Assembly: GCF_026625705.1 (NCBI RefSeq)
Contig: NZ_CP113059.1
Coordinates: forward strand, 1,922,001 to 1,986,000
From: Pedobacter sp. SL55
GTDB taxonomy: Bacteria > Bacteroidota > Bacteroidia > Sphingobacteriales > Sphingobacteriaceae
Length of the DNA stretch: 64,000 nt
Direction of reading: 5' to 3'
Positions within the stretch are counted from its first letter, which is position 1; each line of letters begins with the position of its first letter. This document shows, piece by piece, positions 1 through 64,000 of this stretch. The translations under genes were made by a program, and so were the position numbers. Below the pieces are notes generated by a model. The model saw only the letters and a program-made list of their open reading frames with translations. It made no database searches and was not told the origin of the DNA.

Positions 1-101
1 CTTTTAAAAACAAAGACAAATAAGACAATTTAAAAAAAATAGATGAAACCATTCCATTTCGGAAAAGCTTCATCACAATTAAAAGACAATTTAAAAAATA
101 G

Positions 102-1118
102 ATGAAAAAAAGTTTAGTAATTCTGTTTGCCGCTACTTTAGGTTTGGCTGCTTGTAACACAGAGAAAAAAGGTCCAGGTGGCTTGTTGTATAAAATCCAC
201 AAGTCTGGTGGTAAAGAGAAAATTGCAGAAGGCGATATCGTAAAATTGAACTTTATTCAAAAAAATGAGAAAGATTCTATTTTAGGTAGCACTTATGACA
301 ACGAACAGGCACAAGTTTTTCCGGTAGGTAAAAAACAATATGCTGGTGATATGCAAGATGTGTTAACGCTTTTTGGAGAAGGCGACAGTGCAACTTTTAA
401 AATCAACTTAGATACCATGGCTGCGCAAACGAAACAGCCTAAACCAGAGCAATTTAAAAACGATAAATACATTGTTTTTACTGTGAAAGTTGAGAAAGTT
501 TTCAAAAAGGGACCAAAAGAAGCGGATTCTACTTTCCAAAAAAGAGCTAGCGATTTTTTCCAAGCAGACTTTAAGGCTGATATGGATAAAAAGAAAAATG
601 CTGAAGCTGGAAAAATCAAAGCTTATGTTGAAGATAATAATTTAAAAGTGCAAACTTCGGCTAGTGGTTTACAGTATGTAATTGAAAAACCTGGAGATGC
701 CGCTAGAGCAGTTGAGGGCGATACAGTAAATGTTAACTACACTGGCAAATTCACTAAAAAAGGCGATAATAAAAAATACAAAGTTTTTGACACTAGTGAT
801 GAAAAAGTAGCTAAGGAAGCTAAAGTACACCAACCAGGAAGACCTTATGGTCCAACTAAAATGGTTGTTGGTGGTACTGTTCCAGGTTTTACAGAAGCTT
901 TAAAATTAGTAGGTAAAGGCGGTAAAATTACGGCAATCATCCCTTCTAAATTAGGTTATGGCGAGCAAGGTGGTGGCCCAATTGCACCTTATAGCCCATT
1001 GGTTTTCGAGATTGAAATTGTTGATATCATTAAACCTAAAGCAGGTTCTGCTCCAGCACCGGCAGTACCAGTTGCACCAGCGGCAGCTCATTCGGCAAAT
1101 GATGGTCACAACCACTAG
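102..1118 (+). CDS. FKBP-type peptidyl-prolyl isomerase lipoprotein
   Basis: Predicted outer-membrane or periplasmic lipoprotein that would catalyse prolyl cis-trans isomerisation during envelope protein folding. The N-terminus is a short SPII signal ending in LAAC (Cys18). Two FKBP-like modules follow. The first (about residues 40-130) is degenerate; the second (about 190-309) keeps the VNYTG, VVGGTVPGF, IPSKLGYGEQG and PLVFEIEIVDI blocks of the FKBP fold. The tail is Ala/Pro-rich and ends in HNH. A strong terminator follows directly, so the gene is probably monocistronic or the last of an operon starting left of the window. Family assignment is secure; substrate is unknown. Confidence 0.9.
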   Translation: MKKSLVILFAATLGLAACNTEKKGPGGLLYKIHKSGGKEKIAEGDIVKLNFIQKNEKDSILGSTYDNEQAQVFPVGKKQYAGDMQDVLTLFGEGDSATFKINLDTMAAQTKQPKPEQFKNDKYIVFTVKVEKVFKKGPKEADSTFQKRASDFFQADFKADMDKKKNAEAGKIKAYVEDNNLKVQTSASGLQYVIEKPGDAARAVEGDTVNVNYTGKFTKKGDNKKYKVFDTSDEKVAKEAKVHQPGRPYGPTKMVVGGTVPGFTEALKLVGKGGKITAIIPSKLGYGEQGGGPIAPYSPLVFEIEIVDIIKPKAGSAPAPAVPVAPAAAHSANDGHNH

Positions 1119-1138
1119 TAGCAATAAAATTTATAAGA

Positions 1139-1166
1139 AAGCTGCCCTTAGGGGCGGCTTTTTTAT
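1139..1166 (+). terminator. Intrinsic terminator after the FKBP gene
   Basis: GCTGCCC (1141-1147), loop TTAG and GGGCGGC (1152-1158) form a GC-rich stem with one T-G pair, followed by a run of T. It lies about 20 nt after the FKBP stop codon on the same strand. Confidence 0.85.
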
Positions 1167-1200
1167 TTTTTAAACAAAAAATGGGAGTTTACAATTATCA

Positions 1201-1241
1201 GTTAACCGATTAACCACTTCCACGATTAACCAAATTAACAA
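1201..1241 (+). repeat. GTTAACC/ATTAACC low-complexity intergenic repeat
   Basis: The stretch is built of GTTAACCGATTAACC, CGATTAACC and AATTAAC units. Related blocks occur at 20708-20740, 22145-22180 and 23483-23518, always between genes. It ends exactly where the -7 element of the next gene begins. Confidence 0.6.
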
Positions 1242-1242
1242 T

Positions 1243-1250
1243 TAACTTTG
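1243..1250 (+). promoter_or_regulatory. -7 promoter element of the TatD gene
   Basis: TAACTTTG matches the Bacteroidota -7 consensus TAnnTTTG perfectly. It ends only 4 nt before the ATG at 1255, so if it is used the transcript would be leaderless or nearly so. Confidence 0.5.
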
Positions 1251-1254
1251 CATC

Positions 1255-2022
1255 ATGTTGCTTACCGATACCCATACCCATCAATATTACGAGAAAGATT
1301 TAGCGAAAAGAGAAGAACAAATGCAACGTTGTTTTGCTAACGGCGTAAAAAGGTTGTTCTTGCCTAACGTAGATGTAGCTTCTATTGCCATGATTGATGA
1401 AATGGTAAAAACTTATCCAGAAAATTGTTTTGCTATGGCTGGCTTGCATCCCTGCGATGTGAAAGAAGATTATCAATCGGTGTTGGCGGAAATTTATGCT
1501 AGCATAGCTGAAAGAAAGATTTATGCCATTGGCGAAATTGGTATTGACCTGTATTGGGATAAAACCACCTTAGCTATTCAGCAAGATGCCTTTAAACAAC
1601 AAATAGAATGGGCTAAGCAATTGGATTTACCTTTTGTGATTCATTGCAGAGAAGCTTTTGATGAAGTTTTTGAAGTGCTAGAAGAAACGAAGCACGAAAA
1701 AATGCGAGGTATTTTTCATTGTTTTACGGGTAATGTAGAACAAGGAAAAAGAGCTATAGATTTAGGTTTTTACTTAGGTATTGGGGGCGTAGTAACGTAC
1801 AAAAAAGCAGGCTTGGATTTGGTGCTTTCTGAAATTCCGTTAGAGCATATTGTTTTGGAAACAGATTCGCCTTTTTTGGCTCCAGTGCCTTTTAGAGGTA
1901 AGCCAAACGAAAGTAGTTACCTAGTACATATTGCCCAAAAAGTAGCAGATATTTACGTTAAGGATGTGGAGGAGATTGCTGAAATTACTACAGAAAATTC
2001 CAAGAAAATTTTTGGGGTTTAA
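1255..2022 (+). CDS. TatD family metal-dependent hydrolase
   Basis: Cytosolic TIM-barrel hydrolase of the TatD family; members have been described as 3'-5' DNases/RNases or D-aminoacyl-tRNA deacylase-like enzymes. The metal ligands are all visible: the TDTHTH motif (His7, His9), Glu94 in GEIGID, His130 in VIHCRE, His155 in FHCFTG and Asp204 in ETDSPFLAP. Length (255 aa) is normal. The start follows a -7 element by a few bases. It reads toward the asparaginase gene, but nearly 400 nt of repeat-rich spacer separates them, so they are probably not one operon. Confidence 0.92.
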   Translation: MLLTDTHTHQYYEKDLAKREEQMQRCFANGVKRLFLPNVDVASIAMIDEMVKTYPENCFAMAGLHPCDVKEDYQSVLAEIYASIAERKIYAIGEIGIDLYWDKTTLAIQQDAFKQQIEWAKQLDLPFVIHCREAFDEVFEVLEETKHEKMRGIFHCFTGNVEQGKRAIDLGFYLGIGGVVTYKKAGLDLVLSEIPLEHIVLETDSPFLAPVPFRGKPNESSYLVHIAQKVADIYVKDVEEIAEITTENSKKIFGV

Positions 2023-2028
2023 TGATTT

Positions 2029-2272
2029 TACCATAAAGGCACAAAGAGCACAAAGTTTTAATAGCTTTCTTTCCTTTTTTGAGCGTAATTTACACTGGTT
2101 TGTCGATAGCAAATATCGTGAAATAGCTACGAAGTAAATCTAATACATTTCTCGTACCTCGAAGTAACAAAATTTCTTACAGCTAGCGCCACAAATAATT
2201 GTATCAAGCTAGATGTTAATTTTTTACTTAATATTTAAAAATCTTAGTGATCTTCGTGTCTTGGTGGTTAAG
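2029..2272. repeat. Inverted-pair intergenic element, CACAAAG family
   Basis: The spacer after the TatD gene has an arm reading ACCATAAAGGCACAAAGAGC (about 2031-2050) and, inverted, an arm reading GATCTTCGTGTCTTGGTGG (about 2250-2268). The reverse complement of the second resembles the first with several mismatches. About 190 nt of AT-rich DNA without a gene lies between them. The rest of the gap up to 2419 holds only AT-rich DNA and the promoter region of the asparaginase gene. Confidence 0.45.
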
Positions 2273-2419
2273 AACTTTCCGTACAAACATTCGTTTCATT
2301 TATACTTTTCTTAAACCAACACCCAAATAGTTAAATATTTCATAAAACTTTTTCGAGTTATCAAAAGCTAAACTAATGTTGCTTAATTTGCAGCTGTAAT
2401 ACAAAGCTGTACTTTTTTA

Positions 2420-3439
2420 ATGACCAAAGTTTTCATCATCTATACTGGAGGTACCATTGGCATGGTTAACGATGCTAAAACAGGAGCCTTAATTCCTTTT
2501 AATTTCGAGCAAATTAAAGAGAATGTGCCCGAGTTAGCCCGATTGAATTATGAGATTGCGGTCCACTCTTTCGAACCTATTATCGATTCATCTAACATGC
2601 ATCCCGATCAATGGAAAAATGTACTTGCAGAAATTATCGAAAAAAATTACGAGGAGTTTGATGGTTTTGTGATTTTACACGGATCTGATACGATGTCGTT
2701 TACCGCATCAGCTTTGAGTTTTATGTTAAAAAATTTGGCTAAACCAGTGGTGTTAACCGGCTCGCAGTTGCCAATTGGCGAAATTAGAACAGATGCCAAA
2801 GAGAATTTAATTACTGCGCTAGAAATTGCTGCAACCAAACAAAACGGAAAGGCTGTGGTGCCAGAAGTATGTATTTATTTCGACAATCAGTTGTTTAGAG
2901 GTAACCGTTCCATTAAATACAATACAGAAAAATTTGAAGCCTTTCGTTCTCCAAACTATCCAATTTTAGCAGAAGCAGGCGTTCAATTGACTTTCTTTCA
3001 CAAAGAAATTTTACCCGTTCCAACCAAAAACTTTTATATCCATACTAAATTCGATGCTAATATTGGCGTGTTAAAAATTTATCCAGGCATGACCGAAGCT
3101 GTAGTTTATGCGGTAACTAGGTCAAAAGTAAAAGCCATTGTACTAGAAACTTTTGGCTCGGGAAATACCACTACTGCAAAATGGTTTACAGATGCTTTGG
3201 CAGAGGCCATTAAAAATGGCAAGCACATTGTGGATATTTCGCAATGCCAACGCGGTTCGGTGCAATTGGGAATGTACGAAACCAGTAGCGAGTTGCAAAA
3301 AATGGGTGTAATTAGTGGTTTCGACATGACGTTTGAAACTGCAGTAACCAAGTTGATGTATTTGTTAGCCGCTGATTTGAATACCGAAGAGATTAAACAG
3401 CAAATGGAGTCGCCAATTGCTGGCGAGTTAACAAATTAG
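2420..3439 (+). CDS. ansA: Type I (cytosolic) L-asparaginase
   Basis: Hydrolyses L-asparagine to aspartate and ammonia in the cytosol. The first catalytic threonine is Thr12 in YTGGTIG and the second catalytic pair is Asp90-Thr91 in HGSDTM. The 339-residue length and absence of a signal peptide fit the type I cytosolic enzyme rather than the periplasmic high-affinity type II. The end of the protein carries the SQCQRGSV and tetramer-forming C-terminal domain features of the family. It is followed after 43 nt by a small membrane protein gene. Confidence 0.93.
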   Translation: MTKVFIIYTGGTIGMVNDAKTGALIPFNFEQIKENVPELARLNYEIAVHSFEPIIDSSNMHPDQWKNVLAEIIEKNYEEFDGFVILHGSDTMSFTASALSFMLKNLAKPVVLTGSQLPIGEIRTDAKENLITALEIAATKQNGKAVVPEVCIYFDNQLFRGNRSIKYNTEKFEAFRSPNYPILAEAGVQLTFFHKEILPVPTKNFYIHTKFDANIGVLKIYPGMTEAVVYAVTRSKVKAIVLETFGSGNTTTAKWFTDALAEAIKNGKHIVDISQCQRGSVQLGMYETSSELQKMGVISGFDMTFETAVTKLMYLLAADLNTEEIKQQMESPIAGELTN

Positions 3440-3482
3440 TTAGTTTTTTGGGTGGTTGGGTTTTTAGTTTTTTGGAAATCTA

Positions 3483-3677
3483 ATGTCGATTTTAATATTC
3501 CTTTCAGTTGTTAAATATCTGTTTTGCTTAGTTTGGATGGGAGGTGTTGGTTTGTTGCTTGTATATTTATTTTCCGATAGAGATAATAAAAAACTTAAAA
3601 GGATGGGAATTCGACTTTCTCTAGTTGGCTTTTTAGCGGTAATCTTAATTTCACTATTGGAAATAACGCTAATTTAA
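3483..3677 (+). CDS. Small two-helix membrane protein, unknown function
   Basis: A 64-residue protein with two hydrophobic segments (about residues 3-28 and 43-63) joined by a short charged loop, DRDNKKLKRMG. I do not recognise a family. It follows the asparaginase gene closely on the same strand and may be cotranscribed. The clean helix-loop-helix pattern and positive loop argue for a real gene, but a short AT-rich frame can look this way by chance. Confidence 0.55.
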   Translation: MSILIFLSVVKYLFCLVWMGGVGLLLVYLFSDRDNKKLKRMGIRLSLVGFLAVILISLLEITLI

Positions 3678-3680
3678 CTC

Positions 3681-3716
3681 TTTCGTACTTCCCGTCTAAA
3701 AACTTTCCGACTTTCA
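3681..3716. repeat. Copy of the ACTTCCCGTCT/CTTTCCGACTTTC intergenic repeat
   Basis: The block reads TTTCGTACTTCCCGTCT followed by ACTTTCCGACTTTC. The same vocabulary recurs at 8255-8293 and, inverted, at 7722-7796, the two arms around the four-helix-bundle gene. Confidence 0.55.
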
Positions 3717-3773
3717 AAAAGTAAAACTTCTGCAATTATGACCACCATCATTCCAAAACCAGGCTTGTAATCT

Positions 3774-3829
3774 TAACTTTGTAAACGATGCGAGGAAATC
3801 TTAATACCCACATCTCAATACTCAAATCT
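3774..3829 (+). promoter_or_regulatory. -7 element and repeated leader of the MBL-rhodanese gene
   Basis: TAACTTTG at 3774-3781 is a perfect TAnnTTTG element. The leader between it and the ATG contains a 21-nt sequence (3809-3829, including CATCTCAATACTCAAATCT) that is repeated exactly at 6816-6836, just before the aguB start. Confidence 0.5.
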
Positions 3830-3836
3830 GAAAAGC

Positions 3837-5252
3837 ATGAAGATAGAACAAATTTATACTGGATGTTTGGCCGAAGCTGCTTATTACATAGAAAGTAATG
3901 GCGAAGCTGCTATTATTGATCCACTTCGTGAAGTTAGTCCATATTTAGTAAAGGCAACACAAAACGGAGCTAAAATCAAATATATCTTCGAAACCCATTT
4001 TCATGCAGATTTTGTTTCTGGTCACGTTGATTTAGCCGAAAAATCTGGTGCTACTATCGTTTATGGGCCAACTGCAACCACCGCCTTCGAGGCGTACATT
4101 GCAACAGATGGCGAGCAATTTAAAGTGGGCGATTTAACCATTACGGCTTTGCATACGCCGGGGCATACGCTAGAATCAACTACTTATTTATTAACAGATG
4201 CCGAAGGTAAAAACCATTGCATTTTTACTGGAGATACTTTGTTTATTGGCGATGTTGGTCGCCCAGATTTAGCGCAAAAGGGCACGTTAACCATGAACGA
4301 TTTGGCGGGTTTGCTTTACGATTCGCTAAACGAAAAGATAAAGCCATTAGCTGATGATGTGATAGTTTACCCCGGCCACGGTGCTGGCTCTGCTTGTGGA
4401 AAAAGCATGAGCAAAGAAACTTTCGATACGCTTGGGCATCAAAAGCAAGTGAATTATGCCCTAAAAGCCGAAACTAAAGAACAATTCATTAAAGAAGTAA
4501 CGGACGGTATCTTACCCCCGCCACAATATTTTGCTAAAAATGCAGCCATGAACAAAGGTGGTTACGAAAGCATCGACGAGGTTTTCGAAAAAGGTTTAAA
4601 TCCATTGGCGCCGCAAGACTTTGAAGATTTGGCTAATCAGGCAGATGCTTTAATTCTAGACACACGTGACCCGCAAGTTTTTGCCAAAGCCTTTATTCCA
4701 AACTCAATTAACGTAGGTTTAAATGGACAGTTTGCCCCATGGGTTGGTGCATTAATTACAGATTTAAAGCAAAATATTTTATTAATTACCGAAGAAGGCA
4801 AAGCTGAAGAAACCATTACTCGTTTGGCTCGTGTAGGTTATGATCATACCATCGGTTATTTAGAAGGCGGTATTGCCGCTTGGCAAAAAGCAGGCAAAGA
4901 GGTAGATCAAATTACTTCCATTTCTGCTGAAGAATTTGAAAAAGCTTACCAAGAAAATCCAGATGTTTTAGCTTTAGATGTACGTAAACCAGGCGAATAC
5001 GAAGCAGAGCATTTAGAATTTACGCATCCTCGCCCTTTAGATTACATTAACGAATGGACGCATGAAGTGGCTAGCGATAAAACTTATTACATCCATTGCG
5101 CAGGCGGTTACCGTTCTATGATTGCGGCTTCTGTTTTAAAAGCCAGAGGCATTGAGAACGTAATTGATGTAGCTGGCGGTTATGGTGCTATTAAAAACAC
5201 GGGTTTAAAGCGTACCGATTTCGTTTGTCCTAGCAAATTGGCAAAGGCGTAA
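3837..5252 (+). CDS. MBL-fold hydrolase with two rhodanese domains (persulfide dioxygenase-like)
   Basis: Predicted cytosolic sulfur-handling enzyme of the ETHE1/persulfide dioxygenase type. Residues 1 to about 240 form a metallo-beta-lactamase domain with THFHAD (His54, His56, Asp58), His110 in TPGHT, Asp133 in TGDT and His181 in PGHGAG. Two rhodanese-like domains follow. The first (about 262-355) has lost its active cysteine; the second (about 365-465) keeps Cys421 in HCAGGYR. The ETHE1 branch oxidises glutathione or low-molecular-weight persulfide to sulfite, and the rhodanese domain can supply the sulfane sulfur. A paralogue with the same layout lies at 41941-43329. The downstream YpdA-like gene suggests a link with thiol redox balance. 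Exact substrate is inference. Confidence 0.88.
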   Translation: MKIEQIYTGCLAEAAYYIESNGEAAIIDPLREVSPYLVKATQNGAKIKYIFETHFHADFVSGHVDLAEKSGATIVYGPTATTAFEAYIATDGEQFKVGDLTITALHTPGHTLESTTYLLTDAEGKNHCIFTGDTLFIGDVGRPDLAQKGTLTMNDLAGLLYDSLNEKIKPLADDVIVYPGHGAGSACGKSMSKETFDTLGHQKQVNYALKAETKEQFIKEVTDGILPPPQYFAKNAAMNKGGYESIDEVFEKGLNPLAPQDFEDLANQADALILDTRDPQVFAKAFIPNSINVGLNGQFAPWVGALITDLKQNILLITEEGKAEETITRLARVGYDHTIGYLEGGIAAWQKAGKEVDQITSISAEEFEKAYQENPDVLALDVRKPGEYEAEHLEFTHPRPLDYINEWTHEVASDKTYYIHCAGGYRSMIAASVLKARGIENVIDVAGGYGAIKNTGLKRTDFVCPSKLAKA

Positions 5253-5282
5253 TATGCTCTCGGGGTTGAAAGATTTCTGTCG

Positions 5283-5398
5283 GGGCGAAAGATTTTTCGC
5301 CCGCACAAACGAAAATTTTTGGATTTTTAGAAAATCAATTTCAGTAGTTCTTGGCTTTTTTAGTCCCGCTTTGCATTGCTCCCGATGAAAAATCGGGA
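5283..5398. repeat. Two small palindromes between the MBL gene and the YpdA-like gene
   Basis: GGGCGAAA-GATT-TTTCGCCC (5283-5302) and TCCCGAT-GAAAA-ATCGGGA (5380-5398) are perfect hairpins without a T-run, so they are poor terminators. The second lies in a TTTCAATCGGG block, also seen near 10960 and 23420, and looks like a member of an interspersed repeat family. Confidence 0.55.
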
Positions 5399-5437
5399 TA
5401 CATTTCAATCGGGTTTAATTTTTAAAGCAACAATATC

Positions 5438-6412
5438 GTGGCAACAGAAAAACAACATTTCGATGTGTTAATTATCGGAGCTGGCCCCATCGGTTTAGCT
5501 TGTGGTATCGAAGCACAAAAAGCAGGCAAAAGCTATGTCGTTATTGATAAAGGTACTTTGGTTAATAGCTTGTACAATTATCCAGTATTCATGACTTTCT
5601 TCTCCACATCTGAACGTTTGGAAATAGGAGGTGTGCCTTTCATGAGCATCAGTACAAAACCCAACCGCAACGAAGCATTGGAATACTATCGTCGAGTTAC
5701 CGAGAAATTTCAGCTTAATGTACATTTGTTCGAGGAAGTGCAAAGCTGCCAAAAGCAAGCCAATGGTTTATTTCAAGTTGAAACGTCAAAAGCAAACTAC
5801 CAAGCTAAAAATGTAATTATTGCTACAGGTTTTTACGATGTGCCTAACTTGATGAATATTCCTGGTGAAGATTTGCCAAAGGTAATTCATTACTATAAAG
5901 ATCCACATTATTACGCTTTTAGCAAAGTTTTAGTAGTTGGAGCTAACAATTCATCGGTAGATGTGGCATTAGAAACTTACAGAAAAGGGGCAGAAGTAAC
6001 GATGGTTATCCGTGGTAGCGAGATGGGGCCAAATGTAAAATATTGGGTCCGTCCAGATATCGAAAATCGCATTAAAGAAGGTGCTATCAAAGCTTATTAC
6101 AACAGCTGCTTGAAAGAAATCAAAGAGCATTCTGCTTTAATTACTACGCCAGAAGGAGAAGTAGAAATAGAAAACGATTTTGTTGCCGCCATGACTGGTT
6201 ATCATCCCAACTTTAAGTTTTTAGAAAAGTTAGGAGTTACCTTGGATGAAAATAAAGTTCCAAATTATAATCCAGAAACGATGGAAAGCAATGTTGCTGG
6301 TTTGTATCTAGCTGGTGTAGTTTGCGGTGGAATGGATACGCATAAGTGGTTCATCGAAAACTCTCGTGTGCATGCAGAACAGATTATGAGGTATATTGTG
6401 AATGAACGTTAA
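5438..6412 (+). CDS. ypdA: YpdA-like FAD/NADPH oxidoreductase (putative bacillithiol disulfide reductase)
   Basis: Flavoprotein expected to reduce low-molecular-weight disulfides with NADPH in the cytosol. The FAD-binding motif GAGPIG is at residues 14-19 and the NADPH-binding motif GANNSS at 168-173. There is no CxxC redox pair, which separates it from thioredoxin reductases and fits the YpdA family. The start is GTG. Many Bacteroidota make bacillithiol, so reduction of its disulfide is the likely role, but no bacillithiol synthesis gene is in the window. It follows the persulfide dioxygenase-like gene, though 185 nt of repeat-bearing spacer separates them. Confidence 0.82.
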   Translation: MATEKQHFDVLIIGAGPIGLACGIEAQKAGKSYVVIDKGTLVNSLYNYPVFMTFFSTSERLEIGGVPFMSISTKPNRNEALEYYRRVTEKFQLNVHLFEEVQSCQKQANGLFQVETSKANYQAKNVIIATGFYDVPNLMNIPGEDLPKVIHYYKDPHYYAFSKVLVVGANNSSVDVALETYRKGAEVTMVIRGSEMGPNVKYWVRPDIENRIKEGAIKAYYNSCLKEIKEHSALITTPEGEVEIENDFVAAMTGYHPNFKFLEKLGVTLDENKVPNYNPETMESNVAGLYLAGVVCGGMDTHKWFIENSRVHAEQIMRYIVNER

Positions 6413-6419
6413 TAGTTCG

Positions 6420-6503
6420 TTATTCCCGCGTAGGCGGGAATCGTAATGCGATAGTTAATTATCTCATGATTGTTGTAGGATTGCTTCGTGCCTCGCAATG
6501 ACG
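6420..6503. repeat. Interspersed repeats: ATTCCCGCGTAGGCGGGAAT and GATTGCTTCGTGCCTCGCAA
   Basis: Two repeat families sit in the 430-nt gap before aguB. The first (6420-6442) is a palindrome with arms TTCCCGC/GCGGGAA, also at 11024, 24472 and 51137. The second (6479-6503) recurs at 10749 and as an inverted pair at 11088-11175. Confidence 0.8.
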
Positions 6504-6571
6504 GCAATATTAAAATGATGGCACTTGCCGTTCCATTCTAAACGGGATTGCAGCGGAAATACTTTTTGAAG

Positions 6572-6649
6572 CGTCATTTCGAACGCAGAGAGAAATCTCA
6601 AAGGTAAGCGCTTCTATGTAACAGATTTCTCTCTGCGTTCGAAATGACG
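6572..6649. repeat. Inverted pair of the GTCATTTCGAACGCAGAGAG family
   Basis: The left arm (6572-6598) reads CGTCATTTCGAACGCAGAGA and the right arm (6622-6649) is its near-perfect reverse complement; the spacer is about 23 nt. A second, more degenerate pair of the same family is at 18492-18574 and a single relative at 14881-14917. Confidence 0.85.
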
Positions 6650-6743
6650 GCAACAGGATACAAAAAGATTGCAGCGTAAAGCCCGGCTTTCGGAAGTGTT
6701 TTGTACACGCCTTGCTTTTCTAAAAAATATCGGCGTTTTTGCC

Positions 6744-6836
6744 TAACTTTGCGGCTCGAAAACGGTTTAAGGTAAAAGGTTTAAGATGTAGGGTTGAAGA
6801 CGGTGTCTTATATCTCACATCTCAATACTCAAATCT
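6744..6836 (+). promoter_or_regulatory. -7 element and repeated leader before aguB
   Basis: TAACTTTG at 6744-6751 is a perfect TAnnTTTG element about 90 nt before the aguB ATG. The leader carries at 6816-6836 the exact 21-nt copy of the leader sequence at 3809-3829, ending 6 nt before the start codon. Confidence 0.5.
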
Positions 6837-6842
6837 AAAAAT

Positions 6843-7718
6843 ATGAGCAAAGTAAAAGTAGGGATGGTGCAGATGACCTGTACTGCCAATAAGCAAGAAA
6901 ATTTAGATAAGGCGATTGCGCAAGTAAGGGAAGCAGCTGCAAAAGGCGCTCAAATTGTGTGTTTGCAAGAGCTTTTTACATCGTTGTATTTCTGCGATGT
7001 GGAAGATTACGATAATTTCGATTTGGCGGAGAAAATTCCTGGTCCATCTACAGATGCTTTACAAGCGGTAGCGAAAGAATTAGGCGTGGTAATTATTGCT
7101 TCGTTGTTCGAGAAACGTGCAGAAGGTTTATACCACAATACCACTGCTGTATTAGATGCTGACGGTAGCTATTTGGGTAAATATCGCAAAATGCACATCC
7201 CAGATGATCCTGCTTACTACGAGAAATTTTACTTCACGCCAGGCGATTTGGGCTACAAAGTTTTCAAAACTAAGTTCGCTACCATTGGTGTTTTAATTTG
7301 TTGGGACCAGTGGTATCCAGAGGCGTCTCGTATTACTGCTTTGATGGGCGCTGATATCATGTTCTATCCAACGGCAATTGGCTGGGATACTACACAAGAC
7401 GAAGAAACCAACCAAGACCAATATAATGCTTGGCAAACGATACAACGTTCGCATTCGGTAGCTAATGGCTTACCTGTAATTAGCGTTAACCGTGTGGGTT
7501 TTGAGCAAGAAGGACGCATGAAATTCTGGGGCGGAAGTTTTGCAACCAACGCTCAAGGTAAATTATTATACTTGGCATCTCACGATAAAGAAGAAACAAC
7601 TGTGGTAGATATCGACTTGAAACAAAGTGATTATATTCGCAAGCACTGGCCTTTCTTACGTGATAGAAGAATTGACTCGTACCAGCCAATTACAAAGAGG
7701 TATATAGACGAGGATTAA
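6843..7718 (+). CDS. aguB: N-carbamoylputrescine amidase
   Basis: Nitrilase-superfamily enzyme that hydrolyses N-carbamoylputrescine to putrescine, CO2 and ammonia, the last step of the agmatine route to polyamines. The Glu-Lys-Cys triad is visible: Glu43 in CLQELF, Lys116 in YRKMHIPDD and Cys153 in LICWDQWYPE. The 291-residue length is typical. The matching agmatine deiminase gene lies downstream on the same strand but is separated by a small four-helix-bundle gene flanked by repeats. The pairing makes the substrate assignment strong. Confidence 0.93.
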   Translation: MSKVKVGMVQMTCTANKQENLDKAIAQVREAAAKGAQIVCLQELFTSLYFCDVEDYDNFDLAEKIPGPSTDALQAVAKELGVVIIASLFEKRAEGLYHNTTAVLDADGSYLGKYRKMHIPDDPAYYEKFYFTPGDLGYKVFKTKFATIGVLICWDQWYPEASRITALMGADIMFYPTAIGWDTTQDEETNQDQYNAWQTIQRSHSVANGLPVISVNRVGFEQEGRMKFWGGSFATNAQGKLLYLASHDKEETTVVDIDLKQSDYIRKHWPFLRDRRIDSYQPITKRYIDED

Positions 7719-7721
7719 TTA

Positions 7722-7796
7722 GTCGGGAAGTTTTTAGTCCGTAAGTCCGTAAGATTTATTCAGTAAAGACGGAAAGCCAGTAAAGTCCGAAAGAGA
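7722..7796. repeat. Left arm of the repeat around the four-helix-bundle gene
   Basis: The block contains GTCGGGAAG, a tandem GTCCGTAAGTCCGTAAG, AAAGACGGAAAG and AAAGTCCGAAAG. It is the inverted counterpart of 8255-8293, which reads GGACTTTCGGACTTCCCGTC. Together the arms bracket the gene at 7847-8200. Confidence 0.65.
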
Positions 7797-7846
7797 TTTT
7801 TCAAAGACAATTTGTATATTTCAGCTTACCTAAGAAATAGCAAATT

Positions 7847-8200
7847 ATGTCATTTAAATTTGAAAAACTAAAAGTTTGGCAAAAGGCATTGGACTTGGCC
7901 GATGAAATAGACCAACTGACTAAAACCTTCCCGAAAGAAGAAATTTATATATTAAACTCACAAATAAAAAGAGCGGCAGACTCCATTTCGTTAAATATCG
8001 CAGAAGGAAATGCTGGGCAAAGTAATGCTGAATTCATAAGATTTCTACGTTACGCACTCAGGTCTGATATTGAAGTTGTAGGTTGTTTGCATCTTGCCAA
8101 AAGAAGAAAGTATTTACAAGAGGAACATTTTACAAAACTCTATGCTTCTTGTGAAGAAGTTTTAGTGATGATAAATGGTCTGATAAAATCATTGAAGTAA
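7847..8200 (+). CDS. Four-helix-bundle protein (23S rRNA intervening-sequence family)
   Basis: A 117-residue all-helical protein of the family first found in 23S rRNA intervening sequences (S23-like). Characteristic blocks are KLKVWQKALDLADEI near the start, LNSQIKRAADSISLNIAEGN (about residues 36-55) and FLRYALRSDIEVVGCL. Its biochemical function is not established. Here it interrupts the aguB-aguA pair and is flanked by inverted copies of an intergenic repeat, and its last base is the first base of the aguA start codon. This looks like a recently inserted accessory gene. Confidence 0.85.
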   Translation: MSFKFEKLKVWQKALDLADEIDQLTKTFPKEEIYILNSQIKRAADSISLNIAEGNAGQSNAEFIRFLRYALRSDIEVVGCLHLAKRRKYLQEEHFTKLYASCEEVLVMINGLIKSLK

Positions 8201-9321
8201 TGTCTGATAATATCCATCATAAATCTAATACGTCACATCTGTTTAGCACCAAATCTTCCGGACTTTCGGACTTCCCGTCTTTCCAACTTTCCGAAACGCC
8301 AAAGGCGAAAGGCTTTGCATTCCCTGCGGAATGGGCAAAGCACGAAGCAACTTGGTTAAGTTGGCCTCATAAAGAAGCATCTTGGCCAGGCAAAATTGAG
8401 ACCATTTACCAGCCATATTGCGAGTTTATTAAGTTGGTGGCAACTGGCGAGAAGGTTCGCATTAACGTAAAAGACGAGGCGATGAAAGCTTTTGCTACTG
8501 CCGAGTTGGAAAAAGTAGGTGCCAATTTATTACAAATTGAGTTTTACTTCAATGAAACTAACGATGCTTGGTGCCGCGACCACGGACCTGCTTTTGTAGT
8601 GAAAGGAAATCAAAAAGCAATAGTAGACTGGGGTTACAATGCTTGGGGCGATAAATATCCTCCCTACGATTTGGACGATGTAGTGCCAACCAAAATTGCG
8701 CAGCATTTTAACTTGCCACTGTTCACGCCAGATATTGTAATGGAAGGTGGTTCGGTAGAGTTTAACGGAGCAGGAACGATCTTAACTAGTGAAGCTTGCT
8801 TGCTGAACGAAAACAGAAATCCGCATTTAAACAGAGAACAGATAGAAATCTATTTAAAAGAGTTCTATGGTGCAGAGCAGATTTTGTGGGTAGGAGATGG
8901 CATTGTAGGTGATGATACCGATGGACACATTGACGATATCACTCGTTTTGTGAATGAAGACACTGTTTTAACGGTAGTAGAAAGTAATCCGCTTGATGAA
9001 AACTATTTGCTGTTAAAAGAAAATTTGGAACGTTTAAAAAAGATGACCTTGCAAGATGGCAGGAAACTAAACATTGTAGAGTTGCCAATGCCTTCGCCAG
9101 TAATTTACGAAGATACTCGCTTGCCAGCATCTTACGCTAACTTTTACATTGCTAATGCTGCGGTAATTGTACCGATTTTTAATGATGTGAACGACCAAAA
9201 AGCATTGGATATCATACAAGGTTGTTTCCCTGATAGGCCAGTAGTAGGTATCAACTCGGTAGATATCATTTGGGGATTGGGCAGTTTCCATTGTTTAAGT
9301 CAGCAGGAACCAGCGGTGTAG
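8200..9321 (+). CDS. aguA: Agmatine deiminase
   Basis: Converts agmatine to N-carbamoylputrescine and ammonia, supplying the AguB substrate. Guanidine-group recognition blocks are present (WCRDHGPAF, GGSVEFNG, DGHIDDITRF) and the catalytic Cys365 lies in GSFHCLSQQEPA close to the C-terminus. The usual N-terminus of the family corresponds to about residue 33 onward (TPKAKGFAFPAEW). Residues 1-31 are unlike the family and are encoded by the right-hand copy of the ACTTTCGGACTTCCCGTC repeat. There is no ATG between that point and the conserved region, so the start overlapping the upstream stop (8200) is the only good candidate. Confidence 0.92.
   Translation: MSDNIHHKSNTSHLFSTKSSGLSDFPSFQLSETPKAKGFAFPAEWAKHEATWLSWPHKEASWPGKIETIYQPYCEFIKLVATGEKVRINVKDEAMKAFATAELEKVGANLLQIEFYFNETNDAWCRDHGPAFVVKGNQKAIVDWGYNAWGDKYPPYDLDDVVPTKIAQHFNLPLFTPDIVMEGGSVEFNGAGTILTSEACLLNENRNPHLNREQIEIYLKEFYGAEQILWVGDGIVGDDTDGHIDDITRFVNEDTVLTVVESNPLDENYLLLKENLERLKKMTLQDGRKLNIVELPMPSPVIYEDTRLPASYANFYIANAAVIVPIFNDVNDQKALDIIQGCFPDRPVVGINSVDIIWGLGSFHCLSQQEPAV
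8255..8293. repeat. Right arm of the repeat, inside the aguA 5' end
   Basis: CTTCCGGACTTTCGGACTTC followed by CCGTCTTTCCAACTTTCCG lies inside the aguA reading frame. It is the inverted partner of 7722-7796 and a relative of 3681-3716. It supplies part of a non-conserved N-terminal extension of AguA. Confidence 0.6.
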
Positions 9322-9362
9322 TTGGCAGTTTTCGGTTGGCAGTTCAAAACACCACTGCCTTT

Positions 9363-9425
9363 GTCATCCTGAGCCTGTCGAAGGATAAGTTGACCATAAA
9401 GTCCTCGACAAGCTCAGACTGACAA
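9363..9425. repeat. Inverted pair of the GTCATCCTGAGCCTGTCGAA family, left of GIY-YIG
   Basis: The forward arm (9363-9385) reads GTCATCCTGAGCCTGTCGAA and continues GGA. The reverse arm (9401-9424) reads TCCTCGACAAGCTCAGACTG and continues AC. The arms pair over about 22 nt with few mismatches across a 16-nt spacer. The family recurs at 9769-9919, 10927, 23343-23403, 47034-47088 and 51203. Confidence 0.85.
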
Positions 9426-9452
9426 CTGTATTAACCCAAAGAGCAAATTTTT

Positions 9453-9752
9453 ATGCCAAACATCCATAATTACTTCGTTTACATTTTAGAGTGTGCAGAT
9501 GGAAGTTATTATGTTGGTGTAACTAACGATTTAGAAATTAGAATTGAACAGCATAATAGTGGTTATGATGTTAAAGCGTATACCTTTACTAGACGACCAG
9601 TAATACTAAGATATTATCAGCGGTTCACTTTGATAAACCAAGCTATAGAGTTTGAAAAGCAATTGAAAGGTTGGAGTAGAAAAAAGAAAGAAGCACTTTT
9701 CAACGAAGATTGGAACGAAGTAAAAAGATTATCCAACCTAAAAAAGAAATAA
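9453..9752 (+). CDS. Stand-alone GIY-YIG domain protein
   Basis: A 99-residue protein made of one GIY-YIG nuclease domain. The signature is visible as YFVYILECADGSYYVGVTND (Tyr10, Tyr20-Gly22), Arg30 in the first helix, the His-Asn of EQHNSG, and the metal-binding Glu68 in FEKQLKGWSRKKKEAL. Proteins of this small UPF0213/URI-like type are common in Bacteroidota, often in many copies per genome; their natural role is not settled. It lies between repeats of the CTGAGCCTGTCGAAGG family on both sides, which suggests it travels with, or acts on, that element. Confidence 0.88.
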   Translation: MPNIHNYFVYILECADGSYYVGVTNDLEIRIEQHNSGYDVKAYTFTRRPVILRYYQRFTLINQAIEFEKQLKGWSRKKKEALFNEDWNEVKRLSNLKKK

Positions 9753-9768
9753 TAACTTTGTGCAACTA

Positions 9769-9919
9769 GTCTTCTACAAGCTCAGACTGACACTAAGGTT
9801 TAAATCAATTCCGAAAATACGTGTCATCCTGAGCCTGTCGAAGGATTAATAAAGATAATTGTTTGAAGAGGTAGTCTTCAACGACTTGTTCCGATTTTAT
9901 CGGAAAGCTCAGACTGACA
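9769..9919. repeat. Three further arms of the CTGAGCCTGTCGAAGG family, right of GIY-YIG
   Basis: Inverted arm at 9769-9792 (CTTCTACAAGCTCAGACTGA), direct arm at 9822-9844 (GTCATCCTGAGCCTGTCGAA), and a split inverted arm at 9874-9919. The last is interrupted by a small palindrome TTCCGATTTTATCGGAA. The GIY-YIG gene therefore sits inside a nested set of inverted repeats. Confidence 0.75.
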
Positions 9920-9961
9920 CAACGGAAGAATTAAAACATTTCAACTTTACAACATTTCTCA

Positions 9962-10705
9962 ATGAAATTACTAGAAGGAAAAACAGCACTCATCACAGGT
10001 GCATCAAAAGGAATAGGCAGAAAAATTGCAGAAGAGTTTGCAAAACAAGGTGCTAAAGTAGCTTTTACTTACCTATCATCTGTAGAAAAAGGACAAGCTT
10101 TAGAACAAGAACTACAAGCTTTTGGTACGCAGGTAAAAGGTTACCGTTCTGATGCTTCAAAATTTGATGAAGCAGAACAACTGATCAATGATATTGTTGC
10201 CGATTTCGGTGCTTTGGATATTGTAGTGAATAACGCAGGCATCACTAAAGACGGTTTATTGATGCGCATGAGCGAAGAAAACTGGGACGATGTGATTAAC
10301 GTAAACCTAAAATCTGTGTTTAATGTAACTAAGGCCGCTTCTAAAGTGATGATGAAAGCTCGTAAAGGCGTTTTCATAAACATGAGTTCTGTGGTTGGTG
10401 TACAAGGAAATGCTGGTCAGGCTAATTATGCGGCATCAAAAGCGGGTATCATCGGCTTCACTAAATCGGTAGCAAAGGAGTTGGGTTCTCGTAATATCCG
10501 TGCTAATGTGGTTGCGCCAGGTTTCATCAAAACTGAAATGACGGAGGTATTAGACCCTGCCGTAGTAGCTGGTTGGGAAAAAGATATTCCAATGAAACGT
10601 GCTGGAGAAACAGAAGATATCGCTAATGTATGCGTATTCTTAGCTTCAGACATGAGCGCTTACGTAACCGGACAAACGCTTTCTGTTTGTGGCGGTATGC
10701 TGTAA
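9962..10705 (+). CDS. fabG: 3-oxoacyl-[acyl-carrier-protein] reductase
   Basis: Short-chain dehydrogenase that reduces 3-oxoacyl-ACP with NADPH in fatty-acid elongation. The cofactor motif TGASKGIG is at residues 12-19, NNAG at 90-93, Asn115 in NVNLKS, and the catalytic Ser142-Tyr156-Lys160 set is complete (MSSVVG, YAASK). The C-terminal TGQTLSVCGGML matches FabG. Length 247 is typical. No other fatty-acid gene is adjacent, so a general SDR role cannot be fully excluded, but the overall match to FabG is strong. Confidence 0.88.
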   Translation: MKLLEGKTALITGASKGIGRKIAEEFAKQGAKVAFTYLSSVEKGQALEQELQAFGTQVKGYRSDASKFDEAEQLINDIVADFGALDIVVNNAGITKDGLLMRMSEENWDDVINVNLKSVFNVTKAASKVMMKARKGVFINMSSVVGVQGNAGQANYAASKAGIIGFTKSVAKELGSRNIRANVVAPGFIKTEMTEVLDPAVVAGWEKDIPMKRAGETEDIANVCVFLASDMSAYVTGQTLSVCGGML

Positions 10706-10748
10706 AATAGGAATAAGGAATTAGATAAAAGGTGTAAGTTGTTCTACT

Positions 10749-11057
10749 CGTCATTGCGAGGAGGAACGACAGCCTGTCCCGACTTTTCGGGAAAGCAATC
10801 TCACTTTAAACCATATAATGCATAGTTATAATTAGCTATGCATTTTTTTATGACTATTGAAATTTGAAAGTGAAAGCCAGTAGTGCTTCGCTGCTGTTGC
10901 CCCGCTTTTCACTTCAATCTGTTTTATCCTTCGACAAGCTCAGGATGACAAACAGGATTTACGTTTCAATCGGGCTTATTTAACAAAGGTTTGTGTTATT
11001 AATTAACGAGGGTTTTTGCTCCTCGTCATTCCCGCGTAGGCGGGAATCGTAATGCGA
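10749..11057. repeat. Repeat cluster in the fabG/L,D-transpeptidase gap
   Basis: The convergent 499-nt gap is almost entirely repeats. It has a CGTCATTGCGAGG...AAAGCAATC unit interrupted by a small CCCGACTTTTCGGG palindrome (10749-10800), a TCCTTCGACAAGCTCAGGAT unit (10927-10949), a TTTCAATCGGG block near 10963, and a CATTCCCGCGTAGGCGGGAA palindrome continuing as TCGTAATGCGATA (11024-11057), the same extension as at 6442. Confidence 0.8.
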
Positions 11058-11087
11058 TAAAAGGTAATTGAAGTTTTTCACTTGACA

Positions 11088-11175
11088 CGTCATTGCGAAG
11101 TACGAAGCAATCCTACAACTCATATTAAAATAATCCAACTATAGCTTTAAGATTGCTTCGTGCCTCGCAATGACG
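11088..11175. repeat. Inverted pair of the CGTCATTGCGAAG...GAAGCAATC family
   Basis: The left arm (11088-11112) reads CGTCATTGCGAAGTACGAAG and ends CAATC. The right arm (11151-11175) reads GATTGCTTCGTGCCTCGCAA and ends TGACG. They are reverse complements with three mismatches across a 38-nt AT-rich spacer. The right arm ends 29 nt from the L,D-transpeptidase stop. Confidence 0.85.
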
Positions 11176-11204
11176 ATAGTTTTATATCCTGCTAATCATA
11201 CAAT

Positions 11205-11942
11205 TTACTCAACAACATACTTCCCGCCAACCTGCGTAATCTTCGCCATCTTCTTATGCTGCTCAAAATAATCAAATCCAGGTTGCAAAGTTTTCCAAAA
11301 AGCAACATGCTGAGGAAAAAGCTTTCCTTGTCTTTCTAAATTAGTTTTAGTCATCCTAAATGGGAAAATGTTAACTGGAATTTCTTTTTGTCCATTATTT
11401 ATAGCTTCTACAGCCAAAACATAAACTTCTCTAATTTTATCATCCGTTAGTGGTACACAACCCACGGTAAAACAATCGCCATGAATGTAAATATCGCCAC
11501 CCGTTCTTCTGTTTTTTCCAGTTCTAGCCCTATCAACGGCATTTGGGTAATTAACGCCTAACGATAAATGAAAGTTGCTCATTGGGTTAAATACATTAAT
11601 GTTGTAAAAACCTTCGGGTGTTTGCAAATCGCCTTCAACTACTTTTGGGCCTAAAGAGCCAGATTTAGCACAAGCATTGTAACTTTTGAAAAGCGTAAAA
11701 CTATTTTGTGTCGAAGTCTTTAGCCAAACTTCTAACTTTTCTTCCATCTTGTAGTAGTTTAAAAGCATTTCAAATCCCTTATCAAAACCACCTTTTTGTA
11801 GCTCTTTTTCTAAAGATGGCCACTTCAAATCGTAAGCAGTTCTTACACGCTCAAATTTCAATTGTTGTTGCTTAAAGCACTTTTGTGCACTAGCTGTTAA
11901 GGTCATTGTTATTAATAAAAAAAGGTATACTAAATTTTTCAT
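11205..11942 (-). CDS. Secreted L,D-transpeptidase (YkuD/YafK type)
   Basis: Predicted periplasmic peptidoglycan cross-linking or anchoring enzyme. A Sec signal peptide (residues 1-19, cut near TASAQ) is followed by a YkuD domain ending the motif HGDCFTVGCVPL, with the catalytic His154 and Cys162. The domain is of the YafK kind, short and without a LysM or PG-binding repeat. Substrate could be a meso-DAP cross-link or a protein anchor. It is transcribed alone and converges on fabG. Confidence 0.85.
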   Translation of the reverse strand: MKNLVYLFLLITMTLTASAQKCFKQQQLKFERVRTAYDLKWPSLEKELQKGGFDKGFEMLLNYYKMEEKLEVWLKTSTQNSFTLFKSYNACAKSGSLGPKVVEGDLQTPEGFYNINVFNPMSNFHLSLGVNYPNAVDRARTGKNRRTGGDIYIHGDCFTVGCVPLTDDKIREVYVLAVEAINNGQKEIPVNIFPFRMTKTNLERQGKLFPQHVAFWKTLQPGFDYFEQHKKMAKITQVGGKYVVE

Positions 11943-12077
11943 GTTGACGATTTCTTGTATGCAATTTACAATTTTAGATGTTTAGTTGAGTTGTTGTTTG
12001 GTTTTTTAGGCTGGTAAGACTTTTTACTTTTTACTTTCAACTTTTGACTTAAATATAGCATCTTTACAATTACACGT

Positions 12078-14162
12078 ATGGCAAGTTTCTTTTCGTTTTA
12101 TACATTGTTTATTTTTATCGGCTGTTTGCTGTTGGGTGCTGCCTATGCTTGGGTTTTATATGCTTCCAATAAAAATCTCGACAAAAAAACGAGAAATATT
12201 TTAGTTGTGGTTAGAACGTTAGCTGTAGCTACATTAGCTTCTCTGTTATTTGCGCCTCTAGTTCGTCGCATTACGCATACGCCAGAAAAGCCAATCATTA
12301 TCATTGCTAACGATAATTCTATTTCGGTTAAAGCCATACAACCAGCAGGTTTTGATGCCAAGAAATACCAACAAGATTTAAAGCAATTGGCCAATAAACT
12401 CAGCGAAAAATACGAAGTAAAGACTTACAGTTTTGGCGATAGTGTGAAGCAAGGTTTTTCGTTTGCGGGCACAGATCAAATTAGTAACGGAACAGCTTTG
12501 GTTAGCCAACTGAACGATGAATTGCTGAACAGAAACGTGGGTGCTATTATCATGGCTAGCGATGGTATTTTCAATCGTGGTGGAAATCCAATCTACGAAC
12601 TCAACAAAATCAAAGCACCAGTTTACACCATTGCCATGGGCGATACCATCCCGAAACGTGATGTGCTGGTAGCCAATGTGAATTACAACAACATCGTTTA
12701 TCTTGATAATGAATTTACTTTGGATGTACAGGTGCAAGCTTTCGAAAGTAAAGGCGAAACGGTAAAATTATCCGTGCTAGAAAACGGAAAGCAAGTAACG
12801 CAGCAAGCGCTAAATATTGGCAGTACCAGCTTCGTGAAAGATGTACAAATCAAGTTAAAAGCAACCAAAGTTGGCGTTCATCGTTATACCGTTAATGTAT
12901 CAGAAGTTAAAAACGAAATTACTACCAAAAATAACAGCCAAACCATTTTTGTAGAAGTTATTGATGGTAGACAAAAGGTTTTGCTAGCTGCAGCGGGACC
13001 ACATCCAGATTTAGCCACCTTTAAGCAAGCCATTGAGCTGAGTAAACATTATGAAGTAAGTACCGCCATTGCAGAAGAGCTAGAAACCGTAGATGTATCT
13101 AAATACAGTTTGGTAATCTTATATCAACTGCCAGCTATAAATTATTCGGCTGCATCCTTAATCAACAAATTAAAGCAACAAAAAGTAGCTACTTGGTATG
13201 TTTTGGGTGCGCAAACAAATTTGCAGAGTTTCAACCAAATTCAAACGCAGTTAAACTTTACCCGGCCAAATGGTTCGTTGCAAGAAGTATTTCCATACTA
13301 TGAAAATAACTTTACCGCCTACAACTTAAATGCCGATGCGCTGAAACAATTGGAAGGCTACGACCCATTGCAAGTTCCTTTTGCCAACTTAATGATTAAA
13401 GGCGATTACACCGCCGTACTTAACCAACGAATTGGAAAGGTAAATACACAAAGCCCATTGTTGTTTTTTATAGAGGACAATGGTAAAAAGAACGGTTATT
13501 TAATAGGGGAGGGGATTTGGAAATGGAAATTGGAAGAAGCGAAAAATGAAAATGCATACCCTTTGGTAGCAGAGCTGATTTCGAAAACGGTTCAGTATCT
13601 TTCCGTGAAAGACGATAAACGTAAATTCAAAGTTTATACGAATAAAAGCACCTTCGAAGAGAACGAGAATGTAGTGCTCAATGCTACTTTGTATAACGAT
13701 GCTTTTGAACCTGTTAATGCTTCGGAAGTGAAAGTGCAAATTAAAAACTCGGATGGTAAAGCCTACAGCTACACTTTTTCTAAAGTTGGTAACGCCTACC
13801 AGTTAGATGCTGGTGCTTTGCCACAAGGAAACTATACTTACATAGCTTCTACGAGTTTGGGTGATAAAAAACATACTGCCAGCGGTGCGTTTCATGTGAG
13901 TGCAGTAATTACAGAGTACCAACAAACTACCGCCAACCATCAATTATTAAATACAATTGCACAGCAAACGCAAGGTAAAATGTATACGCCAGCTAACTTG
14001 TTAAACATAGTTGATGATTTAGAGCAAAGCGGCCAAGTTAAAACCATTACTTACGAAGACAGGCGATACGAAGAAATGATTAATCTGAAATGGATTTTTG
14101 CACTTATTTTAGTGTTGTTAACAACAGAATGGTTTTTTAGAAAACGTAATGGCGAAGCGTAA
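12078..14162 (+). CDS. Large membrane-anchored VWA-like protein
   Basis: A 694-residue protein with two N-terminal transmembrane helices (about residues 5-25 and 42-62), a long periplasmic or cytosolic part, and a C-terminal helix (about 672-688). A von Willebrand A-like region begins near residue 73 with IIIIANDNSISVK, which keeps a DxSxS metal site, and continues to ASDGIFNRGGNP. Later parts look like beta-sandwich and glutamine-amidotransferase-like segments. Such proteins occur in Bacteroidota near BatA/MoxR-type genes, but none is adjacent. It ends 3 nt before the next gene. I do not know its function. Confidence 0.75.
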   Translation: MASFFSFYTLFIFIGCLLLGAAYAWVLYASNKNLDKKTRNILVVVRTLAVATLASLLFAPLVRRITHTPEKPIIIIANDNSISVKAIQPAGFDAKKYQQDLKQLANKLSEKYEVKTYSFGDSVKQGFSFAGTDQISNGTALVSQLNDELLNRNVGAIIMASDGIFNRGGNPIYELNKIKAPVYTIAMGDTIPKRDVLVANVNYNNIVYLDNEFTLDVQVQAFESKGETVKLSVLENGKQVTQQALNIGSTSFVKDVQIKLKATKVGVHRYTVNVSEVKNEITTKNNSQTIFVEVIDGRQKVLLAAAGPHPDLATFKQAIELSKHYEVSTAIAEELETVDVSKYSLVILYQLPAINYSAASLINKLKQQKVATWYVLGAQTNLQSFNQIQTQLNFTRPNGSLQEVFPYYENNFTAYNLNADALKQLEGYDPLQVPFANLMIKGDYTAVLNQRIGKVNTQSPLLFFIEDNGKKNGYLIGEGIWKWKLEEAKNENAYPLVAELISKTVQYLSVKDDKRKFKVYTNKSTFEENENVVLNATLYNDAFEPVNASEVKVQIKNSDGKAYSYTFSKVGNAYQLDAGALPQGNYTYIASTSLGDKKHTASGAFHVSAVITEYQQTTANHQLLNTIAQQTQGKMYTPANLLNIVDDLEQSGQVKTITYEDRRYEEMINLKWIFALILVLLTTEWFFRKRNGEA

Positions 14163-14165
14163 TGG

Positions 14166-14777
14166 ATGATTTTAGTACTTACCGAAATTATTGAGGTATT
14201 GGGAACTATTTCCTTTGCCATTTCAGGTACATTTGCCGCAATACAAAAGCGCTTGGATCCGTTTGGCGTATTAATTATCGCTTTTGTAACCTCTATTGGT
14301 GGCGGTACTGTGCGTGATTTGTTGTTGGGAGACACGCCAGTAGCTTGGATGCGTGATGTGAACTATTGCTTGCTTATTTTGGTAACTTCTATCCTCACGC
14401 TATTCTTTAAGCACCAAATTAAAAAATTCAAAGTAACGCTATTTCTTTTCGACTCGTTAGGTTTGGGTTTGTTTACTTTAGTAGGCGTACAAAAAGGAAT
14501 TGTATTTGGCTTAGATCCGGGTATTTGTATTGCACTTGGAACTATTACTGGTTGCTTTGGTGGGGTAATTAGAGATACTTTGTTAAACACTATACCGCTA
14601 ATATTTAGGAAAGAAATTTATGCTACCGCTTGTATTGCTGGTGGTATGCTTTATTTTGGAATGTTGTATTTTAACCTTGCGGCAGATTTAGCTAAAATCA
14701 TCGTAATTGTTTTTATTGTAACGCTGCGCATACTTGTAGTACGTTATAAATTGGCACTGCCAAGGTTTGGGTATTAA
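14166..14777 (+). CDS. UPF0126/TRIC family membrane protein
   Basis: A 203-residue integral membrane protein of about seven helices, made of two repeats of the UPF0126 (YadS/YicG, bacterial TRIC) unit. The repeats are visible as FAISGTFAAI...GGGTVRDLLLGD and LGLGLFTLVGVQKGI...GGVIRDTLLN. Bacterial TRIC proteins are trimeric cation channels; the Gly-rich GGGTVRD/GGVIRD motifs match them. The gene starts 3 nt after the VWA-like gene, so the two are probably translated from one mRNA. Confidence 0.85.
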   Translation: MILVLTEIIEVLGTISFAISGTFAAIQKRLDPFGVLIIAFVTSIGGGTVRDLLLGDTPVAWMRDVNYCLLILVTSILTLFFKHQIKKFKVTLFLFDSLGLGLFTLVGVQKGIVFGLDPGICIALGTITGCFGGVIRDTLLNTIPLIFRKEIYATACIAGGMLYFGMLYFNLAADLAKIIVIVFIVTLRILVVRYKLALPRFGY

Positions 14778-14880
14778 TTTGTCAGCATTGACTTTCTTCA
14801 TTTAGGCTTTAGTGGAGAACCGAAGCTCTGCGGAGTAAAATCTTCGAACTGTGCAAATTAATATATACTAACAAATCGGA

Positions 14881-14917
14881 AGATTTCTTCGCTCGCTATG
14901 CTGCGGTCGAAATGACG
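14881..14917. repeat. Diverged GTCGAAATGACG repeat unit
   Basis: AGATTTCTTCGCTCGCTATG followed by CTGCGGTCGAAATGACG resembles the right arm of the AGATTTCTCTCTGCGTTCGA family at 6622 and 18548, with a changed centre. Confidence 0.6.
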
Positions 14918-14967
14918 ATAATAGGAGCATACCCCAGCAATGACGTAGTGAGAGACAGCTTCACATA

Positions 14968-15468
14968 TTAAGGATAAAGAAACTGCTCCAGCTTCCCATT
15001 CTTATACGCATCATAAAGTTGCCAAAGCTCTTTTGTCCAAGTTTTTTTATTACTGTGTTGATACAGGTAAGGTAAAACTAAATTCATCCCTCCTAAAGCC
15101 TGTTTTTGCTTTTCTTTTACTGCCGGATTTTCCAGCGAAAATTTAGTCAGTGCCGCCATGTACATCAATAACAAATCAGAGTCTGTATTAAAAAAATGGG
15201 TTTCTTTTTCTTCGAGATAAAAAACGTAGTCGGGAGTTCCGTTCATCCAATCTACCAAAAATCTACCCGCTTCGTTTCTAGCTTTGTTTTTTCTGTCGGC
15301 GGGAGTTTTAAAAAGATAATCTACAACTTTTGTTACTGTGGGTTCGGCCTGTTTATAGCTAGCTTTTTTGTTAAGTTTAACGCTTTTAAGATTGGGAAGT
15401 TCTTGTCCGTAGGATAATCCGGCATTGATAAAAAGTAGAAGGAAGAATGCAAAGACAGTGTTCCTCAT
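14968..15468 (-). CDS. Secreted protein of unknown function
   Basis: A 166-residue protein with a Sec signal peptide (residues 1-21, cut near LSYGQ). The mature part is mostly helical and basic, without cysteines, and contains DYLFKTPADRKNKARNEAGRF in its first half and KKTWTKELWQLYDAYKNGKL near its end. I recognise it only as a conserved-looking Bacteroidota secreted protein. It lies downstream of the FtsB-like gene on the same strand with 79 nt between them. Confidence 0.65.
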   Translation of the reverse strand: MRNTVFAFFLLLFINAGLSYGQELPNLKSVKLNKKASYKQAEPTVTKVVDYLFKTPADRKNKARNEAGRFLVDWMNGTPDYVFYLEEKETHFFNTDSDLLLMYMAALTKFSLENPAVKEKQKQALGGMNLVLPYLYQHSNKKTWTKELWQLYDAYKNGKLEQFLYP

Positions 15469-15547
15469 GAGAATAGTTTTTCAGTTTACAATTGGCAGTT
15501 CGCAAGGCCGCTTTCCAACAATAAAACAAAATAGCAATACAACAATT

Positions 15548-15856
15548 TTAGGGCTTTGTATTTTCTTTTACAATAACAAATACATCTTCGTTCGCTTTCT
15601 TCATGAAATATTTTTCACGAGCAAACTTTTCAGCACTATTTAAGTTACTGTCCAATTCCTTTAAGTCTTTTTTAACTAGCGCAATTTCTTTAGTATAGAA
15701 ATCTTTTTCTTGTTGCAATTTGCTTACTTGCGCACTATACTCATATTGTGCAATAATGTCATTCTTATCAAAGAAAAGCATCCATACGCCGAAAGCGGCA
15801 ATGGCAATAAAATATTTGTTACGGAAAAGATCTATCAGTCGCTTCATCGAAGTCAA
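15548..15856 (-). CDS. FtsB/DivIC-like septum formation initiator
   Basis: A 102-residue bitopic membrane protein with a short basic cytosolic start, one transmembrane helix (about residues 14-31) and a periplasmic coiled coil (about 38-75), ending in FAREKYFMKKANEDVFVIVKE, the typical FtsB/DivIC tail. In divisomes this protein pairs with FtsL and FtsQ and activates septal peptidoglycan synthesis. It lies directly downstream of eno, an arrangement seen in many bacteria, but a terminator and a repeat lie between them here. Confidence 0.85.
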   Translation of the reverse strand: MTSMKRLIDLFRNKYFIAIAAFGVWMLFFDKNDIIAQYEYSAQVSKLQQEKDFYTKEIALVKKDLKELDSNLNSAEKFAREKYFMKKANEDVFVIVKENTKP

Positions 15857-15921
15857 AAGTAAAAATTAAAAAATCAAAAATAGCAGATGGCCTACATTTA
15901 ATATTGACCTTTTATACTTTA

Positions 15922-15962
15922 TAAAAAAAACATCCGAAGGTTTTAAATCTTCGGATGTTTTG
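15922..15962 (-). terminator. Intrinsic terminator downstream of eno
   Basis: Read on the minus strand, ACATCCGAAG and CTTCGGATGT form a 10-bp perfect stem around a 10-nt loop and are followed by a run of T (15922-15929 on the + strand as A). It would end leftward transcription from eno before the FtsB-like gene. Confidence 0.8.
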
Positions 15963-15978
15963 CAAATGTATTTATTAA

Positions 15979-16070
15979 CACCCCAACCCCTAAAGGGGCT
16001 TTTATGATGCGTAATAATTATTTTAGCATCATAGGCAGTGTTGGTAAGTCCCCTTTAGGGGATTTAGGGG

Positions 16071-16072
<2 letters not shown>
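15979..16072. repeat. Nested inverted repeat touching the eno stop codon
   Basis: Outer arms contain CCCCTAAAGGGG (15988-15999) and CCCCTTTAGGGG (16050-16061), extended on both sides by AACCCCTAA-type sequence. The inner part has arms ATGATGC and GCATCAT around an AT-rich centre. The right arm runs into the enolase stop codon. This AACCCCTAAATCCCC type of repeat looks like another interspersed family. Confidence 0.75.
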
Positions 16073-17448
<1,376 letters not shown>

Positions 17449-17525
17449 TTAAACTTAGGGAATCTATTGAGTGTTTTTTTGTTAGCCATTTTGGATTAGA
17501 CGCAGAAAACCGAAAAGTGTAGAAT

Positions 17526-17560
17526 AAAAAAAGCCTTTCCATTTTACTGAAAAGGCTTTC
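17526..17560 (-). terminator. Intrinsic terminator after tRNA-Pro
   Basis: On the minus strand GAAAGCCTTTT and AAAGGCTTT flank a short loop and are followed by a T-run, directly downstream of the tRNA 3' end. Confidence 0.8.
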
Positions 17561-17564
17561 GAAG

Positions 17565-17638
17565 TCGGGATGGCAGGATTCGAACCTACGACCTCCACAT
17601 CCCAAATGTGGCGCGATACCGGGCTACGCTACATCCCG
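17565..17638 (-). tRNA. tRNA-Pro (anticodon TGG)
   Basis: The minus strand folds as a complete 74-nt tRNA. Acceptor stem is CGGGATG/CATCCCG, the anticodon stem-loop is CCACA-TTTGGGA-TGTGG with anticodon TGG, and the T arm is GTAGG-TTCGAAT-CCTGC. The discriminator is A and no CCA is encoded. It lies about 200 nt upstream of eno on the same strand. Confidence 0.96.
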
Positions 17639-17757
17639 AACTTTGGTACTGTTTTCTCGTTTTTCCGCCCGAGGATTTCTTAACGAGGTTGCAAAGATAG
17701 CGATTTTAATATACGATGCAAATATTTTTAAAAATTGTTTGAAGCCAATAACTAATT

Positions 17758-18324
17758 TTAGCTGTTTGCTGCTGCGGATGATTTTGCTTTCATCCAAAAC
17801 AACAATTCATTTACGAAATTTCCTGCTCGTTTATCTGTTGCTTCTTGATCGGTAGGAGTACCGTCATCGTTGAAAGCTTTTTCTACTGTGGGCACAGGGA
17901 ACATGGCTGGAACAACTAATGCACCTATTTTCCATAAGGTAAATTGTAGCGAAGTGATGACTTGAGAACCGCCAAACGGACCGGCCGAAACGGTAGCAAT
18001 ACCAATTGGTTTGCGTTTCCATTCTGCGTAAAGTAAATCGATGATGTTTTTTAAGCTTGCTGGATAGCCACCGTTATATTCTGGAGTTACGATAATGATA
18101 CCATCTGCATCGGTAATTTTTTTGGCAAAAGCTAACATTTCTTCTGTTGGATTTTCGATTAAGCGTAAACGCTCTTCGAAAATAGGAAAATTGTAAGCGT
18201 CCAGATCAATGATTTCGGTATCTGCTAATTGCTTTTGTGTTACGTAGTTTTTAAAGTATAAAGCTACGTTGTGGCTCTTGCGCCCTTTTCTTACACTTGC
18301 GGATATAATGGCTATTTTTTGCAT
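17758..18324 (-). CDS. NADPH-dependent FMN reductase-like flavoprotein
   Basis: A 188-residue flavodoxin-like protein of the NADPH-dependent FMN reductase family (chromate/azo/quinone reductase-like). The phosphate-binding loop SASVRKGRKSHN is near residue 10 and the flavin-contacting TPEYNGGYPASLKNIIDLL segment near residue 80, with SAGPFGGS at about 115. It would use NAD(P)H to reduce flavin, quinones or other acceptors. It stands alone between tRNA-Pro and the ABC transporter genes. Physiological substrate cannot be told from sequence. Confidence 0.85.
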   Translation of the reverse strand: MQKIAIISASVRKGRKSHNVALYFKNYVTQKQLADTEIIDLDAYNFPIFEERLRLIENPTEEMLAFAKKITDADGIIIVTPEYNGGYPASLKNIIDLLYAEWKRKPIGIATVSAGPFGGSQVITSLQFTLWKIGALVVPAMFPVPTVEKAFNDDGTPTDQEATDKRAGNFVNELLFWMKAKSSAAANS

Positions 18325-18491
18325 GGTTGATTATTTGTTTGTTCTGCTAAATTAACGAATATATTGCTTGTGTTGTTTTGGTTTCCTACGGATGCCGCAG
18401 ATTTTTTCGCTGATTTGGAAGTGCTAGGTTTTAGTTGACTGAGAAGAAGGGTTGTTTAATAGCCCCGATTGAAGTGATATACTTTTTGTTG

Positions 18492-18574
18492 CGTCATTTT
18501 CGACGAGGAACGAGAAGAGATCTGTTAACTAGCAGCGCCTAATCAATAGATTTCTCTCTGCGTTCGAAATGACG
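18492..18574. repeat. Inverted pair of the GTCATTTCGAACGCAGAGAG family, degenerate
   Basis: The left arm (18492-18522) is a diverged GCGTCATTTTCGACGAGGAA unit. The right arm (18548-18574) matches the right arm at 6622-6649. It occupies the centre of the 329-nt gap upstream of the flavoprotein gene; the rest of that gap shows a CCCGATTGAAGTGA block (about 18465) and nothing else I can name. Confidence 0.7.
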
Positions 18575-18653
18575 GCAACAGGACACAAAAAGATTAAACT
18601 GAAAGCGGGACTAGCTGAGTTAACGAGCAGAGAAATTGCGCTTCTTATTAGTT

Positions 18654-19745
18654 TTATTCCCATTTAAAGGTTTTTACAGCTACCGCATAAACGCCAATGC
18701 CCCATAGCAACATAATTAAAATTTGCTGCTTTACGTCCCAAAGATTGGCGCCTTCGAAAGCTACTTTACGCATAGCATCGTTTAAGTAGGTTAAAGGCAA
18801 AGCCCTGCTAATAGGTTGCAGCCAAGTTGGAAAAGCATTGATGGAAAAGAAAGTGCCCGAAAGCAAAAACTGTGGCAGAGTAATAATGTTGGAGATTGGC
18901 GGAATGGTGCTTTCACTTTTTGCCAAGCCAGAAACCACAAAGCCAAATCCCATGAATACAATGACCCCAATGGTAGCCAACACTAGCATGTTAAGTACAG
19001 TAACTGCGCCGTTAATTAAAGTAAAATTAAATGCGAAGTGACCAATAATGATGATGAATAAAGCGCCCAATAAGGCAAAACCGATACGGGCAATAGCTTC
19101 GCCCAAAACTATACTAGAACGTCTTACGGGTGTTGCAAAAAACCTTTTGATTACTAAATTTTGTCTTAGTGCGAAAAAGATAAATGCAGTACCGAAAACA
19201 CCTGTGCTAAGTAAAGAGAAACCTAATTGCCCCGGTAAAATGAAATCGATGGTGCGGTGCAGCCTGCCGGTAATGGTAGTGGCTCTAATTTCGGTAACTG
19301 TTGGCTTTTGGTTTACGGTATTTAATTGATGTGCTAGGTCGTTTAATACCGAACGTAACACATTTCCGTTGGTTACTGAAGCTGATGTATATTTCACATC
19401 GGTAAAGTAAGCGGGTATGCCGCTAGGATTTTTCTTTATGCTAATTAGTGCATCGTAAGCGCCTTTTTCTAGGTTTTTATTGATGTTTTCTTGCGTATCG
19501 TTTTTTGTTAAACGAACTACAGAAGTTTTTTCTAGTGCTGCAATTATTGGGTTTTGTAAATCTGACCCGGGGGCAATGGCCACATCTATTTTTATACCGC
19601 CGCCGCCAATAAAGCCGAAGACGATAATGAATATCAGCGGGAACGCCAGAGTGAAAATTACCGCCGATGGGCTTCGAGTAATTGATCTAAAGCTCGCTTT
19701 TGCTAGAGCCAACGTGGCTTTTGTATGATTGTAAGGTTTCGACAT
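18654..19745 (-). CDS. ABC-2 type transporter permease
   Basis: A 363-residue membrane protein with one N-terminal helix (about residues 26-48), a large extracytoplasmic loop to about residue 170, and five further helices. This is the layout of the ABC-2 (DrrB/YhgE-like) permeases. The block FALRQNLVIKRFFATPVRRSSIVLGEA is the typical cytoplasmic coupling segment. It is paired with the ATPase gene 42 nt upstream, with which it would form a drug, lipid or polysaccharide exporter. Substrate unknown. Confidence 0.9.
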   Translation of the reverse strand: MSKPYNHTKATLALAKASFRSITRSPSAVIFTLAFPLIFIIVFGFIGGGGIKIDVAIAPGSDLQNPIIAALEKTSVVRLTKNDTQENINKNLEKGAYDALISIKKNPSGIPAYFTDVKYTSASVTNGNVLRSVLNDLAHQLNTVNQKPTVTEIRATTITGRLHRTIDFILPGQLGFSLLSTGVFGTAFIFFALRQNLVIKRFFATPVRRSSIVLGEAIARIGFALLGALFIIIIGHFAFNFTLINGAVTVLNMLVLATIGVIVFMGFGFVVSGLAKSESTIPPISNIITLPQFLLSGTFFSINAFPTWLQPISRALPLTYLNDAMRKVAFEGANLWDVKQQILIMLLWGIGVYAVAVKTFKWE

Positions 19746-19787
19746 GTGCTATTCTTTAACTTTTGACTTTCTACTTTTAACTTAGAA

Positions 19788-20552
19788 CTACTCTCTCCAC
19801 TCTTTGCCAGTAAGATTGATAAACACATCTTCTAAGTTGGCAGCTTTTACTTCTTTTTTACGTTCGAAACCGCTGGCAATTAAATTATCTATCAGTTGGT
19901 CTGGCGTATCTAAGGCGATGATTTTTCCTGCTTCTACAAAAGCAACCCGATCGCATAGTTGCTCGGCTTCGTCCATGTAGTGGGTGGTAATTACTACCGT
20001 TGTGCCGTTGTTTCTAATTTCGCTAATTAAATCCCAAAGGTTTCTGCGTGCTTGCGGATCTAACCCAGTTGTTGGTTCGTCTAAAAACACAATTTTAGGC
20101 GAGTTAATTAAAGTAGTTGCTATAGAAAAACGCTGTTTTTGTCCGCCAGAAAGTTCTTTGTATTTAGCTTTGGCTTTGTCTTGCAGGTTTACCTTGGCCA
20201 GCATTTCCATTGGAGACACCTCTATGCCATAAAGTCCAGAGAACAATTTTAAAAGTTCCACTAAATTTAAGTTTGGATAATAACCTGCCGCTTGCAATTG
20301 TACGCCTATAATTTGCTTAATGGCATTGGCATCGCTATCTACATTTAAGCCATTTACCAGAACTTCGCCGCTGGTTTTTTTGCGCAAAGTTTCTATAATT
20401 TCTAGGGTTGTGGTTTTGCCCGCACCGTTTGGCCCTAGCAATCCAAATATTTCATTTTCGTAAACCTCGAACGAGAGCCCTTGAACGGCTTTGAACTCGC
20501 CATAGTGTTTCACTAAATTGTTTACGCTAATTATTGCTCTTTTATTTGTCAT
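19788..20552 (-). CDS. ABC transporter ATP-binding protein
   Basis: A 254-residue ATPase with Walker A GPNGAGKTT (residues 40-48), signature LSGGQKQR (about 134-141), Walker B IVFLDEPTTGLDP and the H-loop in ITTHYMDEAEQ. It is the first gene of the two-gene transporter operon, directly upstream of the ABC-2 permease. The domain type (CcmA/DrrA-like) fits export rather than import. Confidence 0.93.
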   Translation of the reverse strand: MTNKRAIISVNNLVKHYGEFKAVQGLSFEVYENEIFGLLGPNGAGKTTTLEIIETLRKKTSGEVLVNGLNVDSDANAIKQIIGVQLQAAGYYPNLNLVELLKLFSGLYGIEVSPMEMLAKVNLQDKAKAKYKELSGGQKQRFSIATTLINSPKIVFLDEPTTGLDPQARRNLWDLISEIRNNGTTVVITTHYMDEAEQLCDRVAFVEAGKIIALDTPDQLIDNLIASGFERKKEVKAANLEDVFINLTGKEWRE

Positions 20553-20760
20553 TGGATATAAAAGTAAGAAGCTTTATAATAATGAGAAATGTTTTTCCGC
20601 TAATTGGAATGATTATGAGGATGAAATGATGATTTGGATTGACGATTTTAGATTTACGAGTTACGATTGCCGGCAAATTGCCTAACATAATTCTAGATGA
20701 TCATTTTGTGCAATTGTTGAAATCGGTTAAATGGTTAATCGTTTATCTTTACTTAAAACT

Positions 20761-20789
20761 AAAAAGGATGTTTGCGTGAACAAACATCC
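20761..20789 (-). terminator. Intrinsic terminator after carA
   Basis: On the minus strand GGATGTTTG and CAAACATCC form a 9-bp perfect stem around TTCACG, followed by TTTTTAG. It lies about 60 nt downstream of the carA stop codon. The remaining gap to the ATPase gene holds a GGTTAAATGGTTAATCG low-complexity block near 20725. Confidence 0.85.
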
Positions 20790-20848
20790 CTCTAATATCG
20801 GCCAGCTAAATACCTTATACCTTCAGCCTTCCTCCGCCTACCTTTTTG

Positions 20849-21961
20849 CTACCAAACTAAATCGCCTTTAATCAAACTTACAAAGTCATCGAATAAGTAG
20901 CGTGAATCATGTGGGCCTGGAGAGCTTTCTGGGTGGTATTGTACCGAAAATGCTTTTTTGCCTTTCACACGGATACCTTCGATAGAGTCATCGTTTAAGT
21001 TAATGTGCGTAATCTCTACTTTATCCGAAGCTTTAACCTCTTCTGGGATTACCCCGAAACCGTGGTTTTGAGAAGTTACCTCGCAGTGGTTTTTAATGAT
21101 ATTTTTTACCGGGTGGTTTAATCCACGGTGGCCATTGAACATTTTCATGGTACCGATACCGTTCGCCTCTGCTAATAATTGGTGTCCTAAGCAGATACCG
21201 AACAGCGGCTTATCAGCTTCTAAAACCGCTTTTACCGTTTCGATAGCGTAAGGCATTGCCGATGGATCGCCAGGGCCGTTAGAAATAAAGTAACCATTAG
21301 CTCCCCAAGCATCCATTTCTGCAAAAGTAGTTTTAGCAGGGAATACTTTGATGTAAAGCTCTCTATCGTCGAAATTGCGAAGGATATTTTTCTTGATACC
21401 TAAATCTAAAGCCGCTACTTTAATTGCAGCATCTGGGTTACCATAGTAGTAAGGTTCTTTAGTAGAAACCACCGAAGAAAGTTCTAAGCCGTCCATTGGT
21501 GGCACTTCTTCCAATTTCTTCTTTAACTCTTGCAAATCAGTAATTTCCGAAGAAATAATTGCGTTCATCGCACCTTTGTTACGGATATGGCGAACCAAGG
21601 CACGTGTATCGATATCGCAAATACCTACAATATTCTCATTTTGGAAATTATCTTGTATAGATTCTGTGGCTTCTTTTCTAGAATAATTGATGTTGTAATT
21701 TTTACAAACCAAACCAGCAATTTTAATTCCGCCAGATTCTACCTCATCGCGGTGCATACCGTAATTACCAATATGCGCATTGGTGGTTACCATAATCTGT
21801 CCGAAATAAGAAGGGTCTGTAAAAACCTCTTGATAGCCAGTCATGCCCGTGTTGAAGCAGATTTCGCCGGTGGTAGTTCCTATTTTTCCAGCAGCCTTGC
21901 CATAAAAAACGGTGCCATCGGCCAATAACAAAATAGCTGGTAACTTAGTGTAGTTAGTCAT
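20849..21961 (-). CDS. carA: Carbamoyl-phosphate synthase small subunit
   Basis: Glutaminase subunit that passes ammonia to CarB for carbamoyl phosphate (pyrimidine and arginine synthesis). The N-terminal CarA domain (FNTGMTGYQEVFTDPSY, NAHIGNYG) is followed by a class I glutamine amidotransferase with catalytic cysteine in FGICLGHQ and the His-Glu pair in QYHPESSPGP. Length 370 is normal. carB is not next to it. A perfect -7 promoter, a structured leader and a possible leader ORF lie upstream, and a strong terminator follows, so it is likely a single-gene unit. Confidence 0.95.
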   Translation of the reverse strand: MTNYTKLPAILLLADGTVFYGKAAGKIGTTTGEICFNTGMTGYQEVFTDPSYFGQIMVTTNAHIGNYGMHRDEVESGGIKIAGLVCKNYNINYSRKEATESIQDNFQNENIVGICDIDTRALVRHIRNKGAMNAIISSEITDLQELKKKLEEVPPMDGLELSSVVSTKEPYYYGNPDAAIKVAALDLGIKKNILRNFDDRELYIKVFPAKTTFAEMDAWGANGYFISNGPGDPSAMPYAIETVKAVLEADKPLFGICLGHQLLAEANGIGTMKMFNGHRGLNHPVKNIIKNHCEVTSQNHGFGVIPEEVKASDKVEITHINLNDDSIEGIRVKGKKAFSVQYHPESSPGPHDSRYLFDDFVSLIKGDLVW

Positions 21962-22070
21962 TTAAATTACAATAAAAATTGGGGATAAAAAATGATAAAA
22001 AAGGAAGAGAGTTTTTAACGGATAATCCGTTTTTAGTAGAAGAAAAAACTGCCTGATTGAACTCTCTCAT
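21954..22070 (-). CDS. Possible leader peptide ORF overlapping carA
   Basis: A 38-codon frame begins with ATG at the predicted 5' end of the carA transcript (MREFNQ...), stays open through the whole AT-rich leader and stops (TAA) 8 nt inside carA, overlapping its ATG. The peptide has a hydrophobic Phe-rich C-terminal half. Overlapping stop and start would allow translational coupling. No family is recognised and chance cannot be excluded. Confidence 0.3.
   Translation of the reverse strand: MREFNQAVFSSTKNGLSVKNSLPFLSFFIPNFYCNLND
22007..22066 (-). promoter_or_regulatory. Structured 5' leader of carA
   Basis: The leader contains GAGAGTT (22007-22013) paired with AACTCTC (22060-22066) and, inside, the palindrome AACGGATAATCCGTT (22017-22031). 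On the minus strand the outer stem starts at the predicted transcript 5' end. This could be an attenuator-like element for pyrimidine or arginine control; I do not recognise a known riboswitch. Confidence 0.4.
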
Positions 22071-22079
22071 TTCGGAATA

Positions 22080-22087
22080 CAAAGGTA
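22080..22087 (-). promoter_or_regulatory. -7 promoter element of carA
   Basis: Minus-strand TACCTTTG matches TAnnTTTG perfectly, about 120 nt before the carA ATG. The transcript would begin near 22073, just before the leader ORF and outer stem. Confidence 0.6.
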
Positions 22088-22144
22088 TATGTTTTAAATG
22101 GTTCTTTTCAAGATTTTTTAAAAAAGTTTGGATGAAGGAATAAG

Positions 22145-22318
22145 GTTAACTGGTTAATTGTTGAAATCGGTTAACTGAGATTGTTTTGTGGCAAATTGTT
22201 TTATTGTTGAATTGTAACATTGCTAAGCAACAACCATGCTATAACCCTAAGCTATTACTAATCCCTAACTCGTAATACCTAATACCTAATACCTAAAACC
22301 TAATCCCTAGTCCCTATT
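22145..22318. repeat. Low-complexity blocks GGTTAA and CCTAATAC in the carA-panB gap
   Basis: GGTTAACTGGTTAATTG (about 22144-22160) is followed by AATCGGTTAACTGAG. A run of near-tandem units (CCTAACTCG, TAATACC, TAATACC, TAATACC, TAAAACC, TAATCCC, TAGTCCC) follows at about 22262-22318. Tandem arrays of this kind are typical slipped-strand repeats; no gene fits here. Confidence 0.65.
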
Positions 22319-22375
22319 TCCTTACAACTGGCACCTGATGCCTGTCGCCTGACCACTTTATTAAAAAATAAACCC

Positions 22376-22383
22376 TAATTTTG
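22376..22383 (+). promoter_or_regulatory. -7 promoter element of panB
   Basis: TAATTTTG is a perfect TAnnTTTG element 20 nt before the panB ATG, giving a very short leader. Confidence 0.6.
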
Positions 22384-22403
22384 CACACACCAAAACAAAA
22401 AGC

Positions 22404-23219
22404 ATGTCGGTAAATAAAGAAATAAAACGTGTAACCACGCATATTTTGCAAGAAATGAAGCAACGCAATGAGAAAATTGCCATGCTTACCGCTTACGATT
22501 ACTCTATGGCCACCATTTTAGATGATGCTGGTTTAGATGTATTGTTGGTTGGCGATTCGGCCTCTAACGTAATGGCTGGTCACGAAACTACATTGCCAAT
22601 TACGCTAGACCAAATGATTTACCATGCCCAATCTGTAGTGCGTGGTGCAAATAGAGCTTTCGTAGTGGTAGATTTACCTTTCGGTTCGTACCAAGGTAAT
22701 TCTAAAGAAGCTTTAAACTCGGCCATCCGTATCATGAAAGAAAGCGGTGCACATGGGGTTAAGCTAGAAGGTGGGGTAGAGATTGTGGAATCTATCCAAC
22801 GTATCATCACGGCCGGCATCCCGGTAATGGGTCACTTAGGTTTAACACCGCAGTCTATCTATAAATTTGGAACTTATACCGTTAGAGCAAAAGATGAAGC
22901 TGAGGCAAATAAACTGAAAACAGATGTTTTAGCCTTGCAAGAAGCAGGTTGTTTTGCTGTTGTGTTAGAGAAAATTCCAGCTAAACTTGCTAAAGAGGTT
23001 ACAGCAAGCCTTGATATTCCAACTATTGGTATTGGGGCTGGGCCTAATTGCGATGGACAAGTGCTGGTAGTTAACGATATGATTGGCCTAACCAAAGGAT
23101 TTAAACCTCGTTTTCTACGTCAGTATTTAGATTTATACGAAGGCATTAAAGGCGCAGCACAATCTTACATTGCCGATGTGAAAGCGAATGATTTCCCGAA
23201 CGAAAAAGAACAATATTAG
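22404..23219 (+). CDS. panB: 3-methyl-2-oxobutanoate hydroxymethyltransferase
   Basis: Transfers a hydroxymethyl group from 5,10-methylene-THF to alpha-ketoisovalerate to give ketopantoate, the first step of pantothenate synthesis. The family blocks are intact: [43 protein letters not shown], the Mg and substrate loop [19 protein letters not shown] and [14 protein letters not shown]. Length 271 is typical. The RluA-type gene 300 nt downstream is on the same strand, with a repeat pair between. Confidence 0.96.
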
Positions 23220-23342
23220 ATTGGAACAAGGATAAAAGAACAAAGAATAAGGATTTTTGGAAAGCAGTTTTAGTGCTAATTGGTTAAATCAGCCCCGCTT
23301 TTTGTTCCAACTTTTTTGTAAACGTCACAGCTGTCAATTACT

Positions 23343-23403
23343 GTCATCCTGAGCTTGTCGAAGGATTTTTATGGCAAGAACGCTTCGACAGGCTCAGCGT
23401 GAC
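23343..23403. repeat. Inverted pair of the CTGAGCTTGTCGAAGG family
   Basis: The direct arm at 23343-23365 (GTCATCCTGAGCTTGTCGAA) and the inverted arm at 23382-23403 (GCTTCGACAGGCTCAGCGTG) enclose about 16 nt. A TTTTCACTTCAATCGGGTTT block (about 23416-23435) and a GATTAACC block complete the 302-nt gap. Confidence 0.85.
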
Positions 23404-23521
23404 ACCAACAAAAAAGGTTTTCACTTCAATCGGGTTTAGCTAACAAAAAATAGTGCAAAGAACTTAAACCAGACAGCAACTACGATTAACCATTTCATCG
23501 ATTTAAACAATTAACCAACCA

Positions 23522-24208
23522 ATGGCCATTACCGAAGCAGACGTACTTTACGAAGATAACCACCTTATTGCAATTAACAAAAGAGCTGGCGATGTAGTGC
23601 AAGTAGACGAAACTGGAGACCAACCCTTAGACGAAATGGTAAAAGAATTTCTGGCACTCAAATACAACAAGCCTGGAGGTGCATTTCTCGGCGTAGCACA
23701 TCGATTGGATCGGCCAGTTAGTGGTTTAATTCTTTTCGCTAAAACCAGCAAGGCTTTAGATAGAATGAATGCCATTTTCAAAAATCGTGAAATCAAGAAA
23801 ACTTATTTTGCGGTGGTACGAAAAAAGCCAGCTAAGCCACAAGGCAAACTCATTAACTGGTTAATTAAAGACCCCAAAAAGAACGTAGTAAAGGCTTTTG
23901 ATTACGAAGCTAAAGGTACCCAATACTGTGAATTGGACTATCAAATGATCGCCGAGCTTGACGGTTACTATTTGCTTAGGGTAAATCCGCTAACTGGCCG
24001 CTCGCACCAAATTAGGGTACAGCTTTCTACCATGGGCTGCCCTATTGTTGGCGACAATAAGTATGGCTATCCGCGTGGCAGCAAAAAAGGCAGCATTTGC
24101 TTACATGCACGTCAGTTAGAGTTTGTACATCCTGTAAAGAAAGAACCAATTAAGATTTTTGCCAAGCTGCCTAAAGATGGTTTTTGGGAGAAGTTTGAGA
24201 AGTTTTAA
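23522..24208 (+). CDS. RluA-family RNA pseudouridine synthase
   Basis: Isomerises uridine to pseudouridine in rRNA or tRNA. The catalytic aspartate is Asp63 in the HRLDRPVSG motif, and the family blocks KTYFAVV, GRSHQIRVQLSTMGCPIVGDNKYG and ICLHARQLEF follow. At 228 aa it is a short form without an S4 domain. The target site cannot be told from sequence. Confidence 0.9.
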   Translation: MAITEADVLYEDNHLIAINKRAGDVVQVDETGDQPLDEMVKEFLALKYNKPGGAFLGVAHRLDRPVSGLILFAKTSKALDRMNAIFKNREIKKTYFAVVRKKPAKPQGKLINWLIKDPKKNVVKAFDYEAKGTQYCELDYQMIAELDGYYLLRVNPLTGRSHQIRVQLSTMGCPIVGDNKYGYPRGSKKGSICLHARQLEFVHPVKKEPIKIFAKLPKDGFWEKFEKF

Positions 24209-24310
24209 TATCAATCGATAGTTGTGATTTACAATCTCGACAGTAAAATTATGGATTTAAATCCATTGTTGATAAAATCCATACCAACAGCAAACGCCTC
24301 GCCCGTTGGG

Positions 24311-24497
24311 CACCCCTCTGGAAGAGGGGACTTGCATCCAACATTCCCCTCTTCTAGAGGGGTGGTTGAAAACCGGGGTGTTTTTAGGATGAAATTATAT
24401 ACTTCACAATCCGTCGTGCTGATTTTATTTTGCATCTGCCAACGAGGTCAACATCTAATTAATCGCTTTAAGATTCCCGCCTATGCGGGAATGACGA
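24311..24497. repeat. CACCCCTCTGGAAGAGGGGA inverted pair and an ATTCCCGC palindrome
   Basis: Arms CACCCCTCTGGAAGAGGGGA (24311-24330) and its inverse with one mismatch (24345-24364) enclose 14 nt. A GATTCCCGCCTATGCGGGAA unit (24472-24497), of the family at 6420, follows. They fill most of the 393-nt convergent gap between the RluA and GH30 genes. Confidence 0.8.
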
Positions 24498-24533
24498 GGA
24501 AAGTATTGACCAAATTCAAATTTTCTACTTTCT

Positions 24534-24564
24534 ATAAAAAAGAAAACCCCGCAATTGCGAGGTT
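24534..24564 (-). terminator. Intrinsic terminator of the beta-glucan PUL
   Basis: On the minus strand AACCTCGC-AATT-GCGGGGTT forms an 8-bp stem with one T-G pair, followed by TTCTTTTTT. It lies about 40 nt after the GH30 stop codon. Confidence 0.85.
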
Positions 24565-24601
24565 AACTTATTCAATCAAATATAAACTAGGAAGATATTT
24601 T

Positions 24602-26029
24602 TTACCAAACGAAGGTAGCTGCTGCACCTGCTGGCAATGTTGGTGTTACTATTTTACCTTTATCGCTGATGTTAAAGGTTTGATTGGTATTGCTGGTGTT
24701 CATTACTATCAAAGCTTTTTTACCGTCTGGAGTTTTAAAAGCTACATTGCTTAAAGTCTGATCTGCTGAAGAACCAATTCTTACCGAACCTGGCCTTACA
24801 AACTTCGAAGCATGTGCAATTACATAATATGCTACGTTTCTAGTGATTGCTGGAGCAATGGTTATCGCCCCTAAGCAATTAGTACACCCACCATCTGGCG
24901 TGTGCGGATTATAGTTTGCATCTGCTGCTAAATTCCACTCCAACACGTTTCTACTCCAGTTTCTAGTTGCGCCAACAATTAGTGTACTCACATGCCACTT
25001 CAAATCTTCAGGAAAATTTCCAGGTCCACCAACCCACTGCTCCGTAAAATAAAGATGTTTATCTGGGTAAGCATCATGTACTTTACTCAAAGCATCAATT
25101 TTACCCCCGTATAAGTGAAATGCAGAACCATCAACGTATTTACTCGCCTCAGGATCCGCTAAAATGCTCATCGGATAATCTGGACGATCGGCATTATGAT
25201 CGTATAAAATGATCTTAGTTTTTATTCCCGCTTTTTGAAATGTTGGACCTAAAGCGGTTTTAATAAACTCTGCCTGATCTTTAGCTAACATCAATAAGCT
25301 TGGCGTATTACCCGGATGCAAAGGCTCATTTTGGATGGTAATTGCATCAATGGTAATACCTTGTGCTTTCATAGCCTCAATATACTTTACAAAGTAATTG
25401 GCATAAGCCTGATAAAATTCTGGCAACAAACTTCCGCCTTTGTAGGCTTTGTTCGTTTTCATCCAAGTAGGCGGAGTCCATGGAGAACCTAAGATTTTGA
25501 TGTTCGGATTAATTGCTAAAATTCTTTTCAGCACAGGAACCAAATCGGTCATTTCTTCTGCAATAGAAAAACGTTCCATGTTTACATCGGTTTGGCCAGC
25601 TGGCAGTTCATTGTAGGTGAAAACCTTTGCACTTAAATCAGATGCACCAATGCTTACCCTCAAATAACTGATACCAATGGCATTGCCTTCTGTTGCAAAA
25701 AGTTCTTTCAATAAAGCATCTTTTTCTTGTTCGGGCAATTGGTTAATCAAAGTTGCACTACCGCCAGTTAAGGTATAACCAAACCCATCAATGCTTTGGT
25801 AAGTTTGATTTTCATCAACTGTGATGGTTTTATGAGTATTTGCAGCTGTACCGAAATTTAAAGCCACATCTTGTTTTTGTAGGAGCACTGATCTATCGCC
25901 TTTGGTTATCCAAAAAGCTACATCTGATTTTCCTGTAGTATTATTATTTGGTGTTACCGAATTCTTTTTGCTAGCGCATGATGCGAAAGCCAGTGCAACA
26001 GCAACACATCCTGTTAATAATATCCTCAT
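24602..26029 (-). CDS. GH30 family glycoside hydrolase lipoprotein (likely endo-beta-1,6-glucanase)
   Basis: Predicted surface or periplasmic lipoprotein (lipobox FASC, Cys18) with a GH30 catalytic domain. The acid/base is Glu235 in TIQNEP and the nucleophile Glu330 in YFTEQW; IDGFGYTLTGGSA and GSPWTPPTWMK are family blocks. GH30 enzymes cut beta-1,6-glucan, glucosylceramide or xylan depending on subfamily. Together with a GH3 and SusC/D, a beta-1,6-glucan target like that of the known B. thetaiotaomicron GH30/GH3 locus is the best inference. It is last in the PUL and 11 nt downstream of the GH3 gene. Confidence 0.87.
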   Translation of the reverse strand: MRILLTGCVAVALAFASCASKKNSVTPNNNTTGKSDVAFWITKGDRSVLLQKQDVALNFGTAANTHKTITVDENQTYQSIDGFGYTLTGGSATLINQLPEQEKDALLKELFATEGNAIGISYLRVSIGASDLSAKVFTYNELPAGQTDVNMERFSIAEEMTDLVPVLKRILAINPNIKILGSPWTPPTWMKTNKAYKGGSLLPEFYQAYANYFVKYIEAMKAQGITIDAITIQNEPLHPGNTPSLLMLAKDQAEFIKTALGPTFQKAGIKTKIILYDHNADRPDYPMSILADPEASKYVDGSAFHLYGGKIDALSKVHDAYPDKHLYFTEQWVGGPGNFPEDLKWHVSTLIVGATRNWSRNVLEWNLAADANYNPHTPDGGCTNCLGAITIAPAITRNVAYYVIAHASKFVRPGSVRIGSSADQTLSNVAFKTPDGKKALIVMNTSNTNQTFNISDKGKIVTPTLPAGAAATFVW

Positions 26030-26040
26030 CTAATCATTAT

Positions 26041-28356
26041 TTAAGGTGTATAATTAAAGTTTACTTTCTTGTCGCCTAATTGTACGGTAAACTCGCCTTC
26101 GCCTGTTGTTTTTACAAGTTCTGCATTTACGTAGGCAATATCTTCTGGTGTAATTTTAAACGTAACGGTTTTGCTTTCGCCTGCTTTTAAATCGATTTTC
26201 TCGAAACCTCTTAAACGTTTCACATCAGGACTGATATCATTAGCTACTAAATCTGAAATGTAAAGCAATACACTTTCTTTTCCGGCTACTTTACCCGTGT
26301 TGCTCACATTCACGCTAATTTCTAAGGTTTGCCCTTTTTTCAAAGTATTGCTACTTAACTTAATATCGCTGTAAGAAAAAGTAGTATAGCTTAAGCCGTG
26401 ACCGAAAACATATTGAGGGTTGTAATCTGCATCGTAATTGTAAACACCTTCTGTAGTTTCTCTAGATTCTGATGGTTTGTGGTAATAAGTAAACAAAGCA
26501 TTTGGGAACTGAGGGTAGGTGTAAGGCAGTTTTCCTGATGGATTAACATCGCCATACAATACATCTGCAATGGCATCGCCACCAAAATTACCTGGCAAAT
26601 AGCTTTGCAAAATTGCGCTCATGTTTTTCTCAAACTTGCTGATTACTCTTGGCCTGCCTTCGTTTAACACCAACACAATGGTTTTTCCTGTCGCTGCCAA
26701 TTTCTTAGCTAATTCGGTTTGTAAATCAGAGATATACAAATCGCTCAAGTTGCCCGGAGTTTCTGTATAAGTATTTTCGCCTAAGCAGAGCACAATTACG
26801 TCGGCATTTTTAGCTGCCGTAATGGTTTCATCCATTTTATCAGCGAAATCTTCGAAATATTTGCCATCCATTTTATAGCTAACACCTGGTAAGTAAGTTA
26901 CGTTAGCCGCACCAACCTTATTTTGGATAGCTTTAACAATGGTATTGTATTTCGAGGCAAACTCTTCTACTTTTTCGCCTTGCCAAGAGTATGTCCAAGC
27001 GCCGTTTAAGGTTCTCATTGAGTTCGCATTTGGGCCAGTTACTAAAACTTTGGCAGTTTTGCTTAATGGCAAAGTATTATTGTTGTTTTTTAGTAAAGTC
27101 ATTGATTCTGCAGCCGCATCATAAGCAGCCTTTTCAAATTCTTTGCTTCCAAATTTTGGATAATCTTTGATGTTGGTAACTGGTTTTTCGAATAAGTTTA
27201 GCTCATATTTAGCAGTCAAAATTTTTCTTACGGCATCATCAATACGAGATTGTTTTACTTTGCCTTCTTTAACCAAAGCAATTAAATCATCACAGAAAGG
27301 CTCATAGTTGTAAGCAATCATCGACATATCGATACCTGCATTAATTGCCATCATTACGGCTTCTTTATTGTCTTTAGCTACGCGATCACGTTTGTGCAAA
27401 TTTTCGATATCTCCCCAATCGGTTACTACCAAACCTTTAAAGCCTAGCTCTTCTTTAAGCAACTTGGTTAATATTTTATAGTTGGCATGTACTGGTACAC
27501 CGTTAATTGAACCAGAGTTAATCATGATGGTTTTGGCACCAGCATCAATAGCGGCTTTAAAAGCGGGCAAATGATATTCTCTTAAAGCTTGATCTGAAAT
27601 GATTGCCGGAGTTCTATCCTTGCCAGAAACTGGAACTTGATAGCCTAAGAAATGTTTGATAGAAGAAGCTACTTTAAATGGATTAGAAACATCGTTATCA
27701 TCGCCCTCTAGGCCTTTAATCATTTGTATGCCTAGTTGTGAAACCAAATAAGGATCTTCGCCAAAACTTTCCCACTGGCGAGGAAAACGAGGGTCGGCAC
27801 CTAGATCTAAAATAGGAGAGAAGTTCCAAGGAATGGCGCTTGCACGGGTTTCGTAAGCAGTTACGCTAGCTCCTTGCTTAACCAAAGCTCGGTTAAAGGT
27901 TGCCGCCTGACCAATTTGCTGAGGGAACATGGTAGCTCCAACTGTATAGGTAGCACCGTGAACTTCATCAACCCCATAAATTACCGGGATTTTATTCTTG
28001 CCTTGTTTAAGGGCTACATTTTGTATTTCGTTAATGATGTTGTACCAAACTTGTGGCGTTCTGGCTCTATTGTTTGAGGTATTTAATACCGAACCAATAT
28101 GGTATTGTAATAAAGCTTTTTCGGTTTCTTTCTTATCTAAAGAAAAAGGCTCATCGCTGGTGTAGCGATCTTTGCCCTTGCCTATCACATCTAAAGTAAT
28201 TTGAGCCATCTGGCCTACTTTCTCCTCAACCGTCATTTTAGACAATAAGGCATTTACTTTTTGGTCAATTTCTGATTTGCTTAATTTCTTTTGCGCAAAA
28301 ACTGAAGTAGCGGCTAAGAAAAGTAAGAGCGATAAACTAAAATTTTTAATGTTCAT
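26041..28356 (-). CDS. GH3 family beta-glucosidase
   Basis: Predicted periplasmic exo-beta-glucosidase with a Sec signal peptide (residues 1-22). The nucleophile is Asp313 in VVTDWGD, and the KHF motif (234-236) and GVDEVHG precede it. The (alpha/beta)6 domain and a C-terminal fibronectin-III-like domain (from about residue 680) complete the BglX-like layout; length 771 is typical. It would release glucose from oligosaccharides produced by the GH30 enzyme encoded 11 nt downstream. Confidence 0.9.
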   Translation of the reverse strand: MNIKNFSLSLLLFLAATSVFAQKKLSKSEIDQKVNALLSKMTVEEKVGQMAQITLDVIGKGKDRYTSDEPFSLDKKETEKALLQYHIGSVLNTSNNRARTPQVWYNIINEIQNVALKQGKNKIPVIYGVDEVHGATYTVGATMFPQQIGQAATFNRALVKQGASVTAYETRASAIPWNFSPILDLGADPRFPRQWESFGEDPYLVSQLGIQMIKGLEGDDNDVSNPFKVASSIKHFLGYQVPVSGKDRTPAIISDQALREYHLPAFKAAIDAGAKTIMINSGSINGVPVHANYKILTKLLKEELGFKGLVVTDWGDIENLHKRDRVAKDNKEAVMMAINAGIDMSMIAYNYEPFCDDLIALVKEGKVKQSRIDDAVRKILTAKYELNLFEKPVTNIKDYPKFGSKEFEKAAYDAAAESMTLLKNNNNTLPLSKTAKVLVTGPNANSMRTLNGAWTYSWQGEKVEEFASKYNTIVKAIQNKVGAANVTYLPGVSYKMDGKYFEDFADKMDETITAAKNADVIVLCLGENTYTETPGNLSDLYISDLQTELAKKLAATGKTIVLVLNEGRPRVISKFEKNMSAILQSYLPGNFGGDAIADVLYGDVNPSGKLPYTYPQFPNALFTYYHKPSESRETTEGVYNYDADYNPQYVFGHGLSYTTFSYSDIKLSSNTLKKGQTLEISVNVSNTGKVAGKESVLLYISDLVANDISPDVKRLRGFEKIDLKAGESKTVTFKITPEDIAYVNAELVKTTGEGEFTVQLGDKKVNFNYTP

Positions 28357-28416
28357 AGTGTGTTATTTTGGTAATTTGATGCCTTAAAAATAAGCAGTCA
28401 ATTCCCTTTAATAAAA

Positions 28417-28436
28417 GGTTGATGAGTGCATCAACC
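28417..28436 (-). terminator. Hairpin between susD and the GH3 gene
   Basis: GGTTGATG and CATCAACC form a perfect 8-bp stem with a 4-nt loop. On the minus strand it is followed by TTTTATT, as in a weak terminator. It may reduce read-through from susC/D into the enzyme genes. Confidence 0.55.
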
Positions 28437-28465
28437 GTATGGTAATATCATTGCGAAAACTAGTA

Positions 28466-28553
28466 ACACGCTTGAGTATCTAACCAAAATAGGTGTCTAC
28501 ATATCTAAAAAGCCGTTTTTCCTATCTGTTAGACAACAGTTACAATACGCTTA
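28466..28553 (-). promoter_or_regulatory. Candidate operator sites upstream of the GH3 gene
   Basis: ACACGCTTGAGTATC (28466-28480) resembles the 21-nt direct repeats in front of susC (33068 and 33159), matching at 15 of 21 positions over the full length. A second partial site, AATACGCTTAA, lies at about 28544-28554. They are on the same strand and in the same orientation relative to the gene as those before susC. Confidence 0.35.
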
Positions 28554-28625
28554 AAAAACAATGCCCTGTAGTAGTATTGTAGTATGAGCACCTAAAGTGC
28601 CCACACTACAATTTTTACGTCTACT

Positions 28626-30041
28626 CTACAAGTTAGGGTTACGGTCACGCTCTGTCTGCGGAATTGGGAACAGCAACTTCGATTCTGAAATGTTGTACAA
28701 AAGATTTCCATTACCATCGCGTTGTGCATTCATTATGGCAACTGCACGGTTGGTACGCAATAAATCGAACCAACGATGGCCTTCGAAAGCTAGCTCTAAC
28801 CTGCGCTCTTTTTCTATAGCCAAGCGCATTGCCGCTTGTGTGTTTGCAGGGGTTCCACCTAAATTTACACGGTTACGAATTTCATCTACAATGGTTTTAG
28901 CGGCCGACCAGCCAGTAGCTGATAATTCATTTAATGCTTCTGCTTTTAGCAATTTAATATCTGCTAAACGCAGGATATAAGAATTAGCCAAATCATCGTT
29001 ACGATATTTATTGATGAATGGATAATTAGATTTGCTCCAGTAAGCATCGGACCAACCTTCGGTAGATACGTTTCTGAAACTGATACTAGAATTTTTACGG
29101 ATCACATCGCCTTCGGCATCAAAAGCAGCTACCAAATCATTTGTAGGCGTACAGAAACGTTTCCAACCCGAACCAACAATTACGCTGGTCATCCAGTTAC
29201 CACGACCAGTGGGCCCACCCCAACCGTCGTACTGCATCTCCCAAATAGATTCGGAGTTATTTTTATGTGCGCCATCAAATAGATGGTCGAAATTTGATAC
29301 CGGAGCATAGCCGCCTGCAATTACTGCATCGGCATATTGATTTACTTTTGTCCAATCTGGCGTAGGTTTAGAGGCGTGAACTTTTGCTAACAAAGCATTT
29401 ACTACACCTTTTGTAATGATGCCTTTATTTGGCGCTGTAACACGTACATCTGGTAAAGCCTCTTCTAAATCTTTGATGATTTGGGCATATACCTGATCTA
29501 CCGTAGAACGAGGTTTTTGCATTTCCTCTAAGCTAGTAGGCGATTTTAAAACCAATGGAACAGCACCCCATAAACGCACCAAATGGAAATAAAAGTAGGC
29601 TCTCAATGCTTTTGCTTCGCCAAGCATTTGCGCTCTTCTGTTACCTGCATCTAGCGCAGCATCCTGAATATTCGGCACATTTTCTAATACCTCGTTGGCA
29701 TTTTTGATATTGGAATATAAGCCGCCCCAATCGCGACCAATGTTACCATTTGTAGCACTAACATCAAATACATCAATTTGAATATTAGCCGGATTATCGC
29801 CTCCTGCGTAAGCATTGTCTGCCGTCACATCACCATTAATCATGTAATCCCAAATGTGATAATCGTTATACATACCACCGTAAACACCAGCCATTAACTT
29901 CTCTGCACCAGCTGCGGTAGTAAACGCTACATTGGCAGTTGCCTGGTTAAAGGGCTGTTTATCTAGGAAATCTTTTTTACAGCTCTGCAAGCCAAATGCC
30001 GCAGCTGCAATCATTACTAAAGTATATTTATTTAGTTTCAT
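28626..30041 (-). CDS. SusD/RagB nutrient-binding outer membrane lipoprotein
   Basis: Surface lipoprotein that captures oligosaccharide and lids the SusC channel. The lipobox is LQSC (Cys21). SusD features are the N-terminal helical region with EKLMAGVYGGMYND, the AKALRAYFYFHLVRLWGAVPLV block and the C-terminal RRLELAFEGHRWFDLLR and LFPIPQTERDRNPNL. At 471 aa it is on the short side. It follows susC by 11 nt, so the pair is one unit. Confidence 0.93.
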   Translation of the reverse strand: MKLNKYTLVMIAAAAFGLQSCKKDFLDKQPFNQATANVAFTTAAGAEKLMAGVYGGMYNDYHIWDYMINGDVTADNAYAGGDNPANIQIDVFDVSATNGNIGRDWGGLYSNIKNANEVLENVPNIQDAALDAGNRRAQMLGEAKALRAYFYFHLVRLWGAVPLVLKSPTSLEEMQKPRSTVDQVYAQIIKDLEEALPDVRVTAPNKGIITKGVVNALLAKVHASKPTPDWTKVNQYADAVIAGGYAPVSNFDHLFDGAHKNNSESIWEMQYDGWGGPTGRGNWMTSVIVGSGWKRFCTPTNDLVAAFDAEGDVIRKNSSISFRNVSTEGWSDAYWSKSNYPFINKYRNDDLANSYILRLADIKLLKAEALNELSATGWSAAKTIVDEIRNRVNLGGTPANTQAAMRLAIEKERRLELAFEGHRWFDLLRTNRAVAIMNAQRDGNGNLLYNISESKLLFPIPQTERDRNPNL

Positions 30042-30052
30042 CTCTTTAAATC

Positions 30053-32961
30053 TTAAAATCCAACATTAACACCAAACAAGAAACTTCTTGACTGTGGGTA
30101 AGTACCATAATCAACTCCCATAGCTGGGCCATTTGCAGAGTTCACATTTACTTCTGGATCTAAGCCAGAGTATTTGGTAAAAGTGAAGATATTATAACCC
30201 GTTGCAAACAAGGTTAACTTACTCATCTTCAGCTTTGCTAAAGCTGCCGAACCAAAGCTGTATGATAAGGTTGCTGTTTTTAAACGTAGGTAAGAAGCAT
30301 CTTCTACAAAGCGGCTAGAGGTTAATGAGTTTTCTGCACTTCTTGTTGCTCTTGGCACATTAGTTAATTGACCCGGTGTAGTCCATCTATCTAACACCGC
30401 AGTAGATTGATTTTTAGAATCGAACATACCTTCTAAATCAATTCTAGATGCATTAAACAATTGATTGCCCTGTACACCTTGGAAAAAGAAATTGAAATTC
30501 CAGTTTCCAAAAGTTAGGTTATTGGTTAAGCCGTAAATAAAATCAGGTTGTGCCGAACCAATAAAAGTTCTATCGGCGGGATCTGCAGAACCTGTAGTTC
30601 CATTGTTGTTGGTATCTGCATATTGCGCTGCACCCGTAGCAGGGTTTACACCTGTAAATACATAGCCATAAAAACTACCCAAGGGACGGCCAGTAACAAT
30701 TCTAACCGCGGCATCACGCTCGTAAATACCAGCGAAATCTAAAGATTGCGTGGTAGTACCCAAACTGGTAACCTTATTGCGGTTGATAGAGAAGTTAAGA
30801 TCGGTTGTCCATCTGAATTTTTCACGATCCACATTTTTGATAGAAAGCACAAACTCCAAACCTTTGTTTTCCATAGAACCAACATTGTAAGCTTGGCTGC
30901 TAAAGGTAGAAGATGGAGGTAACTGTACATTAATCAACAAATCATTTGTTTTTTTCAAATAAGCATCGGCCGTAAAAGTTAAGCGGTTATTAAACATGGT
31001 TAAATCTAAACCAATATTAGTTTGCGTAGTTTTTTCCCATGATAGCTCATCGTTCGCTGGATTTTGCAAATTATATTCGCCCTGTGCATTAATGCCGTAC
31101 AACTTCATATAAGCATAGTCTCCAATCCCTTCATCGTTACCTACTTTACCCCAGCTTCCACGAAGTTTTAAATCGTCAATAGTTTTGCTGTCCTTCATAA
31201 AATTCTCTGCAGAAATTCTCCAACCTGCAGATACAGAAGGGAAGTAACCGAAACGATTTTCCTTCGCAAACCTAGAAGAACCATCGGCCCTGAAGTTAGA
31301 GCTGAAAAGGTATTTATTATCGTAAGCATAAGTGATACGAGCCAAATAAGATTGCTTGCTCCATTGTGCTCTTTGAGGAATAGTTAGTGCTACGGATGGT
31401 GCTATTGGGTTACCAGCGGTATCGAAAAAGCGAGTACGCTCATTGTTTTTGTACTGCCAATCAGAAGCTTGTAGCGTATAACCACCAGTTGCTGTAAATG
31501 CATTTTTGCCTACGTTTTTGGTATAGTTTAAAATATTTTCGTTTAACCAAACATGGTCGTTCGTAGTATTATCACGATAAACACCACGCTCCTGACGGCC
31601 ATAAGTAGTTAAAAAGTTATCGGTAAAGTAACGATAGAAATTTTTATTTGAATTAGTGCTGATCGTAGATTTTAGGTACAAATCTTTGGTAAAGTTTACT
31701 TGAGCACCAAAAGCACCGATAAATCTAAAGTTTCTGTTCAAGTTGTTAGACCCAAATGCCAAGGCTAATGGGTTATCCCAACCACCCGCATTAGGAATAG
31801 TGGTATATTGTCCATTTGGTTCAAAAATACCAATGGTTGGAGGCGTAGTTAATGCCCCTAAGATAACACCACCACGAGAAACGCTACTGTTATCGCCAAC
31901 ATCTACAGATTTGCTAGAAGTTAAAATGGCGTTACCAGTTAATTTTAACCAAGGTGTGATGTTCTGCGAACCATTAAAGTTAGCCGTGTATCGATCTAGT
32001 CTCGCTGGTGCTACCACTCCTTTGTCTTGTTGGTAACCGCTAGAGAAATAATACTGACCTCCTTTTACACCACCAGATATAGAAACTTGATACTGATTTT
32101 GAGTTCCTGTACCAAATGTTTCCTTTTGCCAGTCTGTGTTTTCGGCACCTCCAAAGCTAGTGTAACCCAAATCGGTCATCAACGAAATGTACTGGTCGCG
32201 GTTTAGCACATCTTGCGTTTGCCAAAAGTTAGAAAAGCCTGTAAATGCATTAAAACCTACTTGTAATTTGTTTGCCGAACCTTTTTTAGTGGTAATTAAA
32301 ACTACACCGTTTGCACCGCTAGATCCGTAAATAGCCGCAGCAGAGGCATCCTTCAAAATGGTCATTGTCTCAATGTCATTGGCATTCAAGAAGCTTGCGT
32401 CACGAGATGTCACTCCATCAATGACATAAAGTGGACTATTGGAAGCTGTGATAGAAGTGTTACCTCGAATACTTACAGCTATACCTGCGCCTGGTTTGCC
32501 AGATTGTGAAGAAACCTGAACCCCGGCGGCTCTTCCTGAATAGCTTGTAGAGGATTGGTGATAGGCTGGTTTTCCAAATCTTTTGAAGAAACAGAAACCA
32601 CAGCAGTGGTTAAGTCCTTTTTGGTAGTGGTACCATAACCTACTACAATCACTTCGTTAAGCTTATTATCATCTTCCGAAAGCGTAATTGTTAATGTCGT
32701 TCTATTGTTTACAGGTTCTTCAATTGCCTTAAAACCTATAAATGAAAAGGTAAGTATGGCGTCTGCCTTGGCCTTTAATTTAAAAGTACCATTACTTTCT
32801 GTAGACACTCCTAAATTGGAGTTCTTAACCCTAACGGAAACCCCTGGTAGAGGTAAACCTTGTTGATCTTTCACTTGACCACTGATGGTAATCTCTTGTC
32901 CCATGACATAACTCACGAAACAAAAAAGAAACCCTGCAAGCAACGTAATTTTCTTGTTCAT
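30053..32961 (-). pseudogene. SusC/RagA TonB-dependent transporter, frameshifted as read
   Basis: Outer-membrane glycan importer. The N-terminal part has a signal peptide, a carboxypeptidase-regulatory-like domain (about residues 25-105) and the start of the plug (EVIVVGYGTTTKKDLTTAV). At about 32535 one G is missing: NPLQAIQ then continues in the wrong frame, whereas the other frame reads GRAAGVQVSSQSGKPG as expected. The remaining plug and barrel (SRDASFLNANDIETMTILKD to the end FGVNVGF) are intact. Restoring one base gives about 969 residues. A sequence error is the simplest explanation. Confidence 0.9.
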
Positions 32962-33067
32962 ATTTTTACAGTTAAATATTTAGCGAGGGTAAAGTTAAGT
33001 TCATTTTTATGTTAAATGCAAGTTAAAATTTACATAAAATACTGTAAAACAATAACTTATATTAATT

Positions 33068-33179
33068 TTGATACGCTATAGCACCTTAGTGGATGGCCTT
33101 ACTTACTATTGATTTTCAGTACCTAACGGTTATTTAGGGAAAGCGTTAAGCAACTAGCTTGATACGCTTGAGCACCTTA
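33068..33179 (-). promoter_or_regulatory. Two 21-nt direct repeats upstream of susC
   Basis: Copies at 33068-33088 and 33159-33179 share TTGATACGCT, two variable bases, and AGCACCTTA (19 of 21 identical), 91 bp apart. A reverse-oriented relative (AAGCGTTA) lies between them near 33143. The susC -7 candidate TAACTTTA lies closer to the start, near 32990. The spacing and place suggest operator sites for the sensor encoded just upstream. Confidence 0.5.
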
Positions 33180-33217
33180 TCGAAAAAAAATGCATTTACA
33201 TTAAAATTTAGAGGATT

Positions 33218-35118
33218 TTAATCTAATACCAATAAGCTCCAACCGTTTTTATTCGATTTTTTGAGCATAGATTTTCGCTCTTCCATGATGGCTTTTACAC
33301 GGGTTCCGTAGGTCCAGCAGGTGCTTTGCCTAATATTTAATAGCTCAGAAAGTTTATGTGAAGAGATTTTTCCTTTGGTAGAATAAATCAAGAAAATCAT
33401 GTAAAATGCTTTATTGATGGGAATGCGTGTATTATGAAAAATAGTATAACTCGTTACCGATTGTCATAATCGCATTTACTGCAGCGGCGGCTGTAAGGTG
33501 TATGACCAGCATAGAAATGATCGTTTTTACACTTTTTACAAGCGTAACCATTCTTCCATTTCAGTTCTGCCAAAAAGCTATCACAGCTTTCCTTATCAGG
33601 ATAGATTTTACTAAACTCGTCAAAATCAACATCAGCCGACATTACTCTGTCTCTAGTTACTTTCTCTACATTGATTTGTAACTCCTGATTGTCTTGCTCC
33701 AAAAGCACATTCATTCTTGAGATTTCTTCCGCTTGCTGTTTCAACTGTTCGTTAGCCCTCAGCAATTCCTCATTTTGGGCCTCAATAATTATTGATTTAT
33801 TAAAAACCTCTTTGGTACGAGCTTCGACTTGCTCTTCTAACTCTTGGTTCAATTTATCTTTCAGCTTAACGTTAACGCTCATTTGCTGAATCATTTGCCG
33901 CTGTGCTTTTTCCTTTTTCTTTTTTAGGATGCGTACTTTATCGCCAATGGCAAATGATAGGAATATCATCTCTAAGACGAAACAGAAACTCAGACTATAA
34001 TAGCTGATGACACCAAAATTTAACCACGAAATCCCCAACATGATTAAGAATTTGAGCATAAACCCAAAAAATAAAAAGCTATAACCTAATACAAAGAAAC
34101 GAGCTGGTTGATAGCCGTTTTTAAAGATGTAAATCCCTGTGAAAAAAGCAACCGTTAAAGGGATAAACTCTAGAAATTTGTAATTAAATAGTTCTTGATC
34201 GAACAATAAACAATAGAGAAAAAACAACGATCGAACTAGAATGACACCGATAATCAATTTGTTGAGCTTAGGTGCTTTGGCTTTTACAAAGAGTAGTTCT
34301 CTAGTAAATAGTAACGCAAAAATACTGGTGGCACACAGAAAAAACGCATAAGCAATTTGGTTCCAATTGGGTGCATTTGGCCATAGGTACTGATAGGCAA
34401 TACCATCTGAGCTCATTTCAAATAAACCTACGCTCAAATTGTATAATACATAAAACAGATACTGTTTTTGCCGTATGGCGATGTACATAATTAGATTGTA
34501 AAAACTGAAAACCAGGATCATGCCGTAAAATATCCCGAAATAGAAATACTCATCTAGCGCATAGGAAATAAACCAGTTTACAGACCTAAGTACAATAATT
34601 ACGTCTGCTATTTGGGATGATTGTATTTTGAAATAGTAGGTTTTAACCTCGTCATTATCATTATTGATGTAAAATTCGAAGTTCTTGTGAGATAAGTCTC
34701 TATGTTTGAACTGTAACCGATCTCCTAGTTCTTTTACATCGTAATTTCCATTGCCATTAGGAGCATAAATAGTAAGATGATCTATGGTTTGATCGAAAAG
34801 CTCTAACAAAAATCGGTTATTAGCTTTGCTATTATGCTTGATGTTGATTTTATACCAATAAGTAGTGTTAAAATTTGCGGTTTGTGGTGTGCTTTTGATG
34901 CTTGGTTTAAATTTGCTAGCAAATAGCGTACTGCTTATTTCTTCAAAAGTGAACTGTGCTTTTGGGTCTTCTAAAACCTCAATTTCCGAAAAATTGAAAA
35001 TATGTTGCTCTATATTGTCGTTTATCTCTACTATTTTTTGGGCATGAGCAATTGAGCAAAACATACTGCCAGCAAAAAATAAATAGAAAGCACAAGCACG
35101 CCACACAGTTTTAACCAT
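33218..35118 (-). pseudogene. 7TM-DISM sensor fused to an IS1595-like zinc ribbon/HTH, frameshifted as read
   Basis: Membrane sensor with an unusual DNA-binding output. After a signal peptide (residues 1-27 from the 35118 start) come a 7TMR-DISM extracellular sensory domain (about 30-180), seven helices (about 190-395), a coiled coil (about 397-490) and a zinc ribbon with CKKC (527-530) and CSKC (546-549). This ribbon, with KWKNGYACKKC and RRCSKCDYD, matches the N-terminus of IS1595-type transposases. A missing base at about 33460 breaks the frame; the next frame continues VTSYTIFHNTRIPINKAFYM and a helix-turn-helix-like segment to 33218. No DDE catalytic domain follows. The gene precedes the PUL on the same strand. 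A start at 35151 adds 11 residues. Confidence 0.75.
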
Positions 35119-35215
35119 ACAGTTTTTGTAAGAGCCTACAAAGCTACGCAAACTATAAGAGCTAAATTAACCAATCGTTAAAATTACATTGCTGTTATTC
35201 TTTTCGCTTTTGAAA

Positions 35216-35677
35216 CTAATTACAAGTTACTTTTTTAAAAATAATGGTATTGTTAAATTGCACTTGGCTCAAATCTTTAAACCGAACTTTGTCGCCTTCA
35301 TCCTCAACTTCGCCAAAACCCTCTATCAACTGATCTCTTTTTTTTAGAAAAACTACTTCACGTACCGATTGTTTGCCTTCTGAATTAAATGTGTAATCTG
35401 CAATCAACGTATCTCCTCGCATTTCGCCTGCTATGCTCCCGTTGTTTTTATCTTTTTCGAACCATTTGTAGCTCAATTCTCCCGTAGATACCATGCCTGT
35501 TGTAATTAAAGTTAGCTGCGCAGTATCTTTACCTTTAATATAAGAATAGCAATCTTGCTTTGCTATTGGAATATTGCCCGCCACGGTATCATTTTCTACT
35601 TTTTGTCCGGTTACTTTAGTTCTTTCTTGGCAAGCAAATAAACCTGCCGAGATTATTAATGCACCAATAATTCTCAT
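35216..35677 (-). CDS. Small lipoprotein of unknown function
   Basis: A 153-residue lipoprotein (lipobox LFAC, Cys16) with a beta-rich mature part containing CYSYIKGKDTAQLTL and GEMRGDTLIADYTF, a pattern seen in many Bacteroidota lipoproteins. No function is known to me. It lies between the sensor gene and an SDR gene, all on the minus strand, without close coupling. Confidence 0.7.
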   Translation of the reverse strand: MRIIGALIISAGLFACQERTKVTGQKVENDTVAGNIPIAKQDCYSYIKGKDTAQLTLITTGMVSTGELSYKWFEKDKNNGSIAGEMRGDTLIADYTFNSEGKQSVREVVFLKKRDQLIEGFGEVEDEGDKVRFKDLSQVQFNNTIIFKKVTCN

Positions 35678-35741
35678 GTAGTCTTCTAGTTTTAGTTGAT
35701 TAGAAGAACGTTGAAACTCTAAAAATGTTTTTGATAAAGAA

Positions 35742-36494
35742 CTAATTGCCTTCTATTCTTAAGATACTGCCGCTCGGTAAAGATTTATCATTATCCATTT
35801 CAAAAATCTTTTTCCCAACAGTTACAGCATCATTTAAAGCGCCATCTTCTTTAAGTGCTATAAACCGTTCTATATCTTTAAAATTGCTTTTATTGCTTTG
35901 GCGAATTTCGGTTTGCATATCAGTATCTACCACACCTGGTGCAATTGCGAGGGCTTTAACGGCATACTTAGCATCGGCCTGTTCTGCGGCAATGGTTTGG
36001 GTTAACATATTTATGGCAGCCTTGCTGCTGCAATATACCGACCAGCCAAAATAAGGTTTTAACGCAGCACCAGAAGTAATATTGATAATTGATTTCTCGA
36101 TTGTCCAATCTTTAAAATAGTGGATGAAAAGCGAACTTAATATAAACGGCACAGTGGTGTTTAACAATATCGTTTTTTCAATTATATCTTGGTTTAACCG
36201 ATCTAAAGGTGCAATAGTACCCAATGTGCCCGCATTGTTGATTAAGGTAATTTTGCGCAATTTTGCTTTATCAAGTAAGCTAAATATGTTGATCAGCGTT
36301 GCTTCTATGAGATTTGTTTGCGTAAGGTCTAGCGTTATTTGGGTTACGCCGCTCTCGGTTAATTCTGTATTAACAGTTCTAGCAATTGAGAATATACTTG
36401 TACCATTCGCTAAGTATGCCGCAATAATGCCTTTTCCAATTCCTTTGCTTCCTCCGGTAGTCACTAATACTTCTTCCATAATTTCTGTAATCAT
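35742..36494 (-). CDS. Short-chain dehydrogenase/reductase (sepiapterin reductase-like)
   Basis: NADP-dependent oxidoreductase with TTGGSKGIGKG near the N-terminus, NNAG at about residue 90, and the Ser-Tyr-Lys set (NITSGAALKPY, YCSSKAA). LDLTQT and the GVVDTDMQTEIR segment resemble the sepiapterin/benzil reductase group. The start at 36494 gives MITEIMEEV; a start at 36479 (MEEVLVTTGG) fits family members better. Substrate unknown. Confidence 0.85.
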   Translation of the reverse strand: MITEIMEEVLVTTGGSKGIGKGIIAAYLANGTSIFSIARTVNTELTESGVTQITLDLTQTNLIEATLINIFSLLDKAKLRKITLINNAGTLGTIAPLDRLNQDIIEKTILLNTTVPFILSSLFIHYFKDWTIEKSIINITSGAALKPYFGWSVYCSSKAAINMLTQTIAAEQADAKYAVKALAIAPGVVDTDMQTEIRQSNKSNFKDIERFIALKEDGALNDAVTVGKKIFEMDNDKSLPSGSILRIEGN

Positions 36495-36555
36495 TTGTCA
36501 TAAATATATGGTTAGCCTAGGTTAAACACAAATAACATAACAGGCAAAAGCGTTG

Positions 36556-36903
36556 CTATTCTCTTTTTAATAAGATAACTTCATCATTTTGAGAAAACAT
36601 ATATCCATATTCATAACAAAAAACATATACGTTTCCTGTTTCGGCAAGGTAGTAGTGTGTATGGTAATCAAAATCGAAACCTTTTTTAGCTAAGCTCTCT
36701 TTTTTTACTTTGTTATTACCATTGTTGCTCTCTTCTTTTAACAGTTTTCTGTTTTTATTTAAGATTTGATTTATTTTTCTGATGGTTTCTCCGTCTTCAC
36801 TCTTACGCTTGTTATTGTAATTGTTTCTGCATTGATCATCACAAAACTTCTTATCTGCCCGTCCTTTAATCTCGGTGTGGCAATCTAAACAAAATCGACT
36901 CAT
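36556..36903 (-). CDS. Zinc-ribbon protein of unknown function
   Basis: A 115-residue protein with an N-terminal zinc ribbon formed by Cys5, Cys8, Cys21 and Cys25 (FCLDC...KKFCDDQC), a basic Asn/Lys-rich linker, and a C-terminal part with repeated aromatic residues (FDFDYHTHYYLAETGNVYVF). It resembles small Bacteroidota zinc-ribbon proteins (DUF2116-like) that I cannot assign a function to. It could bind nucleic acid. Confidence 0.7.
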   Translation of the reverse strand: MSRFCLDCHTEIKGRADKKFCDDQCRNNYNNKRKSEDGETIRKINQILNKNRKLLKEESNNGNNKVKKESLAKKGFDFDYHTHYYLAETGNVYVFCYEYGYMFSQNDEVILLKRE

Positions 36904-37149
36904 AGGCTTTATCGGTTTGTACCAACTAAAAATACGAAGAAATTATTGGAAAAAATGCAGTAAATGGCATTTATATGATTATAAGCGTTTATAAACGGTT
37001 ATTATCCGAATATATTTTCCCACGACACCGATGTTTGTCTTAACATTCTATTAAAGAATAGTATAAAACGATTTATAAACGTTAAAGCTATTTAATAGCT
37101 ATTATTCTTAATATAAATATCCTTAAAAAATTATCAATTACCTATGAAT

Positions 37150-37182
37150 AGGCAGCCTACTTTAATAGTAGCTGCCTTTTTT
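37150..37182 (+). terminator. Orphan + strand intrinsic terminator
   Basis: AGGCAGC...GCTGCCT with an inner TACT/AGTA extension and a TTAAT loop is followed by TTTTTT. No + strand gene precedes it: both neighbouring genes are on the minus strand. The 384-nt gap (36904-37287) is otherwise AT-rich with two TTTATAAACG-type blocks. A small RNA transcribed rightward from about 36950-37140 is possible. Confidence 0.5.
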
Positions 37183-37287
37183 GTTCTACGAAAGTTTTAG
37201 TTTTTTTATAAAACAATAAGTGAGAAGCTAAGCCCGCTAGGTAAGAGCTAAATTTTAGGGCTCATTATTAAACAATTGATGCAGATA

Positions 37288-37920
37288 TCAAATCAGCTCC
37301 TGCTCACGTGCATAAGAAAGTAGTTCTGTAATTGAATTTACGTTTACCTTGGCCATCATTTTACGCCGATGCGCCACAATGGTATGCCTGCTTAAATGTG
37401 TTTGCTCTGCGGTTTGGGCAATAGACAATCCGCGGGCAAAATACTGCAAAAGCTCAAGTTCACGTGCCGTAAATAATAGCTTTTTTGTTAAATTAGAATT
37501 TAGCACAATATCGCTAATGGTGGGAGAGATATATTGCTCGCCTTGCGAAATAGTGGTAAGGCATTCTAAAATTGTACTGAACCCCGAAGACTTACTTACA
37601 AAACCATTAGGGTTGTAGCTTAAAATATTGGTAATTGCCGTTGGGCTTATTACCGAGCTCATAATGATAATGGTAACGCTTTTATTTAACCTTTTTGCCT
37701 CGTTAATTAATGGTAGCCCATTTTTTTGCTTCAGGTAATAATCTAAAAATAGATAAATTGGAGATTGGTGATGTTTGATTAAGAAATGGGTAAGCTCCTT
37801 CTCTTCGCTAAAGGTATGTACCGAGCTGAAAAGTTCCAACCGTTCAATTAATGCAGAAAATGAATCAGCAAATAAAAGATGGTCGTCAAAAATAATTGCA
37901 ATAGCGTCGTTTTTTTTCAT
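37288..37920 (-). CDS. NarL/LuxR-type response regulator, orphan
   Basis: A 210-residue two-domain response regulator. The receiver domain keeps the acidic pocket Asp12-Asp13, the phospho-acceptor Asp60 in YLFLDYY and Lys110 in GFVSKSS. The LuxR-type helix-turn-helix (about residues 146-206) has FTARELELLQYFARGLSIAQTA and LSRHTIVAHRRKMMAK. No histidine kinase gene is near it, so the partner is elsewhere. The long AT-rich upstream region may be its own promoter region. Confidence 0.9.
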   Translation of the reverse strand: MKKNDAIAIIFDDHLLFADSFSALIERLELFSSVHTFSEEKELTHFLIKHHQSPIYLFLDYYLKQKNGLPLINEAKRLNKSVTIIIMSSVISPTAITNILSYNPNGFVSKSSGFSTILECLTTISQGEQYISPTISDIVLNSNLTKKLLFTARELELLQYFARGLSIAQTAEQTHLSRHTIVAHRRKMMAKVNVNSITELLSYAREQELI

Positions 37921-38547
37921 AAACGAACCAAATATATCATAAAAGTATGGAGAAGCTTTATATTTGTAGTTCTTAGGTTATTTTATGGCAAATTAATGCT
38001 ATTGATGTATTGTATAATAGCATAAGTTTGCTATTTATTTTTGATGCTTTACAAAATTCTTTTTGCGTTTTTTTATCTTTTTTGGCTAAAATAAAATAGA
38101 AAATGTTTTAATTAAGCTCAGTTTGCAATTGAATGTTTTTGTACAACTATTCGTAACAATTTATTGTTGTTTCTTTAAACTTATATAGCATTAATTTGCT
38201 ATAATTAATTAGGGTATAATTTACTTGGTATAAACATATTACCTTTGAAATAGTACATGGATTTAACAAAACATGTTAGTCTTAAAAGATTGACGGAATG
38301 TTATCTAAGGTTTGATATGATGAATACACCCATTGTCATCAATTGTGCTCTCGATACATTTTAGAGGTAAATTTTGATAAACAAAGTTTACCTCAAATAT
38401 TGCCGATTTCTTTTAAAGACATTTGGCCCTATATCTACAATATTCTTAAAAGTAGTTTTTTCTGACACGTTAAGTAACGTAGTCAGGAAATCTTACTTGA
38501 ACTGAGCCAAGTAGTTGTTAATGTTTAATGAAAACTTATTGAAACGA
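37921..38547. other. AT-rich 627-nt gap with one hairpin
   Basis: I find no convincing gene. The stretch is very AT-rich and contains a hairpin GAGGTAAA...TTTACCTC (38364-38394) and several TATAATT-like blocks (about 38160-38240). It may hold the promoter of the response regulator gene on its left and the 3' end of the YeeE transcript on its right. Confidence 0.5.
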
Positions 38548-39042
38548 CTAATGCGGCAGTTTATCCCTCAGTAAACCATACACCCAAGTGCCTGCAATAG
38601 CGCTCAAAAGTGTTACCGAAATTACGGTTGCACCCGTGCCAATTTGGGCGAAAAGTGGCCCCGGACAAGCACCTGTTACTGCCCAGCCCAAGCCAAACAG
38701 TAAACCACCATAAATTTGACCTTTGTTAAAAGTTTTTGGATGAAATTCGATGGTTTCGCCGTAAATGGTTTTGATGTTGAATTTTTTAATCAACCAAATA
38801 GAAATTGTACCTACTAAAATAGCACTGCCAATAATGCCATACATGTGGAAAGATTGCAGGCGGAACATTTCTTGAATACGGAACCAACTTACTACTTCGG
38901 ATTTTACGAACACTACGCCAAATAGCAGTCCCACAATTAAGTATTTAAGGTTGTGGTACCACTTGTGCGTTAAGTGACTTTCGTTTACACAAATGGTATC
39001 TAAAGATCTTACTTCAAAATCTGTATTTTCTTGATTTTTCAT
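38548..39042 (-). CDS. YeeE/YedE family permease, second half (PmpB-like)
   Basis: A 164-residue integral membrane protein (four to five helices) of the YeeE/YedE sulfur transport family, DUF6691 type. The conserved Cys lies in TGACPGPLFAQIGTG. It starts 4 nt after the other YeeE half and both would together make one permease for thiosulfate, sulfide or persulfide-type sulfur. Similar gene pairs accompany the ETHE1/rhodanese genes of BigR- or PmpR-controlled loci. Confidence 0.88.
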   Translation of the reverse strand: MKNQENTDFEVRSLDTICVNESHLTHKWYHNLKYLIVGLLFGVVFVKSEVVSWFRIQEMFRLQSFHMYGIIGSAILVGTISIWLIKKFNIKTIYGETIEFHPKTFNKGQIYGGLLFGLGWAVTGACPGPLFAQIGTGATVISVTLLSAIAGTWVYGLLRDKLPH

Positions 39043-39046
39043 AACA

Positions 39047-39610
39047 TTAAAGTGCTAAAATGTGAGGTAAAATTAAATTGGCCATGATAAAGCCGCCAAT
39101 CATAAAACAAATGGTTGCAACTAAAGAAGGCCATTGCAAGTTTGATAAACCCATAATGGCATGTCCGCTGGTGCAGCCGCCAGCATAACGCGTACCAAAA
39201 CCTACCAAAAAGCCACCAACTACCATCAATAAAAACCCTTTTAAGCTTAGTAATGCAGGCCAGTTCATAATGTCTTCTGGCACTAGGTTATTATAATTGG
39301 TAATACCGTAGCCAGATAATTCTGTAACTAACTTAGGATTAACTTGAATAGGGTTGGGGTTTGCAAAAATGCTTATGGCCAGTAAGCCACCCAGCAATAT
39401 GCCGAACACAAAAAATAAGTTCCAAGCCTCTTTCTTCCAATCGTATTTAAAAAACGGAATGTTTGCCGGCACACAAGCGGCACAAATGTGCCTTAACGAT
39501 GAGCTAATACCAAAAGACTTGTTGCCCAATATCAGCAGTGCAGGTACGGTTAAACCAATTAGCGGTCCAGCAATGTACCAAGGCCAAGGTTGCTTTAAAA
39601 ATTCTAACAT
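39047..39610 (-). CDS. YeeE/YedE family permease, first half (PmpA-like)
   Basis: A 187-residue membrane protein with the family signature [16 protein letters not shown], in which the Cys is part of the sulfur relay path of YeeE-type channels. Helices are visible at about residues 9-30, 55-80, 105-128, 145-160 and 165-184. It is the first gene of a two-gene unit whose promoter carries one of the three operator-like repeats of the sulfur cluster. Confidence 0.88.
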
Positions 39611-39637
39611 AATTTTATAATGTAATTCTGAATGTTA

Positions 39638-39687
39638 CAAAGGTGCAATATCGAAACTGTAAGTTCGGTTACTTTGGTTACACAAGG
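39638..39687 (-). promoter_or_regulatory. Promoter and operator-like site of the YeeE pair
   Basis: The + strand reads GTTACTTTGGTTACACAAG at 39668-39686. On the minus strand this contains GTAAC-CAAA-GTAAC, and 30 nt after it ends a TTTG (39638-39641 as CAAA) in the -7 position. The same sequence and spacing occur at 43356-43404 and 44517-44565. Confidence 0.75.
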
Positions 39688-39739
39688 AGATTGTTTTAAA
39701 GTTCTCATTCTTAATTATTGATGTGTAGCGTAGATTTAG

Positions 39740-40298
39740 GCCAATTTCCTCGTCTCGAGCGCAGCCGAGCGGTCTTTTAAGCTTAAATTGTAGCGATGGG
39801 TTAAATGTCAAATCCAAAAATACTTCTACTTTAGTTTCTTATCGGATATACATAAATATTAAGCTGTTTTTCGCTCTATGCCGCGAGGCATTTTACTTTT
39901 GAGGCATCAAAAGTAAACAAACCCGGAGCGCAGCGTAGCTCATTCATGCCAATTAAAATATTAATAGATGAATAAATGCTTTTCAATCCCGCTATGTGCC
40001 TTTTCACAAGCCAACGCTCATCAAAAAAACAGTGGCATTTCGTTTTGCTAGCAATTCCTAAAACATTGTTTGTGCAAACCCCAACGCAAAACCACTGCGT
40101 TTAAGATTTGGTAGTGCTATTTTTTCTGTTGTGCTCCTGTTTTTTTGATTTAGCTGGCACTGGGGATTGACGGACGTGCTTAGCTTAAGACAGCAATATA
40201 TGAACTGACCTTAGCAAAATGCCAAAATGCAATGAGTAAAATTATGTTTCCACGATACATCCCCAAAAGCACTCTGACTTAAAGCTCTAAAATTAACT
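39740..40298. other. Repeat-like 560-nt gap without a gene
   Basis: No gene is supported. The blocks GAGCGCAGCCGAGCGGTC (about 39757), ATGCCGCGAGGCATTTTACT (about 39880, a palindrome around CGCGAGG), GAGGCATCAAAAGTAAACAA and CGGAGCGCAGCGTAGC look like an interspersed repeat of the kind found after Bacteroidota operons. Confidence 0.5.
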
Positions 40299-41009
40299 TT
40301 ACTTCAACTGCTTACGTACCGTAGTTTCCTCAACAAAACCTAAATTATCCCAAACTAATTTTTCGTTTTTATAGAGTTTAAGTACAGGTAGTGCCTCAAT
40401 TTTTAGATTTTTGCAAAGGTCAATGTTGGCATCGGCATCAATACGTACAATTACCACTTTATTGGCCATGTCTTTAGCTATTTTATCTAAATAAGGTTTC
40501 ATTTTCTTACAAGGTATACACCAATCCGCATAAAAATCTATCAATACCATTTTGTCTGATTTTAATAGCTTTTCGTATTGTGCTAAAGTCATTCCTTTGG
40601 TTGCTGTTGCATTGGTATCTTTGGTTTCTGGTAAGTTGTTGGTTCGCCATTCCATCATCCCGCCAGGCATTTCTACTATGTTTTTAAAGCCTACGGCACT
40701 TAATTGTTTTACCGCAATTTTGCTTCTGCCGCCACTTAAACAATATACGTAAACAGGTTTTGTTTTGTCTAGTGCGGCAATTTTATCTTCAAAATGTTTA
40801 TCGTTAATGTTGGCATTGATGGCATTTTGGATATGCCCATTTTTAAATTCACTTGGCGTACGAACATCAAGGAGTTGGATGTGGTGTTCTTTTTCGAGTT
40901 GTTTGGTCAATTCGGTAGCCGAAACACTAGTTATGGTAGGGGTGGTTTGAGCGTAACTGTAACTGGCTAAAATTATTGCGGCAACACAAATGAAAATACT
41001 TTTATACAT
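40299..41009 (-). CDS. Secreted rhodanese-thioredoxin fusion protein
   Basis: A signal peptide (MYKSIFICVAAIILASYSYA) is followed by a rhodanese domain with active-site Cys in YCLSGGRS and then a thioredoxin domain with DWCIPCKKMKP. It would work in the periplasm, moving sulfane sulfur or reducing persulfides and disulfides. The start at 41009 is chosen because it gives a clean signal peptide and lies 6 nt after the trxA stop; an in-frame ATG at 41078 would lie inside trxA. Last gene of a four-gene unit that starts with the MBL-rhodanese gene. Confidence 0.87.
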   Translation of the reverse strand: MYKSIFICVAAIILASYSYAQTTPTITSVSATELTKQLEKEHHIQLLDVRTPSEFKNGHIQNAINANINDKHFEDKIAALDKTKPVYVYCLSGGRSKIAVKQLSAVGFKNIVEMPGGMMEWRTNNLPETKDTNATATKGMTLAQYEKLLKSDKMVLIDFYADWCIPCKKMKPYLDKIAKDMANKVVIVRIDADANIDLCKNLKIEALPVLKLYKNEKLVWDNLGFVEETTVRKQLK

Positions 41010-41014
41010 AGATT

Positions 41015-41308
41015 TTATAGGTTTTGGGTAATTAATCTTTCTAAGTCGGCAACTGGAATTAAACCCGACTGGCGCCAAATGATATTTCCTTTTTTAAATA
41101 AAATGAGCGTAGGCACACCGCTTACTCGGTAGGTTGCTGCTGCTTGCTGATTTTTATCTACATCTATTTTAATGATACTGGCTTTATCGCCCACACGTTT
41201 TTTGAGGTCTGCTAACATAGGGGCCATCATTTTACATGGCCCACACCACTCGGCAAAAAAGTCTATTAAAACGGGTTTATCTTGATTGATGATTTCTTGA
41301 AAAGTCAT
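41015..41308 (-). CDS. trxA: Thioredoxin
   Basis: A 97-residue cytosolic thioredoxin with the active site WCGPCK (residues 21-26), the cis-Pro in [10 protein letters not shown] and the usual DVDKN and [12 protein letters not shown] segments. In this operon it probably regenerates persulfide- or disulfide-bearing partners, rather than serving as the main housekeeping thioredoxin. It lies 30 nt downstream of the methyltransferase gene. Confidence 0.92.
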
Positions 41309-41338
41309 GCCAAATATTTAATTACTTAGATAGGATAT

Positions 41339-41932
41339 TTACTTCTTTACAAAGTTGATAAAAACTTCTGTATTTGTTCTAGGCTTGATACTATTGTAAC
41401 AATCTTCCAATTTTTTGATGGAGAAATATTTTTCAAATAACGTTTGGTATTCGATGGTATTTCCTCCAAAAGGTGGGCCTTGTTTTTGGAAATCTACATT
41501 AAACAGCAGACCTATAATTTGCCCATTTTCTTTTAATAAGGATGCAGCTTGTGCTACATAATTTTGGCGCAACTTAGGATCTATGGCACAAAAAAAGGTT
41601 TGCTCAATCATTAAATCGTACTGGCCTTTATGCTCAAAAAAATCGCCAAGAATAATTTTTACTGATGGATTTTTGGCATATTTCTGTTGTAGCTGAGCTA
41701 CCGCTTTTGGAGCAATATCTATCAGTGTAATGTTGGTAAAACCATTTTGGAGTAACCAATTGGCTTCGTGAGCATTGCCACAACCCGGAATTAAAATAGC
41801 GGCATCTTTATTAGTGTATTGTGCCATATAAGTAATAATGGCGGGCGAGGCCATACCAATATCCCAGCCAGTTTGTTGGTTTTCCCAACGGCTATTCCAA
41901 AAAGATTGATCGAGTGGATGTGTCTGTTGCAT
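41339..41932 (-). CDS. TPMT-family S-methyltransferase
   Basis: A 197-residue SAM-dependent methyltransferase of the thiopurine/thiol methyltransferase family. The family blocks FWNSRWENQQTGWDIGMASP (residues 11-30), LIPGCGNAHEANWL (47-60) and EQTFFCAIDPKLR are clear. TPMT-type enzymes methylate thiols, thiocyanate, iodide or sulfide. In a persulfide operon, detoxifying methylation of sulfide or small thiols is the reasonable inference. It starts 8 nt after the MBL-rhodanese gene. Confidence 0.87.
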   Translation of the reverse strand: MQQTHPLDQSFWNSRWENQQTGWDIGMASPAIITYMAQYTNKDAAILIPGCGNAHEANWLLQNGFTNITLIDIAPKAVAQLQQKYAKNPSVKIILGDFFEHKGQYDLMIEQTFFCAIDPKLRQNYVAQAASLLKENGQIIGLLFNVDFQKQGPPFGGNTIEYQTLFEKYFSIKKLEDCYNSIKPRTNTEVFINFVKK

Positions 41933-41940
41933 AATGCTTT

Positions 41941-43329
41941 TTAATCTGTAAGTTTTGTATTAGCCAACCATTCTTTCATACCGCCCGAGAAGTTTTTTAC
42001 ATCGTTGAAACCATTTCTCCTTAAAATGGAATAGGCAATGGCAGCACGATCGCCACTTTGGCAATGGATGATGACCTGCTTATCTCTACTAATTTTATCT
42101 AGGTTATCTTGCAAAGTACCAACAAAAATAGGTTCTGCACCTTCAATATGTCCATCTTGGTATTCTTTCGAATTACGTACATCAACAATTTGTACATCAT
42201 CTTTACCTAAATAAGTTTTAAATGTTGCTAAATCAATCACATCGGCGGTTTGTAGCTCAATGTCTAAATCATCAACGCTTTCAACAAAGCCATAAATATG
42301 GTCAAGGCCAATGCGCATTAGTTTTCGTGTAATTTCTTCCATCTCGCTAGCATTGGCAACTAAAATAAACTGTTCTTGGTAGTTTAAAATCCATCCCGCC
42401 CAAGTGGCTAAGCTATTGTTATGTTGTATGTTTATACTGCCCGGTAAAAATCCTTTTGCAAAATCAGCTTTGTTGCGGGTATCAATTACTTTTAGGCCGT
42501 CTGCATAAGCTTTTTTAAATTCTGCTGCGGTTAATTTGTTATGTTTTGGCACTTCAACTAGTAATGGTCTTTCTACTTTGTTAAGGTGTTTCATCATGGC
42601 AAAATATTTAGGTGGCTCAGGTTGGCCTTCCAATAAATAAGCTACAAAGCCAGCTTCATCGTTCTCGTATTTAAAAGCCCAATTTCTAATTTTTTCGTAA
42701 CCTACGGTTGAGCTTGGCACCGATCCCAAAGCCTTACCACAGGCAGAACCCGCACCGTGGCCTGGCCAAACTTGAATAAAAGGTGCTAATTCGGCAAAAC
42801 GTTGTACCGATTGGTACATTTGTTTAGCACCTTTCTCTTGCGTACCTGCTAAGCCGGCTGCTTTCTCTAGTAAATCTGGTCTTCCAATATCGCCTACAAA
42901 AACAAAATCGCCCGTAAAAATCATTACTGGTTGGCTAGTTGCCGGATGATCTGTTAATAAAAAACTGATGCTTTCTGGTGTATGGCCAGGGGTATGTAAA
43001 ACCTCTAAAGTTAAGTTGCCCACCTTAATTATATCGCCATGCTTTAAGCCAACGTGATCAAATTGGTATTGCCAATCTGTGCCGCCTTCGTCTGATAAAT
43101 AGAGTTGAGCGCCCGTAACGGCAGCCAATTCTCTAGAACCCGCTAAGAAATCGGCATGGATATGCGTTTCGGTAATTTGGGTAATTTTAAGGTTGTTTTG
43201 CGCTGCAATTTTTAAGTAAACGTCTACATCGCGTTGTGCATCTATTACAATGGCGTTGCCTTTGGCTTGGCAGCCGATGATATAGCTCGCTTGAGCTAAA
43301 CTTTTATCGTATACGTGTTGAAAAAACAT
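41941..43329 (-). CDS. MBL-fold hydrolase with two rhodanese domains (persulfide dioxygenase-like)
   Basis: First gene of the four-gene sulfur unit. The MBL domain has TETHIHAD (His56, His58, Asp60), HTPGHTPESI, FTGDFVFVGDIGRPDL and WPGHGAGSACGK. Two rhodanese domains follow: the first lacks an active Cys, the second has Cys423 in HCQSGDR. It is a paralogue of the protein at 3837-5252 with the same architecture. Expected role is oxidation of persulfide sulfur to sulfite, linked to sulfur transfer by the rhodanese domain. Confidence 0.9.
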   Translation of the reverse strand: MFFQHVYDKSLAQASYIIGCQAKGNAIVIDAQRDVDVYLKIAAQNNLKITQITETHIHADFLAGSRELAAVTGAQLYLSDEGGTDWQYQFDHVGLKHGDIIKVGNLTLEVLHTPGHTPESISFLLTDHPATSQPVMIFTGDFVFVGDIGRPDLLEKAAGLAGTQEKGAKQMYQSVQRFAELAPFIQVWPGHGAGSACGKALGSVPSSTVGYEKIRNWAFKYENDEAGFVAYLLEGQPEPPKYFAMMKHLNKVERPLLVEVPKHNKLTAAEFKKAYADGLKVIDTRNKADFAKGFLPGSINIQHNNSLATWAGWILNYQEQFILVANASEMEEITRKLMRIGLDHIYGFVESVDDLDIELQTADVIDLATFKTYLGKDDVQIVDVRNSKEYQDGHIEGAEPIFVGTLQDNLDKISRDKQVIIHCQSGDRAAIAYSILRRNGFNDVKNFSGGMKEWLANTKLTD

Positions 43330-43355
43330 AAGTTTTGAATATTTAAGTGATGATA

Positions 43356-43404
43356 CAAATTTGCGACTAATAGTTTTGTAGTACAGTTACTTTGGTTACA
43401 CAAG
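43356..43404 (-). promoter_or_regulatory. Promoter and operator-like site of the MBL-rhodanese operon
   Basis: The + strand reads GTTACTTTGGTTACACAAG at 43386-43404. On the minus strand a TTTG (43356-43359) ends exactly 30 nt after the GTAAC-CAAA-GTAAC core, as at the other two sites. Identical to the YeeE site over 19 nt. Confidence 0.75.
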
Positions 43405-43710
43405 TGAGGTTATTTTTATGAAGTGTTAATTTTTTTGCTCGCCGCCGCTGGGCTCTTACTTTTTTTCAGAATTTCTTTATGTTTTTAATTGCCTTCAAGC
43501 TTGCTTCGCAGGTTGACCGCAAAATTAACAAAACCGGAGTTTACGGAGCTCATCAGCTTTGCTGATAAACTCTCGGCTGCGCCCTGTTCTATTAAAGTCA
43601 GAATGTATGCTTATTATTGCTACCCGAACAGGCCAAGGCCGATTTTAGGTAAACGGAGATGTTTTGCTAAGGCTGGAGTTGATCTACCGTGCAAGTCTGT
43701 TAAAATCACG
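43405..43710. other. 306-nt gap between the sulfur operons
   Basis: I see no gene. A rightward frame over 43489-43785 runs into the TauE gene and has no recognisable protein features. The DNA is less AT-rich than other gaps and contains CGCCGCCGCTGGGCTC and a small GCTCATCAGC-TTTGCTGATAA inverted block near 43550. It may be degenerate sequence. Confidence 0.4.
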
Positions 43711-44499
43711 TTACTTCAAAATGGTTTCTTTCATCAAAATATAAACGCCCATTACCAGAACAAACCAGCCAAAAGCAGGTTTTAGGTTTTTGCCCTCTAT
43801 TTTGGTAGATAGGTAACTGCCTATAAAAATGCCGATAATTGCAATAAAGGTAATGGTTAGTAGAAACGACCATTGGATTTGGCTTTGACTAATGGAGAAG
43901 ATAAAACCTGCCAAAGAATTTACAGCAATAATAAGTAGCGATGTACCAATGGCTGTTTTAATAGGTAACCTTAATAAATTAACCAAAGCTGGGATAATTA
44001 AAAAGCCACCACCGGCACCAATTAATCCGGTTACTATGCCTACAGCCGAGCCTTGTATAATTATTGATAAGGCTGTAGTTTGCGGTAGTGTGGTATTGTT
44101 TTTTGTATCTTTTTTAATCATGCTGTAAGCTGCAAAAAGCATGAGCACCGCAAAAAATACCATCAGTAAAATAGATTTGGTTAACAAGAAGTTTTCTACC
44201 TGAATTACGTTTTCGGGTATAGCGGGTAGCAAGAAATGTCTTGTTAAAAATACGGTAACAATTGAAGGTAGGCCAAAGTAAATGGCGGTGTTTAAATCAA
44301 TTAATCTTTTTTTAAAGTAAGAGAATGAACCTGCCAAGCTGGTAGAGCCTACCACAAATAGCGAATAGGTGGTGGCCAGAACTGTATCTACCGCAAAGAG
44401 GTAAACTAAAACCGGTACGGTTAAAATGCTGCCGCCGCCCCCAATTAAGCCCAGCGAAATGCCTATGAGAATTGAAGCCAAATATCCTGTTATTTCCAT
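43711..44499 (-). CDS. TauE/SafE family sulfite/sulfur-compound exporter
   Basis: A 262-residue membrane protein of about eight helices in two repeats, each starting with a glycine-rich helix: LGLIGGGGSILTVPVLVYL and TGLIGAGGGFLIIPALVNL. This is the TauE/SafE family, whose members export sulfite, sulfoacetate or related anions. In this neighbourhood it probably removes sulfite produced by the persulfide dioxygenase. It has its own promoter with the shared operator-like site. Confidence 0.9.
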   Translation of the reverse strand: MEITGYLASILIGISLGLIGGGGSILTVPVLVYLFAVDTVLATTYSLFVVGSTSLAGSFSYFKKRLIDLNTAIYFGLPSIVTVFLTRHFLLPAIPENVIQVENFLLTKSILLMVFFAVLMLFAAYSMIKKDTKNNTTLPQTTALSIIIQGSAVGIVTGLIGAGGGFLIIPALVNLLRLPIKTAIGTSLLIIAVNSLAGFIFSISQSQIQWSFLLTITFIAIIGIFIGSYLSTKIEGKNLKPAFGWFVLVMGVYILMKETILK

Positions 44500-44516
44500 G
44501 TTTTACTTTGATGGTT

Positions 44517-44565
44517 CAAAGCTAGTGCAAAGCCAAAAGGAATACAGTTACTTTAGTTACACAAG
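44517..44565 (-). promoter_or_regulatory. Promoter and operator-like site of the TauE/SafE gene
   Basis: The + strand reads GTTACTTTAGTTACACAAG at 44547-44565, one base different from the other two sites. The minus-strand TAGCTTTG (44517-44524) matches TAnnTTTG perfectly and its TTTG ends 30 nt after the core. The site overlaps the last codons of the Crp/Fnr gene. Confidence 0.78.
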
Positions 44566-45180
44566 GGTAATTTTGTTTCTGCCTAGTTTCACAGTGCCTT
44601 GGTCTTCTAGCTGTTTGAGCAAGCGAGAAACCACTACCCGTGCCGTACCCAACTCATTAGCCAATTGCTCGTGTGTGATGGCAATAATTTTGTTGTTGGT
44701 AAGTTCAGCTTTTTTGTACAGCAGGTTAAGCAAACGTTCATCTACTTTTTTAAAGGCAATGGCGTTAACAACTTCTAGTAATTCTTCGAAACGTTTGTGG
44801 TATAAGCGGAAAATATAGTCTAACCATTGCGGATATTCCTTGATAAAAAGGGAAACCTTATCTATTGGTAAAAATAATATCTCGGCATCTTCTTCCACTT
44901 CGGCCTTTACCTTGCTGGTTTCGTTGTGCATGCCACCCAAAAAAGACATGATGCAGCTTTCGCCAGCTTTAATGTAATACAGTAAAATCTCTCTGCCATC
45001 TTCTTCGGTGCGAATAACCTTCATACTGCCCTTAGTTACAATAGGGATAGCCCTGATGTGTGCATTTTCATTCAAAATCACGCTGCCAGCTGCATAGGTT
45101 TTCATGATGCTGTTTTCGTACAGTTTCTTGATTAGCTCTGGCGATGATTTTAGTTCTTCTACTTGATTGAGATTTTCCAT
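44557..45180 (-). CDS. Crp/Fnr family transcriptional regulator
   Basis: A 207-residue regulator with a cyclic-nucleotide-binding-like beta barrel (about residues 20-130), a dimerisation helix and a winged HTH whose recognition region is THEQLANELGTARVVVSRLLKQLEDQG. It has a single cysteine, Cys76 in GESCIMSF, so an FNR-type four-cysteine Fe-S cluster is excluded. It lies at the head of the sulfur cluster, directly upstream of TauE/SafE. It is the best candidate to bind the GTTACTTTGGTTACACAAG sites. Its signal may be a persulfide or oxidant acting on Cys76, but that is inference. Confidence 0.9.
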   Translation of the reverse strand: MENLNQVEELKSSPELIKKLYENSIMKTYAAGSVILNENAHIRAIPIVTKGSMKVIRTEEDGREILLYYIKAGESCIMSFLGGMHNETSKVKAEVEEDAEILFLPIDKVSLFIKEYPQWLDYIFRLYHKRFEELLEVVNAIAFKKVDERLLNLLYKKAELTNNKIIAITHEQLANELGTARVVVSRLLKQLEDQGTVKLGRNKITLV

Positions 45181-45291
45181 GAGGTAAAGTTAGGGATTTA
45201 GTTTACTTGAAATGGTAAAGAATATAGGGCAAATAGTATGGCAATTGCTCTGGATAATTGCACTTAGGCTAAAGAAGATTAAAATTTTACC

Positions 45292-45299
45292 TACCTTCG
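45292..45299 (+). promoter_or_regulatory. Possible -7 element of the Hsp70-like gene
   Basis: TACCTTCG differs from TAnnTTTG at one base and lies 36 nt before the ATG at 45336. Confidence 0.35.
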
Positions 45300-45335
45300 T
45301 CGCCCCGCAAATTTTTATTGTTTTAGCTTTTCCTT

Positions 45336-46603
45336 ATGAACCGATTTTTATATGGTATCGACTTTGGTACCACCAATTCTGCTTTGGCTATTTACAACGA
45401 AGATTGAAAGAAATTCACAGTACCATCATTATTCCTTCGTTAATTTATTTCTATCATCAACTAAATACTGGCGAAGAAAAAAATTACGTAGTAGGAGAAG
45501 AAGCCATCAGCGCTTACTTGAAAGATGGTATGAGAGGCCGTTTCATCAAATCTATTAAACAAATTCTTTCTCGAAGTAGCTTTACCGAAACCCGCATTCA
45601 TAATAGGAAATATAATGCTTCAGATTTGGTAGCCATTATTTTAAAAGAACTTAAAAGCAGAGCTGATGATATTGTGGGGCAAGATGTGCAAAAAGCGGTA
45701 ATTGGAAGACCTGTTTTCTTCGATGACGATAACGTACAGAAAGATACTTTAGCGCAGAACAGACTAGACAAAGCCGCAACACTTGCTGGTTTTACCGAAG
45801 TTCGTTTTCAGTTTGAACCCATAGGGGCGGCTTTTGCCTACGAGCAAACTTTAGCCAAAAAAGAGCATGTGCTGGTTGGAGATTTAGGTGGCGGTACTAC
45901 CGATTTTACTTATTTGATTTTAGATCCTGCAAAAGTTGGGAGTAAAGACCGTAAAAAAGACATGATGGCTACTGGCGGTATTTACGTGGGAGGCGACAGC
46001 TTCGATTCGGCTTTTATGTGGGAAAGAGGAACACCTTATTTTGGTAAAAACACCACTTACGAAGCCACGCCTGGCAAAGTGCTAACTGTTCCTAAATCTT
46101 TGTTTGCAAACATCTGTTCGTGGGAACAAATGAACTTTTTTAATGGTCAACGCATAAGAAAAGATATTGATGATTACTATTATTTTTCTGGTAAAGACAA
46201 GAAGTTTAAAAACTTGATTACGCTAATCGAAAACAACTTGGGTTACTCGGTATTTCAAGCTATTGAGCAAGCAAAAATTACTTTATCTACTGAGCAACAA
46301 GCACGGTTTGCCTATCATCAAATGGAAATAGAGATTGATGAACAGGTTTCGTTAACAGCGTATGAACAAATTATACAAAAAGATGTAGATAGGATTGCGA
46401 GTTATCTGGAAGAGTTTCTTCAGCAAAATAAGATTGATGTGGCGAATATAGATAGTTTGTTTTTAACTGGCGGTACTTCTATGGTGGCAAGTATTCAAAA
46501 CCTATTTAAAAGTAAATTTCCACATCTTAAATTAAACTCGGGAGATAACTTTAAAAGTGTTGCCAAAGGTTTAGCTTATAGTGGCTATTTATTTGAGGAT
46601 TAG
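45336..46603 (+). pseudogene. Hsp70-family (YegD-like) chaperone, frameshifted as read
   Basis: An actin-fold ATPase of the short Hsp70/YegD type. The gene begins MNRFLYGIDFGTTNSALAIY, the first phosphate-binding loop, then breaks at about 45404 where a T is missing (AACGAAGATTG would read NED then LKEIHSTIIIPS). The rest continues in the other frame with the second phosphate loop VLVGDLGGGTTDF and the adenosine loop LTGGTSMVASI. Restoring one base gives 422 residues, near the YegD length; the Hsp70 substrate-binding domain is absent, as expected for this type. A sequence error is likely. Confidence 0.87.
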
Positions 46604-46700
46604 ATTAATGGTTTTGTGTACTTTACTAAAACTTTTTACTAACAAAAACTATTAGGTAACTGGAAGGAGTATTTCCATCCAATAATCTAATACTAGTAAA

Positions 46701-47012
46701 ATGGAAAATCAAAATAATTCAGAAAACCAGGATATCAAAAGCCAACAAGAAGGTGCTAATGTAGCAATCAAATCTCAGGAAAATGTACTTTCTGGGCTGA
46801 GTGATAAAGAACGGTTACAAGCTGCGGAGGCAGAAAATAAATCGGTTGATAGTGCAGCAGATGATTCGAGAAGTGCTGCAAGTGGAACCTTAATTGGTGG
46901 CTTATCTGAAAAAGAAAGAACAAATGCGGCAGAAGCCGATGGTAAAATAGACCATTTAGAAAGTGGCTTGAGCGATAAAGAACGCCGAGAAGCTGCCGAT
47001 GAGAGTTGGTAA
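46701..47012 (+). CDS. Small acidic protein with three GLSDKER repeats
   Basis: A 103-residue hydrophilic protein with three copies of a repeat: GLSDKERLQAAEAENK (about residues 32-47), GLSEKERTNAAEADGK and GLSDKERREAADES at the C-terminus. No signal peptide or membrane segment is seen, and no family is recognised. Repeats with charged and alanine residues of this kind occur in stress-type proteins. It lies 97 nt after the Hsp70-like gene on the same strand, which may hint at a stress role. Confidence 0.7.
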   Translation: MENQNNSENQDIKSQQEGANVAIKSQENVLSGLSDKERLQAAEAENKSVDSAADDSRSAASGTLIGGLSEKERTNAAEADGKIDHLESGLSDKERREAADESW

Positions 47013-47033
47013 CTGCTGAGTGTTTTGCATCCC

Positions 47034-47142
47034 GTCAGTCTGAGCTTGTCGAATACTATAGCAAATGTTTCTACAAGCTTAACATGGCAAGAGTACAAAA
47101 GGCCTTTTAAGACTTACGAAGTTTTCAAAACTTCGTAAGTCT
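47034..47142. repeat. Degenerate CTGAGCTTGTCGAA pair and a 33-nt palindrome
   Basis: GTCAGTCTGAGCTTGTCGAA (47034-47053) faces a diverged inverted arm ending near 47088. Next to it, AGACTTACGAAGTTTT, one C, and AAAACTTCGTAAGTCT (47110-47142) form a perfect 16-bp palindrome. The palindrome ends 10 nt before the stop codon of the molybdenum oxidoreductase gene and could act as a terminator for either strand. Confidence 0.75.
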
Positions 47143-47152
47143 AACAAAATAT

Positions 47153-49393
47153 TTACCCCAACAATACCTTATCTGGTGTAATTGGTAAATCTCTCAATCG
47201 CTTTCCTGTGGCATTGTAAATGGCATTGGCAATGGCTGCCGCTGTACCAATAATACCTACTTCGCCTAAACCTTTAGAACCTTGCGGATTGATATTCGGA
47301 TCTGGTTTGTTCACAAAAGCAACTTCAATAATTGGCGCATCGGCATTTACCGGAAAGTGATAGCCCGCAAAATCATTACCTACCAAAGTGCCCAAACGTT
47401 CGTCGGTTTGCTGTTCTTCCATTAAGGCCATCCCAATACCGCCCACCGCTGCGCCAGACATTTGGTTGGCTGCCGCCTTTTCGCTGATGATTTTACCACC
47501 ATCGGCTACGGTTACCATTCTTTCTAGTTTTACTTTTCCCGTTTTTCGGTTAACCCTTACTTTGCAAAAATGCGCTGCGGAAGAACAAAACGCATATTTT
47601 TGTCGCTCGGCTCCCGGGCCAGAACTTGCCTCAACTTCTAAAACGTCTAAATTATTTTTTTCCCAAAGTGCAGCATAGCTGATGAACTGATTGTTTGGTG
47701 TTTTCAACGAAATGCCACTATCCGATAGTAAAATATCAGCAGGTGCAGCGTTTTGATAAGCCTCATTTTGTGCCGAGGCATATCCTGCCAGCTTCAATTT
47801 TAATGCACTTACGACAGCCACAACCGCCCCGCCAATAGAAGATAAGCCGTTACTGCCGCCCTGACTAGGTGCAGGTGGGAGGTTAGAATTGCCTAATTCA
47901 ATATTAATTTTGTTTTTAGAAATCCCTGTTTGTTCGTGGGCAATGTTCTGCATCGAAACTCCGGTTCCGGTACCAATGTCGGTCATCGCCGTTTGTACGG
48001 TAATAGCTCCGTCTTTCTGCATTTGTATGCCTGCGCTTGCATTGCCTCTGCCGGCATTCCAAGCGCCTACAGCCATGCCATAGCCAATGCTCCAATCGCC
48101 ATCAATACTTTGCGAGTGCGCTGGTTTCCTATCTTTCCAGCCTATCATTTGGGCACCTTTTTCAATACACTCGTTAATGTAGTTGGTAGACCACGGCATT
48201 CCATTATCTGGATGTTTGTCTAAGGCCAAGTTCTTCATTCTTAAAGCCACAGGGTCTATGTTAAGTTTGTAGCTCAACTCATCAATAGCACTTTCTATGG
48301 CAAAATCTCCGGTACAGTCGCCGGGGCCACGCATCCAAGTTGGTGTAGATAAATTTAGCGGAACTGTGGCTGCTTCGGTTTTCAAGTTCTCGAAATGATA
48401 AATCAGTCGGGTTACACGAGTAATGCCCTCATTAAAATTTTCGTAAACAGATGTTCCATTTTTAGCTTGGTGGTGTATGCCTACAAACTTGCCATCGGCA
48501 TTAGCACCTAATTTGATTTTTTGCCAAGCCGCAGGGCGATAACCCACCGAGTGAAACATCTGTGGACGGGTTAACATCAGTTTTACTGGGCGTTTAACCT
48601 GTTTTGCCGCCATAATGCAAGCCAAGGCATGGGGCCAAACCCGTAAACCAGAGCCAAACCCGCCACCTACAAATTCGCTAATCACTTCAATGTTATCCGT
48701 TGGGATATTAAATAGCTTGGCAAAAGTACGCTGTACGCTATTTACGCCTTGGTTCTTGTCGAAAAGTTTCAGTTTATCATCAGCTTTCCATTCAGCAATG
48801 GTGGCATGCATCTCCATTGGGTTGTGCACCTCGGATTTAATGTTGTATTCGGCCTCAACTACTTGTGTAGCGTTGTTTAAGGCATCTGTATTTCCACGAT
48901 CTTTTCCTGCCGCAGTAAGCTGAACGTTTTTAAGCGCCGCATCAAAATCTACGTGAGCTTCGGTTTTTTCATAGCTTGCCGTTACTAAAGATGCCGCATA
49001 AGTAGCGTCTTCTAAGGTTTCTGCAACTATCATGGCAATTGGCTGGCCTTTAAAATAGATTTTGTCGGTATGAAAAATGGCAAAACCTAATCTAGCTTCT
49101 TTAATTTTTGCTTCGTCGGCTAAACCTGGTACAAAGGGCTTATTTAAGTGTGTAATTATCTCTAGCACGCCACTTACTTGCTTGGCATTGTCTATGTTAA
49201 TACTTTTAATAGTGCCAGCGGCTACAGTGCTACCTACTAACACGGCATGGCAAAGTCCGTTGACTTGATATTCTGCAGCGTATTTGCCAGCGCCAGTTAC
49301 TTTGGCTACGCCTTCTACACGTCTATCGGTTGTTGCCATTAAATCAAAAGGTTCATCAAAAAATCCCATGTTTTTTTGTTTATTGTTTTTCAC
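47153..49393 (-). CDS. Molybdenum-binding large subunit of a xanthine dehydrogenase-family oxidoreductase (PaoC-like)
   Basis: A 746-residue molybdopterin-cytosine-dinucleotide subunit. Features are the N-terminal domain (DRRVEGVAKVTGAGKYAAEY), the cofactor-binding GGGFGSG and the catalytic Glu of GLGEVGIIG near the C-terminus. It would hydroxylate or oxidise an aldehyde or heterocycle. It is the third gene of a three-subunit operon in the order Fe-S, FAD, Mo. The gene set resembles E. coli PaoABC, an aldehyde oxidase, but substrate is uncertain. No molybdenum cofactor maturation gene is nearby. Confidence 0.9.
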   Translation of the reverse strand: MKNNKQKNMGFFDEPFDLMATTDRRVEGVAKVTGAGKYAAEYQVNGLCHAVLVGSTVAAGTIKSINIDNAKQVSGVLEIITHLNKPFVPGLADEAKIKEARLGFAIFHTDKIYFKGQPIAMIVAETLEDATYAASLVTASYEKTEAHVDFDAALKNVQLTAAGKDRGNTDALNNATQVVEAEYNIKSEVHNPMEMHATIAEWKADDKLKLFDKNQGVNSVQRTFAKLFNIPTDNIEVISEFVGGGFGSGLRVWPHALACIMAAKQVKRPVKLMLTRPQMFHSVGYRPAAWQKIKLGANADGKFVGIHHQAKNGTSVYENFNEGITRVTRLIYHFENLKTEAATVPLNLSTPTWMRGPGDCTGDFAIESAIDELSYKLNIDPVALRMKNLALDKHPDNGMPWSTNYINECIEKGAQMIGWKDRKPAHSQSIDGDWSIGYGMAVGAWNAGRGNASAGIQMQKDGAITVQTAMTDIGTGTGVSMQNIAHEQTGISKNKINIELGNSNLPPAPSQGGSNGLSSIGGAVVAVVSALKLKLAGYASAQNEAYQNAAPADILLSDSGISLKTPNNQFISYAALWEKNNLDVLEVEASSGPGAERQKYAFCSSAAHFCKVRVNRKTGKVKLERMVTVADGGKIISEKAAANQMSGAAVGGIGMALMEEQQTDERLGTLVGNDFAGYHFPVNADAPIIEVAFVNKPDPNINPQGSKGLGEVGIIGTAAAIANAIYNATGKRLRDLPITPDKVLLG

Positions 49394-49414
49394 TTCTCGA
49401 TTATCGAAGAACGA

Positions 49415-50392
49415 TTAACGATCCAAGCATTGTTGTAAAGCAGTTTCAATAGCCCCTTTTAACATCGGGATTTTAAAACCATTATGTGCCAAAGGTTTCA
49501 AGCCTTTAATGGCGATATTTGCAGCAGCTTCGAAAGTTGCTGCATTGGCCGTTTTGCCTTTTAAATATTGCTCTGCTTGGAGCCAGCGCCAAGGTTTGTG
49601 CGCTACACCGCCAGAGGCCAATCTAGCTTCTATAATTTTATCGCCATTTAAATGCAAGGCCGCAGCTACCGAAATTAGTGCAAAAGCATAACTTTCTCTA
49701 TCTCTAAGTTTAACATAAGCGCAGTTTTTAGCAAAGGGATTATCTGTAATTTCGATAGCTTGGATTAGTGCATTTGCAGGTAAATTATTGTCGCGTTCTG
49801 GCGTTGTGTCTGGTAGCCTATGAAAATCTGTAAATGCAATGGTCTGTGTTTTTCCAGCCTTATCGAGCATTTTTACGTTGGCATCTAAAGCGGCCAGTGC
49901 TACACACAAATCTGAAGGATGAACGGCTACGCATTGTTCGCTGTAACCAGCAAGGGCACTCATTCTGTTTTCGCCATTGATAGCGCTACAGCCCGAACCA
50001 GGTTGGCGTTTATTGCACGGCGTAGTTACATCATAAAAATAGGGGCAACGGGTGCGCTGTAACAAATTGCCGCCAGCACTGGCCATGTTGCGTATTTGTG
50101 GCGAAGCACCCGCTAAAATTGCTTTGGCTACCAACGGAGCTTTTGTTAAAATGCTTGGATCATTTGCGGTAGCGCTATTTCGCATCATTGCACCAATGCT
50201 AATGCCTTTTGCTGTATTTTCTACTTTATTGGGCAAAGCCGATGAAATATCTACCAAGCTTTCTGGATTGGCAATATGTTTTTTCATCAAGTCTACCAAG
50301 TTAGTACCACCAGCAATGAACTGTGTGGTACTGTTTTTCTTTGCTAAAGCCTGATTAGCCGCAGTAGATTTTGAAAATAGAAATGGTCTCAT
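49415..50392 (-). CDS. FAD-binding subunit with an extra Fe-S cluster (PaoB-like)
   Basis: A 325-residue FAD subunit of a xanthine dehydrogenase-family enzyme. FIAGGTNLVDLMKKHI (residues 25-40) and SAGGNLLQRTRC are FAD-binding features. Four cysteines (Cys116, Cys126, Cys135 and Cys154; RTRCPYF, PCNKRQPGSGC, EQCVAVHP) form the 4Fe-4S site that distinguishes PaoB from ordinary xanthine dehydrogenase FAD subunits. It overlaps the Fe-S subunit gene by 4 nt. Confidence 0.9.
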   Translation of the reverse strand: MRPFLFSKSTAANQALAKKNSTTQFIAGGTNLVDLMKKHIANPESLVDISSALPNKVENTAKGISIGAMMRNSATANDPSILTKAPLVAKAILAGASPQIRNMASAGGNLLQRTRCPYFYDVTTPCNKRQPGSGCSAINGENRMSALAGYSEQCVAVHPSDLCVALAALDANVKMLDKAGKTQTIAFTDFHRLPDTTPERDNNLPANALIQAIEITDNPFAKNCAYVKLRDRESYAFALISVAAALHLNGDKIIEARLASGGVAHKPWRWLQAEQYLKGKTANAATFEAAANIAIKGLKPLAHNGFKIPMLKGAIETALQQCLDR

Positions 50393-50982
50393 TGTGCAGC
50401 AACTTTTTGGATAGATTCTACAATTCCGTTATAAGCACCACAACGGCAGAGGTTGCCGCTCATAAACTCCTTAATTTCAGCAACAGATTTGGTATGGCCT
50501 TCGTTTACACAAGCCACCGCCGACATGATTTGCCCCGGGGTACAATAACCACATTGGAAACCATCGCACTCGATAAAAGCTTCTTGCATTGGATGAAGTT
50601 GGTTACCATTGGCCAAACCTTCTATGGTGGTTACCTCTTTGCCCGGTAAAGTGGCCGCCAAGGTAAGACAGCTGAGTACCCGCTGCCCATCTACATGAAC
50701 GGTACAGGCACCGCATTGCCCATGGTCGCAACCTTTTTTGGCTCCGGTTAAGTTCAAATCTTCGCGTAGCAAATCTAACAACGTAGTTCGTGTATCCGCC
50801 TTTATAGCGTAACTTTTTTTATTGATAGAAACCTTTAACGGAATTTGCTCTTTTGGTGGTACGATAAAGTTTTTGACCTCTTCGTAAAATGCTTTTACTC
50901 CTTTAGGGATAAAAGCCAACGCACCAAGTGCCGACGAGGTTTTAAGGAAAAACCTGCGAGAAAAATTGTACTCCTGCTTCAT
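50389..50982 (-). CDS. 2Fe-2S subunit with a Tat signal (PaoA-like)
   Basis: A 197-residue subunit with two [2Fe-2S] sites. Cys85, Cys90, Cys93 and Cys105 form the plant-ferredoxin-type cluster (GCDHGQCGAC), and Cys144, Cys147, Cys179 and Cys181 the second. The N-terminus SRRFFLKTSSALGALAF has twin arginines (Arg9, Arg10), so the assembled enzyme is probably exported folded to the periplasm through Tat. First gene of the operon. Confidence 0.92.
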   Translation of the reverse strand: MKQEYNFSRRFFLKTSSALGALAFIPKGVKAFYEEVKNFIVPPKEQIPLKVSINKKSYAIKADTRTTLLDLLREDLNLTGAKKGCDHGQCGACTVHVDGQRVLSCLTLAATLPGKEVTTIEGLANGNQLHPMQEAFIECDGFQCGYCTPGQIMSAVACVNEGHTKSVAEIKEFMSGNLCRCGAYNGIVESIQKVAAQ

Positions 50983-51136
50983 AAAGGATGTTTATCGCTT
51001 AAGACAACGGATTTATTAAATGAAATTGTTTTGTTTGTTGGAGATATGCGTTGCGCAATCCCTAAATAAAAGTAAGAAAAATAAGTTGGGATTTGATAAT
51101 CGCTCAAATTTGATACAGTAGTTTCGTTCATCATCG

Positions 51137-51295
51137 CGTCATTCCCGCGTAGGCGGGAATCTTAAAGGTAGTATTACAATAGCAATAGAATGATTATAAT
51201 AAGTCTTCGACAAGCTCAGACTGACAAAGTGCAGAGAAGTAGCCACAGGTGCACGGATAATTTAAATCATATTATTTTATCTGTGCATCTGTGGC
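51137..51295. repeat. Three repeat units in the gap upstream of the PaoA-like gene
   Basis: CGTCATTCCCGCGTAGGCGG (51137-51161), a CTTCGACAAGCTCAGACTGA unit (51203-51225), and an inverted pair at 51242-51295 with arms GCCACAGGTGCACGGATAA and its inverse TTATCTGTGCATCTGTGGC (two mismatches) fill most of the 319-nt gap. The last arm ends 7 nt before the stop codon of the dehydrogenase gene. Confidence 0.85.
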
Positions 51296-51301
51296 AAGTT
51301 T

Positions 51302-52363
51302 TTAACTGTTTTTTAACGATGCCATATCAATTACGAAACGATAACGTACATCGCTTTTTAGCATACGCTCGTAAGCTTGGTTAATTTCCTGCATTTTAAT
51401 GATTTCTATTTCAGAAACGATACCCTTTTCTCCGCAGAAATCTAACATTTCTTGAGTTTCGGCAATGCCACCAATTACCGACCCAGCTACCGATTTACGA
51501 CCCAAAATCATTGGTACGGTGTTTAACATATCTTCTAATCCGCCTAAATAGCCTACTAAAACCAAAGTTCCGTTAATGTTTAAAGTAGCTATGTAAGGAT
51601 TTAGATCGTGCACATAAGGAACAGTATCGATAATCAAATCGAAGTGCCCACTTACCGCTCTCATTTGCGCTTTGTCTGTAGAAATTACTACCGTATCTGC
51701 ACCCAATGCTTTGGCATCTTCAGTTTTATCTGGTGTTCTAGAAAACAAGGTAACATTTGCTCCTAAACCTTTTGCTAATTTAATGGCCATGTGACCTAAA
51801 CCACCTAAGCCTATCACGGCAACTTTGCTGCCTTCTTTCACATTCCAGTGCTTTAATGGTGACCACGTGGTAATGCCAGCACATAATAATGGAGCTACCG
51901 CAGCTAAATCTAGGTTGGCAGGTACAGCCAGCACAAAATCTTCCTTAACTATTACTTTTTCTGAATAGCCACCAAAGGTTTGCCCGCCCAAGTGCAAATC
52001 TTTACCATTATAAGTGCCAATAAAACCGTTTAAGCAATATTGTTCCAAATCTTGTTGGCAGCTGCTACAGGTTTTGCAGGAGTCTACAATACAGCCAACG
52101 CCTGCTAAATCGCCTACTTTAAATTTGCTTACTTCGCTACCCACTGCGGTAATTTTACCTACAATTTCGTGTCCGGGTACTGCTGGGTAAATAGAACCAC
52201 CCCAGTCGTTGCGGGCGGTATGTAAATCCGAATGGCAAACGCCACAGTACAAAATCTCAATTTCTACATCGTTTGGCTGTACTGCTCTACGGTTAATGCT
52301 CAGAGGAGCTAAATCTGCTTCGGGTGCCGTAGTACCAAAAGCTTTAACACTTGTTGTTTGCAT
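51302..52363 (-). CDS. Zinc-dependent NAD(P) alcohol dehydrogenase (YahK-like)
   Basis: Medium-chain dehydrogenase. The catalytic zinc ligands are in YCGVCHSDLH and VPGHEIVG; the structural zinc site is CKTCSSCQQDLEQYC; the nucleotide-binding turn is GLGGLGHMAIKLAKGLG. YahK-type enzymes reduce aromatic and aliphatic aldehydes with NADPH. A start at 52363 (MQTTSVKAFG) fits the family; the in-frame ATG at 52390 adds nine residues that are not expected. It stands between the PaoABC-like operon and the mannan locus without evident coupling. Confidence 0.92.
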   Translation of the reverse strand: MQTTSVKAFGTTAPEADLAPLSINRRAVQPNDVEIEILYCGVCHSDLHTARNDWGGSIYPAVPGHEIVGKITAVGSEVSKFKVGDLAGVGCIVDSCKTCSSCQQDLEQYCLNGFIGTYNGKDLHLGGQTFGGYSEKVIVKEDFVLAVPANLDLAAVAPLLCAGITTWSPLKHWNVKEGSKVAVIGLGGLGHMAIKLAKGLGANVTLFSRTPDKTEDAKALGADTVVISTDKAQMRAVSGHFDLIIDTVPYVHDLNPYIATLNINGTLVLVGYLGGLEDMLNTVPMILGRKSVAGSVIGGIAETQEMLDFCGEKGIVSEIEIIKMQEINQAYERMLKSDVRYRFVIDMASLKNS

Positions 52364-52565
52364 AATTATTATTTTTGTTTTGTAGTACAAATAACGAATA
52401 ATTACTACCTGTTGATTGCAAAATTCAAGTCATTTTTTCATGGTAAGTAATGAGGCTTTTAAATTATATGAGAAAAATTGAGCGATATTTTTCTAATCAC
52501 GGCAGGTGTAAAAATTGAGGAAAAAGACTGTTTAAAGTAAAATTTGTTATGCTATGTACGTTGTA

Positions 52566-53762
52566 TTAAGAAGCTATTTTGTTAATTCTCTTAATAATTT
52601 CAATACAAGCTCTGCCGTTGTGATAAGGACATTTCCAAAAGCCAGCTTTGTCTTCGTTTTTCATTATAGAATGATCTTCGTGTAAACCCCAAAACCATTC
52701 GCCATTTTTGTTGTCTTTTAAATGGTTTTTAATGAAATTCCAAACTTTAAATGTAGCGTTTAAATAATTTTCGTTACCCGATATTTGCCAAGCATTAAAA
52801 AAACCTACCATAGCCTCTGCTTGTGGCCACCAATGAAATTCGTTAATCCAATGTTGGTTAATTGGATTAAATTCGTAGACTAAGCCACCGTTTTTGTGTA
52901 GACCTTGTGAAGCCGCATCGGCCATTTTTAAAGCTAATATTTTAAAGTCCTGGATTTCTTCTTTATCATTAATTATTTCTGCAGCTTCTAGTAAAAGCCA
53001 AACAGCCTCTATATCGTGTCCAAAAGAAACCAAGTTAGATTTTACTTCCCAATCCATATTAAAAAACAATTGTAAATGCCCAGTTTCTGTATGAATGATA
53101 TGATTTTTAAAGTTTGTTAAGAGTTTTTGTATGGCAATTTTTAATTGATTGTTAGGCCAAACCAGATACAGATTTGCATAAGCTTCGATGATGTGCAGAT
53201 GCGTATTCATCGATTTTTTATCATTTTGATCTTTTTCGCTCAATCGCAAATTGTCTGTTGCCTGCCAATTTTGTGCGTGCGCCTCTATATAGCCACTGTT
53301 TACTTTATCGAAGCTGTGTTCTTCTATTAATTGATAAGTGCTTTTTGCTAAATCTAATTCGGCTTTGCTATTGTTTATTTTGTAATATTCGGCTAGTGCA
53401 TAAATGGCAAAAGCTTGCCCGTAAACTTGCTTTTTGGTGTCTAGAGGTAGCCCTTCTGGTGTAAGCGACCAATAAAAACCTCCGTTTTTTCTATCCTGAA
53501 AAAAATCTACTAAATAGTTGTAAGCTCTATCCGCAATTTCTAGGTATGTTGGTTTTGGTTTTAATAAGTAGGCTGATGAAAAAGTGTACAATATACGGGC
53601 ATTGAGCACCAATCCCTTTGGAGAATTTATGGCCTGGTTTGCGTTGTTAATTTGGCCATAAAAACCCCCAAGCTGGTGGTCTAAGGTGTGAGTAGACCAC
53701 CAACTGAGCAAATCTTGTAATTCTGCTTCTAAGGCTGGTTTAAAATTTTTTAGTGCCTGCAT
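52566..53762 (-). CDS. AGE-family epimerase (cellobiose/mannobiose 2-epimerase)
   Basis: A 398-residue (alpha/alpha)6 barrel enzyme of the N-acylglucosamine 2-epimerase superfamily. The conserved residues are in LVSFGHDIEAVWLLLEA and NEFHWWPQAEAMVGFFNAW, and the C-terminal KCPYHNGRACIEI. With a GH130 and a mannanase gene next to it, it should convert beta-1,4-mannobiose to mannosyl-glucose. It starts immediately after the GH130 stop codon (no gap). Confidence 0.9.
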   Translation of the reverse strand: MQALKNFKPALEAELQDLLSWWSTHTLDHQLGGFYGQINNANQAINSPKGLVLNARILYTFSSAYLLKPKPTYLEIADRAYNYLVDFFQDRKNGGFYWSLTPEGLPLDTKKQVYGQAFAIYALAEYYKINNSKAELDLAKSTYQLIEEHSFDKVNSGYIEAHAQNWQATDNLRLSEKDQNDKKSMNTHLHIIEAYANLYLVWPNNQLKIAIQKLLTNFKNHIIHTETGHLQLFFNMDWEVKSNLVSFGHDIEAVWLLLEAAEIINDKEEIQDFKILALKMADAASQGLHKNGGLVYEFNPINQHWINEFHWWPQAEAMVGFFNAWQISGNENYLNATFKVWNFIKNHLKDNKNGEWFWGLHEDHSIMKNEDKAGFWKCPYHNGRACIEIIKRINKIAS

Positions 53763-54986
53763 TCAGGGGCGTGCTACTTGTCCGTTCAAATGTAAGGTGT
53801 TCTCAGTTTTTTTGGCCAAGCTTTTATTGGCATCAATAATATTAATGATGGTTTGCACCGTAGCGGCAGAGCGTAGCCCATCTTCGGGGTTGTTGGCTAC
53901 GTAATCTAATAATTGTTCAATTGTACTTGTAGCTACATGTATGCGGGTGTCTGATGAAGCATAGTAAATATACACTTTGCCATCTTCATCTGCAATCCAT
54001 CCGTTGCAAAACACTACGTTAGAAACGTCGCCAATTCGCTCATCTTCCTCTGGCGCAATAAGATATCCGGCAGGTTTATGAATTACTTTGGTTAAATCGT
54101 GCAAATCGGTCATGAACATATAGAGTACGTAGCGCAAGCCAGCGGCGGTATTTCTAACGCCATGCGCCAAGTGCAACCATCCTTTTTCGGTTTTGATTGG
54201 GGCCGGCCCTTGTCCGTTTTTTGCTTCGTAAACAGTATGGTAAACTTTTTTATCGATAACAATTTCTTCGTCAACCAAGGCATTTTCAATAGCTTTAGAT
54301 AAGCCGAAGCCAATGCCTCCACCTTTACCTGCTTCTATAAAACTATCTTGCGGGCGGGTGTAAAAAGCATAGCAGCCCGCTACAAATTCTGGATGTAATA
54401 CTACGTTTCGCTGTTGTGGCGAGTTGGTTTTAAGGTCGGCCAAGCGTTCCCAGTTCTTTAAATCTTTGGTGCGGGCAATACCACATTGAGCAATAGCAGC
54501 AGATTGATCGCCTTCGCTAGCGCTTAGATCTCTTCTTTCGGTGCAAAAAAGGCCATAAACCCAACCGTCTTCATGTGCTACCAATCTGATATCGTAAATA
54601 TTAGTGTCTGGGTTTTCTGTTTCGGGCATTTCAATAGGGTAGTCCCAAAATTTGAAATTATCTATGCCATTGGGGCTTTCGGCAATGGCAAAAAACGATT
54701 TTCTGTCTATGCCTTCGACTCTTGCCATCAAAATATATTTTCCATTCCATTTTATTGCGCCTGGGTTTAACACCGCGTTGATGCCAAAGCGTTCTATCAA
54801 AAACGGATTGGTAGCCTCGTTGAGGTCGTATTTCCAATTGAAAGGAATATGCTTGGCTGTAAGCACGGGGTTTTGATAACGTTGATAAACGCCATTATTA
54901 AAATTAATTGGTGTGTTTTGTTTTTCTAGCAATTGAGTTTGCGCTGTAGCCATTTGCAAGATGCGCTCTTTGAAATTCGTGTTCAT
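53763..54986 (-). CDS. GH130 beta-1,4-mannosylglucose phosphorylase
   Basis: A 407-residue five-bladed propeller enzyme that phosphorolyses Man-beta-1,4-Glc to Man-1-P and glucose. The GH130_1 blocks [33 protein letters not shown] and [13 protein letters not shown] (proton-donor Asp132) are present. Cytosolic, no signal peptide. It follows the symporter gene by 4 nt and precedes the epimerase gene without a gap, so the three form a tight import and catabolism unit. Confidence 0.92.
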
Positions 54987-54990
54987 AATC

Positions 54991-56817
54991 TTAATCTTCT
55001 AATCTATTCCACCAGGTTCTTTTTAAAATGGTAACGATAACTGCTAAAATGGCTATAGTTACTAGCAACGGCAGGTACATACCGGTAATTAAATACATTG
55101 GAAATATGGTTAGGCACAATTGAGCAACAATACCAATGGCCACGTTAAACATATCGAGTTTGAAATTTTTGTTTTGTTGGAAAGAGGGGTTTTCTGCAGC
55201 TACTAATTGGTGTATAGGTTGCCAAAAGCCCCATGGTTTTACGGTGCTATAGAAAGATTTCAGTACTTTAATGTCGGTAGCGGGGGCGGTGTAAGTGCCA
55301 ATTAAACATCCGGCTAACGATAGTAAGAAAAGTGCTGGCCACCAAAATAGCGGCAGTCCGGTAGTAACGTAAGGCATTAATAGTGCTGCGCCAACTCCCA
55401 CAGCCATTCCCCAAAAAAAGCCATTGGCATTAAAGCGCCACCAATACCATTTTAAGCAGTTGGCAGCAACATAACCGCCATATAGGCCGCCTACAATCCA
55501 TTGTAAAATGTTATTCACATCTTTGGTTAAAAAACCAAAGCCTATTCCTGCGGCTACTACTACAACGCCTATAATGTAATTCATGTAAATAATTTTTTTG
55601 GTTGCTGCCGCTGGATTAATGTACTTGAGGTAAATATCGTTTACAATATAGGCTTGCGCCGCATTTAAGGTGCCGCTAAACGTGCCCATAAAAGCACCCA
55701 ATAATCCAGTAAGCACTAGGCCTAAAACTCCCACTGGTAAAAAGTTGTTAATTGTTGCAGGTAATATTCTTTCAAAATCGGTTACGCCATCTGGCCCTTT
55801 TAAGTACAATTGATTATAGTAGAGCAAAGCCAAAACCGTTAAGCCAGTTACCATAGAATAGCGGATTGGTAGTAGCACAATACTCACAAAACCTGTCATT
55901 TTGCTGGCTTCTTTTGGGCTGCGGGTACTTAAAATTTTCTGCATATCGTAATTTGGTGCTGGGCCTGCAAGAGAAGCAAAAACACCTTTGAGTAGCATCA
56001 TCATAAAGAAAGCTCCAAACAAGCTGAAACCATCTTCTTCTATTTTTTTATTGGCCTCGGCTGCAATGGCGCTCCAATCCATATCTAATTTCCAACTAAA
56101 AAATGGGGTATTCCATCCGGTAGGTACATTAAGCTTTTGGTTTTGTAAGTGCATTATCGCAATAACACCAATGGCTATGCAAGCTAAAGTCATGATGGCA
56201 TATTTAATGGCATCGCCCAAAACAATGCTGTGCATACCCCCTAAAATGGAATAGAACATGGCAAAAAGCGTAAATACAATGCCGTAAAAATGCGGTACAT
56301 ATTTAGCAGGTACAGTAAAAGGTATATAGTTTTGTACGTATTCCCAAGGGATAAAAATTTCAATAAATTTGCCCAAGCCAACAAAGCCATAAGCTAAGAA
56401 GCCCAAACAGCTAATTAAGGCAAATGCAATTACGATGGCGTGAGAGCCCGTTACCCCTTTTCCGGTTATTCCAAATCTTGTTTTTAACCATTCGGCGCCA
56501 GTAGTGGCGTTAGATCTTCTTAGCCATTTAGAAAGAAACATCATCATAAAAACCTGGTTAAATACCGGCCACAACCAAGGTATCCAAATGCTTTTAAAGC
56601 CGTATACGAAACAGAGTGAAACCATCCACATGGTGCCGCTAATGTCGAACATATCGCTGGCATCGCTTAATCCGAGCATATACCAAGGCAGTTTTTTGCC
56701 ACCCATAAGGTAACTTTCTTTGTCTTGCTTGGCTTTGTTTTTCATGTAAAAGCCAATCATTACCATGGTAATAAGGTAAACAACAAGAATGGCAATATCT
56801 ATTAGTTGTAAGTTCAT
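54991..56817 (-). CDS. Sodium:solute symporter (SSS family)
   Basis: A 608-residue inner-membrane protein of about fourteen helices. Typical SSS parts are [15 protein letters not shown] at the N-terminus, [21 protein letters not shown] and [19 protein letters not shown]. By position it imports mannobiose or longer manno-oligosaccharide from the periplasm for the GH130/epimerase step. Sugar and ion coupling are inferred. Confidence 0.9.
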
Positions 56818-56930
56818 CTAGTGATCTATATGTTTTTATTTGTGAGATAGCTTGTTGCGATTTATCGGAGGAGCTTGCCACGAGTAAATTATCATTACGA
56901 TGTGTTAATGGTAGTTTACTCGTGAACGCT

Positions 56931-58055
56931 TCATTTGGTTTGGTATAGGTTTTTGGTGCTTAGCATTTTCTCAAACCATACTTTTTTGTTTTGGTAAAAT
57001 TTCTTGAAGTCTTTAGCAGATGCCTGCCCTTTGTAGGGTGCGTAATAGTGCATTTTTTTTGTTGATGGCATGTAGCCTGCGTTGCGCCACACCAACACAT
57101 AAGAAATAGGATAGTCTTTGATGGCTGGCCATAGTGTTCCTGTCCACCAACTTGGGTCTGGAATGTTTTCGAAACCTGTTTCTGCGAAAGCCGAAAGTTT
57201 GTTCTTTTCTGTGGCTAGTTTGGTAGTAATATCAAGTTGCTTTTTAACAGTGTTGATGAATTTTTTCTTTCCCTCAATGCCATATTGATATTGATCGAAG
57301 CTTAAAACATCTACTACATCATCTCCTGGGTAGCTTTCTAAAAATTCATTTTCGTTATCAAATTCGTTGGTGTTGTAAACCCAAATAAGGTTGTTTAACT
57401 TTTTTTGATTTTGCAAATAGTTTACGGTAAACCTCCAAATTGCTTTATACTCTTCTGGGGAGGTTGTGTTTCTTCCCCACCAAAACCATTTGCCCTTTAA
57501 CTCGTGAAACGGCCTAAATAAAACAGGAATTTCTTCGCCTTTGGCATTTTTTAAGCTTTGTAAGAAAACACTAACCCTATCAAGCCAGGTTTTGAAGATT
57601 TCGTGTTTTTCGCCATTTGGTAAAATAGATTTAACGGTGTGATGAGCTGTGTCCCAAGATGAACCATTGGTAAGTGGGTTATCGGCATGCCAGCTAATGG
57701 TAATTACCGCACCTTTTTGATGCGCAGTTTTGATGTATTCACGCATTTTGTCAAAAGGTACGCCATCCAAGTTTTTTTCTCGTTGATGTTCTATTTTTCC
57801 AAGGTCCCAGCCATATACTGCAGGATAATCGTTTACGGTTTCTTTGATGTCGCTTTTGCCAGGTTCGTACTTCCAGCCAACACCATAAGCCAAATCATCT
57901 TGATGGCCAAAAAGCACCTGTTTTTTGCTTAGCTTATGGAGGTTCTGGTAAAGTGCTTTGGTGGCTTTGGTGGCATTTTTATTACTTAATTCTTGCGCAT
58001 ATACTTGGCAGTGGCTACTGGTAGCTATTAACAAGAGTAATAAAATTTTCTTCAT
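56931..58055 (-). CDS. GH26 beta-mannanase
   Basis: A 374-residue secreted glycoside hydrolase with a Sec signal peptide (cut near residue 20). The acid/base is Glu185 in PFHELKGKWFWWG and the nucleophile Glu292 in FAETGFEN. These match GH26 endo-beta-1,4-mannanases, and the family blocks LFGHQDDLAYG and ISWHADNPLT are present. It would cut mannan or glucomannan to mannobiose for uptake. No lipobox is seen, so it may be periplasmic. Confidence 0.92.
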   Translation of the reverse strand: MKKILLLLLIATSSHCQVYAQELSNKNATKATKALYQNLHKLSKKQVLFGHQDDLAYGVGWKYEPGKSDIKETVNDYPAVYGWDLGKIEHQREKNLDGVPFDKMREYIKTAHQKGAVITISWHADNPLTNGSSWDTAHHTVKSILPNGEKHEIFKTWLDRVSVFLQSLKNAKGEEIPVLFRPFHELKGKWFWWGRNTTSPEEYKAIWRFTVNYLQNQKKLNNLIWVYNTNEFDNENEFLESYPGDDVVDVLSFDQYQYGIEGKKKFINTVKKQLDITTKLATEKNKLSAFAETGFENIPDPSWWTGTLWPAIKDYPISYVLVWRNAGYMPSTKKMHYYAPYKGQASAKDFKKFYQNKKVWFEKMLSTKNLYQTK

Positions 58056-58107
58056 AGTTTGTTTGGTTAAAAATGGTTTAGACTAAGATATACAGCAAAA
58101 TTATAGG

Positions 58108-59130
58108 TTAGTAAAACCCTACATCATCAATAAATATTTGCGAGGCAAAGCCACTAAACTCTTGAAAAGTGATGTACTCAATAGTTGCAGGATTGCCAAT
58201 GTTGATGAATGGTACTTGGTAGTCGGTCCATTTGCCTTCGTTAAGTAAGAGTTCATAGTTTCCTGCGGCAGGAGAAACTGTTATTCTTACTTTTTTGCCT
58301 TGTGTGCCTGGGCCTCCAAACATTGATATTTTAACCATGCTGTAACCTGCTGTTGAGAATTTAGAAACTAACCTGAAACGTACAGCAGAGAACGATTTAT
58401 GCGTCACGTCAATGGCAGAGGTTCCTCGTCTTGTGTTGGTAGTACTGGCTAAATTAAGCGAAGTGGTAGAATACGAAGTATTGGTCCAAGAATTCTTAAA
58501 GCCGTCGTCATAAATTACATGTTTTAACCCAAAGGTTTTGGTAGCTGTTACTGAGCCTACAGGAGTGGTAATTACCACTTGCCCAAAAGTTCCGCCTGTT
58601 GGCACTTTAATTTTTACTTGAGTTTGTGTGCTAGATACAATAGTAGCTGCTACTCCATTAATGGTTACCCCGGTTATTCCCTTGTAATAATTGCCGTTAA
58701 TGGTAATTTCGTCGTCAACTACACCTGCTCCAGGACTAAAATCATCGATTTGTGGGCCTGGTTGCTTAATTTGGAAGTTTAGGGTTGCTGTACCATATTT
58801 GGTGGTTACTTTAATTGGATTGTTGATTGGATCTGTAAGGTTGGCCGGAATTTTTACGGTAATGGTGTTATCGTCAGCGTAGGTTAGCGAGTCGGCAGCC
58901 AAAGTACCATTGAAATCTACTTCCGAAGTAGTGCTCAAATTGGTGCCCTTGATGATGATCCACTCGCCATAACCGATAGATTGCAATGAGGTATTTCTGT
59001 CGTTAAGGGTAGTTACCGAACTTAAGGTTGGCGGAGCGGTGTTTTCGCTGTTATCTTTTTTACAAGCACTAATAGCCATAAATGTGAGCAAAATTATGCT
59101 TGCATTTATATGTTTTTTGATCATTTTCAT
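58108..59130 (-). CDS. IPT/TIG-domain surface glycan-binding lipoprotein
   Basis: A 340-residue lipoprotein (lipobox ISAC, Cys23) with two IPT/TIG immunoglobulin-like domains (about residues 35-125 and 130-210) and a C-terminal glycan-binding-like beta domain. It lies just after susD in the mannan PUL, the usual place for a SusE/F-like surface glycan-binding protein. The start could be Met1 or Met3. Sugar specificity is inferred from context. Confidence 0.87.
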   Translation of the reverse strand: MKMIKKHINASIILLTFMAISACKKDNSENTAPPTLSSVTTLNDRNTSLQSIGYGEWIIIKGTNLSTTSEVDFNGTLAADSLTYADDNTITVKIPANLTDPINNPIKVTTKYGTATLNFQIKQPGPQIDDFSPGAGVVDDEITINGNYYKGITGVTINGVAATIVSSTQTQVKIKVPTGGTFGQVVITTPVGSVTATKTFGLKHVIYDDGFKNSWTNTSYSTTSLNLASTTNTRRGTSAIDVTHKSFSAVRFRLVSKFSTAGYSMVKISMFGGPGTQGKKVRITVSPAAGNYELLLNEGKWTDYQVPFINIGNPATIEYITFQEFSGFASQIFIDDVGFY

Positions 59131-59149
59131 CTTGAAAAAATTTCGTAAA

Positions 59150-60820
59150 TTACCAATTAGGATTGTTTTTGCCTTTTAGGGCAGTGTTTGAGTTGATTTC
59201 GTTGAGCGGTATAGGAAGCAACAAATTTTTTGCTTGACGCACTTTCGAGATGTTGTTCTGTCCGGTTCCAATTTTATTCATTACTTGCAAGTAAATTCCC
59301 CATCGCATTAAATCAAAGCGCCTAATGCCTTCCATGTTAAATTCTCTAGCTCGTTCTGCCAATACAAAACTGCGGAACTGCTCTGGTGTCATGTTGGCTG
59401 GTGCATAAGCTTCTGGTACTGGTATTGGGGTTTGCGGTAGTGGCGGAGCTGGCGTGTATAAAGGAAAGGAGCGAAGCCTCACTTTATTTAGTGCTGCATA
59501 GGCACTGCTATTTGCCCCATTAATTTCGTTTTCAGCTTCGGCTATCATTAAATAAACCTCCGAATAACGCATTAGGGGGTAAAAAGCATCGCTATTAGCC
59601 ACACTCGGATCTGCTACACTAGCGTATTTAATGGTGTAGGCACGTTCTGCGGTTGTGCTTCCTGTATTGTTATAGGTAATGCCGCCCACCACTTTGTATT
59701 GTGCCGCTTGCCACGATGGGTAAAAAATATAAGTACCTTGCAGTGTTTGATAATTATGGGTAATGCCATCTAGCACCCGTTCGTCTAAAACATCATAGTC
59801 GTTGTAATGGTTATTGGTAGTCCAAACGGCGCCTACACCAAAGGTAGAGCGAGCTGAGAAATAGTTATGAAGGTTATTAATGAATACAGTGCCAGCCAAA
59901 GATTGTAACTGCCACATTTGTTCTTTATTGTTTCTGCCGGCTATGCTCCATAGTTCTTTCCAGCTTTCTGTGAGGGAGTATTTTTCACTGTCAATTACTT
60001 CTTGTGCTTTGTCTCTTGCTAAGGTGTAATATGCTCTAGCATCTAAACCTTCTAAGCCTGCTACCACATTTTTGGTATAAGTGTAGTAGCCATTGTCTGT
60101 TCCGCCGCGTACGGTAATACTGCCCGTAGATGCTCCAGAGGCCATAGTTAGGTAGGTTTTGGCTAAAAAAGCTTTGGCTACTCCTTGGTTTACTCTGCCT
60201 GGTTCGCCAGCTTTGGCATGTCCCAATTGGAAAAGATTGGTTTCTGCTGCCTTAAAATCTGCAATCACTACTTCGTAAGTTTCTTTTACGGTAGCTCTTG
60301 GTACATTGGTTTCTGGATTGCTAGCCGATAGCGCTTTTAGTTTGATAGGCACGCCGCCATACAGTTGTACAAGTTGGAAGTAAGCCCAGCCACGTAAAAA
60401 GTAGGCTTCTCCCATGATACGTTTCTGGATATCGGGATCAATATCGGTAATGTTAGGGACGTTCTCTAAAACCGTATTTGCTCTGGCAATCATCGCGTAG
60501 CAGCCCACCCAAGGACCATCAACACCCCAGTAAGATTGCGGGTTGCCAGCACCAGTAGTGCCTAAATACCAATCGGCCCCAGATACGTGGTCATCGTCTA
60601 GTACGGTCATGTTCCAAAACGGTTGTTGAAATAATTCCCAAGAGTACAGTTCGTTATAAACGCCGTTAATGGCGGCTCTGGCATCGTTTTGGTTATTGTA
60701 AGAGTTTTCTGGCGAATAAAAAGAGTAGGGTTTTTCTTCTAAAGCTTTTTTGCATGAACTAGTGCTTAACAAAGCTAAGCCGAAAACTGATGCCATAAGA
60801 TAGGTTGAAATCGCTTTCAT
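59150..60820 (-). CDS. SusD/RagB nutrient-binding outer membrane lipoprotein
   Basis: A 556-residue SusD-type lipoprotein (lipobox STSSC, Cys23). Family blocks are NNQNDARAAINGVYNELYSW, GEAYFLRGWAYFQLVQLYGGVP and the C-terminal FNMEGIRRFDLMRWGIYLQV and NLLLPIPLNEIN. It follows susC and precedes the glycan-binding protein gene. It would bind manno-oligosaccharide at the surface. Confidence 0.94.
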   Translation of the reverse strand: MKAISTYLMASVFGLALLSTSSCKKALEEKPYSFYSPENSYNNQNDARAAINGVYNELYSWELFQQPFWNMTVLDDDHVSGADWYLGTTGAGNPQSYWGVDGPWVGCYAMIARANTVLENVPNITDIDPDIQKRIMGEAYFLRGWAYFQLVQLYGGVPIKLKALSASNPETNVPRATVKETYEVVIADFKAAETNLFQLGHAKAGEPGRVNQGVAKAFLAKTYLTMASGASTGSITVRGGTDNGYYTYTKNVVAGLEGLDARAYYTLARDKAQEVIDSEKYSLTESWKELWSIAGRNNKEQMWQLQSLAGTVFINNLHNYFSARSTFGVGAVWTTNNHYNDYDVLDERVLDGITHNYQTLQGTYIFYPSWQAAQYKVVGGITYNNTGSTTAERAYTIKYASVADPSVANSDAFYPLMRYSEVYLMIAEAENEINGANSSAYAALNKVRLRSFPLYTPAPPLPQTPIPVPEAYAPANMTPEQFRSFVLAERAREFNMEGIRRFDLMRWGIYLQVMNKIGTGQNNISKVRQAKNLLLPIPLNEINSNTALKGKNNPNW

Positions 60821-60838
60821 TTGATTATTTTGTTAAGG

Positions 60839-63800
60839 TTAAAAATTACAACGTAAAGAAAAATTGAAGGTTCTGTTGTTTGGGTATCCGCCTAAATCTA
60901 CACCAAATAGGGCTGGATTATCTCCGTAGCTGTTCATCTCTGGGTCGAAACCAGAATAATTGGTAAACGTTAATAGGTTGTTTACCCCTACAGCCACCCG
61001 CATTCTCGAAATTACGGTAGATTTTAGGGGAATGTCGTAACCTAAAGTCACGTTTTTAATCCTAACGAAACTACCATCTTCAACAAATCTTCTGCTAAAC
61101 AAAAGGTTTCTAAAGAACTGACGCATAATTTTCGGGCCAGTAGCATTGCTGTTGTCTTGGCCCGCAGTCCAAGCGCCATCGGCCATTTCTTGGGTTATGT
61201 TTTTGTTGGTGCCCAGGTTAGCATTAAACCTAGTGTTCATGTTAATAATATCGTTGCCTTGTACACCATTTACAAATACACTTAAATCAAATCGCTTGTA
61301 TTTAAAGTTATTGGTAAAACCAAAAGTGTAATCGGGGTTTACATCGCCAATAAAGGTTCTATCGCTTTGCGACATACTTGTTGGGTCGCCGTCTAGGTTC
61401 TTATACTTGATTTCTCCGATGGTGCGTAAAATAATAGCATTGCCTTGGTTAGTGTACTGGGGGTCGTTTCTTACTTCGGCTTCATTGTCGTAGTAGCCAT
61501 CCTCTACATAGCCGTAAAGCGCACCTATGGGTTTGCCCACCGTTTGTATAAATGGCGCATCGCAGTAGAAATGTTGCGGGCATATTGCTCGGTTACATCG
61601 GCGCTTAGGCTTAATATTTTATTTCTGTTAAAGGAGATGTTAAAATTTGAATTCCACTCGAAATCTTTGGCTTTAACTACTGTTCCGTTTAAGCTAATTT
61701 CTAAACCTTTGTTTTCTATAGAGCCAGAATTTACCAGTTTGGTTTTAAAACCTGTAGATGATGGAATGGTTAGGTTCTGCAATAAGTCGTCGGTTATTTT
61801 TTTGTAAGCTTCTATGGTTAGGTTTAGCCTATTTTTAAATAGACCCACATCTATACCAAGGTTGTAAGCACTGGTAGTTTCCCATTTTAGTTTCTCATTG
61901 GCCGGGCCAGCAAATATATCGTTAGCTAAACCTGTTTGTACAGCGCCGCCAAAAACATAGTTGTAAACACTCAATTTTGCTAAAGATGCATAAGATCCTA
62001 TGCCTTGGTTCCCTGTTTTTCCATAGCTGAAACGTAATTTTAAATCGCTGATGGTTTTTATGTTCTTCATGAAATCCTCGTTAGAGATTTTCCAAGCGGC
62101 TGCGGCCGATGGAAAACCTGCCCATTTGTTATTCTTGCCAAATTTGCTAGAACCATCTTGGCGATATGATAATGTTAAGAGGTAACGATCATCAAAACTG
62201 TAGTTTGCACGTCCTAAAAATGAAATCAAGGTAGATTGATAGCGATTGGTAACTACCAGCATAATTACTTCGCCGGCAGCAAGGTTTTCATTTTGTAGGT
62301 TATCGTTAGGGAAGGTTTTTGCTTCGGCTCTTTTGCTCTGTCCGTTGGTGCGTTCAAAAGTTCCTGCACCCATTACGTTCAAACTGTGTTTTTCAATTTT
62401 TTTGTCGTAAGTAAGAATGCTCTCAGAGGTAATGTTATTCCAAATGTTATCAGCCTTTAAGCCCCATCCTCTCATGGAGAAGCCTTCATAAACGCTTGTT
62501 GGATAATATTGGTCTCTCGCACTATTAGAATAGTTGAAACCTACATTCTGCCTAAATTTGAAATTATTCAAGAATTTGGCTTCCAGATAGTTGGAAGAGA
62601 AAATATTTAAGCCCCTTACTTTATTCAATACATCGTTTACATAGATGTACGGGTTGGTTATAAAAGCATCTCCTACACCATCGTAAGCAATAGGGTCTGA
62701 AATGGTAGAAGGAAAGGTTAGTGCCGAGCGAATTACTCCAGCACTTGCCGCATCAGATTTATCTGTGCCTGTTTTTACGCCGTTGGTTAGGGTGCTGGCC
62801 AATGAAGTGCTGGTTCCGATTTTAAAGGTTTTGCTAATGTTCCTGCCTAAGTTTAGGCCTAAACCAAATCTGTTATAGTCTGAATTTTGGATGGTTCCTT
62901 CTTGGTCTAAGTAATTAAAAGTGATACTGTGTGTACCAGCATCGGTACCACCATTGATATTTACCGAATAGTTTTGGTACAGGCCGCTGCGAAAAATTCT
63001 ATCTTGCCAATTGTTATTGTCGCCAATAAAATCCTGTGGTCCTTTGTCATAATAGGTTTGTCCGGGGTTGTTTGGGTCTGGAACATTTTCGCCCCTGTAA
63101 GGCAGGGTGTAAGCCGTACCTGTGTAAATGTTAGAGTTGGTGTAGGCCAAGTTCTGATAGGCCGCATATTCGGCGGCATTCAAAACATCCAGTCTTTTAG
63201 AAACCTGCGCCATTCCTGCTGTAAAGTTTGCTTCAATTTTGTCTTTGCCACTTTTCCCTTTTCTGGTAGTAATTAAAACTACGCCATTTGCACCACGAGA
63301 ACCATAAATTGCAGTTGCCGAAGCATCTTTTAAAATATCGATACTTTCAATATCATCTGGGTTGATGAAAGACATGGCGTTAAGCGTTTGTTTTTCGTCA
63401 TCGCCTATTGACATAGGAGTAGAACCAGAACTAGAGTTGTTAAACGGAACACCATCAATCACATATAGTGGCTCAGTGCCGCCTAAAAATGAGTTAGATC
63501 CTCTAATTCTAATGCTTAAACCTGCACCTGGGGCACCATCGTTTTGCGTAACGTTTACACCAGCAATCTTTCCCTGCATGGCTTGCAAAATATTGGTTGG
63601 AGCATCTCTAATAAATTCTTCTCGTTCCAATCTGGTTACAGAACCTGTTAGGTCGCTCTTTTTAACAGTGCCATAACCCACCACAACAATATTTGATAAT
63701 GTGGTGGCACTTTCTTTAAGCCTGATATTGAAATTTGTGGTACTGCCAATAGCTACTTGTTGTGGTTCCATCCCTAAATAAGAGAATACCAAGGTTTGCG

Positions 63801-64000
63801 CATTTGCTGGCGCCATAAGGCTAAAATTTCCATTCTCGTCTGTAATTGTAGAAATTTTTGAATTTTTGATACTTACAGAAGCACCTGGAAGTGGAGTACC
63901 GCTTTCGTTCACTAGCTTTCCTGTTAACTTTTTGTCTTGTGCCAAACACAAGGTAGTGGTTAACATACATACAAATACTGCCAATAAAATAGTGGTTAGT
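60839..64000 (-). pseudogene. SusC/RagA TonB-dependent transporter, frameshifted as read and cut by the window edge
   Basis: First gene of the mannan PUL. The visible N-terminus already lies in the signal peptide (LLAVFVCMLTTTLCLAQ), so the start codon is beyond the right edge. The regulatory-like domain, plug (SNIVVVGYGTVKKSDLTGSV) and barrel are clear. A C is missing at about 61554: the frame up to SLSADVTEQYARNISTAMR stops soon after, and the next frame reads PFIQTVGKPIGALYGYVEDG. Restoring one base gives at least 1048 residues. A sequence error is the simplest explanation. Confidence 0.92.

Follow-up and report, generated by a model that had tools for sequence, protein, structure and literature searches.

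Three copies of one operator in Pedobacter sp. SL55, each at the same distance from a promoter element, precede three sets of sulfur genes and are very probably bound by a single Crp-family protein. The Crp/Fnr protein encoded at 44557-45180 would be a regulator dedicated to a reactive-sulfur regulon. Its dimer would bind a pseudo-dyad centered approximately 41.5 bp upstream of the transcription start, activating in class II fashion the sigma-A (TAnnTTTG) promoters of a TauE/SafE gene, an MBL-rhodanese operon (persulfide dioxygenase/sulfurtransferase), and a YeeE pair. Most likely the protein responds to a reactive sulfur species, a sulfide-derived persulfide or polysulfide, perhaps by modification of the invariant residue Cys76. 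The site, with its spacing, its conservation and its link to the protein, and the conservation of Cys76 were established by computation; binding, activation, signal, and sensing chemistry are what we infer. We regard the whole explanation, a dedicated class II activator whose signal is most likely reactive sulfur, as probable.

Operators, promoters and genes of the sulfur locus

The window is the whole 64,000-nucleotide stretch of DNA that was analyzed. A scan of it found GTTACTTTGGTTACACAAG with 0 mismatches at 39668 and 43386 and with one mismatch at 44547, where shuffled windows gave 0.02 matches on average at three or fewer mismatches. In the complete genome (4,440,388 bp), with R at the variable base, these three places are the only 0-mismatch matches; the remaining 7 of 10 matches carry 3 mismatches each, and a control with the pattern reversed has 6 at three or fewer mismatches. 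A composite pattern, consisting of the core, 23 nt, A, 2 nt, and TTTG, has exactly three matches in the genome, at window positions 39638-39682, 43356-43400, and 44517-44561. The end of the core lies exactly 30 nt from the end of the TTTG -7 box at all three sites. Thus the original observation of three sites with fixed spacing holds, and they are the sole close matches in the 4.44-Mb genome.

39638..39645, minus strand: -7 box of promoter 1, TTTG end 30 nt past the operator core
39668..39682, minus strand: operator 1, TGTAACCAAAGTAAC, before the YeeE pair
43356..43363, minus strand: -7 box of promoter 2, composite pattern match
43386..43400, minus strand: operator 2, TGTAACCAAAGTAAC, before the MBL-rhodanese operon
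44517..44524, minus strand: -7 box of promoter 3, TAGCTTTG, composite pattern match
44547..44561, minus strand: operator 3, TGTAACTAAAGTAAC, before TauE; includes the crp stop codon

The three target sets are those originally named, as judged by Pfam, and each is preceded by a site. The third site is not in free space between genes, since it covers the Crp/Fnr stop codon at 44557-44559.

38548..39042, minus strand: YeeE/YedE-type sulfur transport protein, second of the pair (PF04143 and DUF6691)
39047..39610, minus strand: YeeE/YedE-type sulfur transport protein, first of the pair (PF04143)
40299..41009, minus strand: rhodanese-thioredoxin fusion, last gene of the MBL operon (PF00581 and PF00085)
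41015..41308, minus strand: thioredoxin, MBL operon (PF00085; TIGR01068 above cut-off)
41339..41932, minus strand: TPMT-like methyltransferase, MBL operon (PF05724)
41941..43329, minus strand: MBL-rhodanese protein, predicted persulfide dioxygenase/rhodanese (Pfam; PDB 3tp9 and 3r2u, nearly full length)
43711..44499, minus strand: TauE/SafE-type transporter (PF01925, 153 bits)
44557..45180, minus strand: Crp/Fnr-family regulator, 207 aa (Pfam cNMP_binding and HTH_Crp_2; fold)
44635-44637, minus strand: codon of the specificity residue Val182 of the regulator
44953-44955, minus strand: codon of Cys76 of the regulator (Cys76 in 142/142 orthologues)

The MBL-rhodanese protein has the organization of a CstB-type enzyme, with the MBL followed by the rhodanese domains and homology over the full length (3r2u_A, which we take to be CstB, covers residues 1-452 of the query and 3tp9_A residues 2-454), and the corresponding activity is predicted. 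A search of the genome for an SQR of the L244 type returned no clear candidate, only one weak, partial hit (E 6e-6).

Conservation of the site and its promoter position

The comparison set comprised 149 distinct loci with a neighboring Crp/Fnr gene. They were drawn from the best 80 of 560 confirmed stretches, 20 regions from a family search, a class search, and two paralogue loci. The class search matched 93 genomes at E<=1e-45, of which 58 were taken; three of the 93 were already in the set. Before counting, 12 loci were removed because their crp DNA was identical to that of another, and near-identical loci were retained. The Crp-TauE-MBL-YeeE neighborhood is kept in named Bacteroidota genomes. 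Among 114 loci whose Crp is at least 70% identical, the site sought upstream of the same genes was found within 150 nt of the TauE start in 66 of 67 cases and of the MBL-rhodanese start in 64 of 77 (13 of 77 are without it), compared with 88 of 5,700 random points. Only 4 of 52 YeeE starts in loci at this identity have a site of their own, and a promoter-positioned site is missing from 10 of the 114 loci. An open reading frame follows 195 of 205 sites, a count that takes in similar sites too. The first gene belongs to the MBL/rhodanese cluster in 75 cases and to the TauE cluster in 69; the others encode a YgaP-like membrane protein (15), DUF6132 (11), OsmC (7), YeeE (4), Crp itself (4), peroxiredoxin (2), outer-membrane efflux proteins (2), and six single cases. 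The view that the regulated genes form a sulfur regulon is supported.

The spacing is likewise conserved. The TTTG ends at exactly 30 nt in 162 of 188 distinct site contexts, at 29 nt in two and at 31 nt in one; the reversed core pattern yields 3 contexts, and a nearer TTTG lies at 14 nt in 22 of the 188. When the conserved A is included, 162 contexts have the 30-nt TTTG, and no other spacing occurs more than twice. A paralogue of the regulator, 33-34% identical and present in two family genomes, has the same 30-nt geometry. Its neighbors are read as TauE, MBL-rhodanese, and YeeE, and one of the two loci also has a gene read as SQR-like, along with a cytochrome that Pfam assigns to the SoxA/TsdA type. 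Three near-identical copies within 5 kb might suggest that promoter DNA was recently duplicated and that the repeats have no regulatory role. However, the stretch from operator to -7 box is not the same in the window copies, and operator and spacing are kept in far relatives; these comparative data refute the idea, to which we assign a negligible probability.

The consensus, CTTnTGTRAC-nAAw-GTnRC-TGTA, would represent a pseudo-dyad with a strong left half and a relaxed right half. The GTAAC-N4-GTAAC core first described is present in the window, but it is not the general form of the site, as the right half in relatives is mostly GTAGC or GTAAC. Since this GTARC form accounts for 125 of 179 sites of Val182 loci, and loci with Glu182 alter the base that mirrors position 3 of the Crp dyad, a direct repeat was rejected as the general form, and a Crp-type pseudo-dyad describes the core better. 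The site logo is a poor palindrome, and a symmetry score put the 7.5 center third; the dyad therefore rests on knowledge of the family and on covariation rather than on symmetry.

A center near -41.5 is the position of class II activators such as CRP and FNR. The TAnnTTTG element of Flavobacterium psychrophilum lies at -12 to -5 (PMC9723704), and by that numbering a TTTG ending at 30 nt would place the site center at -41.5. The fixed position, in 162 of 188 contexts, fits activation. The same protein and sites could instead serve repression, with RNA polymerase blocked until sulfur releases the regulator, as for BigR or CstR. The site overlaps the -33 region, and BigR represses a Blh dioxygenase/TauE operon (PMC5823870). 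Yet a repressor would not need an invariant site-to-box distance, and a center near -41.5 is where class II activators bind. The last base of the operator, C, also leaves CTG in place of the -33 TTG, a weak argument given that this C is fixed by the search pattern. We consider repression rather improbable.

Covariation of residue 182 with operator base 3

Control by the adjacent Crp/Fnr protein, as originally proposed, is supported: site and protein are co-conserved, and recognition-helix residue 182 covaries with base 3 of the site. Where residue 182 is Val, the site reads TGTAAC (base 3 A) in 175 of 179 cases, and where it is Ala or Ser, TGTGAC (base 3 G) in 19 of 19; Thr is mixed (2 A, 6 G). 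With Glu182, the dyad-mate base at index 12 is C in 5 of 6 sites, compared with 8 of 179 at Val loci, as the Crp dyad predicts, although only 6 of 15 Glu182 loci yielded a site. Three of the exceptions (L131, L206, and L218) combine Val with G and all have GTCAC on the right, making the site symmetric; L232 has C. The operator overlaps the stop codon of its own regulator in 76 of the 114 loci with Crp identity of at least 70%, and base 3 falls in that codon in many loci, so that the base read by the protein also sets a TAA or TGA ending there. The relationship persists at sites more than 60 nt from the crp stop (Ala/Ser with G, 11/11; Val with A, 90/92).

A tree of 143 rows, built with residues 180-186 masked, gave in its best form 7 residue-class changes and 9 base-class changes over 120 rows. 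Only two independent switches of residue 182 fall on well-supported branches, and Fisher P values therefore overstate the independence of the observations. Over 200 random pairings, an average of 1.7 pairs had the base changing in the expected direction and 0.0 in the opposite one, although one pairing inspected did contain a single opposite pair; a sign test on such independent pairs cannot reach 0.05. With two secure switches, the covariation ties the Crp protein to the site.

These data bear on whether some other DNA-binding protein uses the site. Composite sites number 121 in 87 of 395 class genomes, with 2 control matches. At E<=1e-45 for Crp, 47 genomes have both site and protein, 46 only Crp (of 93 with such a Crp), 40 only the site, and 262 neither. 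The 40 of 87 composite-site genomes without a close Crp favor another protein. Against this, site and Crp co-occur, the 33-34% paralogues, with sites of their own, fall outside the cut-off, and residue 182 covaries with base 3 both at the crp stop codon and away from it. We judge use by another protein very improbable.

The regulator family, Cys76 and the signal

The window's protein belongs to the Crp/Fnr superfamily, having a cNMP-type sensor barrel and a Crp-type helix-turn-helix; its best PDB match is 3dv8. As noted originally, it contains a single cysteine. Cys76 is invariant in all 142 orthologues, of which 115 have one cysteine, 25 have two, one has three, and one has four. It sits just before a short ligand-barrel helix corresponding to the cAMP-phosphate region of CRP. 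In cAMP-responsive CRP, the nucleotide contacts Glu72, Arg82, and Ser83; in a HMMER alignment with 4bh9, Glu72 aligns with Phe80 (Phe in 135/142 orthologues) and Arg82 with Lys90, unlike a cAMP-responsive protein. FNR senses oxygen with a 4Fe-4S cluster held by four cysteines, where the window's protein has one. The proposed promoter arrangement also differs from class II activation by E. coli CRP in its half-site (GTAAC, not GTGA) and its Bacteroidota sigma-A promoter. Cyanobacterial NtcA, which recognizes GTA-N8-TAC and senses nitrogen status through 2-oxoglutarate, resembles the protein by profile match and by a GTA half-site; its targets differ.

CstR is a CsoR-type repressor, and the cst operon of Staphylococcus aureus encodes a TauE-related transporter and a persulfide/sulfur dioxygenase. 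The targets described here are of the same kind as those of the CstR-cst and BigR/SqrR operons (PMC5823870 for BigR). Those regulators are ArsR- or CsoR-type repressors with a reactive cysteine pair (BigR and SqrR are ArsR-type, BigR with two conserved cysteines), whereas the window's protein has a different, Crp-type fold, one cysteine, and activator geometry. Replacement of BigR by a Crp-type protein is consistent with the genome content: all four ArsR-type (PF01022) hits lie outside the window, and no CsoR/CstR-type protein (PF02583) was found in the genome. A response to persulfide or sulfide is suggested by the target genes together with Cys76. Persulfide sensing through Cys76 is plausible; how the protein would sense sulfur is a guess.

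PgRsp of Porphyromonas gingivalis, which the original description does not name, very probably belongs to the same family, the link being a P. gulae protein that, like the window's, is 207 aa long with C76, M78, and H85 at the same numbers. Additionally, 3DV8, the top PDB match here, was the modeling template for PgRsp (PMC6955866). That source describes PgRsp as a redox-sensing, heme-binding Crp/Fnr protein with a redox-sensitive mutant and hmu, bcp, and its own gene as targets; neither sulfur genes nor a DNA motif for PgRsp appeared in the text consulted. These properties, together with peroxiredoxin and OsmC genes that bear the site in some relatives, would fit a signal of heme, redox state, oxygen, or NO, the sulfur genes being part of a general redox response through the same protein and sites. 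However, heme left PgRsp-DNA binding unchanged and single mutants of Cys76, Met78, and His85 still bound heme (PMC6955866), and 144 of the 195 first genes lie in the MBL/rhodanese and TauE clusters. We regard such a signal as unlikely. The published hmu and bcp targets and the heme binding of PgRsp, and the lack of a clear SQR in the Pedobacter genome, were counted as points against the reactive-sulfur explanation.

Among the matches listed in open-licence titles and abstracts, none connected TauE, MBL-rhodanese, or YeeE in Bacteroidota with a regulator of the Crp/Fnr type. We tentatively suggest, at less than even confidence, that a Bacteroidota-wide Crp/Fnr subfamily including PgRsp may use a single invariant cysteine, located in the nucleotide-pocket region, to sense persulfide, and may activate persulfide detoxification as a class II regulator. 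If true, this would be a mode of sulfur sensing for Crp/Fnr proteins not described among those matches, and PgRsp would be reassigned from heme/redox to reactive-sulfur sensing, which gives a concrete new hypothesis for that protein. For the handling of reactive sulfur in many Bacteroidota, the analysis names a regulator, a site, and a promoter geometry, together with a one-base, one-residue specificity code that is readily testable.

Three operator-like sites and their conservation

The original prediction placed three operator-like sites in the window, each with a fixed distance to a TTTG element, before the YeeE pair, an MBL-rhodanese operon and a TauE/SafE gene. A pattern search recovered all three sites, the genes that follow them are as stated there, and the composite pattern (core, 23 nt, A, 2 nt, TTTG) holds at each, leaving 30 nt from the core to the end of TTTG.

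39668 (-), operator before the YeeE pair
43386 (-), operator before the operon of MBL-rhodanese, TPMT-like, thioredoxin and rhodanese-thioredoxin genes
44547 (-), operator before the TauE/SafE gene, containing the Crp/Fnr stop codon
44557..45180 (-), Crp/Fnr-family regulator (Crp), 207 aa, with Val182 as specificity residue

On the minus strand each site reads TGTAAC-(C/T)AAA-GTAAC, and these places are the only zero-mismatch matches in the whole 4.44-Mb genome. Elsewhere in the window, a DnaK/Hsp70-like gene (45336-46603) has an ATG near 45336, a GIDFGTTNS motif and a stop near 45405, with the remainder of the protein in a different frame, indicating a frameshift, a sequence error or a decayed gene.

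The Crp/Fnr protein was searched for in 121 family genomes and 395 class genomes, and an alignment of 25 Crp proteins was searched against named genome contigs, the best 80 of at least 560 confirmed stretches being kept; pooled with regions taken from the family and class genomes, and with 12 loci of identical crp DNA removed, these gave 149 distinct loci. These contain TGT(A/G)AC-nAnn-GTn(A/G)C in 188 distinct contexts and the reversed pattern in 3. Of these 188, 162 have a TTTG whose end is exactly 30 nt beyond the core, all with an A three bases before TTTG, the A of TAnnTTTG; that A accompanies spacings of 29 nt in two contexts and 31 nt in one. Among 114 loci with Crp identity of at least 70%, 104 have a promoter-positioned site and 76 have a site at the crp stop codon. 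In these loci TauE starts have a site before them in 66 of 67 cases, MBL starts in 64 of 77 and YeeE starts in 4 of 52, random points giving 88 of 5,700; in many loci the YeeE pair follows MBL.

Across the class genomes the composite pattern gave 121 matches in 87 of 395, with 2 among the matches listed for the reversed control. The site co-occurs with Crp, both being present in 47 genomes, Crp only in 46, site only in 40 and neither in 262. Of the 87 site-bearing genomes, 40 are without a close relative of Crp at E<=1e-45; this cut-off leaves out Crp paralogues of 33-34% identity, which themselves have such sites. Symmetric TGTGAC-N4-GTCAC sites at promoter position in three relatives (L131:1536, preceding a peroxiredoxin gene, L206:3634 and L218:4068) possibly serve another Crp/Fnr protein.

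The module is patchy, since only 3 of 14 sampled genomes of the window's genus, its own included, have a close Crp orthologue (best E < 1e-100). Named carriers among the matches listed include Pedobacter, Sphingobacterium, Parapedobacter, Flavobacterium, Chryseobacterium, Elizabethkingia, Niabella, Capnocytophaga and Porphyromonas. Records of Pedobacter and Flavobacterium (L046, L085, L086, L091, L094) share a very similar Crp-TauE-(~4.6 kb)-MBL-TPMT arrangement, and one genome (G105) has two such Crp loci, which suggests horizontal transfer of the module; crp DNA is identical between L086 and L091. It is also identical in Pedobacter nutrimenti and Chitinophagaceae bacterium PMP191F records and in genome G487 (L100, L102, L188), reflecting either recent transfer or a mislabelled record.

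Covariation of regulator and site

Base 3 of the left half of the site, the R of TGTRAC, varies with residue 182 of Crp. It is A in 175 of 179 sites of Val182 loci and G in all 19 sites of Ala182 or Ser182 loci, with Thr182 loci mixed (2 A, 6 G). The relation holds where the crp stop codon is over 60 nt away, with G in 11 of 11 sites for Ala/Ser182 and A in 90 of 92 for Val182. In CRP, Glu181, the equivalent of residue 182, reads the equivalent base pair. A site was found in 6 of 15 Glu182 loci and none in the other 9; at 5 of 6 Glu182 sites, against 8 of 179 Val182 sites, the dyad mirror of position 3 is C, which makes the half-site GTGAC. The best tree has 7 changes of residue-182 class, and because just 2 independent pairs fall on strongly supported branches, the covariation in these sequences is a strong pattern, though one of moderate weight when tested formally. 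From these comparisons, the regulon is very probably real and conserved, with a well-supported link between regulator and site.

Promoter geometry and predicted activation

Passages of a published study place TAnnTTTG at -12 to -5 in Flavobacterium psychrophilum (PMC9723704). The dyad centre of the sites described here lies 36.5 nt upstream of the last G of TTTG, so that with this G at -5 the predicted dyad centre would be at -41.5. Class II CRP/FNR activators sit at -41.5. The operator's last C occupies the place where a -33 TTG would start. Activation is favoured by the rigid spacing between site and promoter, and class II activation by Crp at the predicted promoters is quite likely.

A published relative, the regulon and its candidate signal

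PgRsp of Porphyromonas gingivalis is described, in parts of its report, as a Crp/Fnr protein of 207 aa with Cys76, Met78 and His85, modelled on 3DV8 (PMC6955866). Its length and these residues are shared by the P. gulae orthologue (L134), so that PgRsp almost certainly belongs to the family of the window's Crp; L134 has Ala182, and TGTGAC sites precede TauE and MBL-rhodanese. Those parts also state that heme binding persists in single Cys76, Met78 or His85 mutants, that heme is without effect on DNA binding, and that targets are hmu, bcp and PgRsp's own promoter (PMC6955866); the words TauE, rhodanese and sulfite are absent from the main text. PgRsp is called a redox-sensing protein in a passage of a second paper (PMC12040651).

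An ORF follows 195 of 205 sites. The first gene belongs to the MBL/rhodanese cluster (75), the TauE cluster (69), YgaP-like transmembrane (15), DUF6132 (11), OsmC-like (7), YeeE (4), Crp itself (4), peroxiredoxin (2), outer-membrane efflux (2) or single cases (6), representatives of unlabelled groups having been scanned with Pfam. The efflux (TolC-type) gene follows the site in two Flavobacterium loci (L113:9814, L117:9856). The MBL-rhodanese protein matched 3tp9 and 3r2u over almost its full length, and its match to ETHE1 (4chl) covers part of the MBL domain. A second Crp subfamily, 33-34% identical (L244, L245), has neighbours read as TauE, MBL-rhodanese and YeeE and sites with the same 30-nt spacing; L244 also has an SQR-like gene, by reading of the sequence, and a SoxA/TsdA-type cytochrome (Pfam). 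These regulon genes, and the second subfamily in like sulfur loci, make reactive sulfur the most likely signal, a reading we consider reasonably probable. The L244/L245 regulators carry a GDTC/GETC motif with further cysteines close by, and in L244 a shortened MBL gene is adjoined by a transposase-like gene pair.

Cys76, the residue originally singled out, is present in 142 of 142 Crp orthologues at 55% identity or more and is the sole cysteine in 115. A structure model places it directly N-terminal to barrel helix 77-84, a region that corresponds to that holding the cAMP phosphate in CRP, whose Glu72 aligns with Phe80 of the window's Crp. As Cys76 is invariant, mostly the sole cysteine and positioned before this helix, its persulfidation is attractive, and the family may, tentatively, sense its signal through a Cys76 persulfide.
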